From Cyclobacterium sp. SYSU L10401 (lineage in GTDB: Bacteria; Bacteroidota; Bacteroidia; Cytophagales; Cyclobacteriaceae), in NCBI RefSeq assembly GCF_010993705.1, contig NZ_WOFO01000002.1, positions 558,001 through 622,000 on the forward strand: a stretch of DNA of 64,000 nucleotides, written 5' to 3'. This document shows, one piece after another, positions 1 to 64,000 of this stretch (positions are counted from its first letter, which is position 1; the number at the start of each line of letters is the position of its first letter). The notes below the pieces were generated by a model, which was given only the letters and a program-made list of their open reading frames with translations, had not been told where the DNA came from and did not search any database. The position numbers were made by a program, and so were the translations under genes.

Positions 1-504
1 GATGCCCATCATTTTTGAAACTTCCTCATAGGAAAACTGCTCAAAATACAGCAACTGTATGGCCTGCTTTTGCCGGAGGGGCAATTTCTCTAGCCCGGCC
101 GCCAATTTGATTTGAAGGCTTTTTTCCTGCTGCACCCCAATGAGTTCACCCTCCTTGGATTCAAGGGATAATAGATGCGGGCCATCTTCCCCCAGTTCTT
201 CCCATTTCCATTTGGATCGCTTCTTGCTTTCCCGGTATATTTTATTGGAGAGGGACCTGAAAAGGTACACTTTTACATGATCTGCTTTCGGAAGATTTTG
301 GTGGTACTTCCACAAATCAATAAAAACTTCCTGAATACAGTCCTGCACAAAATCGGCATCATTCACCAAGGCCAGGCCATACTTGAAAAGTTCATAGGCA
401 AATAAACGGTACAAGCCTTCCAAACCCTCTCGTTCTCCATTTCGTAACGATAGCCAAAGCTCATTGCGGTCACTAAAGGAAATAGGGTTTTCCTGGTATT
501 TCAC
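1..504 (-). CDS. ECF RNA polymerase sigma factor, C-terminus cut by window edge
   Basis: Reading the minus strand from a GTG at 504 gives 168 codons open to the window edge. The protein has the sigma-70 region 2 pattern (DCIQEVFIDLWKYH, then VKVYLFRSLSNKIYRESKK) and the beginning of region 4 (LPLRQKQAIQLLY, FSYEEVSKMMGI), the usual order in extracytoplasmic-function sigma factors. No ATG fits before region 2 and an in-frame TGA lies a few codons upstream, so GTG is the best start I see. Members of this type in Bacteroidota often sit before a FecR-like anti-sigma gene and a SusC-type transporter. Those would lie off the window to the left, so the partner is unknown. The last part of region 4 (the DNA-contacting helix) is missing only because of the edge. 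Confidence 0.85.
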   Translation of the reverse strand, partial: MKYQENPISFSDRNELWLSLRNGEREGLEGLYRLFAYELFKYGLALVNDADFVQDCIQEVFIDLWKYHQNLPKADHVKVYLFRSLSNKIYRESKKRSKWKWEELGEDGPHLLSLESKEGELIGVQQEKSLQIKLAAGLEKLPLRQKQAIQLLYFEQFSYEEVSKMMGI

Positions 505-900
505 GATGGTTATTTTGGGTAAATGTTTAATTCAACTCCTAATGATCGGTATAAATTTAAAAATTAGCAAATCTTGTTAAGAAAAACCCTTTTATTTGGT
601 AACCGACGTACAATCAAACGAAGGAATGGTCATGTTGCCATCGAAAAAATCCTTTCCCTTCCGGTTTTTTTACAGAATGGTATTTTTAGACAAACTGATC
701 CTGTTTCCTCATTTTGTGCCGAAAACAACATACCTTGCGGCAGGGCGAACGCAGCAATCTCCTCATAAATAAGGGCTACCCTTTTTTTTAACCTAAAAAT
801 TCTCTAAAATTATACCAAACCAGAGGTAAACCTCCTCGTCCAATCCAACAGGAAAAGAGCTGGACCCGAAAAAAACCTTTACCACACTCCTTCGAAAACC
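505..900. other. Intergenic region, no convincing gene
   Basis: About 400 bases between the divergent sigma factor and amidohydrolase genes. Short open frames here start at non-ATG codons and resemble nothing. The stretch should hold the promoters of both flanking genes, but I could not find a clear TTTG/TAnnTTTG pair. A small GC hairpin with a T-run sits at 771-790. Confidence 0.5.
771..790 (+). terminator. Small hairpin with T-tract, no gene upstream
   Basis: AAGGG-CTA-CCCTT followed directly by about six more T. The shape is that of a weak intrinsic terminator on the plus strand, but no plus-strand gene precedes it in this gap. It could end a small RNA, be a remnant, or be chance. The stem is only five base pairs. 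Confidence 0.25.
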
Positions 901-2055
901 ATGAAAATAATGACCAAAATAGGCAAACCATTTGCTTTTTCTTTCTGTCTTTTCACCCTCGTGTTTTGCGGTCAATCACCGAAAAACAATAATGTAACGC
1001 CTGAAACCATGGAAGAAAGCTACTATTCCCTGGAAGATTTTGACCGAATAGAAAAAATCGATGCCCATTTGCACCTGAGAACGGATTTCGACACCGTCTT
1101 TATACGTCAGGCAGCCCGGGATAAGTTTAGGCTGCTGAACGTAAGTGTGTATACCTCTCCAAACCTGACACCGGAAGCGCAGGAAAATTTTTCGTTGAAA
1201 CTCATTGGCGAATTTCCGGATATCGTTACCTATGGCACGACCTTTTCCCTGGAGGGATTTACGGACAACGATTGGGAAAGGAAAACCCTGGACTATTTGG
1301 AAAAATCCATTGCCAGGGGAGCTATAGCGGTAAAGGTGTGGAAAAATATTGGCATGGAGTTGAAAAATGAAAAAGACGAACTGGTAATGATTACCGATCC
1401 TGCCTTCGATTCCATCCTTCAGTTGTTGGTGGAAAAAGACATTACCTTGCTAGGCCATCTCGGGGAACCGAAAAATACCTGGTTGCCGCTGGAAGAAATG
1501 ACGGTGCAGGGGGACCGGGAATATTTTCGGGAAAACCCCAGATACCACATGTATCATTTCCCGGATTTACCTTCGTATGAGGAGCAGATTAGCGCCCGGG
1601 ATCAACTGCTCGCCAATATTCCGGATCTAAGATTTGTCGGGGCGCATTTGGGAAGCCTGGAATACGATGTAAACGAACTGGCAAAAAGACTGGATTCCTA
1701 TCCCAACATGGCGGTGGATATGGCAGAAAGAATTTCCCACCTGCAACACCAGGCCGTAACCAATTGGAAAGGAGTGCGCGACTTTATCATCGAGTACCAG
1801 GACCGACTCATCTATGGAACGGATTTGCGGGCCGGAGCATCGGACATACAGGCGAAGGGATTGACGAAACCGGAAGAAATTTCGGAACATGCCCATCAGG
1901 TTTGGTTAAGTCATTGGCAATTTTTTACCGGGGATGAAGAGATGCAGGTACCAAAAGTCACCGGTAGCTTTAAAGGATTGAAATTGCCCAAGACGGTGGT
2001 GGATAAAATTTACCGGACCAATGCCGAAACCTGGTACCCGGGACTCCGCCGCTAG
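901..2055 (+). CDS. Amidohydrolase-family (PF04909-like) lipoprotein
   Basis: 384 residues. The N-terminus has a lipoprotein signal with Cys23 (TLVFCGQS), so the product is probably exported and membrane-anchored. The mature part is a TIM-barrel amidohydrolase. A DAHLHL motif at about 54-59 supplies the first two metal-binding histidines, GHLGEP and GAHLGS later supply candidate metal or active-site histidines, and YGTDLR near the C-terminus carries the Asp typical of the superfamily. Such enzymes hydrolyse or decarboxylate small ring compounds, and related lipoproteins are common beside sugar loci in Bacteroidota. The substrate cannot be read from the sequence. It stands alone, converging with the ThuA-like gene. 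An alternative start at the Met at residue 4 would change little. Confidence 0.8.
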   Translation: MKIMTKIGKPFAFSFCLFTLVFCGQSPKNNNVTPETMEESYYSLEDFDRIEKIDAHLHLRTDFDTVFIRQAARDKFRLLNVSVYTSPNLTPEAQENFSLKLIGEFPDIVTYGTTFSLEGFTDNDWERKTLDYLEKSIARGAIAVKVWKNIGMELKNEKDELVMITDPAFDSILQLLVEKDITLLGHLGEPKNTWLPLEEMTVQGDREYFRENPRYHMYHFPDLPSYEEQISARDQLLANIPDLRFVGAHLGSLEYDVNELAKRLDSYPNMAVDMAERISHLQHQAVTNWKGVRDFIIEYQDRLIYGTDLRAGASDIQAKGLTKPEEISEHAHQVWLSHWQFFTGDEEMQVPKVTGSFKGLKLPKTVVDKIYRTNAETWYPGLRR

Positions 2056-2147
2056 TTCCGGATGGTAATAAAGTTTTCAATCCTTGCGAATGCCAATGGA
2101 ACAACTAAAGAAAGGCTTGATGCAATAGCTGCTGCTTCCATTCGGTT

Positions 2148-3185
2148 TTATTGACCATCAATTTTCAGCTTAAAATCCCGGCTAGTTGATTTTTCTGCCG
2201 TAGGAAAATCATCTGGTATGGGTTGAGTAACCTTTCCTGTTGCCGCCCATTCCGCTCCTCTTAAAAATGAAGTAATAAAACCAACGCTTTCGATTGAAAA
2301 ATCATCATGCCCCAGGGTGGTGTGAAATACCCGCCCTTTGCCGTAGTCCAGCACCATCAGCATGGGTTCGTGCCGGTCAGTAGGGGCTTTGCCTGAAACA
2401 TCCTTTCCTGTAGCCAGTATGGTCAAGTTTTCGGCCGGTCCGCGCAATTGGGAATAGCATTCATCCTTCGTAGTTAGCCATACTTCCGGCATTCCCCTGG
2501 TGATGGGATGATCCTTTTTACGAATGGTGATGGGAAAAATATGGCTGGGTCCATGGGCACCGCCTTTCCCCGGTGAAGGATCTCGTACCAGCTCGCCTTC
2601 ATTAGTATAATACACATAAGGTCCATCTTTTTCAGTACGGTCACCCCAGCCTCCCAGGCCAATCATTTTATTGTATTCCAGCCAGTCAGGAAAGGAGTTG
2701 TTTGCAGCGTGAACGGAGACAAAGCCTCCGCCGGAGGACATATATTCTTCCAATGCTTTCTGGGTCTCGTCCGGCCAATCCGCAGCTTTCCAGCCAAAGT
2801 TGGAAATCACAACATCATAATCCTTGAACAAGGGGGAGAAATCCGGATCATGCTGAGGGTTTTCCAGATCTGTGGTTGCGCCCACTCCAGCTAATGGCAA
2901 GTACTCCTTTTCCCTTTCTGCGCCCCAGGTAAACCTGGTTCTGTAAATAGCTACCTGAAAAAGCCCCGTTTCTTCCAGGTACTGCTTCAGCATTAGGGTA
3001 GCTTTCGGCCATACCGAATGGTTGTTTTGACCGTCAACGATTAGCGCTTTCAAAGGGGCTTTTCGTTCCGGTTCATGGTAACGCTCGCTCGTGTCCATCT
3101 TATCCAGCCAGCGGGTTGTAGTTTCGAAATGACCATTTAAATTTAGTGAAAGCAAGTAGATTACAAAATAAGGAAGGAATTTCAT
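2148..3185 (-). CDS. ThuA-like domain protein, secreted
   Basis: 345 residues from the ATG at 3185, which is followed by a hydrophobic signal segment (MKFLPYFVIYLLSL). A longer frame exists upstream, but its extra 14 residues lie in repeat DNA and precede the signal peptide. The body is a ThuA-like glutamine-amidotransferase fold: KALIVDGQNNHSVW at the start of the domain, then YDVVISNFGW, a GGGFVSVHAANNSF turn, and a late GKGRVFHTTLGHDD segment. ThuA-like proteins are linked to trehalose or other sugar utilisation, but their chemistry is poorly known. Here the domain stands without cytochrome or sugar-dehydrogenase fusions. Its 5' leader is a repeat shared with the aldo/keto reductase at 28786-29745. 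Confidence 0.85.
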   Translation of the reverse strand: MKFLPYFVIYLLSLNLNGHFETTTRWLDKMDTSERYHEPERKAPLKALIVDGQNNHSVWPKATLMLKQYLEETGLFQVAIYRTRFTWGAEREKEYLPLAGVGATTDLENPQHDPDFSPLFKDYDVVISNFGWKAADWPDETQKALEEYMSSGGGFVSVHAANNSFPDWLEYNKMIGLGGWGDRTEKDGPYVYYTNEGELVRDPSPGKGGAHGPSHIFPITIRKKDHPITRGMPEVWLTTKDECYSQLRGPAENLTILATGKDVSGKAPTDRHEPMLMVLDYGKGRVFHTTLGHDDFSIESVGFITSFLRGAEWAATGKVTQPIPDDFPTAEKSTSRDFKLKIDGQ

Positions 3186-3276
3186 GTGTTTATAATTTGT
3201 TTTAATAGGCCACATGGAATCTCGCATGTTGGATAATCATTCCTCCGTGTGTCGCTTGGGACATGCTCGATTTCAT
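3183..3276 (-). repeat. Copy A of a dispersed leader-like repeat
   Basis: On the minus strand this runs from an ATGAAATCG at 3276 to the real ThuA start at 3185, with TTATAAACACATGAAAT at the gene start. The segments TCGAGCATGTC, GGAATGATTATC and GCGAGATTCCAT recur nearly unchanged in the two copies at 29743-29934. GGAAT and ATTCC flank the centre and could pair as a short stem. Confidence 0.7.
3202..3276 (-). CDS. Possible leader peptide upstream of the ThuA-like gene
   Basis: A 24-codon ORF, ATG at 3276 and TAA at 3202-3204. It begins MKSSMSQATHGGMII and ends ARFHVAY. The peptide matches the one at 29851-29934 almost residue for residue, and the length difference between them is one whole codon, which fits selection on the reading frame. 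It ends about 16 bases before the ThuA start. Translation is unproven; the likeness could simply reflect a recent repeat. Confidence 0.35.
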   Translation of the reverse strand: MKSSMSQATHGGMIIQHARFHVAY

Positions 3277-3660
3277 GCTATTATATTTTAAATATTATAA
3301 TATCTGGGTTTTCGTCAGATTTGAAACTTGCACTAATGTATTTACTTTTCTCGCCACTATCCATTAGGCTGCCGACTTCCTTGTTACCCACAGGACGAAA
3401 ACAGCTTTCAGGGCATCAACACTTTTAGTACCTATTTGTCCCCAATTTCATTGAACTAAAGATAGAGAATATCGTGGATTTTAAACAGATGTCTGGCTTT
3501 TTTCCGTTGAATCTGAACAATAAAACGATTGTCATTTTCACGGTTGATCATAATAAATTGCCGCAATTTATAAACCTTCCTAAAAGAATTGTTCAGCCAG
3601 TTCACTTCTTTCCTTTAAAAACTTCGTATTTTGGGGAATTAAATCATCCAGCAAATAGGA
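3277..3660. other. Intergenic region, no convincing gene
   Basis: AT-rich DNA between the repeat copy and the end of the RES toxin gene. A 31-codon minus-strand frame (3456-3551) and a GTG-started plus-strand frame from 3474 that runs into the toxin gene can be read, but neither resembles a known protein. The first part probably holds the promoter of the ThuA-like gene. Confidence 0.4.
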
Positions 3661-4104
3661 TCAAAGCCTCTTGTCAAAATAAAAAGGCAGTACATCAATC
3701 AATTTTACCTGATAAAATTCCGGATGAAGGGTATTGATCACATAATTGGACTCATCAGGAATAACCGCAGAAGGAACCTTTAGCAGTAGGGATTCATTTT
3801 TCTGAAACCAGGGGGATCCAATTTGCTGGCAAGGATTATAAAACGAGCTTTGGTTCCAGTCATTCGGCAGATCGGACAAATTTACCTGTCTGGCCGAAAT
3901 TTGGTCGGGCACATAGATGACCATTGTTCTAAAGGTACTTTTGGTTTGTCCTATGTTTTGGTGTACCATATTTTCTAAACAGGCCAATGAGCGGCTCCAT
4001 GAAGTGTATATGACTTCTTCACCTGCCCTGTTCCACCTTCCAGGAAATCCAGGGGCAAAAATTGTTTGTGAAAATGCAGCTTTTGTAATCCTGAAAAGTT
4101 CCAT
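3661..4104 (-). CDS. RES-domain toxin (NAD+-degrading family)
   Basis: 147 residues, the normal length for RES toxins. The family pattern is visible: R5 in the opening MELFRI, GRWN at 22-25, VIYTS at 31-35 and LACLE ending in E44, which supply the conserved Arg, Tyr and Glu. The C-terminus ends FYFDKRL, as in many relatives. Characterised RES toxins (MbcT, Res) deplete NAD+ by phosphorolysis or hydrolysis and stop growth. A common family version reads YTSES where this one has YTSWS. The gene starts 3 bases after the stop of the Xre/DUF2384 antitoxin gene, so the two form one operon in the usual antitoxin-first order. Confidence 0.88.
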   Translation of the reverse strand: MELFRITKAAFSQTIFAPGFPGRWNRAGEEVIYTSWSRSLACLENMVHQNIGQTKSTFRTMVIYVPDQISARQVNLSDLPNDWNQSSFYNPCQQIGSPWFQKNESLLLKVPSAVIPDESNYVINTLHPEFYQVKLIDVLPFYFDKRL

Positions 4105-4107
4105 TTA

Positions 4108-4494
4108 TCAGACCACGTATCCATGAGCAATGCGCAATAATGCTTGCATTACCAGGTCAACTCCGGTATTTGATTTCAAGAAGTCTAATGGCTGTTTATT
4201 GTCAAATGCAAAAGCGGGCGAATGCAACCAATCTCTAAAAACCTTACTACTTTCAAAAACCTCCGCTCCAAATTCAAACAGCTCATTTAATTTCAAAAGC
4301 AGTTCTCCCTCTAAAGTACCAAAACTCCTGCCTTTATTTCTGTAATTATCTATAGTCCTTGGGTCCAGACCCAATAAAGCGGACAATACCTGCTTTTGCA
4401 GTCCTGACTTTTTGAGCAACTCATCAAACAGGTCAATGTGAATACCCTTATCCACCTGGTACACTACCTGAAAATCGTCTCGTGCCTCCTTCAA
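4108..4494 (-). CDS. Xre/MbcA/ParS-type antitoxin (DUF2384)
   Basis: 128 residues. The N-terminal half has a helix-turn-helix (LLKKSGLQKQVLSALLGLD, then PRTIDNYRNKG) and the C-terminal half is the DUF2384 toxin-binding domain (EVFESSKVFRDWL, PLDFLKSNTGVDLVMQ). Partners of RES toxins in this family neutralise the toxin and repress their own operon. The reading frame has no ATG before the HTH. The longest start is TTG at 4494, and an AAGGAGG sits just inside it, so a start a little further in or translation at a low rate is possible. The toxin gene follows after 3 bases. Confidence 0.85.
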   Translation of the reverse strand: MKEARDDFQVVYQVDKGIHIDLFDELLKKSGLQKQVLSALLGLDPRTIDNYRNKGRSFGTLEGELLLKLNELFEFGAEVFESSKVFRDWLHSPAFAFDNKQPLDFLKSNTGVDLVMQALLRIAHGYVV

Positions 4495-4584
4495 ATTAAA
4501 TTTTTATTAAAAATAAGTATTTTTTCTTTCGATCCAAGAATTTTTGTTGTTGTTCTTGATCAACACAAGCTAAACGAGTCAATC

Positions 4585-5838
4585 TTACTCCCCTCTTAAA
4601 ATGGGTTTCAGCACCTCCAAATCCCCATCAATATCATCTGGAATAGTCAAGCCTAAAATCGAGCATAGCAATGGGTAAACATGGATATTCTGAAAAGGAG
4701 TAAGGGAAAACCCTTCCTTTATAGCCGGTCCATTGGCATAAAAAATACCATGCAGGTCCTGAAATTCCGGGATGTACCCATGTTCTCCAAAAACATCCGT
4801 CTGAAACATGGCAGAACGGTTTTGGTAGCTCACCATTCCTTTGATGGTGGCCAGATAATAGCCCAACTCAGGCATGATCAGGATATCTCCTTTCCGGCTT
4901 TTATATTTCTCCGGATCTTTATAATAAGTCAAATCCTGTACCTTCACCGCCGAGAAAGGCCCCTCCTGCGCATTTATTTGTTGATACACAGCATCGATTT
5001 CTGCAGGATTTTCCAGGTATAGATGTGCCAGGGCACCATTATTTACCACCCTGGCATCAAGGCCCTCGGTGATATGATCCAGGTTGAGCAGGTTTTCCTT
5101 TGGCACATTGGTCATCCCATGGTCGGATACGATGATGACATTGATGTCCAGGTCAAAACTTTCCAACCCTTCAAACAAGGATCCCAATTCGCTGTCAAGC
5201 CGGTACAGCCGCTCTTTAATCTTTTCATCATTATCGGGACCGTAGCGGTGGCCAACATCGTCCATATCTGAAAAATAGAGGGTGATGAGCCTTGGCCGCT
5301 CAGCTTCAGGTAGCTGAAGCCATTCAAAAACCTTGGAAATCCGACTCAGATTGGGAACACTCCCATCAAAGGAATAATAGTAACTGGGTCTGACCCCCTT
5401 TATCGGAGCTTCCGATCCCACAAAAAAGTAGCTGGCTGCTTTTATACCATTTTGTTCCGCCAAAACCCAAATGGGAGTGCCACCATACCAATAGCCGTCC
5501 TCCACAATACTTCTGTCTCCCATCCGGTATACCTCATCTTTCTCGGGCTCATAAAAGGAGTTGTCTACCAGGCCATGGTGCTCCGGAAGCATACCAGTGG
5601 CAATGGTATAATGGTTTGGAAAAGTCTTGGTAGGAAAGGAAGGAATCATAGCATCCGCAGCAGTCCCCTCCTCGATGAATTGGGTCAGGTTTTTCGGCTT
5701 AAAGCGATCGGTGTAATCGTACCTGTAGCCGTCAAGGGAAATTAATATCAGATAGGGTTCCCTTTCCTGAGCAAAAAGCCAGTTGGTAGAAAATAGCAGC
5801 AATAGAAAAATCCAGCAACTGGAAAATAATGGTTTCAT
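4585..5838 (-). CDS. Secreted nucleotide pyrophosphatase/phosphodiesterase (NPP family)
   Basis: 417 residues with a classical signal peptide ending near LFAQE at about 21-25. The alkaline-phosphatase-like fold has ISLDGYR with metal ligand D36, nucleophile T72 in FPTKTFPNHY, the metal-binding SDMDDVGHRYGP segment and VSDHGM. These are the zinc-site motifs of the ectonucleotide pyrophosphatase/phosphodiesterase family, which cleaves phosphodiester or pyrophosphate bonds in nucleotides or phospho-head groups. It probably acts in the periplasm. It starts 12 bases after the VOC gene and so shares its transcript. The substrate is not determined. Confidence 0.88.
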   Translation of the reverse strand: MKPLFSSCWIFLLLLFSTNWLFAQEREPYLILISLDGYRYDYTDRFKPKNLTQFIEEGTAADAMIPSFPTKTFPNHYTIATGMLPEHHGLVDNSFYEPEKDEVYRMGDRSIVEDGYWYGGTPIWVLAEQNGIKAASYFFVGSEAPIKGVRPSYYYSFDGSVPNLSRISKVFEWLQLPEAERPRLITLYFSDMDDVGHRYGPDNDEKIKERLYRLDSELGSLFEGLESFDLDINVIIVSDHGMTNVPKENLLNLDHITEGLDARVVNNGALAHLYLENPAEIDAVYQQINAQEGPFSAVKVQDLTYYKDPEKYKSRKGDILIMPELGYYLATIKGMVSYQNRSAMFQTDVFGEHGYIPEFQDLHGIFYANGPAIKEGFSLTPFQNIHVYPLLCSILGLTIPDDIDGDLEVLKPILRGE

Positions 5839-5850
5839 GCTTCGTAAAAT

Positions 5851-6273
5851 TCATTTGGCAAAAATCTGTTTAGGATCCTGAAAGGCTTTGAACTCCAAAG
5901 CATTGCCACTAGGATCCAGGAAAAACATGGTGGCCTGCTCCCCTACTTCCCCTTTGAACCGGATATAGGGTTCAATGATAAATTCGATCTGGTGATTTTT
6001 TAGCTTCTCTGCCAAATCATGCCAGTCTTTCCATTTTAAAACCACCCCAAAATGTCTGACAGGAACATTTTTACCGTCTACCTGATTGGCCTTTGCCTGA
6101 GCCAATTCTTCGGGTTTCACATGGGCAGAAAGCTGGTGTCCGAAAAAATTGAAATCTATCCACTTATCAGTGCTTCGGCCTATTTCACATCCCAGCAAAT
6201 CCTGGTAAAAAGTTTTGGTTTCGTCAATGTCCCTGATAGGAAATGCAAGATGAAAGGGTTGAATGGCAGTCAT
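5851..6273 (-). CDS. VOC-family (glyoxalase/dioxygenase-like) protein
   Basis: 140 residues with the paired beta-alpha-beta-beta-beta modules of the vicinal oxygen chelate fold. The first starts [22 protein letters not shown] and the second [20 protein letters not shown], ending [16 protein letters not shown]. Candidate metal ligands are H8, H56 near the second module start, and the Glu of LEFKAF. There is no signal peptide, so it is cytoplasmic. Members include glyoxalase I, fosfomycin-resistance enzymes and ring-cleaving dioxygenases, and the sequence does not decide between them. It is the first gene of a two-gene unit with the NPP-family enzyme. Confidence 0.8.
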
Positions 6274-6315
6274 ACTGGTTTAGGTGATTTATGATCCGGA
6301 AAGGCATAAAATTAA

Positions 6316-6356
6316 AAAATAAAACATGAAAGCCTGAGGCCTTCATGTTTTATTTT
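6316..6356 (-). terminator. Terminator after susD
   Basis: A near-perfect inverted repeat of about 19 bases per arm (AAAATAAAACATGAAAGCC against GGCCTTCATGTTTTATTTT) with a TGA loop, just past the susD stop at 6368. The AT-rich outer arms give T-runs on both strands, so it may also insulate the VOC gene from the sus transcript. Confidence 0.8.
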
Positions 6357-6367
6357 CATTGCTTAAA

Positions 6368-7903
6368 TCAATAACCCGGATTCTGTTCCAGGTTAGGGTT
6401 GATGTCAATTTCAGATTGAGGGAAGGGAAACAAATAATGCTTGGCAGGATCAAATTGCCGCTGTATACCAGACCCCGGCTCTACCAGGGTTGGTATGTAT
6501 TCTTCAGCATATCTCCACCTTTTGATATCCCTGTACCGCATGCCCTCAAAGGCAAATTCCACCCTTCTTTCGTTCCAGATCCTATCCCGCATTTCATCCT
6601 GGCTCAAGCCTTCAGGAAGGGATGGCATATCCACACCCGGGCGGGTTCTAACGGCGTTTACCGCATCATAAACGGCCTGCGTAGGGCCGTTCAATTCATT
6701 CGTGGCCTCCGCAAAATTTAGCAGAACCTCTGCGTACCGGATCAATACCCAATCCTGCTCGCTTTTGGTGGAATAGTCAATCGGCAGGGTTTCTACATTG
6801 CCTCCTTTGGCCGGCATCAGTCCGGTCATGGAAACCCCATTGTAGGCAAACTCCACCACTTCACCGGACGCTTTGACCGCCGCATCATTAAAATCCCGCA
6901 TGGTCTTACCTAGCCGGGGATCCCTGTTTTCCTTCCAGTTATCGGGGTCATACAAGGGCGATTCAGCAATGGATAAACCATCGATGCATTCAAAGGCATC
7001 TCTCAATTCTGGTCTTGGATTCCATATGCCATGCCAGAGAATCCTGATATCCTGATTGCTGAAATTATCGGGATTGAGGTATTTGGTAGAAAACATGATC
7101 TCAGGGTTGTCACTCTGCCCTTCCGCCAGGAACATGTTTGCCCAATCTTCCGCAAAAAGGCTAAATTGCCCGTCTGTCATGACCTGAGAAGCTGCCTGTG
7201 CCGCAGCAGCCCAGTCGGATTCAAATAGGTGTACCCGACTCTTCAGGGCAAGTGCAGAGCCTCTTACGGCGTGTCCACTGGAACTATAATCTGTATTGGG
7301 AAGACTGGCAATCGCTACATCTAAATCAGCCAAAACCTGATCGATCACCTGATCCCGGGAACTTTGGGCCACCTTTGCATCATCAGCGGATACCGTAGAG
7401 GTGTAAAGTGGCACTCCTCCGTAAAAGTCTGCCAGGGTAAAATAAAAGAAAGCCCGCAAAAAAAGCACCTCTCCTTTGTACTGCACAATTCTTTCTGCCG
7501 GCATATCTACCCTGTCTATATTTTCGAGAAAGTAGTTACAGGTAGCTATTCCCTGATAACAATGGTTGTAAATGTTTGCGAGCAAGCCTCCGGAAACAGC
7601 TTCCATTATTCCCATAGCAAAGGTACCCGTGGAAGCAGCTCCAAGACTCTGCCCCCCTTCATTCGCATCCCCTGCCATAATGGCCAGGGAATAAACCCCT
7701 TCATGGTTAAAAGTATTGGTATTGAGTCTGGAATAAACACCAGCCAAAGCCAAATCCGCATCCTTCTGGGAATTCCAGAAGGTGGGGCCTGATATTTGGG
7801 TGGTAGGATTCCTTTCAAGAAAATCTGTACATGAAACAGAAAACAAAACGACCAGGCCTATCAGAAAATAATTGTATATCAGATGGTTTATATATTTCTT
7901 CAT
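6368..7903 (-). CDS. SusD/RagB-family outer-membrane glycan-binding lipoprotein
   Basis: 511 residues with a lipoprotein signal (LFSVSCTDFLERNPTTQ). The SusD fold shows FWNSQKDADLALAGVYSRL near the N-terminus, the TPR-like region with VLFLRAFFYFTLADFYGGVPLY, RSQ-type region GSALALKSRVHLFESDW, and the C-terminal RRVEFAFEGMRYRDIKRW followed by YLFPFPQSEIDINPNLEQNPGY. All are hallmark segments. It works as the lid of the SusC transporter, capturing oligosaccharides at the cell surface. It lies 17 bases after susC in the same operon. The ligand cannot be read. No glycoside hydrolase is directly adjacent. Confidence 0.95.
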   Translation of the reverse strand: MKKYINHLIYNYFLIGLVVLFSVSCTDFLERNPTTQISGPTFWNSQKDADLALAGVYSRLNTNTFNHEGVYSLAIMAGDANEGGQSLGAASTGTFAMGIMEAVSGGLLANIYNHCYQGIATCNYFLENIDRVDMPAERIVQYKGEVLFLRAFFYFTLADFYGGVPLYTSTVSADDAKVAQSSRDQVIDQVLADLDVAIASLPNTDYSSSGHAVRGSALALKSRVHLFESDWAAAAQAASQVMTDGQFSLFAEDWANMFLAEGQSDNPEIMFSTKYLNPDNFSNQDIRILWHGIWNPRPELRDAFECIDGLSIAESPLYDPDNWKENRDPRLGKTMRDFNDAAVKASGEVVEFAYNGVSMTGLMPAKGGNVETLPIDYSTKSEQDWVLIRYAEVLLNFAEATNELNGPTQAVYDAVNAVRTRPGVDMPSLPEGLSQDEMRDRIWNERRVEFAFEGMRYRDIKRWRYAEEYIPTLVEPGSGIQRQFDPAKHYLFPFPQSEIDINPNLEQNPGY

Positions 7904-7920
7904 GGTTATTGTTATTTTGA

Positions 7921-10900
7921 TTAAAGGGAAACTTTAAGGCCTAATGTGTAACTGGTGATCTGAGGATAGGCCTGAAACCAATTGGTATTGGCTCTTTCAG
8001 GATCTGAACCCGGCCAATCAGTGATGGTAAACAAATTGTCTCCTGACATGTAAACCCGGGTAAATTTCAAACCTAATTTTTCATTTAAACGGTCTGGCAA
8101 ATTGTAACCGATGGCCAGGTTCTTCAACCTTAAATAAGAAGCATCTAATAACCAGTAAGAATTACGCGTACCTGTCACAGGAGCATAACCGGAAATATAC
8201 ATGGCTGGATGTGCATTGGTGGAGCCCTCACCCGTCCACATGTTTTCGATAAAATCCAAAGGAGGGGGTGAACCCTGTATATAAGGCACCAATCCCCAGG
8301 ATAATCCCTGGGTACTCTGCTTGTAGCCTTCCAAACCCTGGAAAAATGCATTTAAATCAAAATTTCTCCAGGAAAGATTGATGGTACTTCCGTAATGAAA
8401 CCTGGGGTAAGCACCGTCCATGACCACCCGGTCATCCGCATTGATTACTCCATCTCCATTTTGGTCCACAAATTTCAAATCACCTGGCTTGGGATTGAAT
8501 TGGTGCTGGGGGCTGTTGGCAATTTCTTCTTCATTCTGAAAAATACCATCCCACTCCACCATGAAATGAGAATTAAAGGGCAGTCCTTCCTGAATGGTAA
8601 AATTGCCATAAACCGGAGAAAGTATCCGCAGTACCTCATTTCTGAAAGTGGAGAAATTGACACTGATATTATAGCCAAAATCACCAAACTGTCTGACGGA
8701 TCCCAATTCCAGCTCCATGCCGGTATTTCTCATTTTACCGTAATTAACCGTGGGAGGAGAAAGACCCACACTGGCCGGAATGGGTACATTGTACAGAATA
8801 TCGTCCGTAACCTTATCAAACCAATCAAAGGTAAAATTGATCAGTCCCTCCTTCACCGAAAGATCAAACCCAATATCAGTCATAGTGGTGGTTTCCCATC
8901 TCAGATTAGGATCTACCAGCCGGTTGACATAAGCCCCCGGATGGGCAGTATTGAAGGGATAAGAAGTAGTGGTCAAAACTTCCTGGTAGGGATATAATCC
9001 CACATTCTGATTACCCAATTGTCCCCAGGATCCCCTGATTTTAAACTCATCTATCCATTGGTTTTGTTGCAGAAATGGTTCCTGAGAAATTCTCCAGCCG
9101 GCAGATACGGAAGGGAATACTCCCCAGCGGTTATCCGGTGAAATCCTGGAAGTACCATCATAGCGTACATTGGCTTCCAGTAGGTATTTCTCATTGTAAT
9201 CATACATGGCACGGCCAAAAAATGACATGATGGCCCATTCCTCTGTAAAACCACCTGTAGTTTGGTCCAGCGGAGCACCTCCATCCAGTTCTTTGAGTTC
9301 ATTGGTTGGAAAATGAACCCTTGACCCTCTCAACTGCCTATTTAAACTATACTCCTGGTTGTACCCTGCCAGGATATTGACATTATGGGTATCATTAAAC
9401 AAGCGCCTGTAATTCAATGTGGAATAAAAAGTGGTCCACATGCCGGTATTCCAGGTTTCCCTGACTCCCAATTGCCAGGTAGAGTTATTGTGGGCATAGG
9501 AGCCATCCTTGAAAAAATAATTATCCACCGGCGTTTCATGGTTTTTCAGCGCCCGGTTGTCGTAAGATACAGCTCCTTTGGTATACCAGGTCAGGTGCTC
9601 GGTAGGTTTGATCTCCACATAGAATTGGGGCAAAACGTTGTAATTGATATCGGTTTGGATGCCACTGGCATCCTGAGCATCCGGATTTCTTACCGTCCAT
9701 TCTCCAATATTGGAGCTGTATCTTGCCACGTGACCGGTAGATCCATCGGGCAGGGTCATGGTAGGTGTATAATTGGGACCCGCCCCATAGATGGCCAGGA
9801 TCTGGTAATCAACGTTTCCATTATCCCAATTGCTGCGTTGGATATCTTTGTTCACCAGCTGTATGTCTCCGCCCACCGTTAACCAATCGTTAATTTTGGA
9901 ATCCACGGTCAACCGTGCATTGTATTTTTTGAACTCATAGAGACTGGTCAAACCTGGCTGGTCAAAATAACCTAAGGATAACCCAACGGTGGTTTTTTCA
10001 GTACCACCACTGACCCGTACTGATTGCATATTGGCCACGGCAGTATTGAAAGAATGATCTATCCAATCAAAATTGGGATAATTGATGGGATCGTTTGGAT
10101 TGTTTCTGAAAGCATCGATCTCCTCCTGACTGAAATAGGGTGCCTGACCTCCGGCCCTTTGTCTTCCCTGGTTCCAATACATCATGTAATCGGCAGAATT
10201 GCTCAGCAACCTGGGCAACCTGGTCGGCTGATGCACCTGCACATTACTGTGGATATCGATGCTGAGCGCACCTTCAGTACCTCTTTTGGTTGTAATCAGA
10301 ATGACACCATTGGCAGCTCTGGCGCCATATATGGCACTTGATGCAGCATCTTTCAGCACAGAGACCGATTCTACATCATTGGGATCTAAATTCGTCATGT
10401 CGCCGGCGATACCATTGATGAGGACCAAAGGCTCACTACCGGCAGAACTGAATGTACCTAAACCTCTAATTCTTAGGGAATTATTTTCGCTTCCTGGTTT
10501 TCCGGAATGGGAAGAAACCTGCAAACCGGCTACTTTTCCCTGCAGGAGCCCGGCCACATTGGTCAATGGTCGCTTGATGATTTCATCTGCACCCACCGTA
10601 GCTACTGATCCGGTCATGTTGGCTTTCTTCTGGGTACCATAGCCGACCACTACCACTTCGTCCAGGGAGGCCAGGTCTTCTGCCAATACCACATTAATGG
10701 TACTCTGGTTGCCTACCTGTATGGTTTGCGAAGTAAAACCAATGAAGGAAAATACCAACTCAGCATTGTCCGGGACCGTTATGGAATACCTACCATCCAG
10801 ATTGGTAACAGTACCCCTATTGGTACCCAGGACTGTAACGGTTACCCCCGGCAAGGGCACCTCGTTGGCGTCAGTAACGGTGCCTGAAACCGCAATATCC

Positions 10901-11034
10901 ATGCTTGGATCAAATTTTGCCGAAGAGATTGTCTCATGAGCCCATGTGCCCCCAATAAAAACCAATTGAAGCAGCAGCAGTAAGGACAGCATTTTCAAAA
11001 GCGGATCTAACCGCCTGAATACAAATACATGCAT
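7921..11034 (-). CDS. SusC/RagA-family TonB-linked outer-membrane transporter
   Basis: 1037 residues. After a signal region (MLSLLLLLQLVFIGGTWA at 15-32) comes a carboxypeptidase-regulatory-like domain (VSGTVTDANEVPLPGVTVTV), then the TonB-box-like EVVVVGYGTQKK and plug domain (VLINGIAGD, VSVLKDAASSAIYG, ANGVILITTKRG). The beta-barrel follows, ending YTLGLKVSL. This is the standard SusC layout without an N-terminal STN domain, so it is not of the type that signals directly to an anti-sigma factor. It imports glycans (or peptides in some cases) together with the SusD partner 17 bases downstream. Regulation is not obvious: no sensor gene is adjacent. Confidence 0.95.
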   Translation of the reverse strand: MHVFVFRRLDPLLKMLSLLLLLQLVFIGGTWAHETISSAKFDPSMDIAVSGTVTDANEVPLPGVTVTVLGTNRGTVTNLDGRYSITVPDNAELVFSFIGFTSQTIQVGNQSTINVVLAEDLASLDEVVVVGYGTQKKANMTGSVATVGADEIIKRPLTNVAGLLQGKVAGLQVSSHSGKPGSENNSLRIRGLGTFSSAGSEPLVLINGIAGDMTNLDPNDVESVSVLKDAASSAIYGARAANGVILITTKRGTEGALSIDIHSNVQVHQPTRLPRLLSNSADYMMYWNQGRQRAGGQAPYFSQEEIDAFRNNPNDPINYPNFDWIDHSFNTAVANMQSVRVSGGTEKTTVGLSLGYFDQPGLTSLYEFKKYNARLTVDSKINDWLTVGGDIQLVNKDIQRSNWDNGNVDYQILAIYGAGPNYTPTMTLPDGSTGHVARYSSNIGEWTVRNPDAQDASGIQTDINYNVLPQFYVEIKPTEHLTWYTKGAVSYDNRALKNHETPVDNYFFKDGSYAHNNSTWQLGVRETWNTGMWTTFYSTLNYRRLFNDTHNVNILAGYNQEYSLNRQLRGSRVHFPTNELKELDGGAPLDQTTGGFTEEWAIMSFFGRAMYDYNEKYLLEANVRYDGTSRISPDNRWGVFPSVSAGWRISQEPFLQQNQWIDEFKIRGSWGQLGNQNVGLYPYQEVLTTTSYPFNTAHPGAYVNRLVDPNLRWETTTMTDIGFDLSVKEGLINFTFDWFDKVTDDILYNVPIPASVGLSPPTVNYGKMRNTGMELELGSVRQFGDFGYNISVNFSTFRNEVLRILSPVYGNFTIQEGLPFNSHFMVEWDGIFQNEEEIANSPQHQFNPKPGDLKFVDQNGDGVINADDRVVMDGAYPRFHYGSTINLSWRNFDLNAFFQGLEGYKQSTQGLSWGLVPYIQGSPPPLDFIENMWTGEGSTNAHPAMYISGYAPVTGTRNSYWLLDASYLRLKNLAIGYNLPDRLNEKLGLKFTRVYMSGDNLFTITDWPGSDPERANTNWFQAYPQITSYTLGLKVSL

Positions 11035-11672
11035 AATTTTTGTGGGTTTAAGTTGATGTTAATTTTTGAAATACTAACTAATGCTCCACAAAGCTGAAGA
11101 ATACTAAAAAGACCCAAAGAAACTAGCAGCAGATCTTTCCATCGAAAGTCCTCATCATTTGCCTGGAACATTATAAGTGGCAGTGGGAAAAATGAAGCTG
11201 TTGGTCCTTAATAAATCCCACCTGAATAGGTTTGATCAGAATTTACTTTATTCTGGTCTATTAATGTAAATAAAATTTAACAAATATTATAACCATTAAT
11301 ATAACCTTTTATAATGAACTTAAACTATAAAACAGAATTAAATATTTTATTTGTTATGTATTATAAAACAACCTACTTAAATGGTAATATTATTTTGTTA
11401 TTTTAAATATAAAATACTAAAAATAATACTTTATCCATTTAAAAAAATATTTTTATTACCTATTAAAGGGCTATCCTGTATATTAATTTTAAAACATCAG
11501 GTCTTTCCGAACATGGATTTCTGTTGTCCTATTATTGTCAATTGATCAGTTTTAAATCTACCGATAGCAGATCACCCAACTTTACCCTTACCAAAAAAAT
11601 AGCTTTCCAATCCATAATAATACTTTTTAATGTTTATATTATTAACCAATTAATGTTAATTAAATAAACAAA
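11035..11672. other. Long AT-rich divergent intergenic region
   Basis: About 640 bases between divergently transcribed susC and dnaE2-type genes. The middle (about 11270-11470) is almost entirely A and T. I see no ORF worth calling and no clear TAnnTTTG element. It must contain the promoters of both neighbours. Extreme AT content next to a GC-rich gene suggests a junction of different origin. Confidence 0.5.
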
Positions 11673-14633
11673 ATGTACCTCAACTGCCACAGTCACTACA
11701 GTTTTAAGTACGGTACGCTTTCGGTGGAAGCCCTGGTGGCGGAAGCCAAAAAGCACAAACTCGATGCCCTGGCCTTAACCGACATCAACAGTACTTCCGG
11801 GGTCTTCCCCTTTATTCGGGAAGCCCAGAAAAATGGCATCCACCCCGTGATCGGCATTGACTTCCGCAATGGCATCAATCAGCAGTACATCGGCCTGGCA
11901 CAAAACCAGGATGGCTTCTATGCGCTGAACCTCCACCTCTCCCATCACCTGGTGCACCAGCAGCCTTTCCCCGATCGGGCTCCGGCCATGGACCATGTCT
12001 TCTTCATTTACCCCTTTTCCGAAAACCAGTTTCCCCTTCGGGAAAACGAGTACATCGGCCTACACCCCTCCCAACTGAAGAAACTGCCCTACAGCCCCTG
12101 GGCCAGGCATAAAGACCGGCTGGTCCTGTTGCAGCCGGTAAGTTTTGCCGGTAAAACCGGGTTCAACGCCCACCGCCTGCTCCGCTGTATGGATCGCAAC
12201 ACCCTGCTGAGCAAATTACCTGTATCGGAGCAGGGAGATCCATCCGATCGTTTTTACAGTTATGCAGATATGGTGGACCGCAGCGCAGGGCACAGCTACC
12301 TGATCTACAATGCACAGAAATTGCTCGAACAGTGCCAGTTTTCCTTCTACTTTCAGGCCGTTAAAAACAGGCGGGACATTCTGGGATCCGACTGGGAGGA
12401 CTTCGACTACCTGCGGCAGGAAACCTTTAAAGGTGCCCTGTTGCGCTATGGGAGCCTGGATGAAACCAAAGAAAAACGTATCCTCAAGGAACTGGAGATG
12501 ATCCAGCAAAAGGGATTTGTCTCCTATTTCCTCATCAATTATGACATCGTTAACTTTGCCCGGCACAAGAACTTCTTCTATGTGGGACGGGGCAGCGGGG
12601 CCAACAGCATCGTGGCCTACAGCCTTTGCATCACCGATGTGGACCCCATCGAGCTGGACCTGTACTTTGAGCGCTTTATCAACCTGTACCGGGAAAATCC
12701 CCCCGACTTCGACCTGGACTTCTCCTGGAAAGACCGGGACGAAATCACCGATTATATTTTCAAAAAATACAACCGTCCCGAAAGCAAACATGTCTGCCTG
12801 CTGGCCACCTTCAATACCTTCCAGTACAACTCTGTGCTACGGGAGTTGGGCAAGGTCTTTGGCCTGCCCAAGTCTGAAATAGAGTCCCTGATCTACCATG
12901 GTGACAAGCTGGAAAGCAGCAACTATCGGCCAGACCAGTACGGCAAGCTGATCTACGGCTACAGCCAGGTGATCCGGGACATGCCCTCCCACCTAAGCAT
13001 CCATGCGGGAGGGGTGTTGATCTCCCACAAACCCATTCATTACTATACCGCCACTGAGTTGCCGCCTAAAGGCTTCGCCATTTCCCAATTCGACATGCAT
13101 GTGGCGGAGGACATAGGCCTGCACAAGTTTGATATCCTCAGCCAAAGGGGCCTGGGACATATCAAAAGCACCCTGGAAATCATCCAACAAAATCAGGGCA
13201 AGGAAGTGAACATCCGCCAGGTGGACGCCTTCAAGAAAGATTCCAAAATCAAGCGGCACCTGCGGGAGGGACGTACCATTGGTGCCTTCTACGTAGAATC
13301 TCCGGCCATGCGCATGCTTCTGGCAAAACTGAAAGCGGAGGAGTACCTGGAACTGGTAGCTGCCAGTTCCATTATCCGGCCGGGTGTGGCCCGCTCCGGC
13401 ATGATGCGGGAGTACATCCTGCGGCATGTAGATCCATCCAGAAGGGAAATGGCCCACCCGGTACTCCGGGACATCATGCCCGAAACGTATGGCATCATGG
13501 TGTACCAGGAAGACGTGATCAAGGTAGCCCATTACTTTGCCAGCCTTTCCCTGAGCGAGGCCGACGTACTGCGAAGGGGCATGAGCGGCAAGTCCCGCTC
13601 CAAAGACGAATTCCAGCGGGTAAAGGACAGCTTTTTTGCCAACTGCAGAAAAAAAGGACATGAGCCAAATGTGACAGGAGAGGTCTGGCATCAGATTGAA
13701 AGCTTTGCCGGTTACTCCTTTGCCAAGGGCCATTCCGCTTCCTTTGCCGTGGAGAGCTACCAAAGTCTTTATTTAAAGGCCCATTACCCCCTGGAATTTA
13801 TGGTGGGGGTCATCAATAATTTCGGAGGATTTTATCCTACCGAGTTTTACATTCACGAACTCCGGATGAATGGCGCCGATGTACAAGCTCCGCACATCAA
13901 TGAAAGCGAAAACCTGACCTGCATCCGGGGCAAAACCGTCTACCTGGGCTTTGTCCACATGAAGTTCCTGCAAAAAGAAAGCGTGGACAAAATCCTGCAG
14001 GAAAGGCAACAGGGAGGGATGTATACCAGCCTGGTGGACTTTGTCTCCCGCGTAGACATCAGCCTGGAGCAATTGCTCATCCTGGTACGGATAGGCTGCT
14101 TTCGCTTCACCGGCAAGAGCAAGCAGGAGACACTCTGGGAGGCGCATTTTATCCTGCACCGCAAAAAAAAACCGGCCGGAGGAAGTCAGCGGCTGTTTGC
14201 ACAGGCGGGCTTCCGGGAGCTGCAGCCTCCTGTTCTGGAAGCGGCGGATGTGAGGCAGGAGATCATTGACCAGATCGAAATCCTGGAATTTCCGATGGAA
14301 TCCCCTTTTCTATTGGTAAAGGAACAGCAGGTCCGTGGCATTGCAGCCAGGGAAATGGCGCAGTTTCTGGGCAGACGGGTGCAGCTGGTCGGTTACCTGG
14401 TGACGGTCAAGTACACCCGGACGGTGAAGGGGGAGGTGATGAACTTCGGTACCTTTATCGACCGGGAAGGGCACTGGATCGATACGGTGCATTTCCCTCC
14501 GGTGGTGAAAAAAACACCCTTCAAGGGCCGCGGCATCTACCTGATCAAGGGAAAAGTCACGGAGGAATTCGGCTTCTATAGTGTGGAAGTCAGCAGCTGC
14601 GAGCGAATGGCGTATTGGAATGCCGATGATTGA
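11673..14633 (+). CDS. dnaE2: Error-prone-type DNA polymerase III alpha subunit (DnaE2-like)
   Basis: 986 residues, shorter than a replicative DnaE. The PHP domain opens with NCHSHYSFKYGTLS and has LTDINSTSG and HPVIGIDF. The C-family polymerase core follows with FFYVGRGSGANS and the catalytic aspartate motif PDFDLDFSW at 344-352 (D345, D347, D349 include the metal-binding pair), then IHAGGVLISH, VYQEDVIKVAH and YSFAKGHSASFA. A helix-hairpin-helix and OB-fold region close the protein. This length and motif set fits the DnaE2 translesion polymerases, usually encoded with imuA and imuB in damage-inducible cassettes. Neither partner is in this window. The gene is clearly richer in G and C than its flanks. 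The call as DnaE2 rather than DnaE1 is by length and type. Confidence 0.85.
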   Translation: MYLNCHSHYSFKYGTLSVEALVAEAKKHKLDALALTDINSTSGVFPFIREAQKNGIHPVIGIDFRNGINQQYIGLAQNQDGFYALNLHLSHHLVHQQPFPDRAPAMDHVFFIYPFSENQFPLRENEYIGLHPSQLKKLPYSPWARHKDRLVLLQPVSFAGKTGFNAHRLLRCMDRNTLLSKLPVSEQGDPSDRFYSYADMVDRSAGHSYLIYNAQKLLEQCQFSFYFQAVKNRRDILGSDWEDFDYLRQETFKGALLRYGSLDETKEKRILKELEMIQQKGFVSYFLINYDIVNFARHKNFFYVGRGSGANSIVAYSLCITDVDPIELDLYFERFINLYRENPPDFDLDFSWKDRDEITDYIFKKYNRPESKHVCLLATFNTFQYNSVLRELGKVFGLPKSEIESLIYHGDKLESSNYRPDQYGKLIYGYSQVIRDMPSHLSIHAGGVLISHKPIHYYTATELPPKGFAISQFDMHVAEDIGLHKFDILSQRGLGHIKSTLEIIQQNQGKEVNIRQVDAFKKDSKIKRHLREGRTIGAFYVESPAMRMLLAKLKAEEYLELVAASSIIRPGVARSGMMREYILRHVDPSRREMAHPVLRDIMPETYGIMVYQEDVIKVAHYFASLSLSEADVLRRGMSGKSRSKDEFQRVKDSFFANCRKKGHEPNVTGEVWHQIESFAGYSFAKGHSASFAVESYQSLYLKAHYPLEFMVGVINNFGGFYPTEFYIHELRMNGADVQAPHINESENLTCIRGKTVYLGFVHMKFLQKESVDKILQERQQGGMYTSLVDFVSRVDISLEQLLILVRIGCFRFTGKSKQETLWEAHFILHRKKKPAGGSQRLFAQAGFRELQPPVLEAADVRQEIIDQIEILEFPMESPFLLVKEQQVRGIAAREMAQFLGRRVQLVGYLVTVKYTRTVKGEVMNFGTFIDREGHWIDTVHFPPVVKKTPFKGRGIYLIKGKVTEEFGFYSVEVSSCERMAYWNADD

Positions 14634-15233
14634 CCAAGAGCAAGGCAGGTCTAATGCCCGGGGTTTCAAGCCTGGGAAAAAAATGCAGATCCGCCGTTTT
14701 GGCAGAAGAAACGTCCATACCATCCCCGGCCTCTCGCCAAAACCCATAGCTGGTCAATTTGGACGCGCTGGCTTTTAATGAACTTACTGCAAAAAACATT
14801 TTGAATTAACATTCCTTTCTCCATTTCACTTATGGAAAAAGACCCGATTAAACTAACTGCCTCTACAATATCGGAATTTTTTTCAACAATGATATAAGGT
14901 AAATCATCCAAGGTAAAATTCAAAAAATCTGGATTTTTATGATAAATTTTATCGATTTCAATTTTGGTTTGTTTACTATTTGAAGCTGAAAATAAGTATT
15001 ATAACAGGTTTTTTCAAGATTAAATAGTGAATAATTTTGTTCCGGCAAAATAACTCTTCAAGTCCGCTTCGTTAACCCTGCTCCTGCATCCACTACCAAA
15101 CCAATGTTGCCTTACCTTCCCCCGGAATTTTATATCCGCCCCTCTTCGGCTGACCTGCCTATCCCCTGTCTTTGTTCCATGATATCAATTCCACAAAAAG
15201 TCCTTACTTTTATGGGAAAAATTTGAGTTTGAT
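14634..15233. other. Intergenic region with a possible decayed ORF
   Basis: 600 bases between dnaE2 and the serine hydrolase. The first 130 keep the GC-rich character of dnaE2; the rest is AT-rich. The only long open frame is on the minus strand (14666-14998) and has no ATG at its start. The stretch just before 15234 should carry the promoter of the serine hydrolase. Confidence 0.4.
14666..14998 (-). pseudogene. Open frame without ATG start, possible gene remnant
   Basis: 111 codons are open between stops. The upstream two thirds read like protein (KIYHKNPDFLNFTLDD, LPYIIVEKNSDIVEAVSLI, then GSFSISEMEKGM), while the last third enters the GC-rich flank of dnaE2 and reads like noise. There is no ATG at the beginning; only a TTG at 14923 could start it. 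I do not recognise the family. It may be the tail of a lost gene fused by chance to flanking sequence, or chance alone. Confidence 0.15.
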
Positions 15234-16313
15234 ATGAAATATTATCTATTCTTGTTCATTTTTTCTGCCATTGCTTTCTGTAGTTGCCAAGAGGCACCAT
15301 CACCGACACCTATTCCCGCTATTGACCTTTACTTTCCTCCCCTCAATTCGGAGCATTGGGAAACCACTTCTTTAAACCTGGAGGAAGAAAAGGTTCAAAA
15401 TCTGGAGAAGCTGCTGGCCGAAAACGGTACACGAGCCTTTATTCTATTGAAAGAGGGAAAAATTGCCCTGGAGTTTTATGCCGGAACCCGGCTGGCATCC
15501 AACTTACCGTTTCAGCAAAGCGCTTTTTGGTACTGGGCTTCGGCGGGAAAAACACTTACCGCAACATTGGTGGGCATCGCTCAGGAGGAAGGGCACCTTT
15601 CCCTGGACCAGCCCACCTCGGAAATCCTGGGACCCGGATGGAGCAGCCTGACACCGGAACAAGAAAACCGGATCCAAATACGGCACCACCTGAGCATGAC
15701 TACCGGGCTGGATGAAGGGGTAAGTAACCCCGATGATTATTCTGCCCAAAACCTGCACTACCTGGCTGATCCCGGACAGCGCTGGGCCTATCACAATGCG
15801 CCTTATACTATTTTAGACAAGGTCCTTAAAGGAGCTACCGGATCGGATATAGCCACCTACTTTCAACAAAAGATAGGATCAAAAATAGCCATGACCGGGT
15901 TTTGGCAGGAAATAGGCCATAACCGCGTCTTTTTCAGCGATGCCCGCTCCATGGCCCGTTTTGGCCTGATGATACTGGCCAAAGGAAAATGGGAAAACAA
16001 AGAAATCATCGGCGACCAGCACTACCTTCAGGCCATGGTGACTCCCTCTCAAGCTTTGAACGAAAGCTACGGCTACCTTTGGTGGCTGAATGGCCAGGAA
16101 AGCTATATGCTTCCCGGGATTCAAAATCCCCTTCCGGGAAGTTTTATTCCCAATGGCCCCTCGGATATGGTTTGTGGCATGGGTAGAGATGGGCAATTCC
16201 TGTGTGTGGTTCCTTCTGAAAAGCTGGTATTGGTGCGGCTAGGCGAAAATCCGGATCAAAGCCTGATCCCTTTCCGGTTTTTAGACGCCATATGGGAAGT
16301 ACTCAGTGATTAG
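15234..16313 (+). CDS. Serine hydrolase of the beta-lactamase/DD-peptidase superfamily, lipoprotein
   Basis: 359 residues with a lipoprotein signal (FSAIAFCSCQE, Cys16 or Cys18). The penicillin-binding fold is marked by SAGK at 103-106 in WYWASAGKTLTA (nucleophile S103, base K106) and by the second-motif YHN in WAYHNAPYTIL. The C-terminal HxG/KTG equivalent is less clear. This is the class C beta-lactamase-like family, whose members are mostly esterases or peptidases rather than drug-resistance enzymes. As a lipoprotein it acts in the periplasm or at the cell surface. It stands alone with large gaps on both sides, so context gives no substrate. Confidence 0.85.
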   Translation: MKYYLFLFIFSAIAFCSCQEAPSPTPIPAIDLYFPPLNSEHWETTSLNLEEEKVQNLEKLLAENGTRAFILLKEGKIALEFYAGTRLASNLPFQQSAFWYWASAGKTLTATLVGIAQEEGHLSLDQPTSEILGPGWSSLTPEQENRIQIRHHLSMTTGLDEGVSNPDDYSAQNLHYLADPGQRWAYHNAPYTILDKVLKGATGSDIATYFQQKIGSKIAMTGFWQEIGHNRVFFSDARSMARFGLMILAKGKWENKEIIGDQHYLQAMVTPSQALNESYGYLWWLNGQESYMLPGIQNPLPGSFIPNGPSDMVCGMGRDGQFLCVVPSEKLVLVRLGENPDQSLIPFRFLDAIWEVLSD

Positions 16314-16402
16314 GTAAATGCTTGAGGACATTCTAAAACGAGCCGAGTTACGTAAAGACAATTATAAACATATGAAACAGCTTAGTTCTGAGAAATGCAT
16401 TT

Positions 16403-16540
16403 TTAGATTGAAGGGTTGCTATTTATTCCTTTTCGGTTTTTTGGAAGGGTGCTGATAGGTACTAAAATAAGTTTTAACACCCGGTGATCTGCATGTTGCA
16501 GGTATTGGTTTATTTCTTCCCGTATCTTACCTGTGTCCAT
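16403..16540 (-). pseudogene. Truncated antitoxin-like small ORF
   Basis: A 45-codon ORF from ATG at 16540 to TAA at 16403-16405. The first 20 or so residues (MDTGKIREEINQYLQHADHR, then VLKLI) look like the start of the small antitoxin-type proteins common in Bacteroidota, in which an I-R/K-x-x-I-x-x-Y-I pattern is followed by an ADERFLKLV-like stretch. After VLKLI the sequence loses that character (LVPISTLPKNRKG) and stops, and no toxin gene follows before the serine hydrolase end at 16313. I read it as a broken antitoxin. It is too short for firm assignment. Confidence 0.4.
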
Positions 16541-17065
16541 TGGTATTTTCTTTTTGCTCTATAAAGTTAGCGAATTCCTATTAGAATTTGATTTCTTCCG
16601 GCTATTGGTATTTCAATTTTAGGTTTATTTTATTCCCCTCTAGGTGTAGGCAACTACACCCTTCTATCAATACCAATTTGTAATTGGAAATTGGACGGAA
16701 TCACCAACAATCTACCGCTTTCAAACCTACCAATCCAGCATCATTCTTTGCACTTGAACACCTACTAGCTTCCGATTTCTCTACGATTCCTGCCCTTACC
16801 CGATTCTCATGAATGTAAAGCATGCTATTTTCGATCATTTCAGTTCGATAAATTTCAATGGCATGGTTTTCATGTGTACTTTTTCAAACCCAAGCCAGAC
16901 ACTGTTTAAAGTTTTGGACACTTGTTTACCAAGAAATTCTTTAGTGATCCATTGCAAATGGCATGTGATGGATTCCAACTTTAAAATAGGTTAAGAATAA
17001 TAGGGGCTGAAGGTTCTACACCCAGTCGGGGGCAGAAATCCCAATGTTTTAATGAAAAAAACAAG
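16541..17065. other. Gene-poor region with a GCAA-loop hairpin
   Basis: No convincing gene. A perfect 7-bp stem, GGTGTAG-GCAA-CTACACC, lies at 16643-16660, closed by a GNRA-type tetraloop and with no T-run behind it. A short plus-strand frame at 16809-16994 has no recognisable content. Together with the broken antitoxin next door this looks like decayed accessory DNA. Confidence 0.4.
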
Positions 17066-18613
17066 TTACCGATTAATTATCCCTTCTAGTTGGGATTTAA
17101 GCTGCTCTACCACCCGTGGATAATTCGAAAAAAGGTTGTCTCTTTCCTCGGGGTCTTCCCGGATTCGGTACAGCTGCCCCTTGGGCCCACCTTTCTCGGG
17201 CTGCAAGCGATTCGGAGCGCTAAAGCCTCCCGAACCCAGCCCGTCGATGTATTTCCATTCCGGCGTCCGGATGGCAAACATGCCGGAGGAGGAATGGTGC
17301 ACCATCTCCGTACGGAACACGAAATCCGTATCTCCCTGCAATACCGGTAAAAAACTGTAGCTGTCCATCGCCGCACCTTCCGGTATGGTTTGATCCAGCA
17401 AGCCGGCAAGCGTTGCGAAAAGATCGGTCAGGCTGACCAGTCCCGGGTAGGCTGCTTGTTCCTTTATGCCTTCCGGCCAGGAAACAATCAAAGGAACCCG
17501 GTGGCCTCCGTCCCACACATCCCCTTTTTGGCCCCGCACACCCCTATTTGAATCGTGACCATATAGCAAAATCTCTTCTTCCGGCCAATAGGCCCCGTTG
17601 TCGCTGGCAAAAACCAATAAGGTATTTTCCAGCAAACCCTGCGCCTGGAGCTGCTCCTTAATGCGCGCGACCACCTGATCGATATCCATGACAAAATCTC
17701 CGTACAGCCCCGCTCCCGATTTACCTGTATGCTCCTCCGAAGGTAGCCAGGGGGTATGGGGGCCAGTCAGCGGCAGGTATAGAAAAAAAGGAGTATCAGC
17801 CGATTGACGTTCGATAAAGGCCAGGCCCTGCCCGGTGATTTCATCCAGGCAATCTTCCACCCGGAAAGTAGGTGCCATTTCTCCCTGTCTCCACCACACG
17901 CCTTTTTCCCAGTACACGGCCTGCTCGTTGCTGTGTTTCTTATCCCAGGAAAATTCCGTGTTTTCCTTTCGGGTAGGGTACACCTCCGTGGTCAAGATCA
18001 CCCCCGGGTCCAACACCCTATGGTTTTCCAAAAATACATAGGGTGGAATATCCAGCGATGCCGGGTGGATAAAGGAATAGTCAAAACCAAAATCACTCGG
18101 TCCTATTCCAATTGGCTGGCCGTAATCCACATTAGAATACCCACTCTCGGCATCCAACACCGCAGGTTTGCCATCTTTGGTGACCCATTCCAAACCCAGG
18201 TGCCACTTCCCTACTATTCCGGTTTGGTAACCGGCATTTCTAAGAAAAGCGGCCATTGAAAGGCGATTTTTATCCATTACAGGGGGTTCAAACCCTCCGA
18301 TTCCCCGGGCCGCAGCTGGCGTTCGAAAGGCGTATTCCCCAGTAAGTAAGCCGAAACGAGAAGGCGTACACACCGAGGCACTCGCATGGGCATTGGAAAA
18401 GGTAATGCCTTCCGCAACCATTTCATCCAGGGCGGGAGTTTCAATTTTGGATAAGGGGTTCAGGCCCTTGATGTCCCCGTAACCCATATCGTCGGCAAAG
18501 ATGATGACAATATTGGGGGGATTCCCCTTCGCATCCAACCCCTGTCCCTGGCTTACCATATCCGGATAAACCAACAGGCAGATGAGCAGACTTACATTCA
18601 ACAAATTTTTCAT
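17066..18613 (-). CDS. Type I sulfatase, secreted
   Basis: 515 residues with a signal peptide (VSLLICLLVYPDMVSQGQG). The sulfatase core begins NIVIIFADDMGYGD, giving calcium ligands D41 and D42. The modification motif C82-T-P-S-R86 marks the Cys converted to formylglycine by the maturation system, and FASDNGAYWP supplies the later metal-binding Asp-Asn. This is the arylsulfatase A-like S1 family, whose members remove sulfate from polysaccharides or glycosides in Bacteroidota. It is the last gene of a tight operon with a propeller glycosidase-like protein (6-base gap) and an oxidoreductase. The linkage attacked is not evident from the sequence. Confidence 0.92.
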   Translation of the reverse strand: MKNLLNVSLLICLLVYPDMVSQGQGLDAKGNPPNIVIIFADDMGYGDIKGLNPLSKIETPALDEMVAEGITFSNAHASASVCTPSRFGLLTGEYAFRTPAAARGIGGFEPPVMDKNRLSMAAFLRNAGYQTGIVGKWHLGLEWVTKDGKPAVLDAESGYSNVDYGQPIGIGPSDFGFDYSFIHPASLDIPPYVFLENHRVLDPGVILTTEVYPTRKENTEFSWDKKHSNEQAVYWEKGVWWRQGEMAPTFRVEDCLDEITGQGLAFIERQSADTPFFLYLPLTGPHTPWLPSEEHTGKSGAGLYGDFVMDIDQVVARIKEQLQAQGLLENTLLVFASDNGAYWPEEEILLYGHDSNRGVRGQKGDVWDGGHRVPLIVSWPEGIKEQAAYPGLVSLTDLFATLAGLLDQTIPEGAAMDSYSFLPVLQGDTDFVFRTEMVHHSSSGMFAIRTPEWKYIDGLGSGGFSAPNRLQPEKGGPKGQLYRIREDPEERDNLFSNYPRVVEQLKSQLEGIINR

Positions 18614-18619
18614 GGGTTC

Positions 18620-19672
18620 TCAATTTAAAGGAACGGAGGTGGCGAGTGCAATCACCCGGCCCTGGTCTCCGACTGCATTGTAAAAATGATAGGTAACTCC
18701 CTCCCAACGAATTACCCAGGGCTTATGGGCATACTGGGAGTCGTAAGGCTCGGAGGGTGCCACCAGGTCCTCCCCTTCCCAATCCGTCCAATGGACCAGA
18801 TCGTAGGAGCAGGCAAAGCGCTCAAAAGCACCGGGTTTCCAGAAAGCACCAAAGTAAAACATGACATACACGTCGTCTATCTTAACTAGCTGTGCATCTC
18901 CACAAATACCTTCTCCACGGGTGATGACTGGTCCCTCGCCTATCCGGGCCCAGTTTACCATGTCTTCCGATCCTGCCATGCCAATACTTTCATAGGTAGC
19001 AGTATCCCCTTTGGCATTGTAATACATGACAAAAGGGTAACCGGTAAGTTGATCTTCATCCCGGATAATGTGGGACTTGTAAATTTTATCGGTTTCAAAC
19101 CAGCGGGCAGAAGAATCGCCAGGCAGCAAAACCGGATCGTCTATCCGCTCCCATTCTTCGGCCCTATCCAGGTGATCCGATTTCGCCATTCCAACACCTA
19201 GCGTACCTGCTTCATACCCTTCCGTGGCTCCTCCCAAATAGGACATCCAGTACTTGCCTGCATGTGTCCCTGCCTCGTTTCCAGCACCCCAATCGGTGTC
19301 TACAAGTGCCAGGTAGCCTGCCTTTTGATTGGCATCCCAGGTGTCCTGCGTAAACGAGAGCAGCCTACCCATCTCCTCCCAATCCAGTAGGTTGCCGCTT
19401 TTTGCCAGCCAGGTTTCATAGCCCTTTCCGTCAAAGACGATGTAAGTCATGTACCATTGGCCTTCGTGGCGAAAGATGGTGGGGCTGTCCACCAGTTTGG
19501 TAGTGTCGCTGTGCTGAAACACCACACCGTACTTATAGGGAGTTTTAATCCGCTCGTAAATTTCCTGCATGCGTTTCGCCGAAACCTCGACGGGAAGCTG
19601 GGGGGAAGGTTTGCAGCAAACCCATCCCCAGCAGCATAGCGTAAACAGCAGAAATTGCTGAAAACGATTCAT
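18620..19672 (-). CDS. Five-bladed beta-propeller glycosidase-like lipoprotein (GH43/GH117-like)
   Basis: 350 residues with a lipoprotein signal (CCWGWVCCKPS). The mature protein shows repeated propeller blades with W/Y-rich strands: LVDSPTIFRHEGQWYMTYIV, WLAKSGNLLDWEEMG, KYWMSYLGG, YKSHIIRD, YPFVMYYNAKGD, SEDMVNWARIG, YVMFYFGAFW and YDLVHWTDWE. The blade order and the opening Asp in VDSPTIF resemble GH43-, GH117- and GH130-type enzymes. I cannot place it in one family without a search. It probably trims an oligosaccharide together with the sulfatase 6 bases downstream, and it starts 11 bases after the oxidoreductase gene. Confidence 0.75.
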   Translation of the reverse strand: MNRFQQFLLFTLCCWGWVCCKPSPQLPVEVSAKRMQEIYERIKTPYKYGVVFQHSDTTKLVDSPTIFRHEGQWYMTYIVFDGKGYETWLAKSGNLLDWEEMGRLLSFTQDTWDANQKAGYLALVDTDWGAGNEAGTHAGKYWMSYLGGATEGYEAGTLGVGMAKSDHLDRAEEWERIDDPVLLPGDSSARWFETDKIYKSHIIRDEDQLTGYPFVMYYNAKGDTATYESIGMAGSEDMVNWARIGEGPVITRGEGICGDAQLVKIDDVYVMFYFGAFWKPGAFERFACSYDLVHWTDWEGEDLVAPSEPYDSQYAHKPWVIRWEGVTYHFYNAVGDQGRVIALATSVPLN

Positions 19673-19683
19673 CTACAAGCCTT

Positions 19684-21096
19684 TTAAAGCTTGTAATATT
19701 CCTCCCAGCCTTTTCTTGGCGGAACGCCTGCCAGCAATTGATTGGCCAATGCGTGATTGGTGATTTGCTTGGACTCCCGGTCAAATTTCAAATGGGCCTT
19801 GAGTCGCTGGGAAAGGACTCCCAGGGTAAAAACCTGACTTAAAGGTCCGGCGATATCAAAGGAAGACCTGCATTTCTCCTCCCCTTTGCAGGCTTTAAGG
19901 AAATTGGCAAAGTGGTTGGAAGGGCTTTCCATGACCTCCGGAAGCTGGGAAGCCATATCCTTACCCATTTGTTCAGGAATGATGGATAGCGTACTACCGT
20001 GAGATCCTCCTTTAAAGGTGAGGTCCTTTCCATAAATGATTTTACCAGGGTTGAGTCTGGATGGCTGCAATTGCCCATCACTTGGAGGTGGGATATTCGG
20101 GTCCAATTCGGATACTCCGTATCCTTCCGGTACCGGAGGGATGTTATTTTGCCCGTCATACCAGGTAATGGTCATGGCCGGCATGTCCGCTCTTTTGGGG
20201 AATTTAAATTCGAGGGTAGTTTCCATGGGGAAGAAGAAGGTGTTGTGACCATCCAATCGGGTCGGAATGATTTCTTCCGGAAGCCCTAAATCCAGGAATT
20301 CGTGGGCCGTATCCATGATATGTGCGCCCCAATCACCTAATGCGCCCATGCCGAAGTCGTACCAGCAGCGCCATTGTCCATTTACCAGGTCTTCGTTATA
20401 AGCGTGCTCATGAGCAGTGGTGTGCCAGGTATCCCAGTCCAGGGTGTCGGGTATGGGTTGCTTATCCGGGAAGGAGATGATATTGGTATCCCAACCGTGC
20501 CACCTTCTGCGACCGTTCATATGGGCCGTCATGTTGGTCACATCCTTGATAATTCCTGCTTCTTTCCAGGCCTTAAATTGGAAATAATTGGCCTCCGAAT
20601 GCCCCTGATTTCCCATTTGGGTAGCCACTTTGTATTTTTCGGCACCATCCATCATCAGCTGCACCTCCTGAAAGGTTCGGGCCATGGGCTTTTCTACATA
20701 CACGTGCTTGCCCAGAGACATGGCCAGCATGGTAATGGGAAAATGAGAAAAATCCGGCGTACCTACGCTTACCGCTTCGATATCCTTCCCCATTTTATCA
20801 AACATTTCCCTGAAATCTTTGAATCGGGGCACGTTGGGAAACATTTTCATGACTTCTTCGGTATGTGGTGCTCCCATGTCCACATCGCAAAGGGCCACAA
20901 TATTGGCCAATCCGGTTTCGTGAAGTGATTTGGTGATGCTTCCTCCCCGGTGGCCGATTCCGCAACAGGCCAGGTTGACTTTTTCACTTGGTGCCACATG
21001 GCCCAGAGGTTTACCCAATACAAATGAGGGTATCAGGGAAACACCCGCAACACCTAAAGTGCTGTTTTTCAAAAACTTTCTACGATAATTATTCAT
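19684..21096 (-). CDS. Gfo/Idh/MocA-family oxidoreductase with Tat-like signal
   Basis: 470 residues. The N-terminus MNNYRRKFLKNSTLGVAGVS is a twin-arginine-type signal (RRKFLK), so it is probably exported folded with its nucleotide. The Rossmann part has VNLACCGIGHRGGSITKSL and IVALCDVD. EKPMARTF carries the conserved Lys of the family in the E-K-P motif. Exported members of this type act on sugars or polyols, and some are NAD-dependent glycosidases. It is first in an operon with a propeller glycosidase-like protein and a sulfatase, and divergent from a DUF4221/DUF1080 pair with a 165-base gap that must hold both promoters. Confidence 0.9.
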   Translation of the reverse strand: MNNYRRKFLKNSTLGVAGVSLIPSFVLGKPLGHVAPSEKVNLACCGIGHRGGSITKSLHETGLANIVALCDVDMGAPHTEEVMKMFPNVPRFKDFREMFDKMGKDIEAVSVGTPDFSHFPITMLAMSLGKHVYVEKPMARTFQEVQLMMDGAEKYKVATQMGNQGHSEANYFQFKAWKEAGIIKDVTNMTAHMNGRRRWHGWDTNIISFPDKQPIPDTLDWDTWHTTAHEHAYNEDLVNGQWRCWYDFGMGALGDWGAHIMDTAHEFLDLGLPEEIIPTRLDGHNTFFFPMETTLEFKFPKRADMPAMTITWYDGQNNIPPVPEGYGVSELDPNIPPPSDGQLQPSRLNPGKIIYGKDLTFKGGSHGSTLSIIPEQMGKDMASQLPEVMESPSNHFANFLKACKGEEKCRSSFDIAGPLSQVFTLGVLSQRLKAHLKFDRESKQITNHALANQLLAGVPPRKGWEEYYKL

Positions 21097-21261
21097 GATT
21101 AATTAATATGGTTATTTCGAATGCTATGGTTAGATTTTGGATAAATGCCTTCACTTCTGAGAGCAGCAGGTAAATACATTGAACCATTTCAGTCCTGAAT
21201 TTAGAAGAAATACGGAGATTTATAGCAAAAAATTATGCATTACTTTCAATAGAATGTTTGA

Positions 21262-22377
21262 ATGGGTTATAAATTGAGCTTAAATTTCGGAATGTTTTGT
21301 CAAGCTAGATTTTTTCCAATCCTGGTTTCAGTGATTTTCGCATTCGCCTGCAGTCCTGATGCCAGTGATAATAGCCATACTTTCCAATTGGTGGTTAAAG
21401 ATACGCTATCTATTGATTTCCAGGGTGAAATCCACGCAGGAGATTTTAAGGATAACCGGGGAATTATCTACAATTACAGGTCCGGCGAATACCTTAAATT
21501 TGACAGTGCGGGTAAGGTTTTGATCAGAAATTCCATTCCTGCAGAAGGTGAGCGTGGCTTGTTTTATGTGAATGCGCTTAAAATCCTGGATGATGGGAAG
21601 GTTTTAGCCCATTCGATAAAAGGTGAAATAGCCCTTTTGGATGAAGAACTTCGACTACAGGAAAAGCTGTTTATGCCCTTTCCCAATGGTACCATGGATC
21701 TGAAGAGAAATGTGAGTACCATAGACAAATGGAACAATGAGCTGTTGTTATTTTATCCAGGCAGGGACAACAAAAGCCCTTATTCCCTGGGTTATTACCG
21801 TGACAATTACCTGCTGGAAAAACTGGACCTGAATACAGGTGAAAGCAGCCCTTACCTAAAACTATCTCCCGAAAGCAAATACCAAAAAAACCTCCATTTC
21901 GAACCTCCCACGGCCTTGATCAGTTGCGCTGGAAATCAATTGTATTTTGCTTTCAACAAAGAGCCCCTTATTCATCGCTATAACCTGGTTGAGGGTGGTG
22001 CATGGGAGGAATCCATACCATTGGAAACAGCAAATTTTGTCCAAATCCAGGGGCAGGAAATCCCCTTGGGTAATGACGGTTCTGTTTTAGCAGAAGGAGA
22101 GATTACCGGGCTTTTCGGATTGGAGAATGGGTTTGCCGTAACATTTTTTGAAGGATTGGAAAATTCACCCAATCAGCAGAAAAACAGACCTCCCGGACAG
22201 CAGCTAAAGGTCTTCGCAGATAAAACAGGCTGGTCTGCGCCGGTAAACTTGCCTTTTGAAATCCTGTTTATTTTAAATTTTGAAGGGCCTGACCTCCCTT
22301 TTTACGCAATAGTCAACCCCATCTACACAGGCCAAACAAATAACCAGATTAAAATACTTAAGTTACATCTTCAATAA
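21262..22377 (+). CDS. DUF4221 family lipoprotein
   Basis: 371 residues. The signal ends at a lipobox (VIFAFACSPD). From this start the Cys is residue 30; from the Met at residue 11 (position 21292) it is residue 20, a more typical signal length, so the true start may be there. The mature part is rich in beta-strands with repeated motifs such as FKDNRGIIYNYRSGEYLKFD and NELLLFYPGRDNKSPY, like a beta-propeller. DUF4221 proteins are a Bacteroidota family of unknown function, often near sugar loci. The DUF1080 gene follows after 11 bases, so the two are co-transcribed. Confidence 0.75.
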   Translation: MGYKLSLNFGMFCQARFFPILVSVIFAFACSPDASDNSHTFQLVVKDTLSIDFQGEIHAGDFKDNRGIIYNYRSGEYLKFDSAGKVLIRNSIPAEGERGLFYVNALKILDDGKVLAHSIKGEIALLDEELRLQEKLFMPFPNGTMDLKRNVSTIDKWNNELLLFYPGRDNKSPYSLGYYRDNYLLEKLDLNTGESSPYLKLSPESKYQKNLHFEPPTALISCAGNQLYFAFNKEPLIHRYNLVEGGAWEESIPLETANFVQIQGQEIPLGNDGSVLAEGEITGLFGLENGFAVTFFEGLENSPNQQKNRPPGQQLKVFADKTGWSAPVNLPFEILFILNFEGPDLPFYAIVNPIYTGQTNNQIKILKLHLQ

Positions 22378-22388
22378 TTAATTTCACT

Positions 22389-23261
22389 ATGAATAAAAGT
22401 AAACGTTTTCAATCCATAATATTAATATTTATATGCGGTCTTTGGATGGCTTGTTCACCAGCGACTGAGAAGCAGGAAGAGGAAATAGACATCAAGAATG
22501 GCTGGAGAAGCCTATTTAATGGCGAAGACCTGGACAACTGGCGAATAAAAATTTCCAAACATGAGCTGGATGAAAATTATGCCAATACTTTCCGGGTGGA
22601 GGACGGGTTGCTTAAAGTCAGGTATGATGGCTATGAAGCTTTCGACAGACAGTATGGTCATATCTTCTATGATGAATCCTTCTCTCATTATCTTTATCGG
22701 GTAGAATACCGATTTGTAGGGGAACAGGCTCCGGAAGGAGAAGGATGGGCTTTGAGAAATTCCGGTGTCATGTTGCATGGACAGGATCCGGAGACCATGA
22801 CCAAAGACCAGGATTTCCCCATTTCCATTGAAGGACAGTTGCTGGGTGGAGATGGTGAAAACCCAAGAACTACGAGCAACCTTTGTACCCCGGGTACTAA
22901 CGTAGTGATGGATAATGAACTCTTCACTCCCCACTGTATCAATTCAACATCCAAGACCTATCATGGAGAGCAATGGGTAACGGCTGATTTTCTTGTCCTG
23001 GGTGATTCCATCATTCACCATATCCTGGAGGGCGATACGGTGCTTACCTATTATCAGCCGCAAATGGGAGGCGGAAATGTGAGTAATCACAATCCTGAAG
23101 TAAAAAAGGACGGGCAATTGATCTCAGAAGGTTTTATCTCCCTGCAAAGCGAAAGCCACCCCATTGATTTCAAACGGGTGGAAATTTTTGACCTGTCCCC
23201 GTACCAGAGTGATCCTGCCAAATTGGAGGAAGTATTGAATCTCTTAAAAAGTGAAGAATAA
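22389..23261 (+). CDS. DUF1080 (3-keto-disaccharide hydrolase-like) lipoprotein
   Basis: 290 residues with a lipoprotein signal (FICGLWMACSPATEK). The DUF1080 concanavalin-like fold is marked by GWRSLFNGEDLDNWRI, the FRVEDGLLKVRY strand pair, YRVEYRFVG, SGVMLHGQDPETMTKD and the closing FISLQSESHPIDFKRVEIFDL. Family members are linked to 3-keto-sugar hydrolysis: an oxidoreductase makes the 3-keto glycoside and the DUF1080 protein cleaves it. An exported Gfo/Idh/MocA oxidoreductase is encoded divergently only 1.3 kb away, which fits such a partnership, though that is inference. The gene ends before a strong bidirectional terminator. Confidence 0.85.
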   Translation: MNKSKRFQSIILIFICGLWMACSPATEKQEEEIDIKNGWRSLFNGEDLDNWRIKISKHELDENYANTFRVEDGLLKVRYDGYEAFDRQYGHIFYDESFSHYLYRVEYRFVGEQAPEGEGWALRNSGVMLHGQDPETMTKDQDFPISIEGQLLGGDGENPRTTSNLCTPGTNVVMDNELFTPHCINSTSKTYHGEQWVTADFLVLGDSIIHHILEGDTVLTYYQPQMGGGNVSNHNPEVKKDGQLISEGFISLQSESHPIDFKRVEIFDLSPYQSDPAKLEEVLNLLKSEE

Positions 23262-23267
23262 ATTAAA

Positions 23268-23298
23268 AAGGGGCTTTTAAAGGAAATAGAAGCCCCTT
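23268..23298. terminator. Bidirectional terminator between convergent genes
   Basis: AAGGGGCTT and AAGCCCCTT form a perfect 9-bp stem with a 13-base loop, sitting exactly between the stop codons at 23261 (plus) and 23303 (minus). Short A/T runs flank both sides. Confidence 0.8.
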
Positions 23299-23302
23299 GA
23301 TT

Positions 23303-24667
23303 TCAGCCTTTTGACAAAAGATTTTTTTGAAGAAAATCGTTGATAAATTTCCCTGATGGGTCCATGTTTTTCATCAGGAAAACAAAATCATCCATCCTCT
23401 CATATTGACCATGGAGGTAATCCTGATCAAAAGTGAACAATTTTCCCCAATGGGGCCTGACCTGAAATGGTTTTAACCGGGCCTCAATTTTGGGCAATAA
23501 TTTACTTACATTTTCCCAATCTGCCTTCCAGGTAAAATGAATGGCAATACTATCCCTGCCATAGGCGGGACTCAACCACAGTTCATCTTTTTTAATGGAA
23601 CGAATTTCGGAAATAAGTAGGTAAGGGAAAATTTCTGTTCCCATAGCATAAATCGCATGGATTGCCGCTACTGCCTCCGTCCTGGGAACAAAATACTCCG
23701 ACTGAAGCTCCTCCCCACTGCTGGGTGTAAAGTCCATTTTAAAATGGGGAAGCCGCTCGTGCCAGGCCCCCTCTATTCCCAATTGCTCCGTGCAATTTAT
23801 AGCGGAAATTTCCTTTATAGGGTGCAAATGGTCTTTAGCCTTTGAGGCTCCAAAAATGGTCTCGGGCATGGAATCATCCTGTCCTTGGCCTTTCTTCTTG
23901 ATCCACCATTGGTTGACCCTTTCTCCCTGCCAGTCGGTAAACAAACTCACACTGTAGCCGGAAGAAAAAATTGCATCAAATTGTGTATCAAGCTGCTCCA
24001 AAGGCAGGTTTTCATAAACAAATTGCTTGACGGTAAAGGCAGGCTCGATACGTAAACGCATCCGGGTCACTACTCCCAAAGCCCCCAGGTGAACAACCGA
24101 TGCCCTCAGTTCCTCAAGGTTGGTTTCCTCGCTAAAAACCTTGATCTCCCCATTCGCCTTGATCATTTCCATTTCTGTCACAGCGGTTGACAAATTTCCA
24201 TTTTGGTCACCTGATCCATGGGTTCCTGTGGCGCAAGCTCCGGCAACCGAAATATGCGGCAATGAAGCCAGGTTATGCAAGGCAAATCCCTCCTGCTGCA
24301 GTTTTTTAGCCAATACGCCATATTGAACGGCACCGTTTATTGAAACCGTGCTCCTATCCGTAGCAAGCTGGATATTGGGGTCCATTTTCGCCAGGGAGAG
24401 TTGTCTGTGTTGGCTGTCGGCGATGGTATTGAACGAATGCCTGGTACCCAACGCCTTAAGTTTTTCCTGCTTATTAATGGCCGCAAGCAATGCTTCCCCC
24501 TTATCAGGCTCCTCCAAAGTTTGGGTACTGTAGGTAAAATTCCCCGCCCAGTTGGACCTAAGGGGACCCTGTTGTTTTTTTGATTCTGAATCGCACGAAA
24601 TCATAGGAAATACCCAATTAGCTCCAACAAGAAGCGAAGAATTTTTTAGAAACTGTCTTTTTTTCAT
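23303..24667 (-). CDS. FAD-dependent alditol/aldonolactone oxidase family protein, exported
   Basis: 454 residues. The N-terminus (MKKRQFLKNSSLLVGANWV) is Tat-like with KR in place of RR, and MISCDSE offers a possible lipobox Cys. The FAD-binding PCMH/VAO fold shows LKALGTRHSFNTIADS and SVAGACATGTHGSGDQNGNL, which are characteristic of alditol oxidases and related lactone oxidases. The C-terminal D-arabinono-lactone-oxidase-like region ends FQVRPHWGKLFTF. Relatives oxidise polyols such as xylitol or sorbitol with oxygen, or sugar lactones. It starts 14 bases after the glutamate dehydrogenase gene, a surprising partner. Confidence 0.85.
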   Translation of the reverse strand: MKKRQFLKNSSLLVGANWVFPMISCDSESKKQQGPLRSNWAGNFTYSTQTLEEPDKGEALLAAINKQEKLKALGTRHSFNTIADSQHRQLSLAKMDPNIQLATDRSTVSINGAVQYGVLAKKLQQEGFALHNLASLPHISVAGACATGTHGSGDQNGNLSTAVTEMEMIKANGEIKVFSEETNLEELRASVVHLGALGVVTRMRLRIEPAFTVKQFVYENLPLEQLDTQFDAIFSSGYSVSLFTDWQGERVNQWWIKKKGQGQDDSMPETIFGASKAKDHLHPIKEISAINCTEQLGIEGAWHERLPHFKMDFTPSSGEELQSEYFVPRTEAVAAIHAIYAMGTEIFPYLLISEIRSIKKDELWLSPAYGRDSIAIHFTWKADWENVSKLLPKIEARLKPFQVRPHWGKLFTFDQDYLHGQYERMDDFVFLMKNMDPSGKFINDFLQKNLLSKG

Positions 24668-24681
24668 GGCGGAGCAATTTC

Positions 24682-26100
24682 TTAAGGAAAGATTCCCAGG
24701 TCCATGTAAGAAATGGCAATCCTTTCCAGGGCTACAATAAATCCGGCCGTTCTAAGGTCTTTTATGTCCTTTTCTTTTTTCACTCCATTCATATGGTGGT
24801 AGGCAGTCACCATGGTTTCTTCTAAACCGGAATTCACCAGATCCCTTTCGCTTGCGCCCCTGACGATGAGTTCCTTTTGTTCATCACTGAAAGAATCCCC
24901 CGTAGCCTTCTCAATGCTTTCCAGCAGGATATCGTACTTTTTCATGTCGTACCGTTTCTCCAATTTACCAAAGGAAACCCTGGATAGGTTTTTGAGCCAT
25001 TCAAAATAAGAAACCGTCACACCTCCTGCATTCAGGTACATGTCAGGTATGACCATCACTCCTTTGTCAATAAGTATTCTATCTGCATCCTGGGTCACTG
25101 GGCCATTGGCTGCCTCCCCGATAATTTTGGCCTGAACCATCGCTGCATTTTCTACTGTAATCTGGTTTTCCAGGGCAGCAGGAATCAATATATCACAAGG
25201 GTAGGTCAATAAAGATTTACTGTCTTCAATAAACCTTCCTCTACTATATCCTTTAAAACTTTTGTTTTCGATCTGATAGGCCTTAATATCATCCACATTG
25301 ATCCCCTCTTCATTCCATATAGCACCGTTGTATTCTGCGATGCCGATAATCTTAGCACCTGCTTCCTCCAGAAACTTGGCCGAGTAATAACCTACATTAC
25401 CCAGTCCCTGTACGATAATCTTTTTTCCTGCCAGTCCCACTGACAGACCTAACTTTTGCATATCTTCCTTTACACTGACAGCCTCCCGTATGCCAATGAA
25501 TACCCCCATACCGGTAGCTTCAGTTCTACCATCAATACCATGCTGTGAAAGAGGCTTTCCGGTCACACAGCCCTTTGCATTGATCACATCCGGATTAAAG
25601 GCTTCAAACGTATCTACAATCCAGGCCATTTCACGGCTGCTTGTACCATAATCTGGTGCCGGGACATCAATGGCAGGACCAATAAATTTCTTCTTGATCA
25701 ACTCAGAAGTGTACCGTCTCGTGATTTTTTCCAATTGGTCCACATTGTATTTGGTGGGATCAATGGCCACGCCTCCTTTGGCTCCCCCGTAGGGTATATT
25801 CACCAGGGCACATTTATAGGTCATCAATGCAGCAAGACCTTTCACCTCTTCTTCGTTTACGAAGCTACTGTACCTGATTCCTCCTTTTACCGGCAATTTG
25901 TGCTGGGAATGCTGCACCCGGTATCCTTCGATAACCTGGTAGGTACCATCTCCATTCCGGAGAGGAAAATTAAACTTATAGACGCTATTGCATTGCTTGA
26001 TTTGATCTAAAAGTCCCGGATGTATATCCATATGACTGGCCGCATGGTCCACTACCCTGCACACATCATTAAAAAGACTGTATTCCTCCTGTATTCCCAT
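24682..26100 (-). CDS. Glu/Leu/Phe/Val-family (glutamate) dehydrogenase
   Basis: 472 residues from the ATG at 26100. A start 11 codons upstream (26133) is possible, but the added residues do not look like part of the fold. The substrate domain has the lysine-glycine motifs KLPVKGGIRYS and CALVNIPYGGAKGGVAIDP, with the family's catalytic Lys in the latter, and PAPDYGTSSREMAW. The Rossmann domain has KIIVQGLGNVGYYSAKFLEE. Length and motifs suit an NAD(P)-dependent glutamate dehydrogenase working in ammonium assimilation or glutamate catabolism, but leucine or other branched-chain specificity is not ruled out. It is upstream of, and probably co-transcribed with, the alditol oxidase-like gene. 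Confidence 0.9.
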   Translation of the reverse strand: MGIQEEYSLFNDVCRVVDHAASHMDIHPGLLDQIKQCNSVYKFNFPLRNGDGTYQVIEGYRVQHSQHKLPVKGGIRYSSFVNEEEVKGLAALMTYKCALVNIPYGGAKGGVAIDPTKYNVDQLEKITRRYTSELIKKKFIGPAIDVPAPDYGTSSREMAWIVDTFEAFNPDVINAKGCVTGKPLSQHGIDGRTEATGMGVFIGIREAVSVKEDMQKLGLSVGLAGKKIIVQGLGNVGYYSAKFLEEAGAKIIGIAEYNGAIWNEEGINVDDIKAYQIENKSFKGYSRGRFIEDSKSLLTYPCDILIPAALENQITVENAAMVQAKIIGEAANGPVTQDADRILIDKGVMVIPDMYLNAGGVTVSYFEWLKNLSRVSFGKLEKRYDMKKYDILLESIEKATGDSFSDEQKELIVRGASERDLVNSGLEETMVTAYHHMNGVKKEKDIKDLRTAGFIVALERIAISYMDLGIFP

Positions 26101-26191
26101 GAAAATATTTTGGTTTAAAGTTATAAAATTCAATTACCCATACCGGTCAATTCCTATGCCTGAATGTCTAATGTAAGGAATTTTTAAGAGA

Positions 26192-27655
26192 TTAAATACC
26201 AGTGGATGGCAATCTGCCAGGGGGGCGGAGATTTTTCCCTTCCTTATCCTGCAAGGCATCCCCCAAATCTTCTCTTGCTATATCTGCAAGTTCCATCATT
26301 TTATTGGCTATCTCCGGACGCTCATGAATAAGATTTACGCTTTCCGTGATATCATTCCCCAGATCAAACAGCCCCATTTCCTCCATTTCAATCATTTCAT
26401 ATTTTCCGGGATTCCCATCGTCGGGTGGAACAAAGTCACCAGGAAGAGAACGGTATCTGTGAGGGAAAACAAGTTTCCAGTCGCCCATGATGACCGCCTG
26501 CAATTCATTTTGGTTGTAATAAATATAATAGGCTTCCTGGGTAGAAGTTGCCCCTTCCTCCATTATCAGAAGTGGCCAGATATTTTTGCCATCAATTTTC
26601 TTTTCAGGAAGGGATGCCCCTGTAAGGTGCGCAATGGTAGGCAATAAATCTATGGTCATCGCCATCTCGTCCTGGGTTTTCCCTGCCGGAATAGTACCCG
26701 GCCATTTCATAATGGTAGGTACCCTGATACCTCCTTCCCAGGAAGTTCCCTTTCCTTCTTTTAGTTCCCCCGGGCTTCCAGAATGGGTGCCGTAAGAAAG
26801 CCAGGGTCCGTTGTCAGATGTAAAAATCACCAAGGTATTGTTTTCTAACCCTTGTGCTTTCAAGGCATCCAGAACCTGTCCTACGGACCAATCAATTTCC
26901 ATGATTACATCTCCATAGAGTCCGTTTTCGGATTTTCCTTTAAACTTTTCTGAAACAAAAAGTGGTACATGTGGCATGCTATGGGCCAGGTACAAGAAGA
27001 AAGGTTGATCCCTTTTTCGCTGAATAAAATTTACCGCCTTCTCTGTATACCAGGTTGTCAGCTGACTTTGATCTTCCAAAGTATCAATAATTGATGTGTT
27101 TTCATACAATGGAAGTGGCGGATAAAAATCAGGCCTTTCCGGATGGTAAGGCCACATATCGTTGGAATATGGAAGGCCAAAAAATTCATCAAAACCTTGC
27201 TCGGCAGGTAAAAAAGGGTCCAAATGCCCTAAATGCCATTTTCCTATTATACCCGTGGCATAGCCCTGGGGTTTGAGAACCTCTGCGATGGTTTCTTCTT
27301 CCGGGTTCAAGCCGTGCTGACTCTGATGAGACAATGCACCAAAAATTCCCAGCCGATTAGAATAACAGCCGGTCAGCAGGGCAGCCCGTGAGGCAGAACA
27401 TACTGCATGGGCCACATGAAAATTGGTATAGGTGGTCCCTTCTGCAGCCATTTTATCCAGATTTGGTGTCTGGTACCCTTTGGCTCCAAATACACCTACA
27501 TCTGCATATCCCTGATCGTCGGTAAAGATGATGACAACATTAGGTTGGGGCTTATCTTCACTACTTTGTTCCTGCATGGAGCTACCACCACAAGCAAAAA
27601 ACAACGGGGGGAGGAGATAAAATATAAAATTCCCGACGGAAAGTCTTGATAACAT
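26192..27655 (-). CDS. Type I sulfatase lipoprotein
   Basis: 487 residues from the ATG at 27655, which gives a lipoprotein signal (FYLLPPLFFACGG, Cys22). A longer frame would add 22 unlikely residues. The core begins NVVIIFTDDQGYADVG with calcium ligands D46 and D47. The formylglycine motif is C86-S-A-S-R90, an alanine version of the C-x-P/A-x-R signature, followed by AALLTGCYSNR. FTSDNGPWLSYG is the later metal site. It belongs to the S1 sulfatase family. It is not in an operon with other carbohydrate genes. As a lipoprotein it probably faces the periplasm or the cell surface. Confidence 0.9.
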   Translation of the reverse strand: MLSRLSVGNFIFYLLPPLFFACGGSSMQEQSSEDKPQPNVVIIFTDDQGYADVGVFGAKGYQTPNLDKMAAEGTTYTNFHVAHAVCSASRAALLTGCYSNRLGIFGALSHQSQHGLNPEEETIAEVLKPQGYATGIIGKWHLGHLDPFLPAEQGFDEFFGLPYSNDMWPYHPERPDFYPPLPLYENTSIIDTLEDQSQLTTWYTEKAVNFIQRKRDQPFFLYLAHSMPHVPLFVSEKFKGKSENGLYGDVIMEIDWSVGQVLDALKAQGLENNTLVIFTSDNGPWLSYGTHSGSPGELKEGKGTSWEGGIRVPTIMKWPGTIPAGKTQDEMAMTIDLLPTIAHLTGASLPEKKIDGKNIWPLLIMEEGATSTQEAYYIYYNQNELQAVIMGDWKLVFPHRYRSLPGDFVPPDDGNPGKYEMIEMEEMGLFDLGNDITESVNLIHERPEIANKMMELADIAREDLGDALQDKEGKNLRPPGRLPSTGI

Positions 27656-27800
27656 ATTATTGGAATTATTGGTGTGTATATTTTTATTTCTAAAATTTAC
27701 ACATCCAATCGAAATAAACAAAGTACAGCAACCAATAAACAGCTAAAGATTAGGGAAATAACCGAAACATCAACCACTCTGCCTCCTTTTAACCCTTTAA

Positions 27801-27974
27801 GAAACCTAAGCAAACATACATACACGTAACCTCTTCCATGCCCTTATGTCACTTATGTGGTCCAATTTTTAAACCATATTAGGAACTTAAGCAAACATAT
27901 AGAATATCCCCAACCCTTCCACGTACGTATTTACCTTATGTGGTTCATTTTTTTCAACCATAGAAAAATTAAGC
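27801..27974. repeat. Imperfect tandem repeat, period about 81 bases
   Basis: Two units, 27801-27877 and 27882-27961. They share CTTAAGCAAACATA (CCTAAGCAAACATA in unit one), a CC-rich centre with CTTCCA, then CTTATGTGGT and a T-run before ACCAT. A third, truncated start (GAAAAATTAAGCA) follows at 27962. No protein is encoded. The block lies in the gap between the sulfatase and response regulator genes. Confidence 0.6.
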
Positions 27975-28003
27975 ATTCGGGAATAACGCTGAAAAATTTT
28001 AAA

Positions 28004-28429
28004 TTAATGGGGCAAACTTACTGTTCGAAGCCAAAATTGTTCAATAGAGGCAATAGCCTCCAGAAAATCTGATACCTCTACGGGTTTGGTGATGAAACAA
28101 TTGGCATGGTGCTGATAGGAGAGATCAATATCCCTTTTAGACGAGGAAGTGGTTAACATGATCACGGGAATTTTTCGAGAAACCTCATGAGACTTCAACT
28201 CCTGCAACACCTCATGTCCACTCTTTTTGGGAAGATTGACATCCAGTAGAATTAAGTTCGGGGTCGACTTATTTTCGAATCCTTTAGTTTTAAAAACAAA
28301 ATCCAATGCTTCCTGACCATCCTTTGCTATACTGATTTCATTGATGAAATTGCTATCCTCAAGGGCTTCGGTTGTCAAAAAAATATCTCCTTCGTTATCC
28401 TCTACCAATAAGATGTGAATTGATTTCAT
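28004..28429 (-). CDS. Single-domain response regulator
   Basis: 141 residues from the ATG at 28429. Six extra codons upstream are possible but unlikely. It is a bare receiver domain: acidic pair in VEDNEGD (D11), phospho-acceptor D63 in LILLDVNLP, the Thr/Ser switch in VIMLTTSSS, and Lys in ITKPVEV. There is no output domain. The extended pattern with ILLVEDNEGDIFLTTEAL and LPKKSGHEVL is that of Rcp1-like regulators, which pair with phytochrome-like or other histidine kinases and act by protein contact. No kinase gene is adjacent. A good Bacteroidota-type promoter lies about 95 bases upstream. Confidence 0.92.
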   Translation of the reverse strand: MKSIHILLVEDNEGDIFLTTEALEDSNFINEISIAKDGQEALDFVFKTKGFENKSTPNLILLDVNLPKKSGHEVLQELKSHEVSRKIPVIMLTTSSSKRDIDLSYQHHANCFITKPVEVSDFLEAIASIEQFWLRTVSLPH

Positions 28430-28785
28430 TCGTGATTGGGGCTCCAAATATGTATGATATAATTACTCGCTTTATTAAAATAATTCTTCCTAAATAATCG
28501 AAATATTACTTTATATAAATTGACTACAAATATAAGGCTATTAAACTTGATTTTACAAATAATGATTAGTCTGATACTGATACAGTATATGAATTAACAA
28601 AGTAATCATTCCCTTTAAATAATCTTTAAGCCTGATTTATTATCATGGTTTTTAGAAAATCTGAAGCAGACGGAGCACCCCTTTTAAGGACCAATTTCCC
28701 GGCCCCTCATCGTGAAAATCAGACGACTAAGTGACCACTTTAATGTCCAGAAAACCATTCCTTCTCAGGTAAACCCAATTGAGTT
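28430..28785. other. Intergenic region with the response regulator promoter
   Basis: AT-rich from 28440 to about 28620, then a slightly GC-richer 160 bases reaching the aldo/keto reductase stop. Apart from the promoter at 28527-28559 I see nothing to annotate, and no clear terminator for the reductase. Confidence 0.4.
28527..28559 (-). promoter_or_regulatory. Bacteroidota-type promoter for the response regulator
   Basis: On the minus strand TTTG (28559-28556), a 21-base spacer, then TATATTTG (28534-28527), a perfect match to the TAnnTTTG -7 element with the expected -33 box. Transcription would start near 28521, leaving a leader of about 90 bases before the ATG at 28429. Confidence 0.5.
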
Positions 28786-29745
28786 TCAGGCTTTCTCCCA
28801 GAGATCTGATTGCGCATAAGGGCTACCCGGTACCTCTGTAAAAAAGGTTCCGTCAATATACCTGTGTTTTGTTTTCAGGTTGGACATGGCTTCCATATCT
28901 GATCCATCCAACCTGATGTCTGCAGATTCCAGGTTTTGTATGATTCTATCTTTGTTTACTGATTTGGGTATAACAGCAACGTCCCTATGTAAGGACCAGG
29001 CAATTAAAATCTGAGCCACCGTTTTCCCATGTTTGTCAGCAATTTCCTGAAAAACCTGCTCTTGCATCAAGACGGGATCATTGGCTTTTTTTCTTGCACT
29101 GGGCCTGTCCGCAGAGCCGAGTGGAGAATAAGCGGTCACATTAATCTGATGGCTGCGGCAAAAGGAAACCAACTTCTGTTGAGGTAAATATGGATGCAAT
29201 TCTATTTGATTCATTTCCGGCTTAATCTCGCAAGAAGCCAGAATTTCTTCAAGTTTGCTTTGATTAAAGTTTGAAACGCCAATATGTCTCACTTTTCCTT
29301 CTTTTTTCAAAGCTTCCATTCCAGCCCAGGTTTCTGAAAGAGGCGCAGCAGCATGATCCAGAAAGTCGGCTCCTTTCTCGGGAAACATGACATGACTTCT
29401 TAAAGCCACCGGCCAATGGATCAAATACAAGTCCAAATACTCCAATTGCAGATCTGCTAAAGTTTGGTTGAAGCCTACCTGAACCTGGTCTCTTTCATGG
29501 GCATTGTTCCATAACTTGGAAGTAACGAAAACATCTTCTCTTTTAACAAGGCCATCTTTGAAAGCCTTAGTCAAGGCATCCCCAACTTCTTTTTCATTTT
29601 TGTAAACAGCGGCACAATCGATGTGCCGGTAGCCTGCCTCCAGAGCCCAAAGTACTGCCTGATAAACTTCCCCCGGGGCAGATTTCCAGGTTCCTAAACC
29701 CAACATGGGCAATTTATCGCCATTTTCAAATGTGATATATTTCAT
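28786..29745 (-). CDS. Aldo/keto reductase
   Basis: 319 residues forming the (beta/alpha)8 aldo/keto reductase barrel. The catalytic tetrad is visible: D in YRHIDCAAVYKNEKEVG, Y a few residues on, K in VTSKLWN and H in YLIHWPV. The NADPH-binding end has VIPKSVNKDRIIQN. The GLGTWKS and GVSNFNQSKLEEI motifs are typical of the family that reduces sugar aldehydes and other carbonyls. No signal peptide is present. It is the second of two tandem paralogues. Between them lie two copies of a leader-like repeat, and the stop codon of a small ORF overlaps this gene's start as ATGA. Confidence 0.93.
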   Translation of the reverse strand: MKYITFENGDKLPMLGLGTWKSAPGEVYQAVLWALEAGYRHIDCAAVYKNEKEVGDALTKAFKDGLVKREDVFVTSKLWNNAHERDQVQVGFNQTLADLQLEYLDLYLIHWPVALRSHVMFPEKGADFLDHAAAPLSETWAGMEALKKEGKVRHIGVSNFNQSKLEEILASCEIKPEMNQIELHPYLPQQKLVSFCRSHQINVTAYSPLGSADRPSARKKANDPVLMQEQVFQEIADKHGKTVAQILIAWSLHRDVAVIPKSVNKDRIIQNLESADIRLDGSDMEAMSNLKTKHRYIDGTFFTEVPGSPYAQSDLWEKA

Positions 29746-29846
29746 GTGTTTATAATTTGATTTTTAATGGTCAGATGGAATCTTTGATGATTAAAATAAT
29801 CATTGCCCTGTGTGTTTAATGATGATTTTAATCGTGTCGATTTCAT
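29742..29846 (-). CDS. Possible leader peptide translationally coupled to the aldo/keto reductase
   Basis: A 34-codon ORF from ATG at 29846 to TGA at 29744-29742. The stop overlaps the reductase ATG (29745-29743) as ATGA, a classic coupling arrangement. The peptide begins MKSTRLKSSLNTQGNDYF and later has QRFHLTIKNQ. The RFHLT core and the MKS start recur in the neighbouring copy at 29851-29934, while the middle differs. A perfect ATGATTA/TAATCAT stem lies in the middle of the ORF. Coding status is unproven. Confidence 0.4.
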   Translation of the reverse strand: MKSTRLKSSLNTQGNDYFNHQRFHLTIKNQIINT

Positions 29847-29934
29847 CTGTTTATAATTTATTTTTAGCTGTCAGATGGAATCTCGCAATGATAATCATTC
29901 CTCTGTGTGTCGCCTCCGACATGCTCGATTTCAT
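29743..29934 (-). repeat. Two tandem copies (B1, B2) of the dispersed leader-like repeat
   Basis: Copy B2 spans 29844-29934 and copy B1 29743-29846. Each unit on the minus strand begins at ATGAAATCG, holds AATGATTAT and AGATTCCATCTGAC in the second half, and ends at TTATAAACA(C/G)ATGAAAT, which is the start of the next unit or, for B1, of the reductase gene. A third copy lies at 3183-3276. The repeats fill nearly the whole gap between the two reductase genes. Confidence 0.75.
29851..29934 (-). CDS. Possible leader peptide in repeat copy B2
   Basis: A 27-codon ORF from ATG at 29934 to TAA at 29851-29853. It begins MKSSMSEATHRGMII and ends IARFHLTAKNKL. It matches the ORF at 3202-3276 closely, with changes that keep the frame. 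It ends five bases before the ATG of the next small ORF. It lies just downstream of the stop of the first aldo/keto reductase gene (29959). Confidence 0.35.
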   Translation of the reverse strand: MKSSMSEATHRGMIIIARFHLTAKNKL

Positions 29935-29958
29935 GTGTTTATAATTTTATTTGATGGA

Positions 29959-30915
29959 TTAAATATACTCTTCCCAGAGATCACTGTAACTATAGGGACT
30001 GCCCTCCTCAACCCATGCAGGCCCAGGGGTATACCTAAATGGACCTTTGAGTTGATCAATTTCTTCCATATCGGAAGCATCCAGATGGACCTTTAAGCCA
30101 CCAAAATTCTCTGTAATTCTCTGGGGATTGACTGATTTGGGTACTACCGAGGTACCCCTTTCCATGGCCCAGGCCAGGACTATTTGTGCCACACTTGCCT
30201 GGTGCTTTTGGGCTATCTTTTTCAAGCCCTTATCCTCCAGTAAAAGGGGGTGGTCTACTTCGCTGTTAGCTACCCTGTAGGCTGCACCCAAAGGACCATA
30301 ACCGGTCAATAAAATACCAGCACTATCACAATAGGCTTTCAACTTCTTCTGGGGCAAGTACGGATGAAGTTCAATTTGATTGAGTTCGGGCTGGATTTTG
30401 GCCCCTTCCCTGATTTCCTCCAGTTTTTGGGAATTGAAATTGGAAACACCAATATGGCGGGTGAGTTTTTTATGCCATAAATCTTCCATGGCCTCCCATG
30501 TTTCCGCAAGGGCTGCTTCCGAATAAGTAAGAAAATCTCCGGGGCCAGAGGGGAAATCAATCCCCTTTTTAATGGCTACCGGCCAGTGAACCAGGTACAG
30601 GTCCAGGTAATCCAGTTGCAGGTTATGTAAGGTAGTCTTCAATGCTGGAAGCACATCTTCCTTTAAATGGGAATCATTCCAAAGCTTTGAGGTAATCCAA
30701 AGCTCTTCTCGTTTTATCCATCCTTCCGATATGGCCTTGGCTATCGCATCCCCGATTTCCTTTTCATTTTTGTAGACATGGGCACAATCGATGTGTCGGT
30801 AGCCTGTTTTAATCGCATGTAAGACGGCTTCAAAAACTTCATTGGGTTTGGATCTCCACGTTCCTAAACCCAAGGCTGGCATGGTATCTCCATTGGCAAA
30901 TTTTAAACTTTTCAT
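29959..30915 (-). CDS. Aldo/keto reductase (tandem paralogue)
   Basis: 318 residues with the same family motifs as its neighbour: GLGTWRS, YRHIDCAHVYKNEKEIG, ITSKLWND with the catalytic Lys, YLVHWPV with the His, GVSNFNSQKLEEI and VVPKSVNPQRITEN. The two proteins align along their whole length, so they come from gene duplication, but they have diverged substantially. The first Tyr/His context here is CAHVYKN rather than CAAVYKN, hinting at a different substrate pocket. It is the upstream member, 155 bases from the DUF1501 gene. Substrates are unknown; sugars or their oxidised derivatives would fit the surroundings. Confidence 0.93.
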   Translation of the reverse strand: MKSLKFANGDTMPALGLGTWRSKPNEVFEAVLHAIKTGYRHIDCAHVYKNEKEIGDAIAKAISEGWIKREELWITSKLWNDSHLKEDVLPALKTTLHNLQLDYLDLYLVHWPVAIKKGIDFPSGPGDFLTYSEAALAETWEAMEDLWHKKLTRHIGVSNFNSQKLEEIREGAKIQPELNQIELHPYLPQKKLKAYCDSAGILLTGYGPLGAAYRVANSEVDHPLLLEDKGLKKIAQKHQASVAQIVLAWAMERGTSVVPKSVNPQRITENFGGLKVHLDASDMEEIDQLKGPFRYTPGPAWVEEGSPYSYSDLWEEYI

Positions 30916-31070
30916 GTATGTGGTTGATTATCTAAAAATTAGATTTCATCGGATTTGCTGTTTTTAAAAATGCGACATTTTCCCTGTAATCACAAATTTA
31001 AAACCTATTCATTTACTTGTACGACCGGTTCAATCATTGTATCCAGCCGCAGAAGCCTCCCTATGGAAAC

Positions 31071-32528
31071 TCAGGTCAGTATGTCCCGGATTACCTTTCC
31101 CGAAACATCTGTAAGCCGGAATTTTCTTCCCAAATGCCGGTAAATCAATTTTTCATGATCCAATCCCAGCTGGTGCAAAACGGTAGCCTGAAAATCATGG
31201 ACATGAACCGGGTTAGTAGTGATATTATACCCCAATTCATCCGTAGCTCCATATACCATACCGGGTTTGATACCACCACCAGCCATCCATATGCTAAAAC
31301 AACGGGGGTGATGATCTCTACCATAATTATCCCGCGTCAACTTCCCCTGAGAATAGTTAGTTCTTCCAAACTCTCCGCCCCAAATCACCAGCGTTTCTTC
31401 CAGCAAACCCCGTTGTTTCAGGTCCTTAACCAAGGCTGCAGAAGCCTGATCCACATCCCTGGCCTGCGAAGCCATTTCGGAAGGAAGATTTCCGTGCTGA
31501 TCCCATCCCTGGTGATAAAGCTGGACAAATCGCACCCCACTTTCAGAGAGCTTTCTGGCCAGCAGACAATTGGCAGCAAAAGTACCGGGCTTCCGGCTAT
31601 CTTCTCCATACATGTCAAAAATACGATCGGGTTCTTTGGACAAATCGGTAGCCTCCGGAACTGCCGTTTGCATGCGGTAAGCCATCTCATATTGTGCCAC
31701 CCTGGTCTGTATTTCCGGATCACCCACTTTTTGAAATGAATGTTCATTAAGCAGCGCCAGCTGATCCAGCATCTTTCTTCTTTCCTCTTTACGCATACCA
31801 TCCGGGTTGTTTAAAAAAAGGACAGGGTCTTCTCCATTGCTGAACTGTACTCCCTGGTGGGTCGCCGGTAAAAATCCATTGCTCCAGAGTTTGGAATAAA
31901 CCCCCTGCCCGTTTCCTTTACCTTTGGAAAGCAAAACGGTAAAGGCAGGCAAATTTTGGTTTTCACTGCCCAGTCCATAACTCAGCCAGGAACCCATGCT
32001 CGGCCGATTACCCTGCTGTGCCCCCGTCTGAAAAAATGTAAGCGCCGGATCGTGGTTGATGGATTCCGTATGCATGGATTTGACAATACAAATGTCGTCT
32101 ACTATTTTGGCGGTGTGCGGAAAAAGTTCACTCACCCAGGCCCTCGCCTCTCCATATTGCTGAAAATCATAAATGGAGCCTACCAGGGGGAAGGAACTTT
32201 GACTTGCTGTCATTCCTGTCAGCCGCTGTCCCTGCCGTATGGATTCCGGAAGTTCTTCTCCCCACATCTCCCTGAGTTTTGGCTTGAAATCAAAGGATTC
32301 CAATTGGGAAGGCGCTCCGTTTTGAAAAAGGTAAATGACCCTTTTAGCTTTTGGTGCAAAATGAGGAACACCCAATGCGGCCTCATCTACTACCCCATCC
32401 TTCGTGGATCTGAATAAGTCCGGTATCAGCAGGGAGCCCAAAGCAACACTTCCCAGGCCAATACTCATGCTGGATAAAAAATGCCTTCTGTTTACGTGCA
32501 ACCCATGTTTCAATAATTCCTTTTCCAT
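31071..32528 (-). CDS. DUF1501 family protein with Tat signal
   Basis: 485 residues. [20 protein letters not shown] at about 13-32 is a twin-arginine signal, so it is exported folded. The DUF1501 body belongs to the alkaline phosphatase/sulfatase superfamily: [67 protein letters not shown] and [17 protein letters not shown] are the family's metal-site segments. There is no formylglycine motif, so it is not a standard sulfatase. The reaction is not known for the family. It starts 3 bases after the PSD1 gene, the constant partner of DUF1501 in Planctomycetes and some Bacteroidota. Confidence 0.9.
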
Positions 32529-32531
32529 GAC

Positions 32532-34940
32532 TCAGGATTTTGTATTGGTTTCTTCCAAATTATAAATCAGGGAAATCACCTGCATGAGTGCAGCCTTAAC
32601 GGCTACAGGTAATGAATCATTGGCAGGATATTCTCCTACCGCCAATACCTGTGCAGCCCTGTCCTGATCTTTGTTGTAGACTTCAATGAAATCAGTATGC
32701 GTGGCAGTTAATACCGCTATTTCTTTATCATCCGGCGGCCTGCCCACTATCCGGTAAAAAGCTGAATGAATACTTTCTGGTAAGCTGCTCTTCTCTGCCA
32801 ATAATTTTTCTGCCAAAACCCTGGAAGCTTCGAGTACAAATGGGTCATTCATCATGGCGAGCGCTTGTAGTGGGGTACTGGTTTTTACCCTTTCCACCTC
32901 GCAGGCATCCCTGTTACTGGCATCAAACAATATCATTTGGGGAGGAGGTACGGTTCTCTTTATAAAAGTATATAAACCCCTTCGGTAAAGGTACTTACCG
33001 GTATCCTGCTGGTAGGCAGCCAAATTCCCCCTTCCTGAGGTAGCCGCCTCCCAAAGTCCTTCAGGTTGGTAGGGCTTTACACTGGGTCCTCCTATTTCCC
33101 GATTGAGCAAACCACTACTTGCCAAAACCAGGTCCCTGATTTCTTCAGCCTTCAGTCTTTGTCGGGGAAAACGGGACAAATACCTGTTGTCAGGATCAAT
33201 TTCAATTTTTTCAGGTGTTACGGCCGCCGATTGCTGGTAGCTGGCCGACATCAATATTTTTTTAAGCAGGTATTGGATGTCCCAGCCATTTTCCATAAAA
33301 TCTACCGCCAACCAATCCAACAGGGCTTGATTGATGGGCAAGCTTCCCTGCATTCCAAAATCTCCCGGGGTATCTACCAGACCAATCCCAAAGATCTCCT
33401 GCCATACCCTATTAACATAAACCCTGGCCGTCAAGGGATGATTGGGGTCAAAAAGCCATTGGGCCAATCCCAGCCTGTTTTTTGGCAAATGATCCGGAAA
33501 GTCCAATATTGCTGTTGGAGCCCCTTCTTCTACGGGTTCAGTCGGTGCATCGTAAGCCCCTCTATCCAGGATAAATGTAGTCCTGCCACTGTCCAGATCA
33601 CCCATCACAGAGACTTTCAAAACATTTGCCTCCGCCAGCAATGAATTGTAGTTGGTACCCTTACTCATATTCGCAAGCAAGGTTTGCACCCGGCGCGCAC
33701 TGTCAGGCATGTTGATGAATTGAAGGATATCACGGGTTTCCCCTTCAGTGATTTCCATCAGCGGCAACTTGGCGGGGCTTTTTTTAGAAAATCCCGGGCT
33801 GGCTTCTTCTATGCCCTTTTCGGCCACACTATTAAAGAAGGCAAATACCTGGAAATATTCCTCTTGAGAAATAGGATCATATTTATGATCGTGGCATTGG
33901 GCACATTCCAGGGTAATACCCAGCATAGCTTTTCCTAAAGTATTGGTCCGGTCTACGGCATACATCACCCGGTATTCTTCATCGATGGCACCGGATTCTT
34001 CAGTGATTTTATGATTCCGGTTAAAGCCTGTGGCGAGAATTTGTTCCTTTGTGGGATCGGGAAGCAGGTCTCCTGCCAGCTGCCAGGTAATGAACTGATC
34101 ATAGGGCATGTTTTGGTTAAAGGCGTGGATTACCCAGTCTCTCCAGGGCCATTGGGTTCGGTAATAATCGTCCTGATAGCCATGAGAATCCGCATACCGG
34201 GCAACGTCCATCCAGGAAACCGCCATTTTTTCTCCGTAGGCAGGGGTGGCAAACAAGGTGTCAATGAGGGCATTTAGGGGGATTTCTTCCTTTTCGATTC
34301 GGTTCAAAACCTCTTGGGAGGGAGGCAGTCCTGTCAAATCAAAGTAAATTCTCCTTACCAGCGACTGCTTTTCAGCCCGTTTATTGGGTTGAAGCCCTTT
34401 GCCTTCCATTGCCGATAGGGCAAAGTGGTCAATTTCATTTTGAACCCAATCTGCTGCCTCTACCTCTGGCAATGTCGCCTTCTCAGGGGGAACAAAAGCC
34501 CAATGAGGCTCATATTCGGCCCCCTGTCTGATCCAACTTTTTATAAGCTGAACCTGATGATTGGAAAGGGACAGATTGGAGGAGGGTGGTGGCATGCGCT
34601 CCGTTTCATCTGCTGTCATGATCCTTGCATACACCTCTGACTGATGCGGTTTACCGGGACTGATGGCCCTACGGTCCGGCGCTTCCTTTAAGGCAGCAAA
34701 AGCATCTTGCTCCCTGTCCAGGCGTAGTCCCGCCTCCCTCTTGTTGGCATCAGGACCATGGCAGGCAAAGCAGTTTTCAGAAAGGATTGGCCGAATATGC
34801 AGGTTATAGCTAATTGATTCGGGAATGTCCTCTCCGGTTGGTTTTTTTTGATTTTCGCAGGCCAGAGAAAAAAATACAATCAATAGCACAGGGCCTGAAA
34901 GCCAGGTAATGCAATTATTTTTCTTTACCATCCCAAACAT
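32532..34940 (-). CDS. PSD1 / planctomycete cytochrome c-type domain lipoprotein (DUF1549-DUF1553)
   Basis: 802 residues with a lipoprotein signal (VFFSLACENQ). After it comes a cytochrome-like domain with heme-binding C-F-A-C-H in ENCFACHGPDANKREAGLRL, near residues 55-60. DUF1549 follows (FALSAMEGKGLQPNKRAEKQ, then LVRRIYFDLTGLPPS, and SWMDVARYADSHGYQDD), with a second CAQCHDHKYDPISQEEY heme-like motif, and then DUF1553 (LAQWLFDPNHPLTARVYVNR, DFGMQGSLP, RLKAEEIRDLVLASSGLL). It is probably attached to the membrane outside the cytoplasm with bound heme. Function is unknown; a role in polysaccharide breakdown has been proposed for such pairs. Its partner DUF1501 follows. Confidence 0.9.
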   Translation of the reverse strand: MFGMVKKNNCITWLSGPVLLIVFFSLACENQKKPTGEDIPESISYNLHIRPILSENCFACHGPDANKREAGLRLDREQDAFAALKEAPDRRAISPGKPHQSEVYARIMTADETERMPPPSSNLSLSNHQVQLIKSWIRQGAEYEPHWAFVPPEKATLPEVEAADWVQNEIDHFALSAMEGKGLQPNKRAEKQSLVRRIYFDLTGLPPSQEVLNRIEKEEIPLNALIDTLFATPAYGEKMAVSWMDVARYADSHGYQDDYYRTQWPWRDWVIHAFNQNMPYDQFITWQLAGDLLPDPTKEQILATGFNRNHKITEESGAIDEEYRVMYAVDRTNTLGKAMLGITLECAQCHDHKYDPISQEEYFQVFAFFNSVAEKGIEEASPGFSKKSPAKLPLMEITEGETRDILQFINMPDSARRVQTLLANMSKGTNYNSLLAEANVLKVSVMGDLDSGRTTFILDRGAYDAPTEPVEEGAPTAILDFPDHLPKNRLGLAQWLFDPNHPLTARVYVNRVWQEIFGIGLVDTPGDFGMQGSLPINQALLDWLAVDFMENGWDIQYLLKKILMSASYQQSAAVTPEKIEIDPDNRYLSRFPRQRLKAEEIRDLVLASSGLLNREIGGPSVKPYQPEGLWEAATSGRGNLAAYQQDTGKYLYRRGLYTFIKRTVPPPQMILFDASNRDACEVERVKTSTPLQALAMMNDPFVLEASRVLAEKLLAEKSSLPESIHSAFYRIVGRPPDDKEIAVLTATHTDFIEVYNKDQDRAAQVLAVGEYPANDSLPVAVKAALMQVISLIYNLEETNTKS

Positions 34941-35146
34941 GTTCTCAAATTAGCCAATTACCGGTTAATTCCAAAAATACTGAAGGACAGAAGGTTTAGT
35001 CTTTTTGTGTTCGGCTCCAAAAATATCAATCCAACCATTGCCTTTACCGGAATAATTTCTGGCCGGCAAGCAGTCTATGGTCAAAAATCAACCATAATGA
35101 AGGAAATAAAATTGCGAAATTTAATTTGAAATAGTACTTCTCTCGT

Positions 35147-36130
35147 TCAGAATGCCAGCAAAAAAGTAAGGTAAACCAGGTATAAGGCAAGAAAAACGCT
35201 TCCTTCCCATCTTTCTACCATCCTGCCTTTACCGGAAAAAACGAATAAAAACAGCAACAAGGCTGCCGCTATGTTAACGAAAATGTCCACCAATGTTTCC
35301 TGGTGAACTTCCACCGGGAAAATGGTTGATGAAAGTCCCAATATTAAAAAAATATTGAAAATGTTTGAACCTACCACATTGCCTATGGCGATGTCTACTT
35401 TCTTCTTTTTTACAGCGGCCAGGGAAGTGGCCAATTCAGGCAATGAGGTACCAATGGAGACGATGGTCAACCCGATAACCCGCTCCGACAAACCAAAACT
35501 TTGCGCAATAAAAACTGCATTGCTGACAATCAGATGTCCTCCCAACACCAAACCACCCAGGCCCAGGATCAGCCAGAAAACAGCTGCCACTACTGACATT
35601 TGCCCTACGGAAACCTCTTCAGGTGCTGTACCCGGATTTCTGGATACCATAATATTGTAAACCAAAAAGACGGCAAAAAACAATATTAAAACAAGGCCCT
35701 CACTCCTACTGACTACATCTGCTCCCATGCCATCAAGCCATTGGTCATTGGCAATGATGCCGACCAACAGCGCTGCCAGTAAACAAAGTGGTATTTCAAT
35801 CCAGGTGGTATTGGATTTAACAGAAAGGGGGAAAATGATGGAACAAAGCCCCAGGATCACAAATATGTTAAAAATATTACTGCCAAGAACATTGGCCATG
35901 ACCATGGCTCCTGATCCATTTAGAGCGGCAATTATATTCACAGCCAATTCGGGTGCTGAGGTACCAAATGCCACCACAGTTAATCCTATTACGATATTTG
36001 GAATGGATAGCCGAACTGCTATGCTGGATGCCGCCTCTACCAGTTTATCGGCACCATAGACCAATAAAACAAAACCTATAACAAGTAAAACAATAGAAAG
36101 GATCATTGAACCGAATAAAATATCTAACAA
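35147..36130 (-). CDS. Calcium/sodium antiporter (CaCA family, YrbG-like)
   Basis: 327 residues with about ten hydrophobic segments. The two inverted alpha-repeats of the CaCA family are clear: VVAFGTSAPELAVNI with NVLGSNIFNIFVILG in the first half, and VSIGTSLPELATSLA with NVVGSNIFNIFLILG in the second. The conserved Glu of each (S-A-P-E-L, S-L-P-E-L) binds Ca2+ or Na+. It is an inner-membrane exchanger, probably calcium extrusion driven by sodium. Length is normal for bacterial members. It stands alone, transcribed toward the PSD1 gene but separated by 206 bases. Confidence 0.95.
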   Translation of the reverse strand: MLDILFGSMILSIVLLVIGFVLLVYGADKLVEAASSIAVRLSIPNIVIGLTVVAFGTSAPELAVNIIAALNGSGAMVMANVLGSNIFNIFVILGLCSIIFPLSVKSNTTWIEIPLCLLAALLVGIIANDQWLDGMGADVVSRSEGLVLILFFAVFLVYNIMVSRNPGTAPEEVSVGQMSVVAAVFWLILGLGGLVLGGHLIVSNAVFIAQSFGLSERVIGLTIVSIGTSLPELATSLAAVKKKKVDIAIGNVVGSNIFNIFLILGLSSTIFPVEVHQETLVDIFVNIAAALLLFLFVFSGKGRMVERWEGSVFLALYLVYLTFLLAF

Positions 36131-36397
36131 TATTATGGTTTAAATCGCATGAAAAAAATAGATCAAACGAATTCTTTTTGTAACCGGAAGCGTAGTTTTG
36201 GTTTGTCAGGTTCTTTTGATTCTTGTGATAGGAATTTCCCTCATTTAATGCTTAAATTAAAGCAGAGCGATGTTGTAAAGTAATTATAATATTAAGAAGG
36301 AGAAAGGCCTGGTCAAAAAAGGTTTTTTAGGTTTTTTTATCATTTGAAGGTAAATTATAAAAAAGATGTATAAATATGCTTTAAATCAGATACGCTC

Positions 36398-38083
36398 ATG
36401 AAGTTTTTAACCTCCCAGATCAGTTTTTTACTTAAGAATAAGCCGCAGCGAAGAAATTTCAAATTATTGTTTCGGTTTTTATTGATTTTATTGGTGATGA
36501 TTCTTGTATTCACCCTGGCCTTTCATCTGATAATGTTGAGTGAAGGCAGGTATTTTTCCTGGGTGACAGGCTTGTATTGGACATTTACTGTCATGACTAC
36601 GCTGGGTTTTGGAGACATTACTTTTGAAACAGACTGGGGCAGGATTTATACCATGGTAGTGTTGCTATCAGGAATGTTGTTCCTATTGGTCCTTTTCCCA
36701 TTTACCTTTATAAATTTTTTTTATTCCCCATGGATGAAAGCTCAAGAGCAGTCCAGGGTTCCAAAGAAACTGGAGGAAGGTATTAAAGGACATGTAATCC
36801 TAACCCATTTTGACCCTGTTTCTGATGCCCTGATCAAAAAACTAAAAAGGATCCAGATACCCTATGTGTTGTTGGTTCAGGATTTTGCTGAGGGATTAAA
36901 ACTGGGAGAATTGGAAATTTCCGTGATGTTGGGTGACTTAGATGATCCTGAAACCTACCGGAAAGCCCGCATTGAAACGGCAAATCTGGTGGCTACTACC
37001 TCCGCCGATGTAGTCAATACCAGTGTAGCATTTACCATCAGGGAGGTAAATGATAAGATTCCTATCATTGCTACTTGCAATGTGGAAGCATCCAAAGATA
37101 TCCTGAGCTTGGCAGGATGCAATCATGTATTGAGTTTAGGAGAAATGATGGGTCTGTTTCTTTCAAGGAGGGCCAGCGGAGGAGATGCATCAGCCCTGAT
37201 TATTGGCCAATTTGAAGAATTGAGCATTGCTGAAGCTACAGTGGGAGGATCTACATTGGTGGGCCAAACCCTTCGAGAAACGAAACTAAGAGAAAAGGTG
37301 GGAGTTAGTGTTCTGGGGTTTTGGGTCAGGGGAAAGTACCAGGTGGCTCAACCGGAAACCGAGATAACTGAAAATTCTGTTCTGGTACTTGCCGGTACCC
37401 CACCTCAAATTGCAGCCTACAACTCGCTCTTTTGTATCCAAAAACAAGAAACAGACCCATTGATTATCATTGGAGGAGGACGCGTGGGGCGGTCGACAGG
37501 AAAAGCTTTGGAAAAAAGAAACCTGGATTTCAGAATCATTGAAAAGCTCTCTGACCGAATAAAAGACAACGACAAATACATTTATGGTGATGCAGCAAAT
37601 TTGGACGTTTTGTTAAAGGCGGGCATTTCAAATGCCCCCAGTGTGATCATCACCACCCACGAGGATGATATCAATGCATACCTGACCATTTATTGTAGAA
37701 AATTACGACCTGATATTCAAATCATTACACGTTCAACATTAGAAAGAAACCTCGATACCATGCACAGGGCAGGAGCAGATTTCGTAATGTCCTATGCTTC
37801 AATGGGGGCCAATGCCATTTATAATCTGTTAAAAAAGAGTGATATTCTCATGGTGGCAGAGGGTCTGGACCTGATTAGAATCAAAGCCCCTGAGCAGCTA
37901 ACAAACAAATCCATAGCTTCCTCCTGTATCAGGCAGGAGACCGGCTGCACTATCATTGCCATTAAGAAAAAAAACGAAATGATAGTTAACCCTCATCCTG
38001 ATTCGGTAATTGAATCTGAAGATGAAATTATTTTAATTGGTACTGCTGAGGCAGAAAACAAGTTCTTTAAAAGGTATGAATAA
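36398..38083 (+). CDS. K+ channel with two TrkA/RCK modules
   Basis: 561 residues. Two membrane helices (about 23-46 and 86-111) flank a pore helix and the selectivity filter TTLGFGD at 67-73. Two RCK units follow, each TrkA_N plus TrkA_C. The second has a good nucleotide-binding glycine motif (LIIIGGGRVGRSTG) and YGDAANLDVLLKAGI; the first reads HVILTHFDPVSDALIKKL, so its G-x-G-x-x-G is lost and it probably does not bind NAD or ATP in the usual way. This is a ligand-gated potassium channel of the inner membrane. The divergent neighbour is a Ca/Na antiporter, another ion transport gene. Confidence 0.92.
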   Translation: MKFLTSQISFLLKNKPQRRNFKLLFRFLLILLVMILVFTLAFHLIMLSEGRYFSWVTGLYWTFTVMTTLGFGDITFETDWGRIYTMVVLLSGMLFLLVLFPFTFINFFYSPWMKAQEQSRVPKKLEEGIKGHVILTHFDPVSDALIKKLKRIQIPYVLLVQDFAEGLKLGELEISVMLGDLDDPETYRKARIETANLVATTSADVVNTSVAFTIREVNDKIPIIATCNVEASKDILSLAGCNHVLSLGEMMGLFLSRRASGGDASALIIGQFEELSIAEATVGGSTLVGQTLRETKLREKVGVSVLGFWVRGKYQVAQPETEITENSVLVLAGTPPQIAAYNSLFCIQKQETDPLIIIGGGRVGRSTGKALEKRNLDFRIIEKLSDRIKDNDKYIYGDAANLDVLLKAGISNAPSVIITTHEDDINAYLTIYCRKLRPDIQIITRSTLERNLDTMHRAGADFVMSYASMGANAIYNLLKKSDILMVAEGLDLIRIKAPEQLTNKSIASSCIRQETGCTIIAIKKKNEMIVNPHPDSVIESEDEIILIGTAEAENKFFKRYE

Positions 38084-38245
38084 CCTGCCTCAGGTATGGG
38101 AAAATGAAAATCCTGGAAAATAAATCTAATATTTTGGATTATTAATGCTTTTTTTTGTATTTTGTACTAAATTTAAAAAAGGTGGCCAGAAATCTAAACC
38201 CGTTTTGGCTTCATCTAAATATTTTTAGACCAAAATAGATGCAGC

Positions 38246-38767
38246 ATGACCAACATTCAAAATTCATTGGCGTTAGCCTTTTTGCCAGGATACCTGTTTT
38301 CCTGTCAATATGAGCAACAAATTAACCAGCAAGAGGGAGAAAAATCACCAGTAACCACCAATCCAAAAGAATCCAGTGATCAAAAATTGATTCGCCGGTA
38401 CCTGGAGGGACTGCAATTGGAAAGTTATGACTATATCAAGAAATTTATACACCCGGATTTCAAATGTATCAACACCAATACGGATTCCATAAGAGATTGC
38501 CTGGAAGAGTTGGCCCACTGGAAATCCCAGCACAACAAACTGAAACATTTGTCTTTCAGCGATCCCGTATTAAAAAGCATTCGGGTCAACAGGGGTATAT
38601 TGAAAGGGGATTGGACCCTGGTCTGGACCACATTTTCAGCTCTGGATGGAGAATCCCTTAAATCCATAAAGTATGAATACCATATGGCAGTCAAAACTGT
38701 GGATGATAAAATAATCGAAATACAAACCTGGCATCAGGTAGATAATGAGGCTTCAGATCTACACTAG
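38246..38767 (+). CDS. NTF2/SnoaL-like lipoprotein
   Basis: 173 residues with a lipoprotein signal (ALAFLPGYLFSCQYEQ). After a linker the rest fits a nuclear-transport-factor-2-like cone: LIRRYLEGLQLESYDYIKKF, IHPDFKCINTNT, LKGDWTLVWTTF, KYEYHMAVKTVDDKIIEIQT. Single NTF2-like domains serve as small-molecule binding or as catalytic pockets, and the sequence does not show which. It lies between the K+ channel and ribulokinase genes, with gaps of about 160 and 120 bases, so operon membership is not supported. Confidence 0.65.
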   Translation: MTNIQNSLALAFLPGYLFSCQYEQQINQQEGEKSPVTTNPKESSDQKLIRRYLEGLQLESYDYIKKFIHPDFKCINTNTDSIRDCLEELAHWKSQHNKLKHLSFSDPVLKSIRVNRGILKGDWTLVWTTFSALDGESLKSIKYEYHMAVKTVDDKIIEIQTWHQVDNEASDLH

Positions 38768-38889
38768 GCCAACTGGTAGTTGTTTTACTTTTTTCCTCCC
38801 TGAAATAGGTCATTTTTGAATTTTTGGGTATATTTTTACATCAGATTCATCTTTTAAGTCATTTTTTTTAAAATCCAAAATAATCTCTA

Positions 38890-40563
38890 ATGGACAACTA
38901 CGTATTGGGAGTAGATTTCGGAACAGACTCTGTGAGGGCTTTACTTGTCAACGCTCAAAATGGAAAAACTGCTGGTAGTGAAGTATTCGCTTACCCCAGA
39001 TGGAAAAATGGAACATATTGTGACCCTTCAAAAAACCAGTTCCGACAGCACCCTAAAGATCATTTGGAAGGCCTGGCCTTTACAATAAGTTCAGTAATCA
39101 AAAACAGTGGCATCCCGAAAGGGAATATCAAGGGCATTTGTGTGGACACCACCGGGTCCTCTCCCCTGCCAGTAGATCGGAATGGTCGACCATTGGCCCT
39201 ATCTGATCAATTTACCGATAATCCCGATGCCCAAATGATTTTATGGAAAGATCATACGGCCGTAGCGGAGGCCGAGGAGATCAACCAACTGGCCAGAACA
39301 TGGGGAGGAGTTGATTTTACCAAATTTGAAGGAGGGATTTATTCTTCAGAATGGTTTTGGGCAAAAATTTTATACATCATAAGGAAGGATCAGGAGGTAG
39401 CGGCAGCTGCCTATTCCTGGATGGAACATTGCGATTACCTTACTTTCGAGCTGACAGGCGGTAAAGATCTAAAGGAATTCAAAAGGAGCCGTTGCGCAGC
39501 CGGACATAAAGCGCTCTGGCATGAAAGCTGGGGAGGATTGCCCGATGACAGGTTCCTGGAAAGTCTCGATCCCAGATTGGCTACATTGAAAAACCAATTG
39601 TATAAGGACACTTTTACTTCCGATATTCCGGCAGGTTTACTATCCGGAGAATGGGCTGAAAAGTTAGGACTCGAACCTGGAATTACCGTTGCTGTTGGAA
39701 CATTCGATGCCCACGCAGGAGCCATAGGTGGTGAAGTTTCCGAGGGGACCCTGGTCAAGGTAATGGGCACCTCCACCTGTGACATCATGGTAAGTTCTCC
39801 TGATTCTCTGAAGGGTAAAACGGTCAAGGGTATTTGTGGGCAGGTAGACGGCTCTGTTTTGCCTGGAAAAATTGGTCTGGAAGCCGGACAATCGGGATTT
39901 GGAGATGTTCTGGCCTGGTTTATACAGTTAATCCAAAAACCGGTAATGGAAACCCTCTCTGAGACTTCCCTAAGCCCGGACAGCCTTGCAGAAATCCGCC
40001 AAATATTGGAAGAAGAATTAATCCTTAACCTTTCCAAACAAGCAGCGCAAATCCCCCCGGGTCATTCCAGCGTGCTGGCCATTGACTGGATCAATGGTCG
40101 GAGAACACCCGATGCCAACCAAAACCTTAAAGGAGCATTATCCGGATTAGATATGGGCACCGATGCAGCCAGAATTTACAAAGCATTGGTTGAGTCCATA
40201 TGCTATGGCTCCAAAAGAATCATTGAAAGATTCAGGGAGGAAGGCGTACAAATAGAACAGGTCATCGGATTGGGTGGGGTAGCAAAAAAATCTACACTCG
40301 TCATGCAAACCATGGCAGATGTATTGAATATGCCGATTAAAGTGGCCAGATCAGAACAGGCTCCGGCTTTGGGAGCTGCCATCTATGCTGCTACGGCAGC
40401 AGGTATCCATGACAATGTTTCTGAAGCCATCCTTAAAATGGGTAATGGATTTGATCAAATTTATCAGCCTAAGCCAGAGCATTTGGAAATATACCAAAGA
40501 AAATATCAGGAATATTTAAACCTTGGGGGTTTTATTGAATCCAACACCAGTACTTCTGATTAA
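38890..40563 (+). CDS. araB: Ribulokinase
   Basis: 557 residues of the FGGY kinase family. The N-terminal phosphate motif is LGVDFGTDSVRALLVN. ICVDTTGSSPLPVD and the conserved GTFDAHAGAIGGEV follow, and the C-terminal FGGY-C domain has VIGLGGVAKKSTLVMQTMAD and ALGAAIYAATAAG. Length and the WKDHTA and GIYSSEWFWAK segments fit ribulokinase, which phosphorylates L-ribulose (some members also D-ribulose and others) with ATP in L-arabinose catabolism. Neither araA nor araD is next to it. A perfect intrinsic terminator closes the gene, so it is a single-gene unit. Confidence 0.9.
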   Translation: MDNYVLGVDFGTDSVRALLVNAQNGKTAGSEVFAYPRWKNGTYCDPSKNQFRQHPKDHLEGLAFTISSVIKNSGIPKGNIKGICVDTTGSSPLPVDRNGRPLALSDQFTDNPDAQMILWKDHTAVAEAEEINQLARTWGGVDFTKFEGGIYSSEWFWAKILYIIRKDQEVAAAAYSWMEHCDYLTFELTGGKDLKEFKRSRCAAGHKALWHESWGGLPDDRFLESLDPRLATLKNQLYKDTFTSDIPAGLLSGEWAEKLGLEPGITVAVGTFDAHAGAIGGEVSEGTLVKVMGTSTCDIMVSSPDSLKGKTVKGICGQVDGSVLPGKIGLEAGQSGFGDVLAWFIQLIQKPVMETLSETSLSPDSLAEIRQILEEELILNLSKQAAQIPPGHSSVLAIDWINGRRTPDANQNLKGALSGLDMGTDAARIYKALVESICYGSKRIIERFREEGVQIEQVIGLGGVAKKSTLVMQTMADVLNMPIKVARSEQAPALGAAIYAATAAGIHDNVSEAILKMGNGFDQIYQPKPEHLEIYQRKYQEYLNLGGFIESNTSTSD

Positions 40564-40599
40564 CCAATTTTACCCATTGGTTTATGGTATCGGACTATT

Positions 40600-40626
40600 G
40601 GCAATCATTTTTGATTGCCTTTTTTA
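40600..40626 (+). terminator. Intrinsic terminator after araB
   Basis: GGCAATCA-TTTT-TGATTGCC, a perfect 8-bp stem, followed by TTTTTT. It lies 37 bases past the araB stop and is a textbook Rho-independent terminator. Confidence 0.9.
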
Positions 40627-40887
40627 TTGAAAACCAACACATAATTTTCTCATATCCCTATACCGCTTAGCATCAATAAGATAAGTTTTTTCATTTCCTG
40701 AAGATTTACTTGGAAATCCTTTTGAAATTCATTAACATTAAATCCATTATTATCCCTATGAATGCAAACAAAAATTTAAAATGAAGGTTAAATGAAAGTT
40801 AGCAATTGAAAATTTTGGATCATATTTCAATTGTTACATGTAACTTAACTATCATTTATATCACCAACACTTTCAAAACAAATCTGT
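40627..40887. other. Intergenic region, nothing evident
   Basis: AT-rich stretch between the araB terminator and the DUF4136 gene. It has no ORF worth calling and no clear promoter match. An AATTGAAAATTTTGGATC-type stretch near 40803 is merely AT-rich. It presumably holds the DUF4136 promoter. Confidence 0.4.
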
Positions 40888-41469
40888 ATGAAAAATTTTA
40901 ACTACTTCATCTTTGTTTTGCTGATCATCAATTCAGCCTGTTTATCCCAGAGAGATTTTGTTGCCGAGTATGATTACAACTATAAAGGTGCATTCAAAAA
41001 ATACAAAACCTTTGGTTTTGTGGAAGAAGAAGGCAAAAATGAGGCTGACTTTACCGGCATTATAGAAAAATCCATCACTTCCAGACTAGGTTCTCAAGGC
41101 TTTAGACAAAAGGAAAATAACCCTGATTTACTCATCATTCATAAGCTATACATGAGTGAAGTCCGATACAGGGGCTACAACCAGCCCAACTTTGATTATT
41201 GGTTAAAGAAGCAAGGCATAGAATTGGTTGAAGAGTCAGTTCTGGATAGCCTGGAAAGACAAAAAAGAGGTGAAAATTACAATGCCGTAAAATATACACA
41301 AAACGACGGAATGCTGGTAGTTTTGGTAATTGATCATAAAAAAGGCAACACCATCTGGCAAGGGTATACTTCAGCCTATTTTGATTATGCCTCGCCAAAC
41401 ATCCATATTGACCTTACAAGAGCCACCTATAAGGTGATGGATCAATTCAAAATTTTGACCAGAAATTAA
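40888..41469 (+). CDS. DUF4136 lipoprotein
   Basis: 193 residues with a lipoprotein signal (FVLLIINSACLSQRD, Cys18). The DUF4136 pattern is present: VAEYDYNYKGAFKKYKTFGF near the start, then IEKSITSRLGSQGFRQKENN, PDLLIIHKLYMSEV, and LVIDHKKGNTIWQGYTSAYF near the end. The family is widespread in Proteobacteria and Bacteroidota as a small outer-membrane-associated lipoprotein with a beta-alpha fold, and its function is unknown. It is a single gene with its own terminator. Confidence 0.85.
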   Translation: MKNFNYFIFVLLIINSACLSQRDFVAEYDYNYKGAFKKYKTFGFVEEEGKNEADFTGIIEKSITSRLGSQGFRQKENNPDLLIIHKLYMSEVRYRGYNQPNFDYWLKKQGIELVEESVLDSLERQKRGENYNAVKYTQNDGMLVVLVIDHKKGNTIWQGYTSAYFDYASPNIHIDLTRATYKVMDQFKILTRN

Positions 41470-41489
41470 AGCAGTTTTATAAGATTCTA

Positions 41490-41524
41490 AAAGCATCTCT
41501 CTTCTAAAACAGGGGGATGCTTTT
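41490..41524 (+). terminator. Intrinsic terminator after the DUF4136 gene
   Basis: AAAGCATC and GATGCTTT pair across an 18-base loop, followed by a T-run (GATGCTTTTTTT). It begins 21 bases past the stop codon. Confidence 0.8.
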
Positions 41525-41731
41525 TTTATTGAAGACTTTTTCATCCCTTATCCACCGACACATTTCAGATGCAATGGTTTGATAATGTGAACAAAATTGA
41601 TCCACCGGTTTTGCTTTTTTAAAACATCCCCGATAAACCTGAAAAATCACGTTTCACATTGCATTCCCATTTAAGGACGAATTAATGAAAGACACAGCAA
41701 AGATCTCCTACACAATCTGTACCTTTGAGGA

Positions 41732-43057
41732 ATGAATACACCAACCCCCCCCAACTTTGGGGCTTTCCTTGACAGGTTACCTTTTGATACTTTCAATGAG
41801 ATGCAGCAAGATTTCATGGAGAGATCTCGTGGCGACAAACCGCTGATGCTCCTGGCCCCTACAGGTTCAGGTAAAACACTGGCTTACCTGGTACCATTGG
41901 CCCATGAAATTCAGGAAACCTTTCCAGCATCCAGTGCTTTAATTATTGTCCCATCCAGGGAACTGGCTTTGCAAATTGAACAGGTTTTCAAATCGTTGAA
42001 AACAAATTTGAATGTATGCACTTGTTATGGTGGACATGCTTTCAAAACTGAAGCCAACAGGTTGAAAGAAAATCCCGCACTGGTAATTGGTACTCCAGGC
42101 AGGCTATCCGAGCATGCGCAAATGGGAAACATGGTCATGCCGGGTTTAAAAACTGTCGTTTTGGATGAGTTCGATAAATCATTACAGTTTGGATTCCATG
42201 ATCAGCTAAAAGTCATTTTTGACAACCTGAATGGCAACCAAAAGTACCTGCTTACCTCTGCCACCAACCTGGAAAGCATGCCTGATTTCTTGCCTTTTGA
42301 CAACTTTGAAACCCTGGATTATTTAAAGGATAGTCCGGAAAGCAGGTTAGACCTCAAATTGGTAAGGACATCCAGTGTAGAAAAAGTGGATACACTGATG
42401 CGGCTGCTGGCTGATTTTGAACAGGAAAGCACGCTGGTTTTCTGCAACCATAGAGATGCTGTAAACAGGATCAGTACCCACTTGTCAGAAAACCATTTTC
42501 CACATGATATCCTTCATGGAGGAATGGAACAAATCGATAGAGAAAAAAACCTCTTTAAATTCAGAAGTGGGGCTCAACAATTACTGGTTGCCACTGACCT
42601 CGCTTCCAGAGGATTGGATATTCCAGAAATCAAACATGTGGTGCATTATCAACTCCCTCCCAAAAAAAATGCCTTCATTCACCGAAATGGCAGAACTGCC
42701 CGTATGTTTGCCTCCGGACAAAGTTACCTGGTTTTGGCCCATGAAGAATCCCTTCCGGATTACCTGGAGAAGGAACTTCCCGAATATACCTTGCCGGAGG
42801 ATTTCAAAATTCCCGAAGAATCGGCGTTGGTCTGCCTTTATATCAGTGCCGGGAAAAAGGACAAAGTCAGCAAAGGTGACGTTGTAGGATTTCTAACAAA
42901 AAAGGGAAGTTTGGATGGAAGCGAAATTGGCTTGATCAGCATTTTAGATCATGCTACCTATGTAGCCATCCCTAAAGACAAGGTTCAGCACCTTCTCCAT
43001 CGCACTTCAGGAGAAAAACTGAAAAAAGTCAAGGTTAAAGTTGCCGTGGCCAGCTGA
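41732..43057 (+). CDS. DEAD-box RNA helicase with DbpA-type RNA-binding domain
   Basis: 441 residues. Helicase motifs in order: Q-motif region near FNEMQQDFM, Walker A APTGSGKT at 42-49, PSRELA, TPGR, motif II as VLDEFD (DEFD in place of DEAD), SAT, then TDLASRGLDIP and HRNGRTAR. The C-terminus (LVCLYISAGKKDKVSKGDVV, IGLISILDHATYVAI) matches the DbpA/CsdA RNA-binding domain that in DbpA contacts 23S rRNA. It probably helps ribosome assembly in the cytoplasm. It is not the Escherichia coli dbpA orthologue for certain, so no symbol is given. It stands alone, about 260 bases after the DUF4136 gene. Confidence 0.88.
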   Translation: MNTPTPPNFGAFLDRLPFDTFNEMQQDFMERSRGDKPLMLLAPTGSGKTLAYLVPLAHEIQETFPASSALIIVPSRELALQIEQVFKSLKTNLNVCTCYGGHAFKTEANRLKENPALVIGTPGRLSEHAQMGNMVMPGLKTVVLDEFDKSLQFGFHDQLKVIFDNLNGNQKYLLTSATNLESMPDFLPFDNFETLDYLKDSPESRLDLKLVRTSSVEKVDTLMRLLADFEQESTLVFCNHRDAVNRISTHLSENHFPHDILHGGMEQIDREKNLFKFRSGAQQLLVATDLASRGLDIPEIKHVVHYQLPPKKNAFIHRNGRTARMFASGQSYLVLAHEESLPDYLEKELPEYTLPEDFKIPEESALVCLYISAGKKDKVSKGDVVGFLTKKGSLDGSEIGLISILDHATYVAIPKDKVQHLLHRTSGEKLKKVKVKVAVAS

Positions 43058-43122
43058 CCAGCCTATGTAATGTACAAGAGGGCTAACTAAATCCAAATGG
43101 AAACTTCAGGACATTCCCTTTG

Positions 43123-43980
43123 TCAAGCTTTACTTTTGATATTTACATCCTCTTCCCAGCCAGTATTTTTCAGTGCAGGATCATTTTCTTTTTTTAGAAA
43201 ATCCGCTTGAGAAAGGGGTGCTGCATCCCAGGTTAAAATGGCCTCATCAGGAACCTGTTCTATGGGTCTTTTCCATGCAGTAGAAGTTTCATTGTAGGCA
43301 ATATTGGATTGGGAATTAAAACAGGAAATGATGGACCACCTGGGGGAATCAGAAAGATTGGCTGCAGATCGGTGGAGCAGGTTGCTATGAAAAAACAACG
43401 CATCTCCAGGGTCAATCTCACAATAAACCAGCTCCATTGTCTTTAAGGCATTCTCCACCATCACCATATCAGCACCTACCTGCTCACCGGCAAATCCATG
43501 ATTTACCCTCCCCAGTTTATGAGAGCCCCTGATCACTTGCAAGCATCCGTTTTCTTTATTGGCAGGTGTCAGGGCCAACATAACACTGAGCAGTTGATCT
43601 GGAAAAATGAATTGATTTTTGTACCAATACCCATAATCCTGGTGCCATTCCCAGGCTCCTCCTACTTTGGGTTCCTTTTGCATCAATTTGGAGTGAAAAT
43701 GACAAACCGGGGCATCACTATCCAATAGCTGTCCTACACAATTCACCATCTTTTCACTGCGGGTAAGGTAACCGAAAACATCATTTCCCGGGTTAAACCA
43801 CAGAGAAAGCCTGGTTTTCTTTCCGGATTGATCATTCAGGTCCATGGCATTTTTTTGCATGGTATCATCCTGTACGGCGGACTGATACATCCTGTTGGTT
43901 TCTGCTTCGGAGCAAAAACCCCTGACCAATACATAGCCGTCCTGGCGGTATTGATTGATTTGTTTTGTATTTAATTTCAT
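43123..43980 (-). CDS. Phytanoyl-CoA dioxygenase (PhyH) family protein
   Basis: 285 residues from the ATG at 43980; a GTG one codon upstream is also possible. The Fe(II)/2-oxoglutarate double-stranded helix core shows the facial triad: WEWHQDYGYW gives His and Asp, ALFFHSNLLHRSAAN gives the distal His, and SPRWSIISCFN the Arg that binds 2-oxoglutarate. Members hydroxylate diverse small molecules, including fatty acyl-CoA, ectoine and secondary metabolites. The substrate cannot be told. It is soluble, with no signal peptide. It lies alone and converges with the DEAD-box helicase 65 bases away. Confidence 0.88.
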   Translation of the reverse strand: MKLNTKQINQYRQDGYVLVRGFCSEAETNRMYQSAVQDDTMQKNAMDLNDQSGKKTRLSLWFNPGNDVFGYLTRSEKMVNCVGQLLDSDAPVCHFHSKLMQKEPKVGGAWEWHQDYGYWYKNQFIFPDQLLSVMLALTPANKENGCLQVIRGSHKLGRVNHGFAGEQVGADMVMVENALKTMELVYCEIDPGDALFFHSNLLHRSAANLSDSPRWSIISCFNSQSNIAYNETSTAWKRPIEQVPDEAILTWDAAPLSQADFLKKENDPALKNTGWEEDVNIKSKA

Positions 43981-44286
43981 CACAAGTTTAAAGTAAGGAG
44001 AAAAAATTGAAATTGAAAGCAGCTAGATCGGAATTCACTATCAAATACTTCCCGGAAACCCATTAATTTAATTTGGTGAAAATCAATTATTAACTTTTAA
44101 TAATTTTTATTTTATGCCAATTAACGCAATATAAATTTTAACAATAAAGATTTTATCACAATTTAGCCTGTAATCCCCTTTCAGAGTTACAAATTTCAAA
44201 AGAAAAATTTGTTTGCGATCTTTCATCAATTATTGACCCTGCTTCTGCTGCATTAATTTAGGGTATAACCTTAAAAAAATGTAGCC
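43981..44286. other. Divergent intergenic region, nothing evident
   Basis: About 300 bases of AT-rich DNA between the divergent PhyH and fatty-acid hydroxylase genes. It holds two promoters in principle, but I could not pick out a TTTG/TAnnTTTG pair with confidence. Confidence 0.4.
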
Positions 44287-44907
44287 ATGAAAAATCAATC
44301 CTTTCCCATCAAAGGTAAAAATGAAAAGTTTTCATTTCTTTCCTGCCTTTCGGTATTCCTTCCGCTGTTTACCATCATTACCCTCTTAAGTAACCTGGAT
44401 TTGACAGCTTATTTCCGGTTTTTTCTATTGTTATTCTCAGGATGGTTCAGCTGGACTTTTACAGAATATTGCATCCACCGATTTTACATGCACAGGCATT
44501 TCCCGCATTTGAATCAGAAACTTTACCAATCCCATGAAAACCATCACCGGCATCCCTCAGACATTCGGATTAATGTATTCCAACGAATTCTGGCAAGCTT
44601 ATTAGGTAGTTTACTCCTATTGCTGGCCTATTTATGGGACAATTACTTCTCGGTATTTACAGGATTTTACCTGGGATTTCTAGGTTATACCCTGATGCAC
44701 TATATCCTGCACCAAACCTGGGCTGCATATCTGTTCCCTAAACTACAGGAATCCCATATTCACCACCATGGAAAATACCCCGATAAATGTTTCAGCTTCA
44801 GCTGTATTTGGTGGGATAAAATATTCGGCACCTTGCCACCAAAAGATGCCCGGATATCGGACAAATACCGGAAATATTATTTTTCAAATAATTACCATAA
44901 AAATTGA
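44287..44907 (+). CDS. Fatty acid hydroxylase/sterol desaturase superfamily membrane protein
   Basis: 206 residues with about four hydrophobic segments. The histidine clusters of the superfamily bind a di-iron centre: CIHRFYMHRHF, YQSHENHHRHP, then ESHIHHHGKYPDKCFSFS. The closing WWDKIFGTL is typical. This is an integral membrane enzyme that hydroxylates lipid chains or related compounds. The length matches short bacterial members related to fatty acid 2-hydroxylase, so lipid hydroxylation is likelier than sterol or carotenoid work, but that is inference. It precedes an XRE-type regulator by 180 bases on the same strand. Confidence 0.85.
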   Translation: MKNQSFPIKGKNEKFSFLSCLSVFLPLFTIITLLSNLDLTAYFRFFLLLFSGWFSWTFTEYCIHRFYMHRHFPHLNQKLYQSHENHHRHPSDIRINVFQRILASLLGSLLLLLAYLWDNYFSVFTGFYLGFLGYTLMHYILHQTWAAYLFPKLQESHIHHHGKYPDKCFSFSCIWWDKIFGTLPPKDARISDKYRKYYFSNNYHKN

Positions 44908-45089
44908 TTCTTCTAAAATAATCAAATGTAGTAATCAATAAAACTAAGATAAACTATTGCAAAATATAAATTAATTGAATATTATTAATGAGCTAAATCA
45001 CACCCCTCCAATTCTTGTTACCAATCCAAGCGAAGGTTTTGAACTGTACGTCGGGCTTGATAAAAGTTAAGGTTTAAAAGGCAATTACT

Positions 45090-46151
45090 ATGGAAAACAA
45101 TCATTTTCAGCACCAGTTTTTCCAGCATTTAAAGTCAATGCTGCCGCCATATAAATCTCTGGTAAATGAGATTGCAGACCTCCTGGACATTAGTATTGAT
45201 AGCACTTACAGAAGAATCCGGGGTCAAAAAATGATCAACATGGAGGAAATCAAAATAATCAGCCAGCATTTTCAGATTTCCCTGGACCAGCTGATGAATT
45301 TAAACAGCCAGGCAATCCTTTTCCATGGAAACCTAAATGACCAATCTGAAAACAGGTTCAAGTCCTGGCTGGAGGACATCTTACGCCAATTGGAACTGGT
45401 TCATCAACACCAACACAAACACATTTATTTTCTGCTCAAGGATATACCCCCATTTTATCATTTTTATTTCAAAGAATTGGCCTACTTTAAGTTCTTTTTT
45501 TGGATGAAATCTATCTTGTATTATGATAATTTTAAGCACCAGAGTTTTGATGCCAAAACCCATCGGTTTGAAGAGTATGATGACCTGATTCGCAAAATCC
45601 TTAAACTTTACAATAAAATACCGACCACCGAAATATGGAACCTGGAAAGTATCAACACTACCCTGAGGCAAGTGGACCTGTACCAGGAAATGGGTTATAT
45701 CAGCCATACAGAGGATTGCTCTTTAATCTACCAACAGCTCCTTGGAATGGTTGAACACATCGAAAAACAAGCAGAAATCGGCAGGAAATATAACCCTGCC
45801 ATTGGTCTGGAACATGATAGCGCTCCCTATGAGTTACTCGTGAATGAATTTGTTCTGGGCGATAATACCTTTATGGCCGAATTGGATGATATTAAAATTA
45901 CTTACCTCAATCATAGTGTATTGTATTTTATCGGTTCGATGGACCCAAAACTAAATAATGCCATGTTTGAAAGCCTGAATAACCTGATCAAAAAGTCAAC
46001 CATGATCAGTACTGTTGGAGAAAAAGAAAGGATCCGGTTCTTTAAAAAGCTGAAACTAAAAATACATACAGGTATGCAAAGGGTCCATAAAAGTAACTCC
46101 AATAATTCAAAAGTAGCTTCAGATTCTGTCGAAAAGAATCCTCCTTCATAA
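45090..46151 (+). CDS. XRE-type helix-turn-helix transcriptional regulator
   Basis: 353 residues. The first 75 form a helix-turn-helix (KSLVNEIADLLDISIDSTYR, RIRGQKMINMEEIKII, HFQISLDQLMNL). The remaining 280 are helical with no motif I recognise, many aromatic residues, and a basic Ser/Asn-rich tail (SNSNNSKVASDSVEK). Regulators of this make, with a small HTH and a large helical sensor, recur in Bacteroidota and may sense a peptide or metabolite. The adjacent hydroxylase gene could be a target. Nothing here shows whether it activates or represses. Confidence 0.7.
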   Translation: MENNHFQHQFFQHLKSMLPPYKSLVNEIADLLDISIDSTYRRIRGQKMINMEEIKIISQHFQISLDQLMNLNSQAILFHGNLNDQSENRFKSWLEDILRQLELVHQHQHKHIYFLLKDIPPFYHFYFKELAYFKFFFWMKSILYYDNFKHQSFDAKTHRFEEYDDLIRKILKLYNKIPTTEIWNLESINTTLRQVDLYQEMGYISHTEDCSLIYQQLLGMVEHIEKQAEIGRKYNPAIGLEHDSAPYELLVNEFVLGDNTFMAELDDIKITYLNHSVLYFIGSMDPKLNNAMFESLNNLIKKSTMISTVGEKERIRFFKKLKLKIHTGMQRVHKSNSNNSKVASDSVEKNPPS

Positions 46152-46344
46152 TAATTTCAATCAGGGGTCAATACGGGGCTGGTAATAATTTAGAAGACAA
46201 TAAGATCCAATAAAATACAGGTTTCATCCAGAAGATTTTCGGTAATTAAATACCTTATCAGCCATTTTTTCCTTAGCTTAATCCCTAATTATGCATTGGC
46301 CTATCTACTACGACCTAAAACAGCTTCAAAACCAGACTTTTATT

Positions 46345-48357
46345 ATGGTATCCAAATCGATAACAAACTACCTATTCCTTGCCTTGATGCTTTTAGCCAC
46401 ACCTTGGTATCAGCAGGTTTCCGCACAGCAAACCCGGGAGGCAAATAATATCCTTTATTATTTGCAACAGGAGGCAGATGCCATCACCAATAACTTCTCA
46501 CCCGGGGTTATTTCTCCTGAAGAATGGGAAAAAATAAAACCTGAGCACTACGATCAATTCGTGGAAATGATGGGATTTTCCATGGATAAAAAAAGAACAC
46601 CCCCTCCGGTAACCCACACCGGTACCCTGCAGGAAAATAGCTATAAAATAGAGAAATTTTATTATGCATCTTCACCTGGCTTGTATGTGCCGGCCAACTT
46701 GTATGTTCCAGACGGGATTCAATCTCCAAGACCTGCTATCCTTTACCTTTGCGGTCATGCCCATGGACAGAAAGCCCACTACCAGGCGCATGCCAGGCGG
46801 CTTGCGGAGCTGGGCTTTGTGGTACTTATTTTTGACACCCTGCAGTTTGGAGAAGTTTGGGGTCACCACTGGGGTCCCTACAATCAGGGCTGGTTTCACT
46901 GGTATTCCAGAGGGTATAATCCAGCTGCGGTGGAGTTATGGAATGCCATCAGAGGTCTGGATTACCTGGCCACCAGAAATGAAGTTGACATGGGGAATAT
47001 CGGCGTTACAGGAATTTCTGGTGGGGGTTCCCAGAGTTGGTACATGGCTGCAGCAGATCCCAGGGTCAAGGCTGCCGCCCCTGTTTGCGGCGCAGGCACC
47101 CTTGATTCACAGGTGGGAGAAAGAAGGATAGACGGACACTGTGATTGCATGATGCCCAACAATGGCTTTCAGATAGACTTTCAGACCATAGGGGCACTGA
47201 TTGCACCCAGACCACTATTAATTGCCCAATCTGATCAGGATGAACTTTATGGGATAGCCTCTACCCGGGACTTTTACCAAAAACTTTCCGCTTTTTATGC
47301 CCAATTTGAGGCTGAGGATAACATATCACTGGTGGCTACTCCAGGAGGCCACTCCTATCATGAAAAATCTAGAAAGGCTATTTTTTCATTTTTTTTACAT
47401 CACCTGATGGGGAAGGATATTCCTCCAACCCAATTGTCAGATATCAGCACTGAACCATCGGACCTGCAGCAAGCAGACAACCTAAAGGTCTATGGAGAAA
47501 CGGCTCCCCAGGGGGACCTTACCCCTGTCATTCAGGATCATTTCATTAAAACACCTTCTCCCCCAGACATATCCAATGAGGAAGACCTGAATAGGTATCG
47601 ACATCAGGTAAAAGATTACCTGCTCACCAGAACTTTTGGTGCTTTTCCCCAAGAGCCTGAAGCCTTGGATGGACAGCAAATCTACCATACTGCGGATCTG
47701 GCACCCTATGGCAATAAAACCTTTTCCTTTACCAGTGAAAAGGGGTGGCGGTTAAAGTTAAATGTATTTTACCGAAAGCCTCCTGAAGAAAGACATCCCC
47801 TAACCATCATCCTCAGAAGTCCGGGTGAAGAACGCTGGGGCAGTGAAAGTTTTGCTCAGAAGGTGGCCAAAGGACAAAATGTGGCCTACCTGGAAGTTCG
47901 GGGTACAGGGGAAGTGGGCTGGGCACCGGAATTGAACTGGCATGTAAGGAGAGCTGCAGCCTGGACAGGAAGGACACTGGCCTCCATGCAGGTTTATGAT
48001 GCCGGGCGGGCCCTTGAATATGCCCGAACCCTTCCCGGTGTAGATCCTGAAAAGGTCAGTATTGCAGCCAGGGATGGAATGGGAGCCGTGGCGCTTTACG
48101 CGGCTTTTCTGGATGAGCAATGTGAACAGGTGTTTCTTCAAAACCCTCCCAGCACCCATGATAAGGAAAGTCCTGAAAACGGACGGGATGTTGCACTGGA
48201 ACTGTTGAATGTATTGAGGGTTACTGATGTGTATCAGCTCCCTGCACTGATATCTCCTACCCGGGTGGTATTTGAGGGAAAAATACCAGAAGCCTTCTAT
48301 TGGTCAGAAGAGGTCCTGGAAAAAACAGGAAGGCCTACCTTTTTGAAGGGAGGTTAA
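46345..48357 (+). CDS. Two-domain alpha/beta hydrolase (acetylxylan-esterase-like), secreted
   Basis: 670 residues from the ATG at 46345, which begins a good signal peptide (LFLALMLLATPWYQQVSAQQ). An upstream ATG at 46291 would precede it with 18 unlikely residues. The first domain is an active hydrolase of the acetyl-xylan esterase/dienelactone type: nucleophile Ser in GVTGISGGGSQSW, Asp in IAQSDQDELYG, His in TPGGHSYHEKS. The second domain (about 430-670) keeps the fold (LTIILRSPGEER, VAYLEVRGTGEVG), but its elbow reads ARDGMG, with Asp where Ser is needed, so it is probably a pseudo-enzyme. It likely deacylates polysaccharide outside the cytoplasm. Confidence 0.82.
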   Translation: MVSKSITNYLFLALMLLATPWYQQVSAQQTREANNILYYLQQEADAITNNFSPGVISPEEWEKIKPEHYDQFVEMMGFSMDKKRTPPPVTHTGTLQENSYKIEKFYYASSPGLYVPANLYVPDGIQSPRPAILYLCGHAHGQKAHYQAHARRLAELGFVVLIFDTLQFGEVWGHHWGPYNQGWFHWYSRGYNPAAVELWNAIRGLDYLATRNEVDMGNIGVTGISGGGSQSWYMAAADPRVKAAAPVCGAGTLDSQVGERRIDGHCDCMMPNNGFQIDFQTIGALIAPRPLLIAQSDQDELYGIASTRDFYQKLSAFYAQFEAEDNISLVATPGGHSYHEKSRKAIFSFFLHHLMGKDIPPTQLSDISTEPSDLQQADNLKVYGETAPQGDLTPVIQDHFIKTPSPPDISNEEDLNRYRHQVKDYLLTRTFGAFPQEPEALDGQQIYHTADLAPYGNKTFSFTSEKGWRLKLNVFYRKPPEERHPLTIILRSPGEERWGSESFAQKVAKGQNVAYLEVRGTGEVGWAPELNWHVRRAAAWTGRTLASMQVYDAGRALEYARTLPGVDPEKVSIAARDGMGAVALYAAFLDEQCEQVFLQNPPSTHDKESPENGRDVALELLNVLRVTDVYQLPALISPTRVVFEGKIPEAFYWSEEVLEKTGRPTFLKGG

Positions 48358-48487
48358 GCAAATCATAAATATAAAAAACACATTTTTACTCCTGACCAAA
48401 GGTGTTTTCAAAAGCTTTGCCAGTCAACAGATAAAAAATTTCTGCGTCGTAGGGGGTTTGTTGTCAATAGATTGATATATTCGGAGT

Positions 48488-49621
48488 TTAAAATCCCAGA
48501 TTTGCCGGGTCAATCAATTCTACTTTCCTTTTCATTTTTTTCTGGATGACCTTGAAATGGGGTTCATCCTCTTCAGCAATCAGGGATATGGCCTCCCCTT
48601 CCGAACCTGCCCTGCCTGTGCGGCCAATCCGATGGATATAGTCCTTCGGAGACCTGGGCAATTCATAATTCACCACATAAGGTAGAAACCGGATATCAAT
48701 TCCCCGTGCAGCTAAATCTGTGGCCACCAAAACCCTGAGTTGGCCTTGCTTGAATTGGCGCAAGGCCTCTGTTCTGGCTCCCTGGCTTTTACCACCATGA
48801 AAAGCCTGGGCCTGAATACCGTGTTTGTTAAGTTTTTCAGCCAGGTTATCAGAAGCCCTTTTGGAAGCCGTAAATACAAGTACCTGCTGCCAATTCCCCT
48901 CCAGGATCAAAAACCTCAACAATGGCCCCTTGTTTTCCTTCGCCACCCTGTAAGCAGACTGGGAGATCAGTTCCGGAGTGATTTTGTCCTGCCCTATTTC
49001 TATCCTTACCGGTTGGTCTAATATCATGCCCATCAGCATTTCAACGGGTGCTTCCATGGTAGCCGAAAAGAGTATATTTTGCCTTTTAGCGGGTAATCTG
49101 GAAAGGATTTCATCTACTTCCTCCTTAAACCCTAGCTCCAGCATCTTATCGGCCTCATCCAGTACCAAAATTTCCAGACCCGAGAGCTCAACGGCATTTT
49201 TGGATAGGAGGTCCAGCAAGCGGCCCGGCGTGCCAATCAATATTTCTGTACCATATAGATTTACCATCTGTGGGTTGATGGACACTCCTCCAAACACAGC
49301 CAGGGTTTTTACCTTTCTGGGTATAAATTGACTAAAAACCCTTACCGTTTCCTCCACCTGGCTAGCCAGCTCCCGGGTAGGAACAAGTACCAGTACCCGC
49401 ATGCTCCTGGTTTTCAGGAAAGCCTTATCCTGAAACAATTCCAATATGGGAAGGACATAGGCGGCCGTTTTACCGGAACCCGTTGGTGCCAGCCCCATTA
49501 CGTCTCTCTTTTGCAGAATGGCAGGTATGGCTTTGACCTGAATGGAATAGGCTTCCTGATATTTGACTTTGCTTATGGCTTCCAGTATTTCTGATGAAAG
49601 TCCGAGGTCGGAAAAGTTCAT
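48488..49621 (-). CDS. DEAD-box RNA helicase (RhlE-like)
   Basis: 377 residues from the ATG at 49621 (MNFSDLGLSSEILEAISKV). A longer frame to 49675 would overlap the glucan phosphorylase end. Motifs: Q-motif YQEAYSIQVKAIPAI, Walker A APTGSGKT, PTRELAS, TPGR, motif II VLDEADK, SAT, then TDLAARGID and HRIGRTGRAG. The length and near-absent C-terminal extension fit the RhlE type, which remodels ribosomal or structured RNA. It begins about 40 bases after the phosphorylase gene on the same strand, so the two may share a transcript. Confidence 0.88.
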   Translation of the reverse strand: MNFSDLGLSSEILEAISKVKYQEAYSIQVKAIPAILQKRDVMGLAPTGSGKTAAYVLPILELFQDKAFLKTRSMRVLVLVPTRELASQVEETVRVFSQFIPRKVKTLAVFGGVSINPQMVNLYGTEILIGTPGRLLDLLSKNAVELSGLEILVLDEADKMLELGFKEEVDEILSRLPAKRQNILFSATMEAPVEMLMGMILDQPVRIEIGQDKITPELISQSAYRVAKENKGPLLRFLILEGNWQQVLVFTASKRASDNLAEKLNKHGIQAQAFHGGKSQGARTEALRQFKQGQLRVLVATDLAARGIDIRFLPYVVNYELPRSPKDYIHRIGRTGRAGSEGEAISLIAEEDEPHFKVIQKKMKRKVELIDPANLGF

Positions 49622-49662
49622 GTTATGCATTTTAAAACCAAAGGTAGGGTTTTTTAACCATC

Positions 49663-52197
49663 TCAGCGCTGCCAAAGAATTTGAGAAGCTTCCAAAGGCA
49701 CAGCCATGCCATCAGAAAAGGGAACCACCCTAATGGTATAATGTTCAATGGGTCGGGAGGCAGGTACTTTGCCTTTGTATACCTGGTACCCATGATCTCC
49801 TACCTGCTCCTCCCTTTCCATTTTTGGTAATCCCTGGTGGCTCCCTTCCGAATAAATCTCTACCGAAACCCATTCGGGATGAATTTCCCCTAATAACAGT
49901 GAAACTTGAAATGAATGATATTTCCCTTCGGTTTCGGTCTTAATTTCTCCAAAACTGATTTCGGACCAATGCTCCCTCAAGTGTTTTTGCCTGTCAAAAA
50001 TTTTCATCTCCAATCCTTCCTTATCGGCATTCCTTTCTTTGTACCTTTCAGCCGCAGGCAGATAATAATTTTCGGTATATTGTCTCACTGCCCTATTGGC
50101 TGAAAAAACTGGGGCGAGTTTAGACATACTATTTCTTATTCTCTCCAGCCATTTTAGGGGAAACCCGTTATCATTCCGCCCATAAAACTCGGGGATCACC
50201 TGATATTCCAACAGGTCATATAGTGCTTCTGCCTCTTGCACATCAGAAAGCTCTCCCTCAGCCATGCTTTCTTCATTTCCCAATGCCCATCCCAAGTCAG
50301 GGGAAAACGCCTCCGCCCACCAGCCGTCCCTGGTGGAAAGGTTCAGGCCACCGTTGACCAGGACTTTCATACCACTGGTTCCACATGCTTCCCAGGGGCG
50401 TTTGGGTGTATTGATCCAGACATCCACCCCGCTAACCAATTGCTCAGCAATGCCCATATCATAATCGCTAAGGAAAACTACCCGGTGATGCAGTCGGTTT
50501 TCATCTATGAATTGAATCCATTCTCGGATCAGGGCCTTACCCCTCTCGTCCCCTGGACCCGCTTTGCCGGCAAGCACCAACTGAAGGGGAAAGGATTCCT
50601 GATTGAGCAAGTGAATCAATCTTTCCTTATTCTTTAAAAGCAAATTGGGTCGCTTATAGGGTACAAATCGACGGGCAAAACCCAATGTTAAGGTCTGGGG
50701 ATGAAACATATCATTTACATTCAGGTTTAAGTGATCTACTCTTCCTCCCAGCCTGGATTGCCTCGCAAAAATGCTTCTGATAAAATGGACCAGGTTTTCT
50801 CTGCAAACATTTCTGAGCCCCCATAACGCTTCATCTGTCAGTTGGCATACCTTGGATTCCATGCTCAACAGATCCCCTCTCCACCTGTCTTTTCCGCAAG
50901 CACTTGTCCACACTTTATCAGAGAATTCATTGTCCCAGGTGGGCATGTGAACGCCATTGGTGACATGCCCAATAGGTATCTCATCGATGGGCCAACGTGG
51001 AAACAGATCGCTAAACAATTGCCTGCTCACTTTCCCATGGAGTTGGCTTACCCCGTTTACAGCCCCGCTTCCACGTAAGGCCAGAAAAGCCATGTTAAAA
51101 TATTCCTCCTGATTGGCAGGATCTCTCCTTCCCAAAGCCAACAATTCTTCCATGCTAATTCCAAGTGATTGCCTGGCAAAGGGTCCCAGCATATTTTCCA
51201 TAAGCTGGGGGTGAAAATGATCAAATCCAGCAGGCACTGCTGTATGGGTAGTAAACACGTTTCCAGGTCGGGATATAAATAGGGCCTCCTGAAACGAACA
51301 TCCTTTTTCCTTCATGATATCCTCTGCTCTTGCCAATACGGCAAATCCTGCATGCCCTTCATTTAGATGACAGACTTCCGGTTTTAAGTCCATAGCTGCA
51401 AGTAATTTCCAACCCCCTATGCCCAGGATAATTTCCTGCTTTATCCGCATTTCAGGCCCGCCTCCATAAATTTCATTGGTGATCCCCCTATGAACCGGCA
51501 AATTAGCGGGGTCATTGCTATCCAAAAGGTAAAGCTTTACCCTACCCGCCTGTACTTCCCAGGTGCGCAGCCAGATGGTAAAACTTCCCAATTGAACGGC
51601 TATCCTTAACCATTCCCCATTCGGTGTTCTCAAAGGAACAATGGATACTTGTCCCGGATCATTAAAAGTATAGATGGCTTGCTGGTTTCCTTGTTGATCA
51701 ATCAACTGACGGAAATAACCCTGCTGATAGAATAAACCGATCCCGGTAACCGGAACTCCCAAATCACTTGCTGATTTAAGCTGATCCCCTGCAACATTTC
51801 CCAACCCTCCTACATAAATGGGCAGTGCTTCATTCAACATGAATTCCATGCTGAAATAGGCTACCTGGGTCAAAACTGATGAAGCGTGTTTTTCCTGATA
51901 CCAGGCAGGGCTACTCGCTGCTTTCTCCCTTTGTTCCAGCAGTGCTCCCAATTTCTCCTTAAACTCCGGGTCCTTAAGCAGTTCCTCGACCTTATTTCTT
52001 GAGACCGTCTGTAGTACCAGCCATGGGTTCTGGGTTTGTTCCCATAGCTCAGGATCCAATTGTCTCCATAATTTATCGGCCGCATGATTCCAGGACCAAC
52101 GCATGTCTAAAGCCAGCGTAGCCAGTTTACCTACCCCCTTTTTTTCAGAAGGCAAAATTCCATAAAGCTGTTGGGTTTGTATAGGTTTACTGTCCAC
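49663..52197 (-). CDS. glgP: Alpha-glucan phosphorylase (GT35)
   Basis: 844 residues. The N-terminal DUF3417-type region begins LATLALDMRWSWNHAADKLW. The GT35 core shows VAYFSMEFMLNEALPIYVGG, LGNVAGDQLKSASDLGVPV, HLNEGHAGF, FTTHTAVPAGFDHF, FVPYKRPNLLL, and the pyridoxal-phosphate lysine in ACGTSGMKVLVNGG followed by NLSTRDGWW. It releases glucose-1-phosphate from glycogen or maltodextrin in the cytoplasm. It belongs to the bacterial/archaeal group that carries a DUF3417 front and a beta-rich tail (ends EHYTIRVVPF). The gene starts 48 bases before a helicase gene. No other glycogen gene is in the window. Confidence 0.9.
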   Translation of the reverse strand: MDSKPIQTQQLYGILPSEKKGVGKLATLALDMRWSWNHAADKLWRQLDPELWEQTQNPWLVLQTVSRNKVEELLKDPEFKEKLGALLEQREKAASSPAWYQEKHASSVLTQVAYFSMEFMLNEALPIYVGGLGNVAGDQLKSASDLGVPVTGIGLFYQQGYFRQLIDQQGNQQAIYTFNDPGQVSIVPLRTPNGEWLRIAVQLGSFTIWLRTWEVQAGRVKLYLLDSNDPANLPVHRGITNEIYGGGPEMRIKQEIILGIGGWKLLAAMDLKPEVCHLNEGHAGFAVLARAEDIMKEKGCSFQEALFISRPGNVFTTHTAVPAGFDHFHPQLMENMLGPFARQSLGISMEELLALGRRDPANQEEYFNMAFLALRGSGAVNGVSQLHGKVSRQLFSDLFPRWPIDEIPIGHVTNGVHMPTWDNEFSDKVWTSACGKDRWRGDLLSMESKVCQLTDEALWGLRNVCRENLVHFIRSIFARQSRLGGRVDHLNLNVNDMFHPQTLTLGFARRFVPYKRPNLLLKNKERLIHLLNQESFPLQLVLAGKAGPGDERGKALIREWIQFIDENRLHHRVVFLSDYDMGIAEQLVSGVDVWINTPKRPWEACGTSGMKVLVNGGLNLSTRDGWWAEAFSPDLGWALGNEESMAEGELSDVQEAEALYDLLEYQVIPEFYGRNDNGFPLKWLERIRNSMSKLAPVFSANRAVRQYTENYYLPAAERYKERNADKEGLEMKIFDRQKHLREHWSEISFGEIKTETEGKYHSFQVSLLLGEIHPEWVSVEIYSEGSHQGLPKMEREEQVGDHGYQVYKGKVPASRPIEHYTIRVVPFSDGMAVPLEASQILWQR

Positions 52198-52276
52198 GAT
52201 CCTTAGATTTACTTATCAAACCAAATATTTTCCACCTCATCTATGCAAGTTAAATAAATATTATAAAATACTGATA

Positions 52277-52309
52277 TATAAAAAGTTGAGCTTTCTTTTA
52301 GAAGAAAGC
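52277..52309 (-). terminator. Putative terminator after the thioesterase gene
   Basis: GCTTTCTT-CTAA-AAGAAAGC on the minus strand, an 8-bp stem with a four-base loop, followed by AACTTTTTATAT. It lies about 95 bases past the stop at 52403, so it is further away than usual. Confidence 0.5.
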
Positions 52310-52402
52310 CCTGTGTTACTTTCTTCTCCTACAAAGACACCTTCTTTTCAACCCTATCTTCCTTATCCCTAATGTAGGTTGATCAATCATCCTGCCCGGC
52401 TT

Positions 52403-52918
52403 TTATTCCTGCTTTAATTTGGATTTGATTTCTTTTATTCTTTCCCTGATGGAGACCTCTGCCACATTTACCTCCTCAGAAACTGCCTTCAAAAAGGATT
52501 TTACTTCTCCTTTGTGATCCGTAGACCGACCCTCCTTTACATCGACATAGCGCATGGTCGTCCACATCAGGGTTTTCAACTCTTCCTTGTTGTCATCTGT
52601 CATATAATATTCCACCACCAAAGATTGGTGATCATGCCAAATTACCCTGCTCATGATGCGTACCCACTCCCCTACTTTTGCTGGTCTGATATAAGAAATG
52701 TTATGATTGTATACGACCCAGGCTGCATTGTATTTCCTGATAAAGTCGATCATCTCCACACCATAAAGCTTGGGAACCTGATCTTCTCTGGCATTGAAAA
52801 AATAATCAAAGTATTTGGCATTATTCAGGTGCTGCAAGGGATCACAATCCTGGAAGCGGATCACGACCCTGCTTTCCGTTTCTTTGGGGTAATGTTTCTC
52901 TTTATCAAATTCAAACAT
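52403..52918 (-). CDS. Acyl-CoA thioesterase-like hotdog protein
   Basis: 171 residues of the 4HBT hotdog family. RFQDCDPLQHLNNAKYFDYF carries the family Asp and the H-x-N-N-A-x-Y active-site motif, and NISYIRPAKVGEWVRIMS and SLVVEYYMTDD are the strand segments. Such enzymes hydrolyse acyl-CoA or acyl-ACP thioesters. The C-terminal extension of about 40 residues is helical and charged (VSIRERIKEIKSKLKQE). There is no signal peptide. It is divergent from the universal stress protein gene, with 103 bases between them. Confidence 0.85.
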   Translation of the reverse strand: MFEFDKEKHYPKETESRVVIRFQDCDPLQHLNNAKYFDYFFNAREDQVPKLYGVEMIDFIRKYNAAWVVYNHNISYIRPAKVGEWVRIMSRVIWHDHQSLVVEYYMTDDNKEELKTLMWTTMRYVDVKEGRSTDHKGEVKSFLKAVSEEVNVAEVSIRERIKEIKSKLKQE

Positions 52919-52947
52919 ATCGTATAGGTTTCCTATTGTTGCTCCTA

Positions 52948-52955
52948 CAAATATA
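52948..52955 (-). promoter_or_regulatory. Candidate -7 element of the thioesterase promoter
   Basis: TATATTTG on the minus strand, a perfect TAnnTTTG, 30 bases upstream of the thioesterase ATG. A TTTG-type -33 box is not clear at the expected spacing, so this is tentative. Confidence 0.3.
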
Positions 52956-53021
52956 TATGATTTAAATCATTGTGCGGATTAGATTAAATTTCGCTAAATT
53001 AAAGTCCAAAAACTATATACC

Positions 53022-53822
53022 ATGAAGATCCTTGTTCCTACTGATTTATCAGAAAATGCCGACAATGCCCTGGCCTTTGCAAAGGCTTATGCCATTCAGC
53101 AAGATGCCAGCATCACCTTGTTGTATGCCTATTATGCCGTATATGATTTTGCTGCCCAGGCCACAGAAATCATCCAAGCCATTGAGAGTGATGCCAAAAC
53201 GGCGATGAAAAAAGCTATAAAGCAATTTGGAGAAGGCATTCAGATGGATTACAAAATCATTCAGGGCACGGTATCCACTGCCGTTTTCGCTACCGTTGCC
53301 AATGGAGATTATGACCTGGTCATCATGGGCACTCAGGGAGCCAGCGGTATCAAAAAAAAACTAATAGGGTCCAATACGGCCACCGTAATCAAAGAGAGTG
53401 AAGTTCCTGTCATAGCAGTGCCTTTTGGTGCTTCCTTTGATGCTGTCTCAGAGATTGAAGTGGCACTGGAATTGGAAAATGAAAATGAAGGTATGTTTAA
53501 AAAATTAATTTCATTGACCGAAACATGGAATTTACCTTATCGTGTCCTCCATGTGATTACCAAACCGGATTTTAATAAAAAAATACTTTTCAAAGGCATA
53601 GAATCCTATGTCAATGAAAATTTTCCTGACAGTGAATTCAGCTTTGAAAAGTTGGAGGAAGCAGATGCGGGCAAAGGCCTGGACCAATTCCTCAAAACCA
53701 AACCCAATTGCATGCTGGTTATGTTTTCCAAAGACCGGGGTTTTTTTGATGTAATCTTCAGGTCAAGTCATAGCATAGAAATGGCATACCATACCCATGT
53801 ACCCCTTTTGGTCATCAAATAA
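53022..53822 (+). CDS. Universal stress protein with two UspA domains
   Basis: 266 residues. The first UspA unit begins MKILVPTDLSENADNALAFA and has the ATP-binding loop GTQGASGIKKKLIGSNT followed by EVPVIAVP. The second unit (about 150-266) is more degenerate, ending MVMFSKDR-like and HVPLLVIK, with no clear G-x2-G-x9-G loop, so it may not bind ATP. Tandem Usp proteins of this kind are common in Bacteroidota. The product is cytoplasmic. It opens a run of seven co-directional genes, and the quinone oxidoreductase gene follows only 6 bases later. Confidence 0.9.
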   Translation: MKILVPTDLSENADNALAFAKAYAIQQDASITLLYAYYAVYDFAAQATEIIQAIESDAKTAMKKAIKQFGEGIQMDYKIIQGTVSTAVFATVANGDYDLVIMGTQGASGIKKKLIGSNTATVIKESEVPVIAVPFGASFDAVSEIEVALELENENEGMFKKLISLTETWNLPYRVLHVITKPDFNKKILFKGIESYVNENFPDSEFSFEKLEEADAGKGLDQFLKTKPNCMLVMFSKDRGFFDVIFRSSHSIEMAYHTHVPLLVIK

Positions 53823-53828
53823 AAAAGC

Positions 53829-54806
53829 ATGAAAGCAGTAGTTATTACTGAACCTGGCGATCCCGAAGTATTACAATTAAAAGAAAGAAATAAGCCGGTA
53901 CCTGGAAAAAATGAGGTCCTGATAAAAGTACGGGCTGCCGGGGTAAACCGGCCTGACCTGGCCCAACGACTGGGACAATATCCGGCTCCGGAAGGTGTGC
54001 CTGCAGACATTCCCGGTCTGGAAGTTTCCGGGATTGTGGAACAATTGGGAGAAACTGTCAAAACCTGGGAAATAGGTGATCAGGTATGCGCACTGATTGC
54101 CGGAGCTGGATACGCAGAATATGTAGTAGCCCCAGCCAGCCAGTGTTTAACCATCCCTGAAGGCATTAGCCTGGAAGAGGCTGCTTCCCTCCCCGAAACC
54201 TTTTTTACCATTTGGAACAATGTCTTTGACAAAGGAAAGTTTCGGGCTGGCGACAAGGTACTGGTTCATGGGGGCAGCAGCGGTATAGGGGTAGCTGCCA
54301 TACAGATGATTCATGCCCTGGGAGGCAGGGTATTCACCACCGCCGGGACCGATGAAAAATGCCGGGCATGCAAGACATTGGGAGCCGAAATGGCGATCAA
54401 TTACCGGCAGGAAGATTTTGAAGAAAAAATTAAAAACCACTTAAACGGTGCAGCTATTGATATTATCCTGGACATGGTCGGTGGAGATTATACTTTAAAA
54501 AACATCAGGTTACTGGCCAAAAAAGGCAGGCTCATTATGATTAATGCCATGCAAAACAAAATTGGAGAAGTGGACCTGATACGCATGATGAAAAATGAAC
54601 TGGTACTGACCGGATCTACCTTAAGGCCACAATCTGTAGCCTACAAGGGACTTATTGCTACCCAGTTGATGGCCCAAATCTGGCCACTTTTCCCGGACAA
54701 AATTAAGCCCTTTGTTCATACGGCATTTCCATTGGCAGAAGCCCATCGGGCGCACCGATTGATGGAAAGCTCCAGGCATATAGGGAAAATTTTGTTATTG
54801 GTATAA
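53829..54806 (+). CDS. Zinc-independent quinone oxidoreductase (PIG3/zeta-crystallin type MDR)
   Basis: 325 residues of the medium-chain dehydrogenase/reductase superfamily. GVNRPDLAQRLGQYPAPEGV and PGLEVSGIVEQLG mark the catalytic domain. The Rossmann part has KVLVHGGSSGIGVAAIQMIH and LGAEMAINYRQEDF, with DIILDMVGGDYTL. The structural and catalytic zinc ligands of alcohol dehydrogenases are absent, which fits NADPH:quinone reductases. It is cytoplasmic. It lies 6 bases after the universal stress protein gene and 38 before the amidohydrolase gene. Confidence 0.9.
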   Translation: MKAVVITEPGDPEVLQLKERNKPVPGKNEVLIKVRAAGVNRPDLAQRLGQYPAPEGVPADIPGLEVSGIVEQLGETVKTWEIGDQVCALIAGAGYAEYVVAPASQCLTIPEGISLEEAASLPETFFTIWNNVFDKGKFRAGDKVLVHGGSSGIGVAAIQMIHALGGRVFTTAGTDEKCRACKTLGAEMAINYRQEDFEEKIKNHLNGAAIDIILDMVGGDYTLKNIRLLAKKGRLIMINAMQNKIGEVDLIRMMKNELVLTGSTLRPQSVAYKGLIATQLMAQIWPLFPDKIKPFVHTAFPLAEAHRAHRLMESSRHIGKILLLV

Positions 54807-54844
54807 ATTGCTGACCCTATCAGGTTAAACCGTTAAAGTACTAA

Positions 54845-56215
54845 ATGATGAGATATTCGATGTTATTGATCACTTTCCTGGCAGTGAGCCTTTCCTGCGG
54901 CCCTAAGACCGTGTATGACCTAAGTGATACTGCCACCGTATTTGAAAATGTACATGTGATTGATGTGCGTACGGGTGATATAGCCAAATGCCATGTGGTC
55001 GTTGATGGACTGGTCATCGATCAGGTGATCCCTGCAGGAAGCCCTGCTGACTGGGGGCAGGCAACAGTCATTGATGCTGCCAACCAATACCTTTTACCCG
55101 GCCTTGCAGAAATGCATGCTCATATTCCCGCCCTGGAATGGAATGAGCCCCTGGTTGAAGAAACCTTATTCCTGTATCTTTCAAACGGTATCACCACCAT
55201 CAGGGGGATGTTGGGCAATCCGGTCCACCTGCCACTAAGGGAAAAAGCAGCCAGTCAGGAAATCATTTCTCCACGCATATTTACCTCAAGCCCTTCACTA
55301 AACGGCACTACCGTACCAACTCCTGAGGAGGCCCGTGAAAAAGTAAAAGCTTACGCGCAAGCTGGTTATGATTTTTTAAAACTTCACCCGGGCATCCGCA
55401 AACATGTATTTGACACCCTGGTGAAAACTGCACAGGAAGTGGGGATTCCCTATGCAGGACATGTGTCCAATTTGGTAGGGATCCGGCATGCTTTGGCCAA
55501 CGGCTACCAGACAGTGGACCATGTGGATGGCTTTCTGGAAGGGCTGGTTCCGGAAGATGCCGGGGTAAACCCAACAGAAAATGGCTTTTTCGGATTCAAT
55601 TTTACCGGACTGGCGGATAGGGATAAAATTCCTGAATTGGTAGACTTGAGTAGAAAAAACAAGGTTTGGGTGGTGCCTACCCAGGCACTTTTCGACCGCT
55701 GGTTTTCTCCTATTCCTGCGGCAGAATTGGTCAGCCAGCCTGAAATGCGGTACATGTCCCCTGAAACCCGAAATAATTGGGTGGCAAGCAAAAATAACCT
55801 GACTGAAGGAGATTCCTATGAGAAGGAAAAGTGGCAACAATTCCAGGAAATCAGGTACCAACTGATACAATCCTTACACAAAGATGGGCAAGGGCTGCTC
55901 CTGGGATCTGATGCGCCCCAGGTTTTCAATGTGCCCGGATTTTCTATTCATCATGAATTACAGGGCATGCTGGATGCGGGCCTGAGCCCCCTTGAAGCCA
56001 TTCAAATCGGAACCATCAATCCAGCAGCATTCTTCGGAGGAAATTTCGGGGAAATCAAAAAAGGAATGGAGGCAGATTTGATTTTGGTAAATGACAATCC
56101 CCTGGATGACCTGGAAAACCTGAGAAATCCTATCGGGGTGATGGCCAGGGGACAGTGGATAGACCAGCAGACCATCCAAAATAGACTTGCCGCAATTGCT
56201 GAACAATATGAATAA
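54845..56215 (+). CDS. Amidohydrolase (PF01979 type, imidazolonepropionase-like) lipoprotein
   Basis: 456 residues with a lipoprotein signal (LLITFLAVSLSCGPK, Cys18). The amidohydrolase barrel begins after a small beta domain (TVIDAANQYLLPGLAEMHAH), where MHAH gives the first two metal ligands. YDFLKLHPG carries a Lys at the position of the bridging ligand, PYAGHVSN gives a His, and LLLGSDAPQVF the catalytic Asp. The layout is that of exported imidazolonepropionase-like and Xaa-Pro dipeptidase-like enzymes. The creatininase-family and M1 peptidase genes follow, suggesting a shared role in peptide or cyclic amide breakdown. The substrate is unknown. Confidence 0.85.
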   Translation: MMRYSMLLITFLAVSLSCGPKTVYDLSDTATVFENVHVIDVRTGDIAKCHVVVDGLVIDQVIPAGSPADWGQATVIDAANQYLLPGLAEMHAHIPALEWNEPLVEETLFLYLSNGITTIRGMLGNPVHLPLREKAASQEIISPRIFTSSPSLNGTTVPTPEEAREKVKAYAQAGYDFLKLHPGIRKHVFDTLVKTAQEVGIPYAGHVSNLVGIRHALANGYQTVDHVDGFLEGLVPEDAGVNPTENGFFGFNFTGLADRDKIPELVDLSRKNKVWVVPTQALFDRWFSPIPAAELVSQPEMRYMSPETRNNWVASKNNLTEGDSYEKEKWQQFQEIRYQLIQSLHKDGQGLLLGSDAPQVFNVPGFSIHHELQGMLDAGLSPLEAIQIGTINPAAFFGGNFGEIKKGMEADLILVNDNPLDDLENLRNPIGVMARGQWIDQQTIQNRLAAIAEQYE

Positions 56216-56296
56216 CCCGGGGGATGGTACTTTTAAAAAAATATGGTTTATTTACATTTTAGGAATGGATACCAGATAAATTAATAAAACTAGCAC

Positions 56297-57058
56297 ATGA
56301 GACCTTATATTTTGGCCGAAACCAACTGGAAAGCCCTTAAAGATGAAAAGATTGAGTTGGCGGTTTTGCCATGGGCAGCCACGGAGGCCCATAATTACCA
56401 CCTTCCCTACGGTACCGATATTTACGAAGCAGATGCCATTGGGGCAGCCTCCGGAAAAATTGCCTGGGAAAAGGGGGCCAAAGTAATGATTTTACCCACC
56501 ATTCCATTTGGCGTCAATACAGGCCAATCCGATATTTACCTGGACATGAACCTCAACCCCAGCACCCAGCTGGCCATCATCAAAGACCTGACAAGCGTTT
56601 TACATCGGCAGGGAATTCCAAAATTGCTGATCCTGAACAGTCATGGTGGAAATGATTTCAAAACCATCCTCAGGGAGATTGGTCTGCAATTTCCAGACAT
56701 GTTTTTCAGCACCTGCAACTGGTTCCAGGCCCTGGACAAAACAAACTATTTTGATCACATGGGAGACCATGCCGATGAAATGGAAACCAGCCTGATCATG
56801 TACCTGCATTCTCACCTGGTGGGACCCCTGGCAGAAACCGGAGAGGGTGCAGAAAAAAAGTCAAAGGTCAAAGCCTTAAGGGAAGGCTGGGCCTGGGCTG
56901 AGAGAAAATGGTCCATGGTCACAGCAGATACAGGTATAGGCAATCCAAAAGCGTCCAGCGAGGCAAAAGGTGCCCGGTTTTTTAAGGATGTCACCGAGAA
57001 AGTGGCTCAATTGATGATCGATTTAGAAAAACTTGACATTACTGACCGCTACGAATAA
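56297..57058 (+). CDS. Creatininase-family amidohydrolase
   Basis: 253 residues of the creatininase superfamily. Metal-binding segments: PWAATEAHNYHLPYGTDIYE (Glu, His and Asp), LILNSHGGND (His, Asp), and the later GDHADEMETSLIMYL (His, Glu). Relatives cleave cyclic or ring amides such as creatinine, and some process pyrroloquinoline or mycofactocin precursors. There is no signal peptide. It sits between an exported amidohydrolase and an M1 peptidase, starting 14 bases before the peptidase gene. The true substrate is not visible from sequence. Confidence 0.88.
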   Translation: MRPYILAETNWKALKDEKIELAVLPWAATEAHNYHLPYGTDIYEADAIGAASGKIAWEKGAKVMILPTIPFGVNTGQSDIYLDMNLNPSTQLAIIKDLTSVLHRQGIPKLLILNSHGGNDFKTILREIGLQFPDMFFSTCNWFQALDKTNYFDHMGDHADEMETSLIMYLHSHLVGPLAETGEGAEKKSKVKALREGWAWAERKWSMVTADTGIGNPKASSEAKGARFFKDVTEKVAQLMIDLEKLDITDRYE

Positions 57059-57072
57059 CCGCCAGCTTACTT

Positions 57073-58749
57073 ATGAAATTACCTCCTGATAGTACTTTTC
57101 TATATGTCCTGGTCTTATTTTCAGGCCTGGCATTTTCAATCCCTTTAGCCAGTGCCCAGCAAATAGGTGTTCCCTATTCCAGACAAGACAGCCTGAGAGG
57201 TAGCATCACTCCCGAAAGAGAGTGGTGGGATTTGGTATTCTATCACCTGGATATCGAGGTGGATCCCAGAAAAAAAACCATTGAGGGAACCAATTCCGTG
57301 TACTATACCGTGCTCCAAGAAGGTCAGGTGCTTCAAATTGACCTGCAGGAGCCCATGGAAATAAGGGCTTTTCGGCAGGAAGGAGAGGAACTGACCTATA
57401 CAAGGGAAGGAAATGCCTATTTTGTGAACCTTTCGTCTCCGCAAAAGCCGGGAAGCAGTCATAACCTGGAGATCTCCTATGGAGGCAGTCCCCGCATCAG
57501 CCCCAATCCACCCTGGAGTGGTGGATTGACCTGGGAGAAAGACGAAAAGGGAAAACCCTTTATTGCCAATTCAAATCAGGGAGACGGAGCCAGTCTCTGG
57601 TGGCCCTGCAAAGACCACATGTATGATGAGCCGGACAGCATGCTTATCAGCGTAAAGGTTCCCGATCCTTTAATAAATGTATCCAACGGCCGGCTGAGAA
57701 AAACGGAAAAGCACGACGATGGGAAAAGCACCTACCACTGGTTTGTGGCCAACCCCATTAGCAACTATGGTGTCAATATCAGTATTGCAGATTATTCGCA
57801 TTTTTCTGAAGAATACCTGGGAGAAAATGGTCCACTGAGTCTGGATTATTACGTACTTAAAGAAAACCTAGACAGAGCCAGGGCTCAGTTTAAGGATGTA
57901 CCCAGGCTGATGCGGGCTTTTGAATATTGGTTTGGACCCTATCCGTTCTACGAGGATGGATTCAAATTGATAGAAGTGCCCTATTTGGGCATGGAACATC
58001 AATCCGCAGTAACCTATGGCAACGGATACCAGCAGGGATATAAAGGGAAGGATTTTAGCGAAACCGGATGGGGTCTTACTTTTGACTATATCATTATACA
58101 TGAAGCCGGTCACGAATGGTTTGCCAATAACATTACCTACCAGGATATTGCCGATATGTGGATTCATGAAAGTTTTACCACCTATTCTGAAAGCTTGTTT
58201 CTGGATTACCACTACGGAGTAAATGCCGGTAACGCTTACTTGCAAGGGGCAAGGCAGGTGATAAAAAATGACATTCCCATAATCGGTGATTATGGGGTCA
58301 ATCAAAGAGGATCAGGAGACATGTATTTTAAAGGAGCCAATATCCTGCATACCCTGAGACAATGGATAGATGACGATAAAAAATGGCGGAAGATCCTGAG
58401 GGAAATGAATAAAACCTTTTATCACCAAACAGTAACAAGTAGTGAAATTGAAGCGTTTTTGGCAAAAAAAACCGGATTCCCCCTTCAATCATTTTTTGAT
58501 CAGTACCTGAGAACCGCAGATGTCCCCTTATTTCAATTTTACTGGAAAGAAGGTCGGCTATATTATCGCTGGAGAGAGGTGGTGGAGGATTTTGCTATGC
58601 CTTTAAGAATCAAACAACAGGATAGGATCCATTGGTTGGAGCCTACTTCAGAATGGCAAAGTACCCCTGCCCTGATCGAAAAGGAAATGATAGAGGCGGA
58701 TCCTAATTTTTACATTTTCACCCAGCAAATTCAACCGGTCACCGAATAA
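57073..58749 (+). CDS. M1-family zinc metallopeptidase, secreted
   Basis: 558 residues with a signal peptide (LVLFSGLAFSIPLASAQQ). The N-terminal beta domain has YHLDIEVDPRKKTIEGTNSV. The substrate motif appears as LGMEHQSAVTYGN, in the place of the usual G-x-M-E-N. Zinc is bound by H343-E-x-x-H347 in HEAGHEW and by E366 in WIHESFTTYSE, 18 residues further. The thermolysin-like part is followed by a short helical domain but no long C-terminal HEAT domain, so it is smaller than aminopeptidase N. It probably cleaves peptides outside the cytoplasm. It starts 14 bases after the creatininase-family gene. Confidence 0.9.
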   Translation: MKLPPDSTFLYVLVLFSGLAFSIPLASAQQIGVPYSRQDSLRGSITPEREWWDLVFYHLDIEVDPRKKTIEGTNSVYYTVLQEGQVLQIDLQEPMEIRAFRQEGEELTYTREGNAYFVNLSSPQKPGSSHNLEISYGGSPRISPNPPWSGGLTWEKDEKGKPFIANSNQGDGASLWWPCKDHMYDEPDSMLISVKVPDPLINVSNGRLRKTEKHDDGKSTYHWFVANPISNYGVNISIADYSHFSEEYLGENGPLSLDYYVLKENLDRARAQFKDVPRLMRAFEYWFGPYPFYEDGFKLIEVPYLGMEHQSAVTYGNGYQQGYKGKDFSETGWGLTFDYIIIHEAGHEWFANNITYQDIADMWIHESFTTYSESLFLDYHYGVNAGNAYLQGARQVIKNDIPIIGDYGVNQRGSGDMYFKGANILHTLRQWIDDDKKWRKILREMNKTFYHQTVTSSEIEAFLAKKTGFPLQSFFDQYLRTADVPLFQFYWKEGRLYYRWREVVEDFAMPLRIKQQDRIHWLEPTSEWQSTPALIEKEMIEADPNFYIFTQQIQPVTE

Positions 58750-58818
58750 ATAAAGTGAACATATCCATAAATTTTGATTAATTTTAAAGTTTAATTTTAA
58801 ATAAAAGGACCATCAGAA

Positions 58819-59619
58819 ATGGACAAAAACACCAAGATTGCCATTATTGGCTGTGGAAACCTCGGCTTATCCATTGTCAATGGACTTTTGTCGACATCAG
58901 GTTTTAACGGAAAGAACCTGACGGTAACCAAAAGGCATCCTGAAAGCCTGTTTTACCTGCAATCTCAGGGAGTAAATGTACTGGCAGACAATAAAGAAGC
59001 TGTAAAAGATGCTGACTTCGTTATTTTGGGGGTCAAACCTTATAACATCAAGCCTGTATTAGAGGAAATAAAACCATTTTTATATAAGAAAAAGCAGGTA
59101 ATTGCTTCATTGGCTGCCGGAGTAACCCTGGAAGCAATAAAGAAGGAATTAGAGCCTGGTACCACTGTTTTCCGGGTAATGCCAAATATTGCAGCAGACA
59201 TTAAAGAATCCATCACCTGCATTTGTGGGGAAGATTTTACTCCTGAATCTGAGGATGTGGTCAAGTCCATATTCAATAGTGTGGGCATATCCATCACCAT
59301 AGAGGAACACCTGATGGAAGCCGCCACCGTTTTGGGTGCCTGCGGGACTGCCTTTGTGCTTCGGTTTATGCGGGCCATGACACAGGGAGGAATACAGATT
59401 GGTTTTGATGCGAAGACAGCCAACAAGATTGTCAACCAAACCGTAAAGGGAGCGGCTGAACTCATCATCCAAAAAGGGATTCACCCGGAAGCGGCCATTG
59501 ATAAAGTTACGACTCCTAAGGGCTCCACGATTAAAGGGCTAAATGAAATGGAACACCATGGTTTTAGTTCTGCTATGGTAAGAGGTGTAGTCGCCTCCTA
59601 TGAGGACATCAAAAAGTAG
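58819..59619 (+). CDS. proC: Pyrroline-5-carboxylate reductase
   Basis: 266 residues. KIAIIGCGNLGLSIVNGLL at the N-terminus is the NAD(P) glycine loop. VKPYNIKPVLEEI, SLAAGVTLEAIKKEL and FRVMPNIAADIKES belong to the P5C reductase core, and the dimer domain has the hallmark EAATVLGACGTAFVLRFMRA and VTTPKGSTIKGLNEME. It catalyses the last step of proline synthesis in the cytoplasm. Position 4 bases before the alpha/beta hydrolase gene and 69 after the M1 peptidase suggests one transcript. No proA or proB is present in the window. Confidence 0.92.
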   Translation: MDKNTKIAIIGCGNLGLSIVNGLLSTSGFNGKNLTVTKRHPESLFYLQSQGVNVLADNKEAVKDADFVILGVKPYNIKPVLEEIKPFLYKKKQVIASLAAGVTLEAIKKELEPGTTVFRVMPNIAADIKESITCICGEDFTPESEDVVKSIFNSVGISITIEEHLMEAATVLGACGTAFVLRFMRAMTQGGIQIGFDAKTANKIVNQTVKGAAELIIQKGIHPEAAIDKVTTPKGSTIKGLNEMEHHGFSSAMVRGVVASYEDIKK

Positions 59620-59623
59620 GACC

Positions 59624-60643
59624 ATGACGAGAATTATCCCCTGGCTAATGGGTATAGCCATTTTACTGGTAATAGTATATATGCTGGGCCCCAGAGAAAG
59701 CACAGAAGATCTCACTGGCACTTATCCTGAGGTTCCTGAAGATCTGATCGAGCTGGACGCCTTTGTCAAGGCAAAAGAGGATACTGTCGAAGGATTGAAA
59801 GCCAATAATCAGGCTCAAATCATTTGGGCAGACAGCACCGAAAAGAAAAAAACTCCATTCAGTATATTATATGTGCATGGGTTTGGGGCCAGCCAAATGG
59901 AAGGGGATCCTGTCCACAGGAAAATTGCAGAACACTTTGGAGCCAATCTTTTTTTAAGCCGGTTGCCAGAACATGGGATCGACAGACCCAATGCTTTTGA
60001 GTACCTGGATGCTTCAAAACTGGTGCAAGGGGCCAGAGAAGCCTACATGATCAGCAAGCAACTCGGAGAGCAGGTCATCGTGATCGGCACCTCTATGGGA
60101 GGTGCCTTATCATTGATACTTGCTGAAGAAAGACCTGAAATACATGCCCTGCTTTTATATTCCCCTTGTATTGCCATATATGGAGACAAACTGGACCCCC
60201 TTTTTCAGCCTTGGATGAAACAATTAATGGAGATTACCATGACTGAAAATGGGATCATGTTGGTTCCTCGGGAGCAGGAGGAAGGAAAATACTGGGCCAA
60301 TCGGCTACATATCAATGCCTACACAAGCCTGGGTATTCTGGTGAAAAGCAAAATGAATTCAGAAACCTTTAAAAAGGTGGAGCAACCCCTATTTATGGGG
60401 TATTATTACAAAGATGAAGAAAATCAGGACAGGGTAGTATCCGTACCTGCCATGCTCGAAATGTATGAGCAAATCAATACTCCTGCTTCCCTGAAAAGAA
60501 AAACAAGTTTCCCGGAGGCAGCTGATCACGTCATCAGCTCCAGCATAAAAACCGATACCTGGGAAGAGGTGTTGGAGGAGTCTATCGATTTCCTGGAAGA
60601 GGTAGTGCAGGTCCCTGTACCCGAAATGATGGAAGCCTTATAG
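59624..60643 (+). CDS. Alpha/beta hydrolase, membrane-anchored
   Basis: 339 residues from the ATG at 59624, 4 bases after the proC stop. A longer frame overlapping proC exists but is unlikely. The N-terminus is a signal anchor (IPWLMGIAILLVIVYML). The hydrolase core has LYVHGFGASQ with the oxyanion-type HG, nucleophile Ser in VIGTSMGGALSL, and a late His in FPEAADHVISSS. Monoglyceride lipases and esterases share this arrangement. The substrate is unknown. It is the last gene of the run and ends in a strong terminator. Confidence 0.85.
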   Translation: MTRIIPWLMGIAILLVIVYMLGPRESTEDLTGTYPEVPEDLIELDAFVKAKEDTVEGLKANNQAQIIWADSTEKKKTPFSILYVHGFGASQMEGDPVHRKIAEHFGANLFLSRLPEHGIDRPNAFEYLDASKLVQGAREAYMISKQLGEQVIVIGTSMGGALSLILAEERPEIHALLLYSPCIAIYGDKLDPLFQPWMKQLMEITMTENGIMLVPREQEEGKYWANRLHINAYTSLGILVKSKMNSETFKKVEQPLFMGYYYKDEENQDRVVSVPAMLEMYEQINTPASLKRKTSFPEAADHVISSSIKTDTWEEVLEESIDFLEEVVQVPVPEMMEAL

Positions 60644-60658
60644 GTATTCAAAATGGAA

Positions 60659-60694
60659 AAATAAAGCCACACATTTGAGATGGTGGCTTTATTT
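60659..60694. terminator. Bidirectional terminator between convergent genes
   Basis: AAATAAAGCCAC and GTGGCTTTATTT form a perfect 12-bp stem with a 12-base loop. It lies between the hydrolase stop (60643) and the stop of the small DUF1328 gene (60698), and serves both strands. Confidence 0.88.
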
Positions 60695-60697
60695 CGT

Positions 60698-60862
60698 TTA
60701 AAATCCATTAATTGCCCCTGCAATCAAGCTTATGGCCAATAAAATCAGAAACAAATAAAAGATTATTTTTGCAATAGAAGCCAATCCGGAAGCAAGCCCG
60801 GAAAAACCCAAAACAGCAGCAATCAATGCCACAACTAAAAACACAATTACCCAAGTTAACAT
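60698..60862 (-). CDS. DUF1328-family small membrane protein
   Basis: A 54-residue protein from ATG at 60862 to TAA at 60698. It is nearly all hydrophobic with two helices: [20 protein letters not shown], then a Gly/Ser turn (SGLASGLAS), then [20 protein letters not shown]. Length, the FSGLASG-type turn and the I-A-K-x-I-F-Y-L-F segment match DUF1328 (YtjA-like) proteins. Function is unknown. They are inner-membrane peptides often seen near stress genes. Confidence 0.85.
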
Positions 60863-60990
60863 CGTTTTTTTGGTTTGGTTAATGAAAATTTCACCATATA
60901 ATTTACAACAAATAAGCCACTTTTCAAACTAACGCCATTAATGTATATACAAATGATATTTTTTCAGGTATAAATTAAGTCAGTCAGCAT

Positions 60991-63063
60991 TTAATCAATC
61001 AATACTCCTATTTCAGCAAAACTAGCCGGTTGATCATCCAGTTTATCCAGGGCTTTCAATTGGATATACCTGGCCTCAATTGTAGAAAAATTTACCCGTT
61101 GTTCGATTGGACTGTTGGCAATGTTACCAAATTCTCCCGTACTTACTTCCTCCCACTGGTCTCCATCCTTACTTACCAGGAAGGAATAGGATCGGATCAA
61201 ACCTGATAAATACCTGTTTTGCATGGGGAAATAGGTAAAGCCATTCAGGGTATAGGTAGCTCCCAGGTCAATGGTAACTTTATCTTTCTTGCTGAAATAA
61301 TTGGTATTGGCGTTATCATCTATCAAATGATTGGCATCCTCCTCCGGATCCATTACTTTCCAGTTTTTCTTTGCAAGCTGCAGCTCCACTTCTACAGGTT
61401 CACTGAATGCTTCCACTTTAGGGTCTCTGGAAATGGCACGGAGGGTTGCAGGCTCCAAAACTTCAAATTTTCCGGAATACAATATGCCCTGCCTGGCTGG
61501 ATCAGCGCCATCCAATGTATAATACATCTCCAATCCTTCTTCTGAGGACTGCAGACTTACCATACCGGATTTTTCCCTACTGATTTGGGGAGGAAGTAAT
61601 AAACTGGGTGCCTGGTATAAAGCCAGGTGACTGATCGTAGGGCTACCCTTTGCCTCATGAATAGTGAGCCTGATGCGTGTAGCCCTGGTATCGGGCAACC
61701 TTAAAATTCTTTTGAATCCAATGGTGGTACCTGACGCAATTTTCTCCCAGGAATCACTGCCCTGCTGCACTTCCAGGTCAAATGATTTCACTCTTTGACC
61801 CAAGGCTATATTTTCCTGAACCAGAAATCTGTTAAAAGCCACGGGGTCACCAAAATCGATCGTAATGGATGCATTGCTTTTTCCTTCTTCGGCAGCCCAG
61901 TATCGGTCCAAACGCTCATCCAATATTTGCATAACCTCAAATCCCTTTCCCCTGCTTGAACTTGCCGACAGGTTATCCTCCTCTATTGATATAGGGCTTT
62001 CAAAATCTGCTTTCACTTTATCGACCAGTTTCATGAGTTGATCGATGTCATTTTCATGAATTTTGCCCCGCTTATCAATCGGAAAATTCAATAATAAGGA
62101 ACTGTTTCTTCCGATACTGTTGTAATAAATATCCAAAAGTTGGGGTAAGGATTTGACTTTGTGGTCTTCGTATTCGTGGTAATACCAGCCGGGCCTGATA
62201 GAAACATCCGCTTCAGCAGGCACCCAATGGGTTCCATTTTCCTGTCCGGAGGCATATTTTTCCGCATATTCCGGCATCCCCCCGTATATCGAATCCCGCA
62301 TCAGGTTAGACCAGGTAGTTTCATAGGCATATCCATGCTCATTTCCCACCCATCTGACATCCGGCCCTGCATCACCGAAAATAACGGCATTGGGTTGAAG
62401 TTCTCTAATAATGGCATAAGTGTTTTGCCAATCATAATAGGTCTTTTTGTCCACCCTTCTCTCTTCATTGGCCCCGCCATAGTAACCTGTTCCCCCATTC
62501 GCCCCGTCAAACCAAACTTCAAAGATTTCTCCATAGTTTGTCAGCAGCTCCCTCAATTGCTGCCTGAATACCTCAATGTACTCCGGCTTTCCATAGTCCG
62601 GGTGGTTTCTGTCCCAGGGCGAAAGATAAACACCAAATTTAAGTCCTTCCTTACGGAATGCTTCCGCCACCTCTTTGATGATATCTCCCTTTCCTTCTTT
62701 CCAGCTGGCATTTTTTACCGAATGTTCAGTAGTACTTGTTGGCCACAAGCAAAAACCATCATGGTGTTTGGCCGTGATAATGATTCCCTTCATTCCTGCA
62801 GCTTTACAGACCCTTGCCCACTGAGCAGGATCAAAATCTGTAGGGTTAAATAAGGCAGGGTCTTCATTTCCCATCCCCCACTCCCTATTGGTGAATGTAT
62901 TCATGTTGAAATGTGCAAATGCATAAAACTCCAGCTGCTGCCAATCAAGTTGCCGGGCATGGGGAACAGGGTCCACCGGTTCAGGAGGAGAATCCTGAGG
63001 TGCAGCACAGGAAACCAAAAGACTGAAAATAAATGCGAGGAAGTAGTCCTTATTCGCTTTCAT
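60991..63063 (-). CDS. GH29 alpha-L-fucosidase, lipoprotein
   Basis: 690 residues from the ATG at 63063, which begins a lipoprotein signal (AFIFSLLVSCAAP, Cys19). The GH29 barrel shows YAFAHFNMNTFTNREWG, ITAKHHDGFCLWPT, KFGVYLSPWDRN, and nucleophile D186 in EVWFDGANGG. C-terminal modules follow: a sheet domain with RLPDTRATRIRLTI, a chitobiase-like FN3-type segment (MYYTLDGADPA), and an F5/8 type C-like domain (HLIDDNANTNYFSKKDKVTI) that may bind glycans. It removes terminal fucose from oligosaccharides outside the cytoplasm. Its first 14 bases overlap the end of the upstream hybrid regulator gene, so it is co-transcribed with that regulator. Confidence 0.92.
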   Translation of the reverse strand: MKANKDYFLAFIFSLLVSCAAPQDSPPEPVDPVPHARQLDWQQLEFYAFAHFNMNTFTNREWGMGNEDPALFNPTDFDPAQWARVCKAAGMKGIIITAKHHDGFCLWPTSTTEHSVKNASWKEGKGDIIKEVAEAFRKEGLKFGVYLSPWDRNHPDYGKPEYIEVFRQQLRELLTNYGEIFEVWFDGANGGTGYYGGANEERRVDKKTYYDWQNTYAIIRELQPNAVIFGDAGPDVRWVGNEHGYAYETTWSNLMRDSIYGGMPEYAEKYASGQENGTHWVPAEADVSIRPGWYYHEYEDHKVKSLPQLLDIYYNSIGRNSSLLLNFPIDKRGKIHENDIDQLMKLVDKVKADFESPISIEEDNLSASSSRGKGFEVMQILDERLDRYWAAEEGKSNASITIDFGDPVAFNRFLVQENIALGQRVKSFDLEVQQGSDSWEKIASGTTIGFKRILRLPDTRATRIRLTIHEAKGSPTISHLALYQAPSLLLPPQISREKSGMVSLQSSEEGLEMYYTLDGADPARQGILYSGKFEVLEPATLRAISRDPKVEAFSEPVEVELQLAKKNWKVMDPEEDANHLIDDNANTNYFSKKDKVTIDLGATYTLNGFTYFPMQNRYLSGLIRSYSFLVSKDGDQWEEVSTGEFGNIANSPIEQRVNFSTIEARYIQLKALDKLDDQPASFAEIGVLID

Positions 63064-64000
63064 TATTTTTTTGAAATTGAGAGGGAAGTTTTCCATAGTT
63101 GGCTTTAAAGTGTTTAGAAAAATATTTAGCATTGTTGTATCCTACCATATAGGCGACCTCTGAAATGGTATACTGATTCATTGCCAGTAGCTGTGCTGCT
63201 CTCTGTAAGCGAATGGACCGAATAAATTCCAGCGGACTTTGCCCGGTAAGCGAATTGATTTTTTTATACAGATGTACCCTGCTCATACCTAAAGATCTGC
63301 TAAGTATTTCAACAGAAAAATCAGGGTTTTCAATTTCCTTTTCTACCAAAGCTACCGCCTTCTGGATCAGTTTGTCGTCCAAAGACTCTAATTCAGCATC
63401 ACTGGTCTGTACGGATATGATTTTTCGGTAATGCTTCTGCAGCCGAGACCTCTCCTCCAACAGGTTTTTGAGCGAAGAAAGTAGTATTTCCAGGCTAAAA
63501 GGCTTTTCCAGGTAAAGATTGCAGCCTGATTCCAGCCCCAACAGCCGGTCTTCTTCTGCAGTCTTGGCAGTAAGCAAAACCACCGGAACGTGTGAAGTCT
63601 TGATATTTGCCTTGATGGCCAAACACAGGGCAATACCGTCCATTTCCGGCATTAAAATATCTGACAAAATCAAATCCGGAATATTCCCTAAAGCTTTTTC
63701 CAATGCTTCTTTTCCGTTCGCCGCCTGCTCCACAACATAGGATTCCTTTAGGATCTCCGACAAATAATGCCTTAAATCAGGGTTATCTTCTACGAGCAGC
63801 AAACCTGGCTTTCCCTCCCTTCCTGGAGAAAGATCTGATGTAATCAATTCTTCTTTTCCGGTTTCAAGAAAAAACTCTTCCCAGGCAAGGTAACCCTCCC
63901 TTAAAGACAGGGGAATAGAAAGCGTAAACAGGGTTCCTTGCCCAACTTCGCTTTCCACTTCTATTGTTCCACCATGGAGTTTGGTAAACTCCTGAACCAA
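63050..64000 (-). CDS. Hybrid two-component regulator (HTCS), N-terminus cut by window edge
   Basis: 316 residues open to the window edge. The first part is the end of a histidine kinase ATPase domain (VQEFTKLHGGTIEVES, GQGTLFTLSIP). A receiver domain follows, with LLLVEDNPDLRHYL and phospho-acceptor Asp in DLILSDILMPEMDG, then Lys in YLEKPFS. An AraC-type helix-turn-helix ends the protein: LSRSLGMSRVHLYKKINSLT and ISEVAYMVGYNNAKYFSKHF. This is the C-terminal half of a hybrid two-component sensor, the regulator of many polysaccharide loci in Bacteroidota, in which a periplasmic domain senses an oligosaccharide. The sensor part lies off the window. Its end overlaps the fucosidase start. Confidence 0.93.
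   Translation of the reverse strand: MVQEFTKLHGGTIEVESEVGQGTLFTLSIPLSLREGYLAWEEFFLETGKEELITSDLSPGREGKPGLLLVEDNPDLRHYLSEILKESYVVEQAANGKEALEKALGNIPDLILSDILMPEMDGIALCLAIKANIKTSHVPVVLLTAKTAEEDRLLGLESGCNLYLEKPFSLEILLSSLKNLLEERSRLQKHYRKIISVQTSDAELESLDDKLIQKAVALVEKEIENPDFSVEILSRSLGMSRVHLYKKINSLTGQSPLEFIRSIRLQRAAQLLAMNQYTISEVAYMVGYNNAKYFSKHFKANYGKLPSQFQKNNESE

Follow-up and report, generated by a model that had tools for sequence, protein, structure and literature searches.

The window analysed here is a stretch of 64,000 nucleotides from Cyclobacterium sp. SYSU L10401. On its minus strand, two aldo/keto reductase genes, 52% identical to each other, are separated by a gap that is occupied by two units of 88 and 101 bp. 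Between 29952 and 29739 of the minus strand, the start context AAATTATAAACA-N-ATGAAAT is repeated three times with spacings of 88 and 101 nt. With up to three mismatches, this motif occurs at 5 places in the 64-kb window against 0.11 expected. The relevant features are as follows.

29930..29934, minus strand: ATGAA upstream of unit A, its putative target site, now the start of small ORF 1 (sequence)
29842..29929, minus strand: unit A, type A repeat of 88 bp, left end ATCGA, right end ATGAA (sequence)
29851..29934, minus strand: small ORF 1, 27 aa, MKSSMSEATHRGMIIIARFHLTAKNKL and a stop 4 nt ahead of the next ATG (sequence)
29844..29877, minus strand: right-end stem of unit A, CATCTG (29877-29872) with CAGATG (29849-29844) (predicted fold and family covariation)
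29741..29841, minus strand: unit B, type B repeat of 101 bp, whose last bases, ATGAA, are the present reductase start (sequence)
29833-29818 / 29804-29789, minus strand: long internal hairpin of unit B (sequence)
29742..29846, minus strand: small ORF 2, 34 aa, MKSTRLKSSLNTQGNDYFNHQRFHLTIKNQIINT and a stop TGA overlapping the reductase ATG (ATGA) (sequence)
29743..29777, minus strand: right-end stem position of unit B, CATCTG (29777-29772) against CACATG (29748-29743) (sequence)
28786..29745, minus strand: host gene, aldo/keto reductase, whose start codon is the ATGAA of the repeat (Pfam PF00248, E 1.5e-55)
3181..3271, minus strand: further copy in the window, type A unit of 91 bp, before another gene (MKFLPYFVIYLLSLN...) (motif match, complete copy)

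Both small ORFs begin with ATGAAATCGA, read through their own unit and contain ARFHLT or QRFHLT. Near its left end, unit A carries the hairpin TGTCG-gagg-CGACA, whose stem is also present in other copies, and the inverted repeat GATTAAAATAATCATT / AATGATGATTTTAATC at the locus spans 16 nt with 94% complementarity. Thus the two tandem units, the small ORFs, the ATGA overlap, the inverted repeat and the flanking paralogous reductases are all present as an earlier note on this DNA had described them. Two right-end-like sequences also lie in the window. The first, AAATTATAAACAC at 29947-29935 of the minus strand, is located between the end of the upstream reductase gene and the ATGAA target of unit A and may be the remnant of the right end of an older unit. 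The other, AATTATAAACATATGAAA at 16360-16377 of the plus strand, stands alone without a recognisable left part and opens an ORF of 27 codons; it may be a remnant or a chance match.

Beyond the locus, the units belong to a dispersed repeat family, mostly 88-125 bp long, with at least 84 units with distinct right ends in this Cyclobacterium genome. The catalogue of the genome was assembled by clustering pattern matches into 88 places, 86 of which were covered and were read in the sense direction, and script pairing of left and right ends gave 87 units, double calls included. It is a lower bound, as 100 of 113 right-end matches were taken in and two left ends with one mismatch were left out. The 221-bp region of the locus, used as a query, finds 25 matches in the genome (20 candidates scored), matches in all 12 genomes of the genus Cyclobacterium that were examined and in 17 of 39 relatives in all. 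A sample of 118 Cyclobacteriaceae genomes contains 47 with repeat matches, and 35 of the 84 genera sampled are represented among them. The repeat may be most abundant in two genomes of a single genus, G056 and G126, which show 313 and 282 first-look candidates (six scored in each). That the promoter and start region of the reductase was duplicated in tandem at this locus, which would explain the start context in three consecutive copies, is given almost no credence, since copies of the unit as a whole, beyond the start context, occur throughout the genome and the family.

Two types, A and B, have both ends in common and differ in their middles. Type A has the form TCGAGCATGACG-N4-CGTCACACA..., and type B the form TCGACACGATTAAAATCATCATT...AATGATTATTTTAATCG...; the core GATTCCATCTGAC occurs 35 times in the genome and 0 times in the reversed control. 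Among the 42 type B left ends listed for this genome, 33 are identical across the 21 bases searched. Of 12 genomes in the genus, four have no type B copy and the other eight have 41, 31, 16, 11, 8, 5, 5 and 3; the identical left ends and this patchy presence are taken to point to a recent spread. In addition, many units of both types (L050, L066, L105 and others) contain an extra small hairpin (e.g., TCCCGATTTAGTATCGGGACAGG) at the same internal position, as if modules had been exchanged. A match to the unit was found neither in the plasmid nor in the phage collections searched, and a plasmid or phage origin was rejected on that ground. In viral contigs, the longer repeat pattern gave a single match, within an ORF of a viral-looking contig, and the many matches of a 14-base pattern among those listed were taken as unspecific. 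A known RNA family was likewise rejected, because all 15 Rfam matches at E up to 10 lie below their gathering scores.

The position of the units relative to coding sequence is precise. The five bases ahead of the unit are ATGAA in 79 of 87 units of the genome (77 of 84 without double calls), and the last five bases of the unit are ATGAA in 86 of 87. At 48 of the 66 distinct terminal sites, the final ATGAA runs on into an ORF of at least 100 aa; at 18 it does not. For comparison, ATGAA occurs in the window 20 times at gene starts (under a rough rule that takes as start the first ATG in any ORF of 100 aa or more), 34 times in intergenic DNA, 4 of these being repeat-derived, and 185 times inside genes. 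Against the 20 of 50 non-disruptive window sites that remain after removal of the 4 repeat-derived intergenic ones, with the reductase start itself among the 20, the 48 of 66 repeat sites at long ORFs correspond to a binomial p of 7e-8. Such an excess could reflect either a true preference for start codons or selection against other landing places. A long ORF follows 21 of the 32 terminal units read at 27 further loci, most of them in other Cyclobacterium genomes; of the 11 exceptions, no fewer than 4 are false right ends. Of 40 loci in other genera, 39 have a unit; here 24 of 42 terminal units lead into a long ORF and 18 do not. In both sets, some of the exceptions are either false right ends or have a variant unit behind them.

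The host genes behind the units, which by their sequence look like argG (argininosuccinate synthase), gpmI, lspA, tatD, trkA and SusD among others, look functionally unrelated to one another. The units are not a leader private to the aldo/keto reductase of the window. In two copies of the genome (L041 and L025), small ORF and host gene share a reading frame, and about 33 residues would be added ahead of an apparent signal peptide.

Many orthologous sites are without the repeat. The upstream regions of 8 host genes were compared in up to 12 genomes, filled and empty sites being read by eye; 62 of 81 gene-genome combinations have no complete repeat and 19 are filled (L031 gene, 1/12; argG, 3/12; gpmI, 1/12; lspA, 3/12; mbl, 1/12; tatD, 5/12; trkA, 4/7; L039 gene, 1/2). 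Orthologues in sister species often share the same start with the repeat absent. In the case of gpmI, the 38 nt ahead of the ATG are identical in the empty genome G008 and the filled genome studied here, where the host's sixth base (T) follows the right ATGAA and the repeat's A follows the left one. Units at tatD differ between species, which suggests repeated insertion at one and the same start codon. Among the nine closest reductase-bearing contigs (L009-L017), all named Cyclobacterium, two (L009 and L010) have different copies of the repeat at this ATG, six sister species (L012-L017) are empty, and L011 is ambiguous, with no complete copy. Dozens of copies at unrelated starts, together with the empty orthologous sites, strongly support the proposal of the earlier note that a mobile repeat captured a start site.

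The ownership of the terminal ATGAA can be read at two exceptional sites. In a RAYT gene of G010, relatives have GATCAGGAAATGCCC, and the filled copy reads ...CAGGAA, the repeat ATCGAGC...CAGATGAA, and then ATGCCC. At C20:25430 of the present genome, a unit is located behind AAGAA, about 9 nt before the apparent native gene start, and the orthologues are without the unit. At both sites only GAA is common to the two unit ends; the left target is hence host DNA, and the last five bases are the repeat's own. A full 5-bp target duplication of ATGAA is rejected because these two sites share just GAA. A 3-bp target duplication (GAA) made by another enzyme is possible. In G010, three copies of the RAYT gene (loci L181 and L187) contain the repeat inside their 5' end, apparently copied along with the gene, and one of the three is open over its length past the repeat.

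The ORF that begins at the upstream ATG of each unit ends in a characteristic place. In 56 of 74 distinct copies, it ends in the interval from 30 nt ahead of the new ATG to 4 nt beyond it, against 26 of 74 and 0 of 74 for the other two frames; of the remaining copies, 4 run beyond the new ATG and 14 stop earlier. The stop comes more than 30 nt before the gene in 11 of the 44 distinct copies of type A and in 3 of the 30 of type B. The right end of the repeat forms an exit in each frame, namely TAA within TTATAA, TGA overlapping the ATG, or an in-frame fusion. Nevertheless, neither peptide nor frame shows constraint. Unit lengths fall into the three classes modulo 3 as 17, 31 and 39 of 87, and the frame relative to the gene is not kept. 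Furthermore, pN/pS in the ORF frame is 0.74 for type A (25 distinct cores) against 0.68 and 0.74 in the wrong frames, and 0.68 for type B (19 distinct cores) against 0.63 and 0.29, so that no purifying selection on the peptide is seen in these 25 and 19 cores. Since ORF ends cluster near the new ATG, yet peptide and frame show no constraint, it may be openness that counts and apparently not the peptide. The geometry would suit a ribosome that ends translation of the small ORF next to the gene start.

These results bear on the suggestion, also made in the earlier note, of a peptide-based attenuation specific to the reductases. The small ORF with its ATGA overlap at the window gene agrees with such a device, but units of this kind precede dozens of other, unrelated genes, 14 of 74 small ORFs stop more than 30 nt early, the orthologues in six sister species have no unit, and the selection test gave pN/pS no lower than in wrong frames. 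A conserved regulatory peptide is rejected on the last result, and attenuation of the reductases, left without support, is very improbable. The checks that had been named for the units divide: copies do exist in related genomes, and length changes break the frame relation to the gene.

Single-sequence folds of the units are weakly better than shuffles (z of -1.1 to -1.9), so the structural claim rests on covariation. The folds suggested a right-end stem formed by CATNTG and, usually 20-23 nt downstream, CANATG, the 3' arm of which includes the new start codon. In the genome, the variable pair is complementary in 61 of 78 units with the arm against 31.7 expected, mismatched in 17, and 9 of 87 units are without a recognisable 5' arm. 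Counted by distinct right ends, 42 of 58 are complementary against 21.9 by permutation. Among 55 distinct right ends from other genera that have the arm, 50 are complementary against 22.5 by permutation, using C-G, G-C and A-T pairs, and two cases combine CATCAG with CTGATG. The copies are related, and these statistics are accordingly not those of independent events. At the reductase locus, the stem of unit A is paired; in unit B the variable pair is a C.C mismatch, and the stem is absent from the predicted folds. The left stem of type A shows an A-T/T-A exchange at its middle pair and is paired in 31 of 37 units (37 of 50 units parsed). A CAT, a candidate for a guide at the foot of the left hairpin, precedes the TGACG/CGTCA stem at a set position in 38 of 50 type A units; type B lacks it there.

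The same stem invites the reading of a regulatory leader, in which the stem would hide the start codon and translation of the small ORF would open it, giving a transferable translational switch recruited by genes. The start codon does sit in the 3' arm of the covarying stem, and the small ORF, which crosses the 5' arm with its codons RFHLT, mostly stops close to the start. However, the pairing is at least as well kept in copies that are not before a long ORF (16 of 17 having an arm) as in those before one (33 of 45; p 0.09), which leans to a role in movement rather than in host-gene regulation. The pair is also broken in the very copy that adjoins the reductase, the peptide is under no visible constraint, and the host genes look functionally unrelated; a regulatory leader is therefore considered unlikely, though less so than attenuation of the reductases.

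Mobility by single-strand transposition is suggested by the resemblance to known systems. In IS200/IS605 elements, the target motif flanks the left end, an equivalent motif forms the last bases of the right end, and guides pair with both (PMC6006769). As in IS608 and ISDra2, the repeat lies 3' of a fixed short target, closes with a motif identical to it, has an internal stretch that can pair with this closing motif, and bears hairpins near its ends (PMC6006769). A covarying pairing with the right-end motif, as expected of a guide, is present in the repeat, and the pairing arm may act as a guide. The repeat differs in that no tnpA is present within it or, at the loci examined, in its surroundings, and in that its ATGAA target falls on start codons, with a start codon and a leader ORF supplied by the repeat; the available part of PMC6006769 does not mention such a start-codon target for IS200/IS605 elements. 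The likeness is one of mechanism, and membership fails at the enzyme.

REP/REPIN sequences with their RAYT (TnpA-REP) proteins, including the Bacteroidetes subclass 2.6 with atypical structures, are likewise short, non-autonomous, present in many copies, rich in hairpins and clustered; in contrast, the RAYT genes examined here are not flanked by this repeat, which is sense-oriented at gene starts and not merely intergenic. CGTC-tagged REPs, in the portion of their description available (PMC3733652), are short hairpin repeats without a dedicated transposase, with an unpaired CGTC tag and a stem of 8-9 bp. Type A resembles them in its short hairpin, its lack of a dedicated transposase and its TGACG-N4-CGTCA stem, but in type A the CGTC is paired, the stem is 5 bp and the unit is much longer. 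BrickBuilt, a MITE of Porphyromonas gingivalis, is also a small transposase-less repeat in a Bacteroidota genome; it differs in its terminal inverted repeats and target duplications of varying sequence, and the excerpt of its description (PMC4596501) reports no placement at start codons. Unlike the ends of MITEs, those of the present repeat, ATCGA.. and ..CANATGAA, do not form an inverted pair, and the inverted repeat is internal only. The Rickettsia palindromic elements are small repeats situated in frame inside proteins, and their host genes stay translatable. The Cyclobacterium repeat shares with them insertion where host genes remain translatable, and differs in lying at the start codon and in not keeping the frame. 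No published account of repeats inserting at start codons was found in the open-access papers searched.

Candidates for the mobilising enzyme were sought around Y1 genes. No Y1 gene bracketed by the repeat is present among the 77 of 94 listed Y1 matches that were examined (47/52 and 30/42); complete units are located near, not around, Y1 genes at two loci (L277 and L295), and a lone right-end-like sequence at a third (L287). Neither an enlarged autonomous copy nor a related autonomous transposon is seen among the loci of the genome that were read. For its two Y1 genes, the best identities among the Y1 loci of G011, a genome with 31 type B copies, are 36% and 41%, and no close homologue is present. 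Y1 transposase genes of the genus (L055, L056, L175, L179, L183, L185 and L186) have their own unrelated repeats nearby, e.g., TTTGGCTAAAGCCAA and GGATTTGTAATCCC. A REP of a known RAYT was rejected as an identity of the repeat, because the Y1 loci read carry other repeats. Among the RAYT genes examined, none is flanked by the repeat as its own; in G010 the repeat sits inside the RAYT gene.

Taken as a whole, the explanation that we hold to be probable is a small non-autonomous mobile repeat, IS200/IS605- or REP-like, which inserts just 3' of ATGAA, chiefly at gene starts, and leaves the host gene translatable. The repeat has many copies, a precise start-codon placement, empty orthologous sites, a 3' ATGAA that is element-borne at two sites, and a conserved covarying right-end stem, CATNTG/CANATG. 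Its geometry of target, end motif, internal pairing and hairpins, judged by analogy with IS200/IS605 and REP, suggests single-strand transposition by a Y1/HUH enzyme. As the geometry fits and no Y1 gene is bracketed, mobilisation in trans is proposed, with an enzyme probably of the Y1/HUH kind. An element that bears its own ATGAA and inserts 3' of a host ATGAA puts itself between the old start codon and the rest of the gene and provides another start codon, set in the A-rich context of the repeat (AAATTATAAACANATGAA). Simultaneously, the captured old start codon would open a short ORF ending beside the new one, and the host gene would stay translatable by coupling or by fresh initiation. Insertions at start codons may thus be tolerated because the repeat restores the start codon and passes ribosomes on, and such insertions, doing little damage, would accumulate and form tandem arrays at the same start codon. 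Both the movement and the translation of the repeat are deduced here from sequence. A wider proposal, for which we see the balance as even, is that a class of single-strand mobile repeats found throughout the family has become specialised for start codons. Such repeats would target ATGAA and bring along a start codon of their own, a guide stem that matches it and a leader ORF from which ribosomes pass to the host gene whatever its frame, and gene starts would be safe and reusable landing sites for them.

An insertion at a gene start is normally expected to be harmful, and the repeat of the Cyclobacteriaceae appears to replace what it destroys. If this holds, dozens of genes per genome would have rebuilt 5' leaders and starts, and automatic gene calls there may be misplaced. 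The mobilising enzyme would then be a sequence-specific system in effect aimed at start codons. Meanwhile, the natural pairs of empty and filled sites are available for tests of translational coupling in Bacteroidota.
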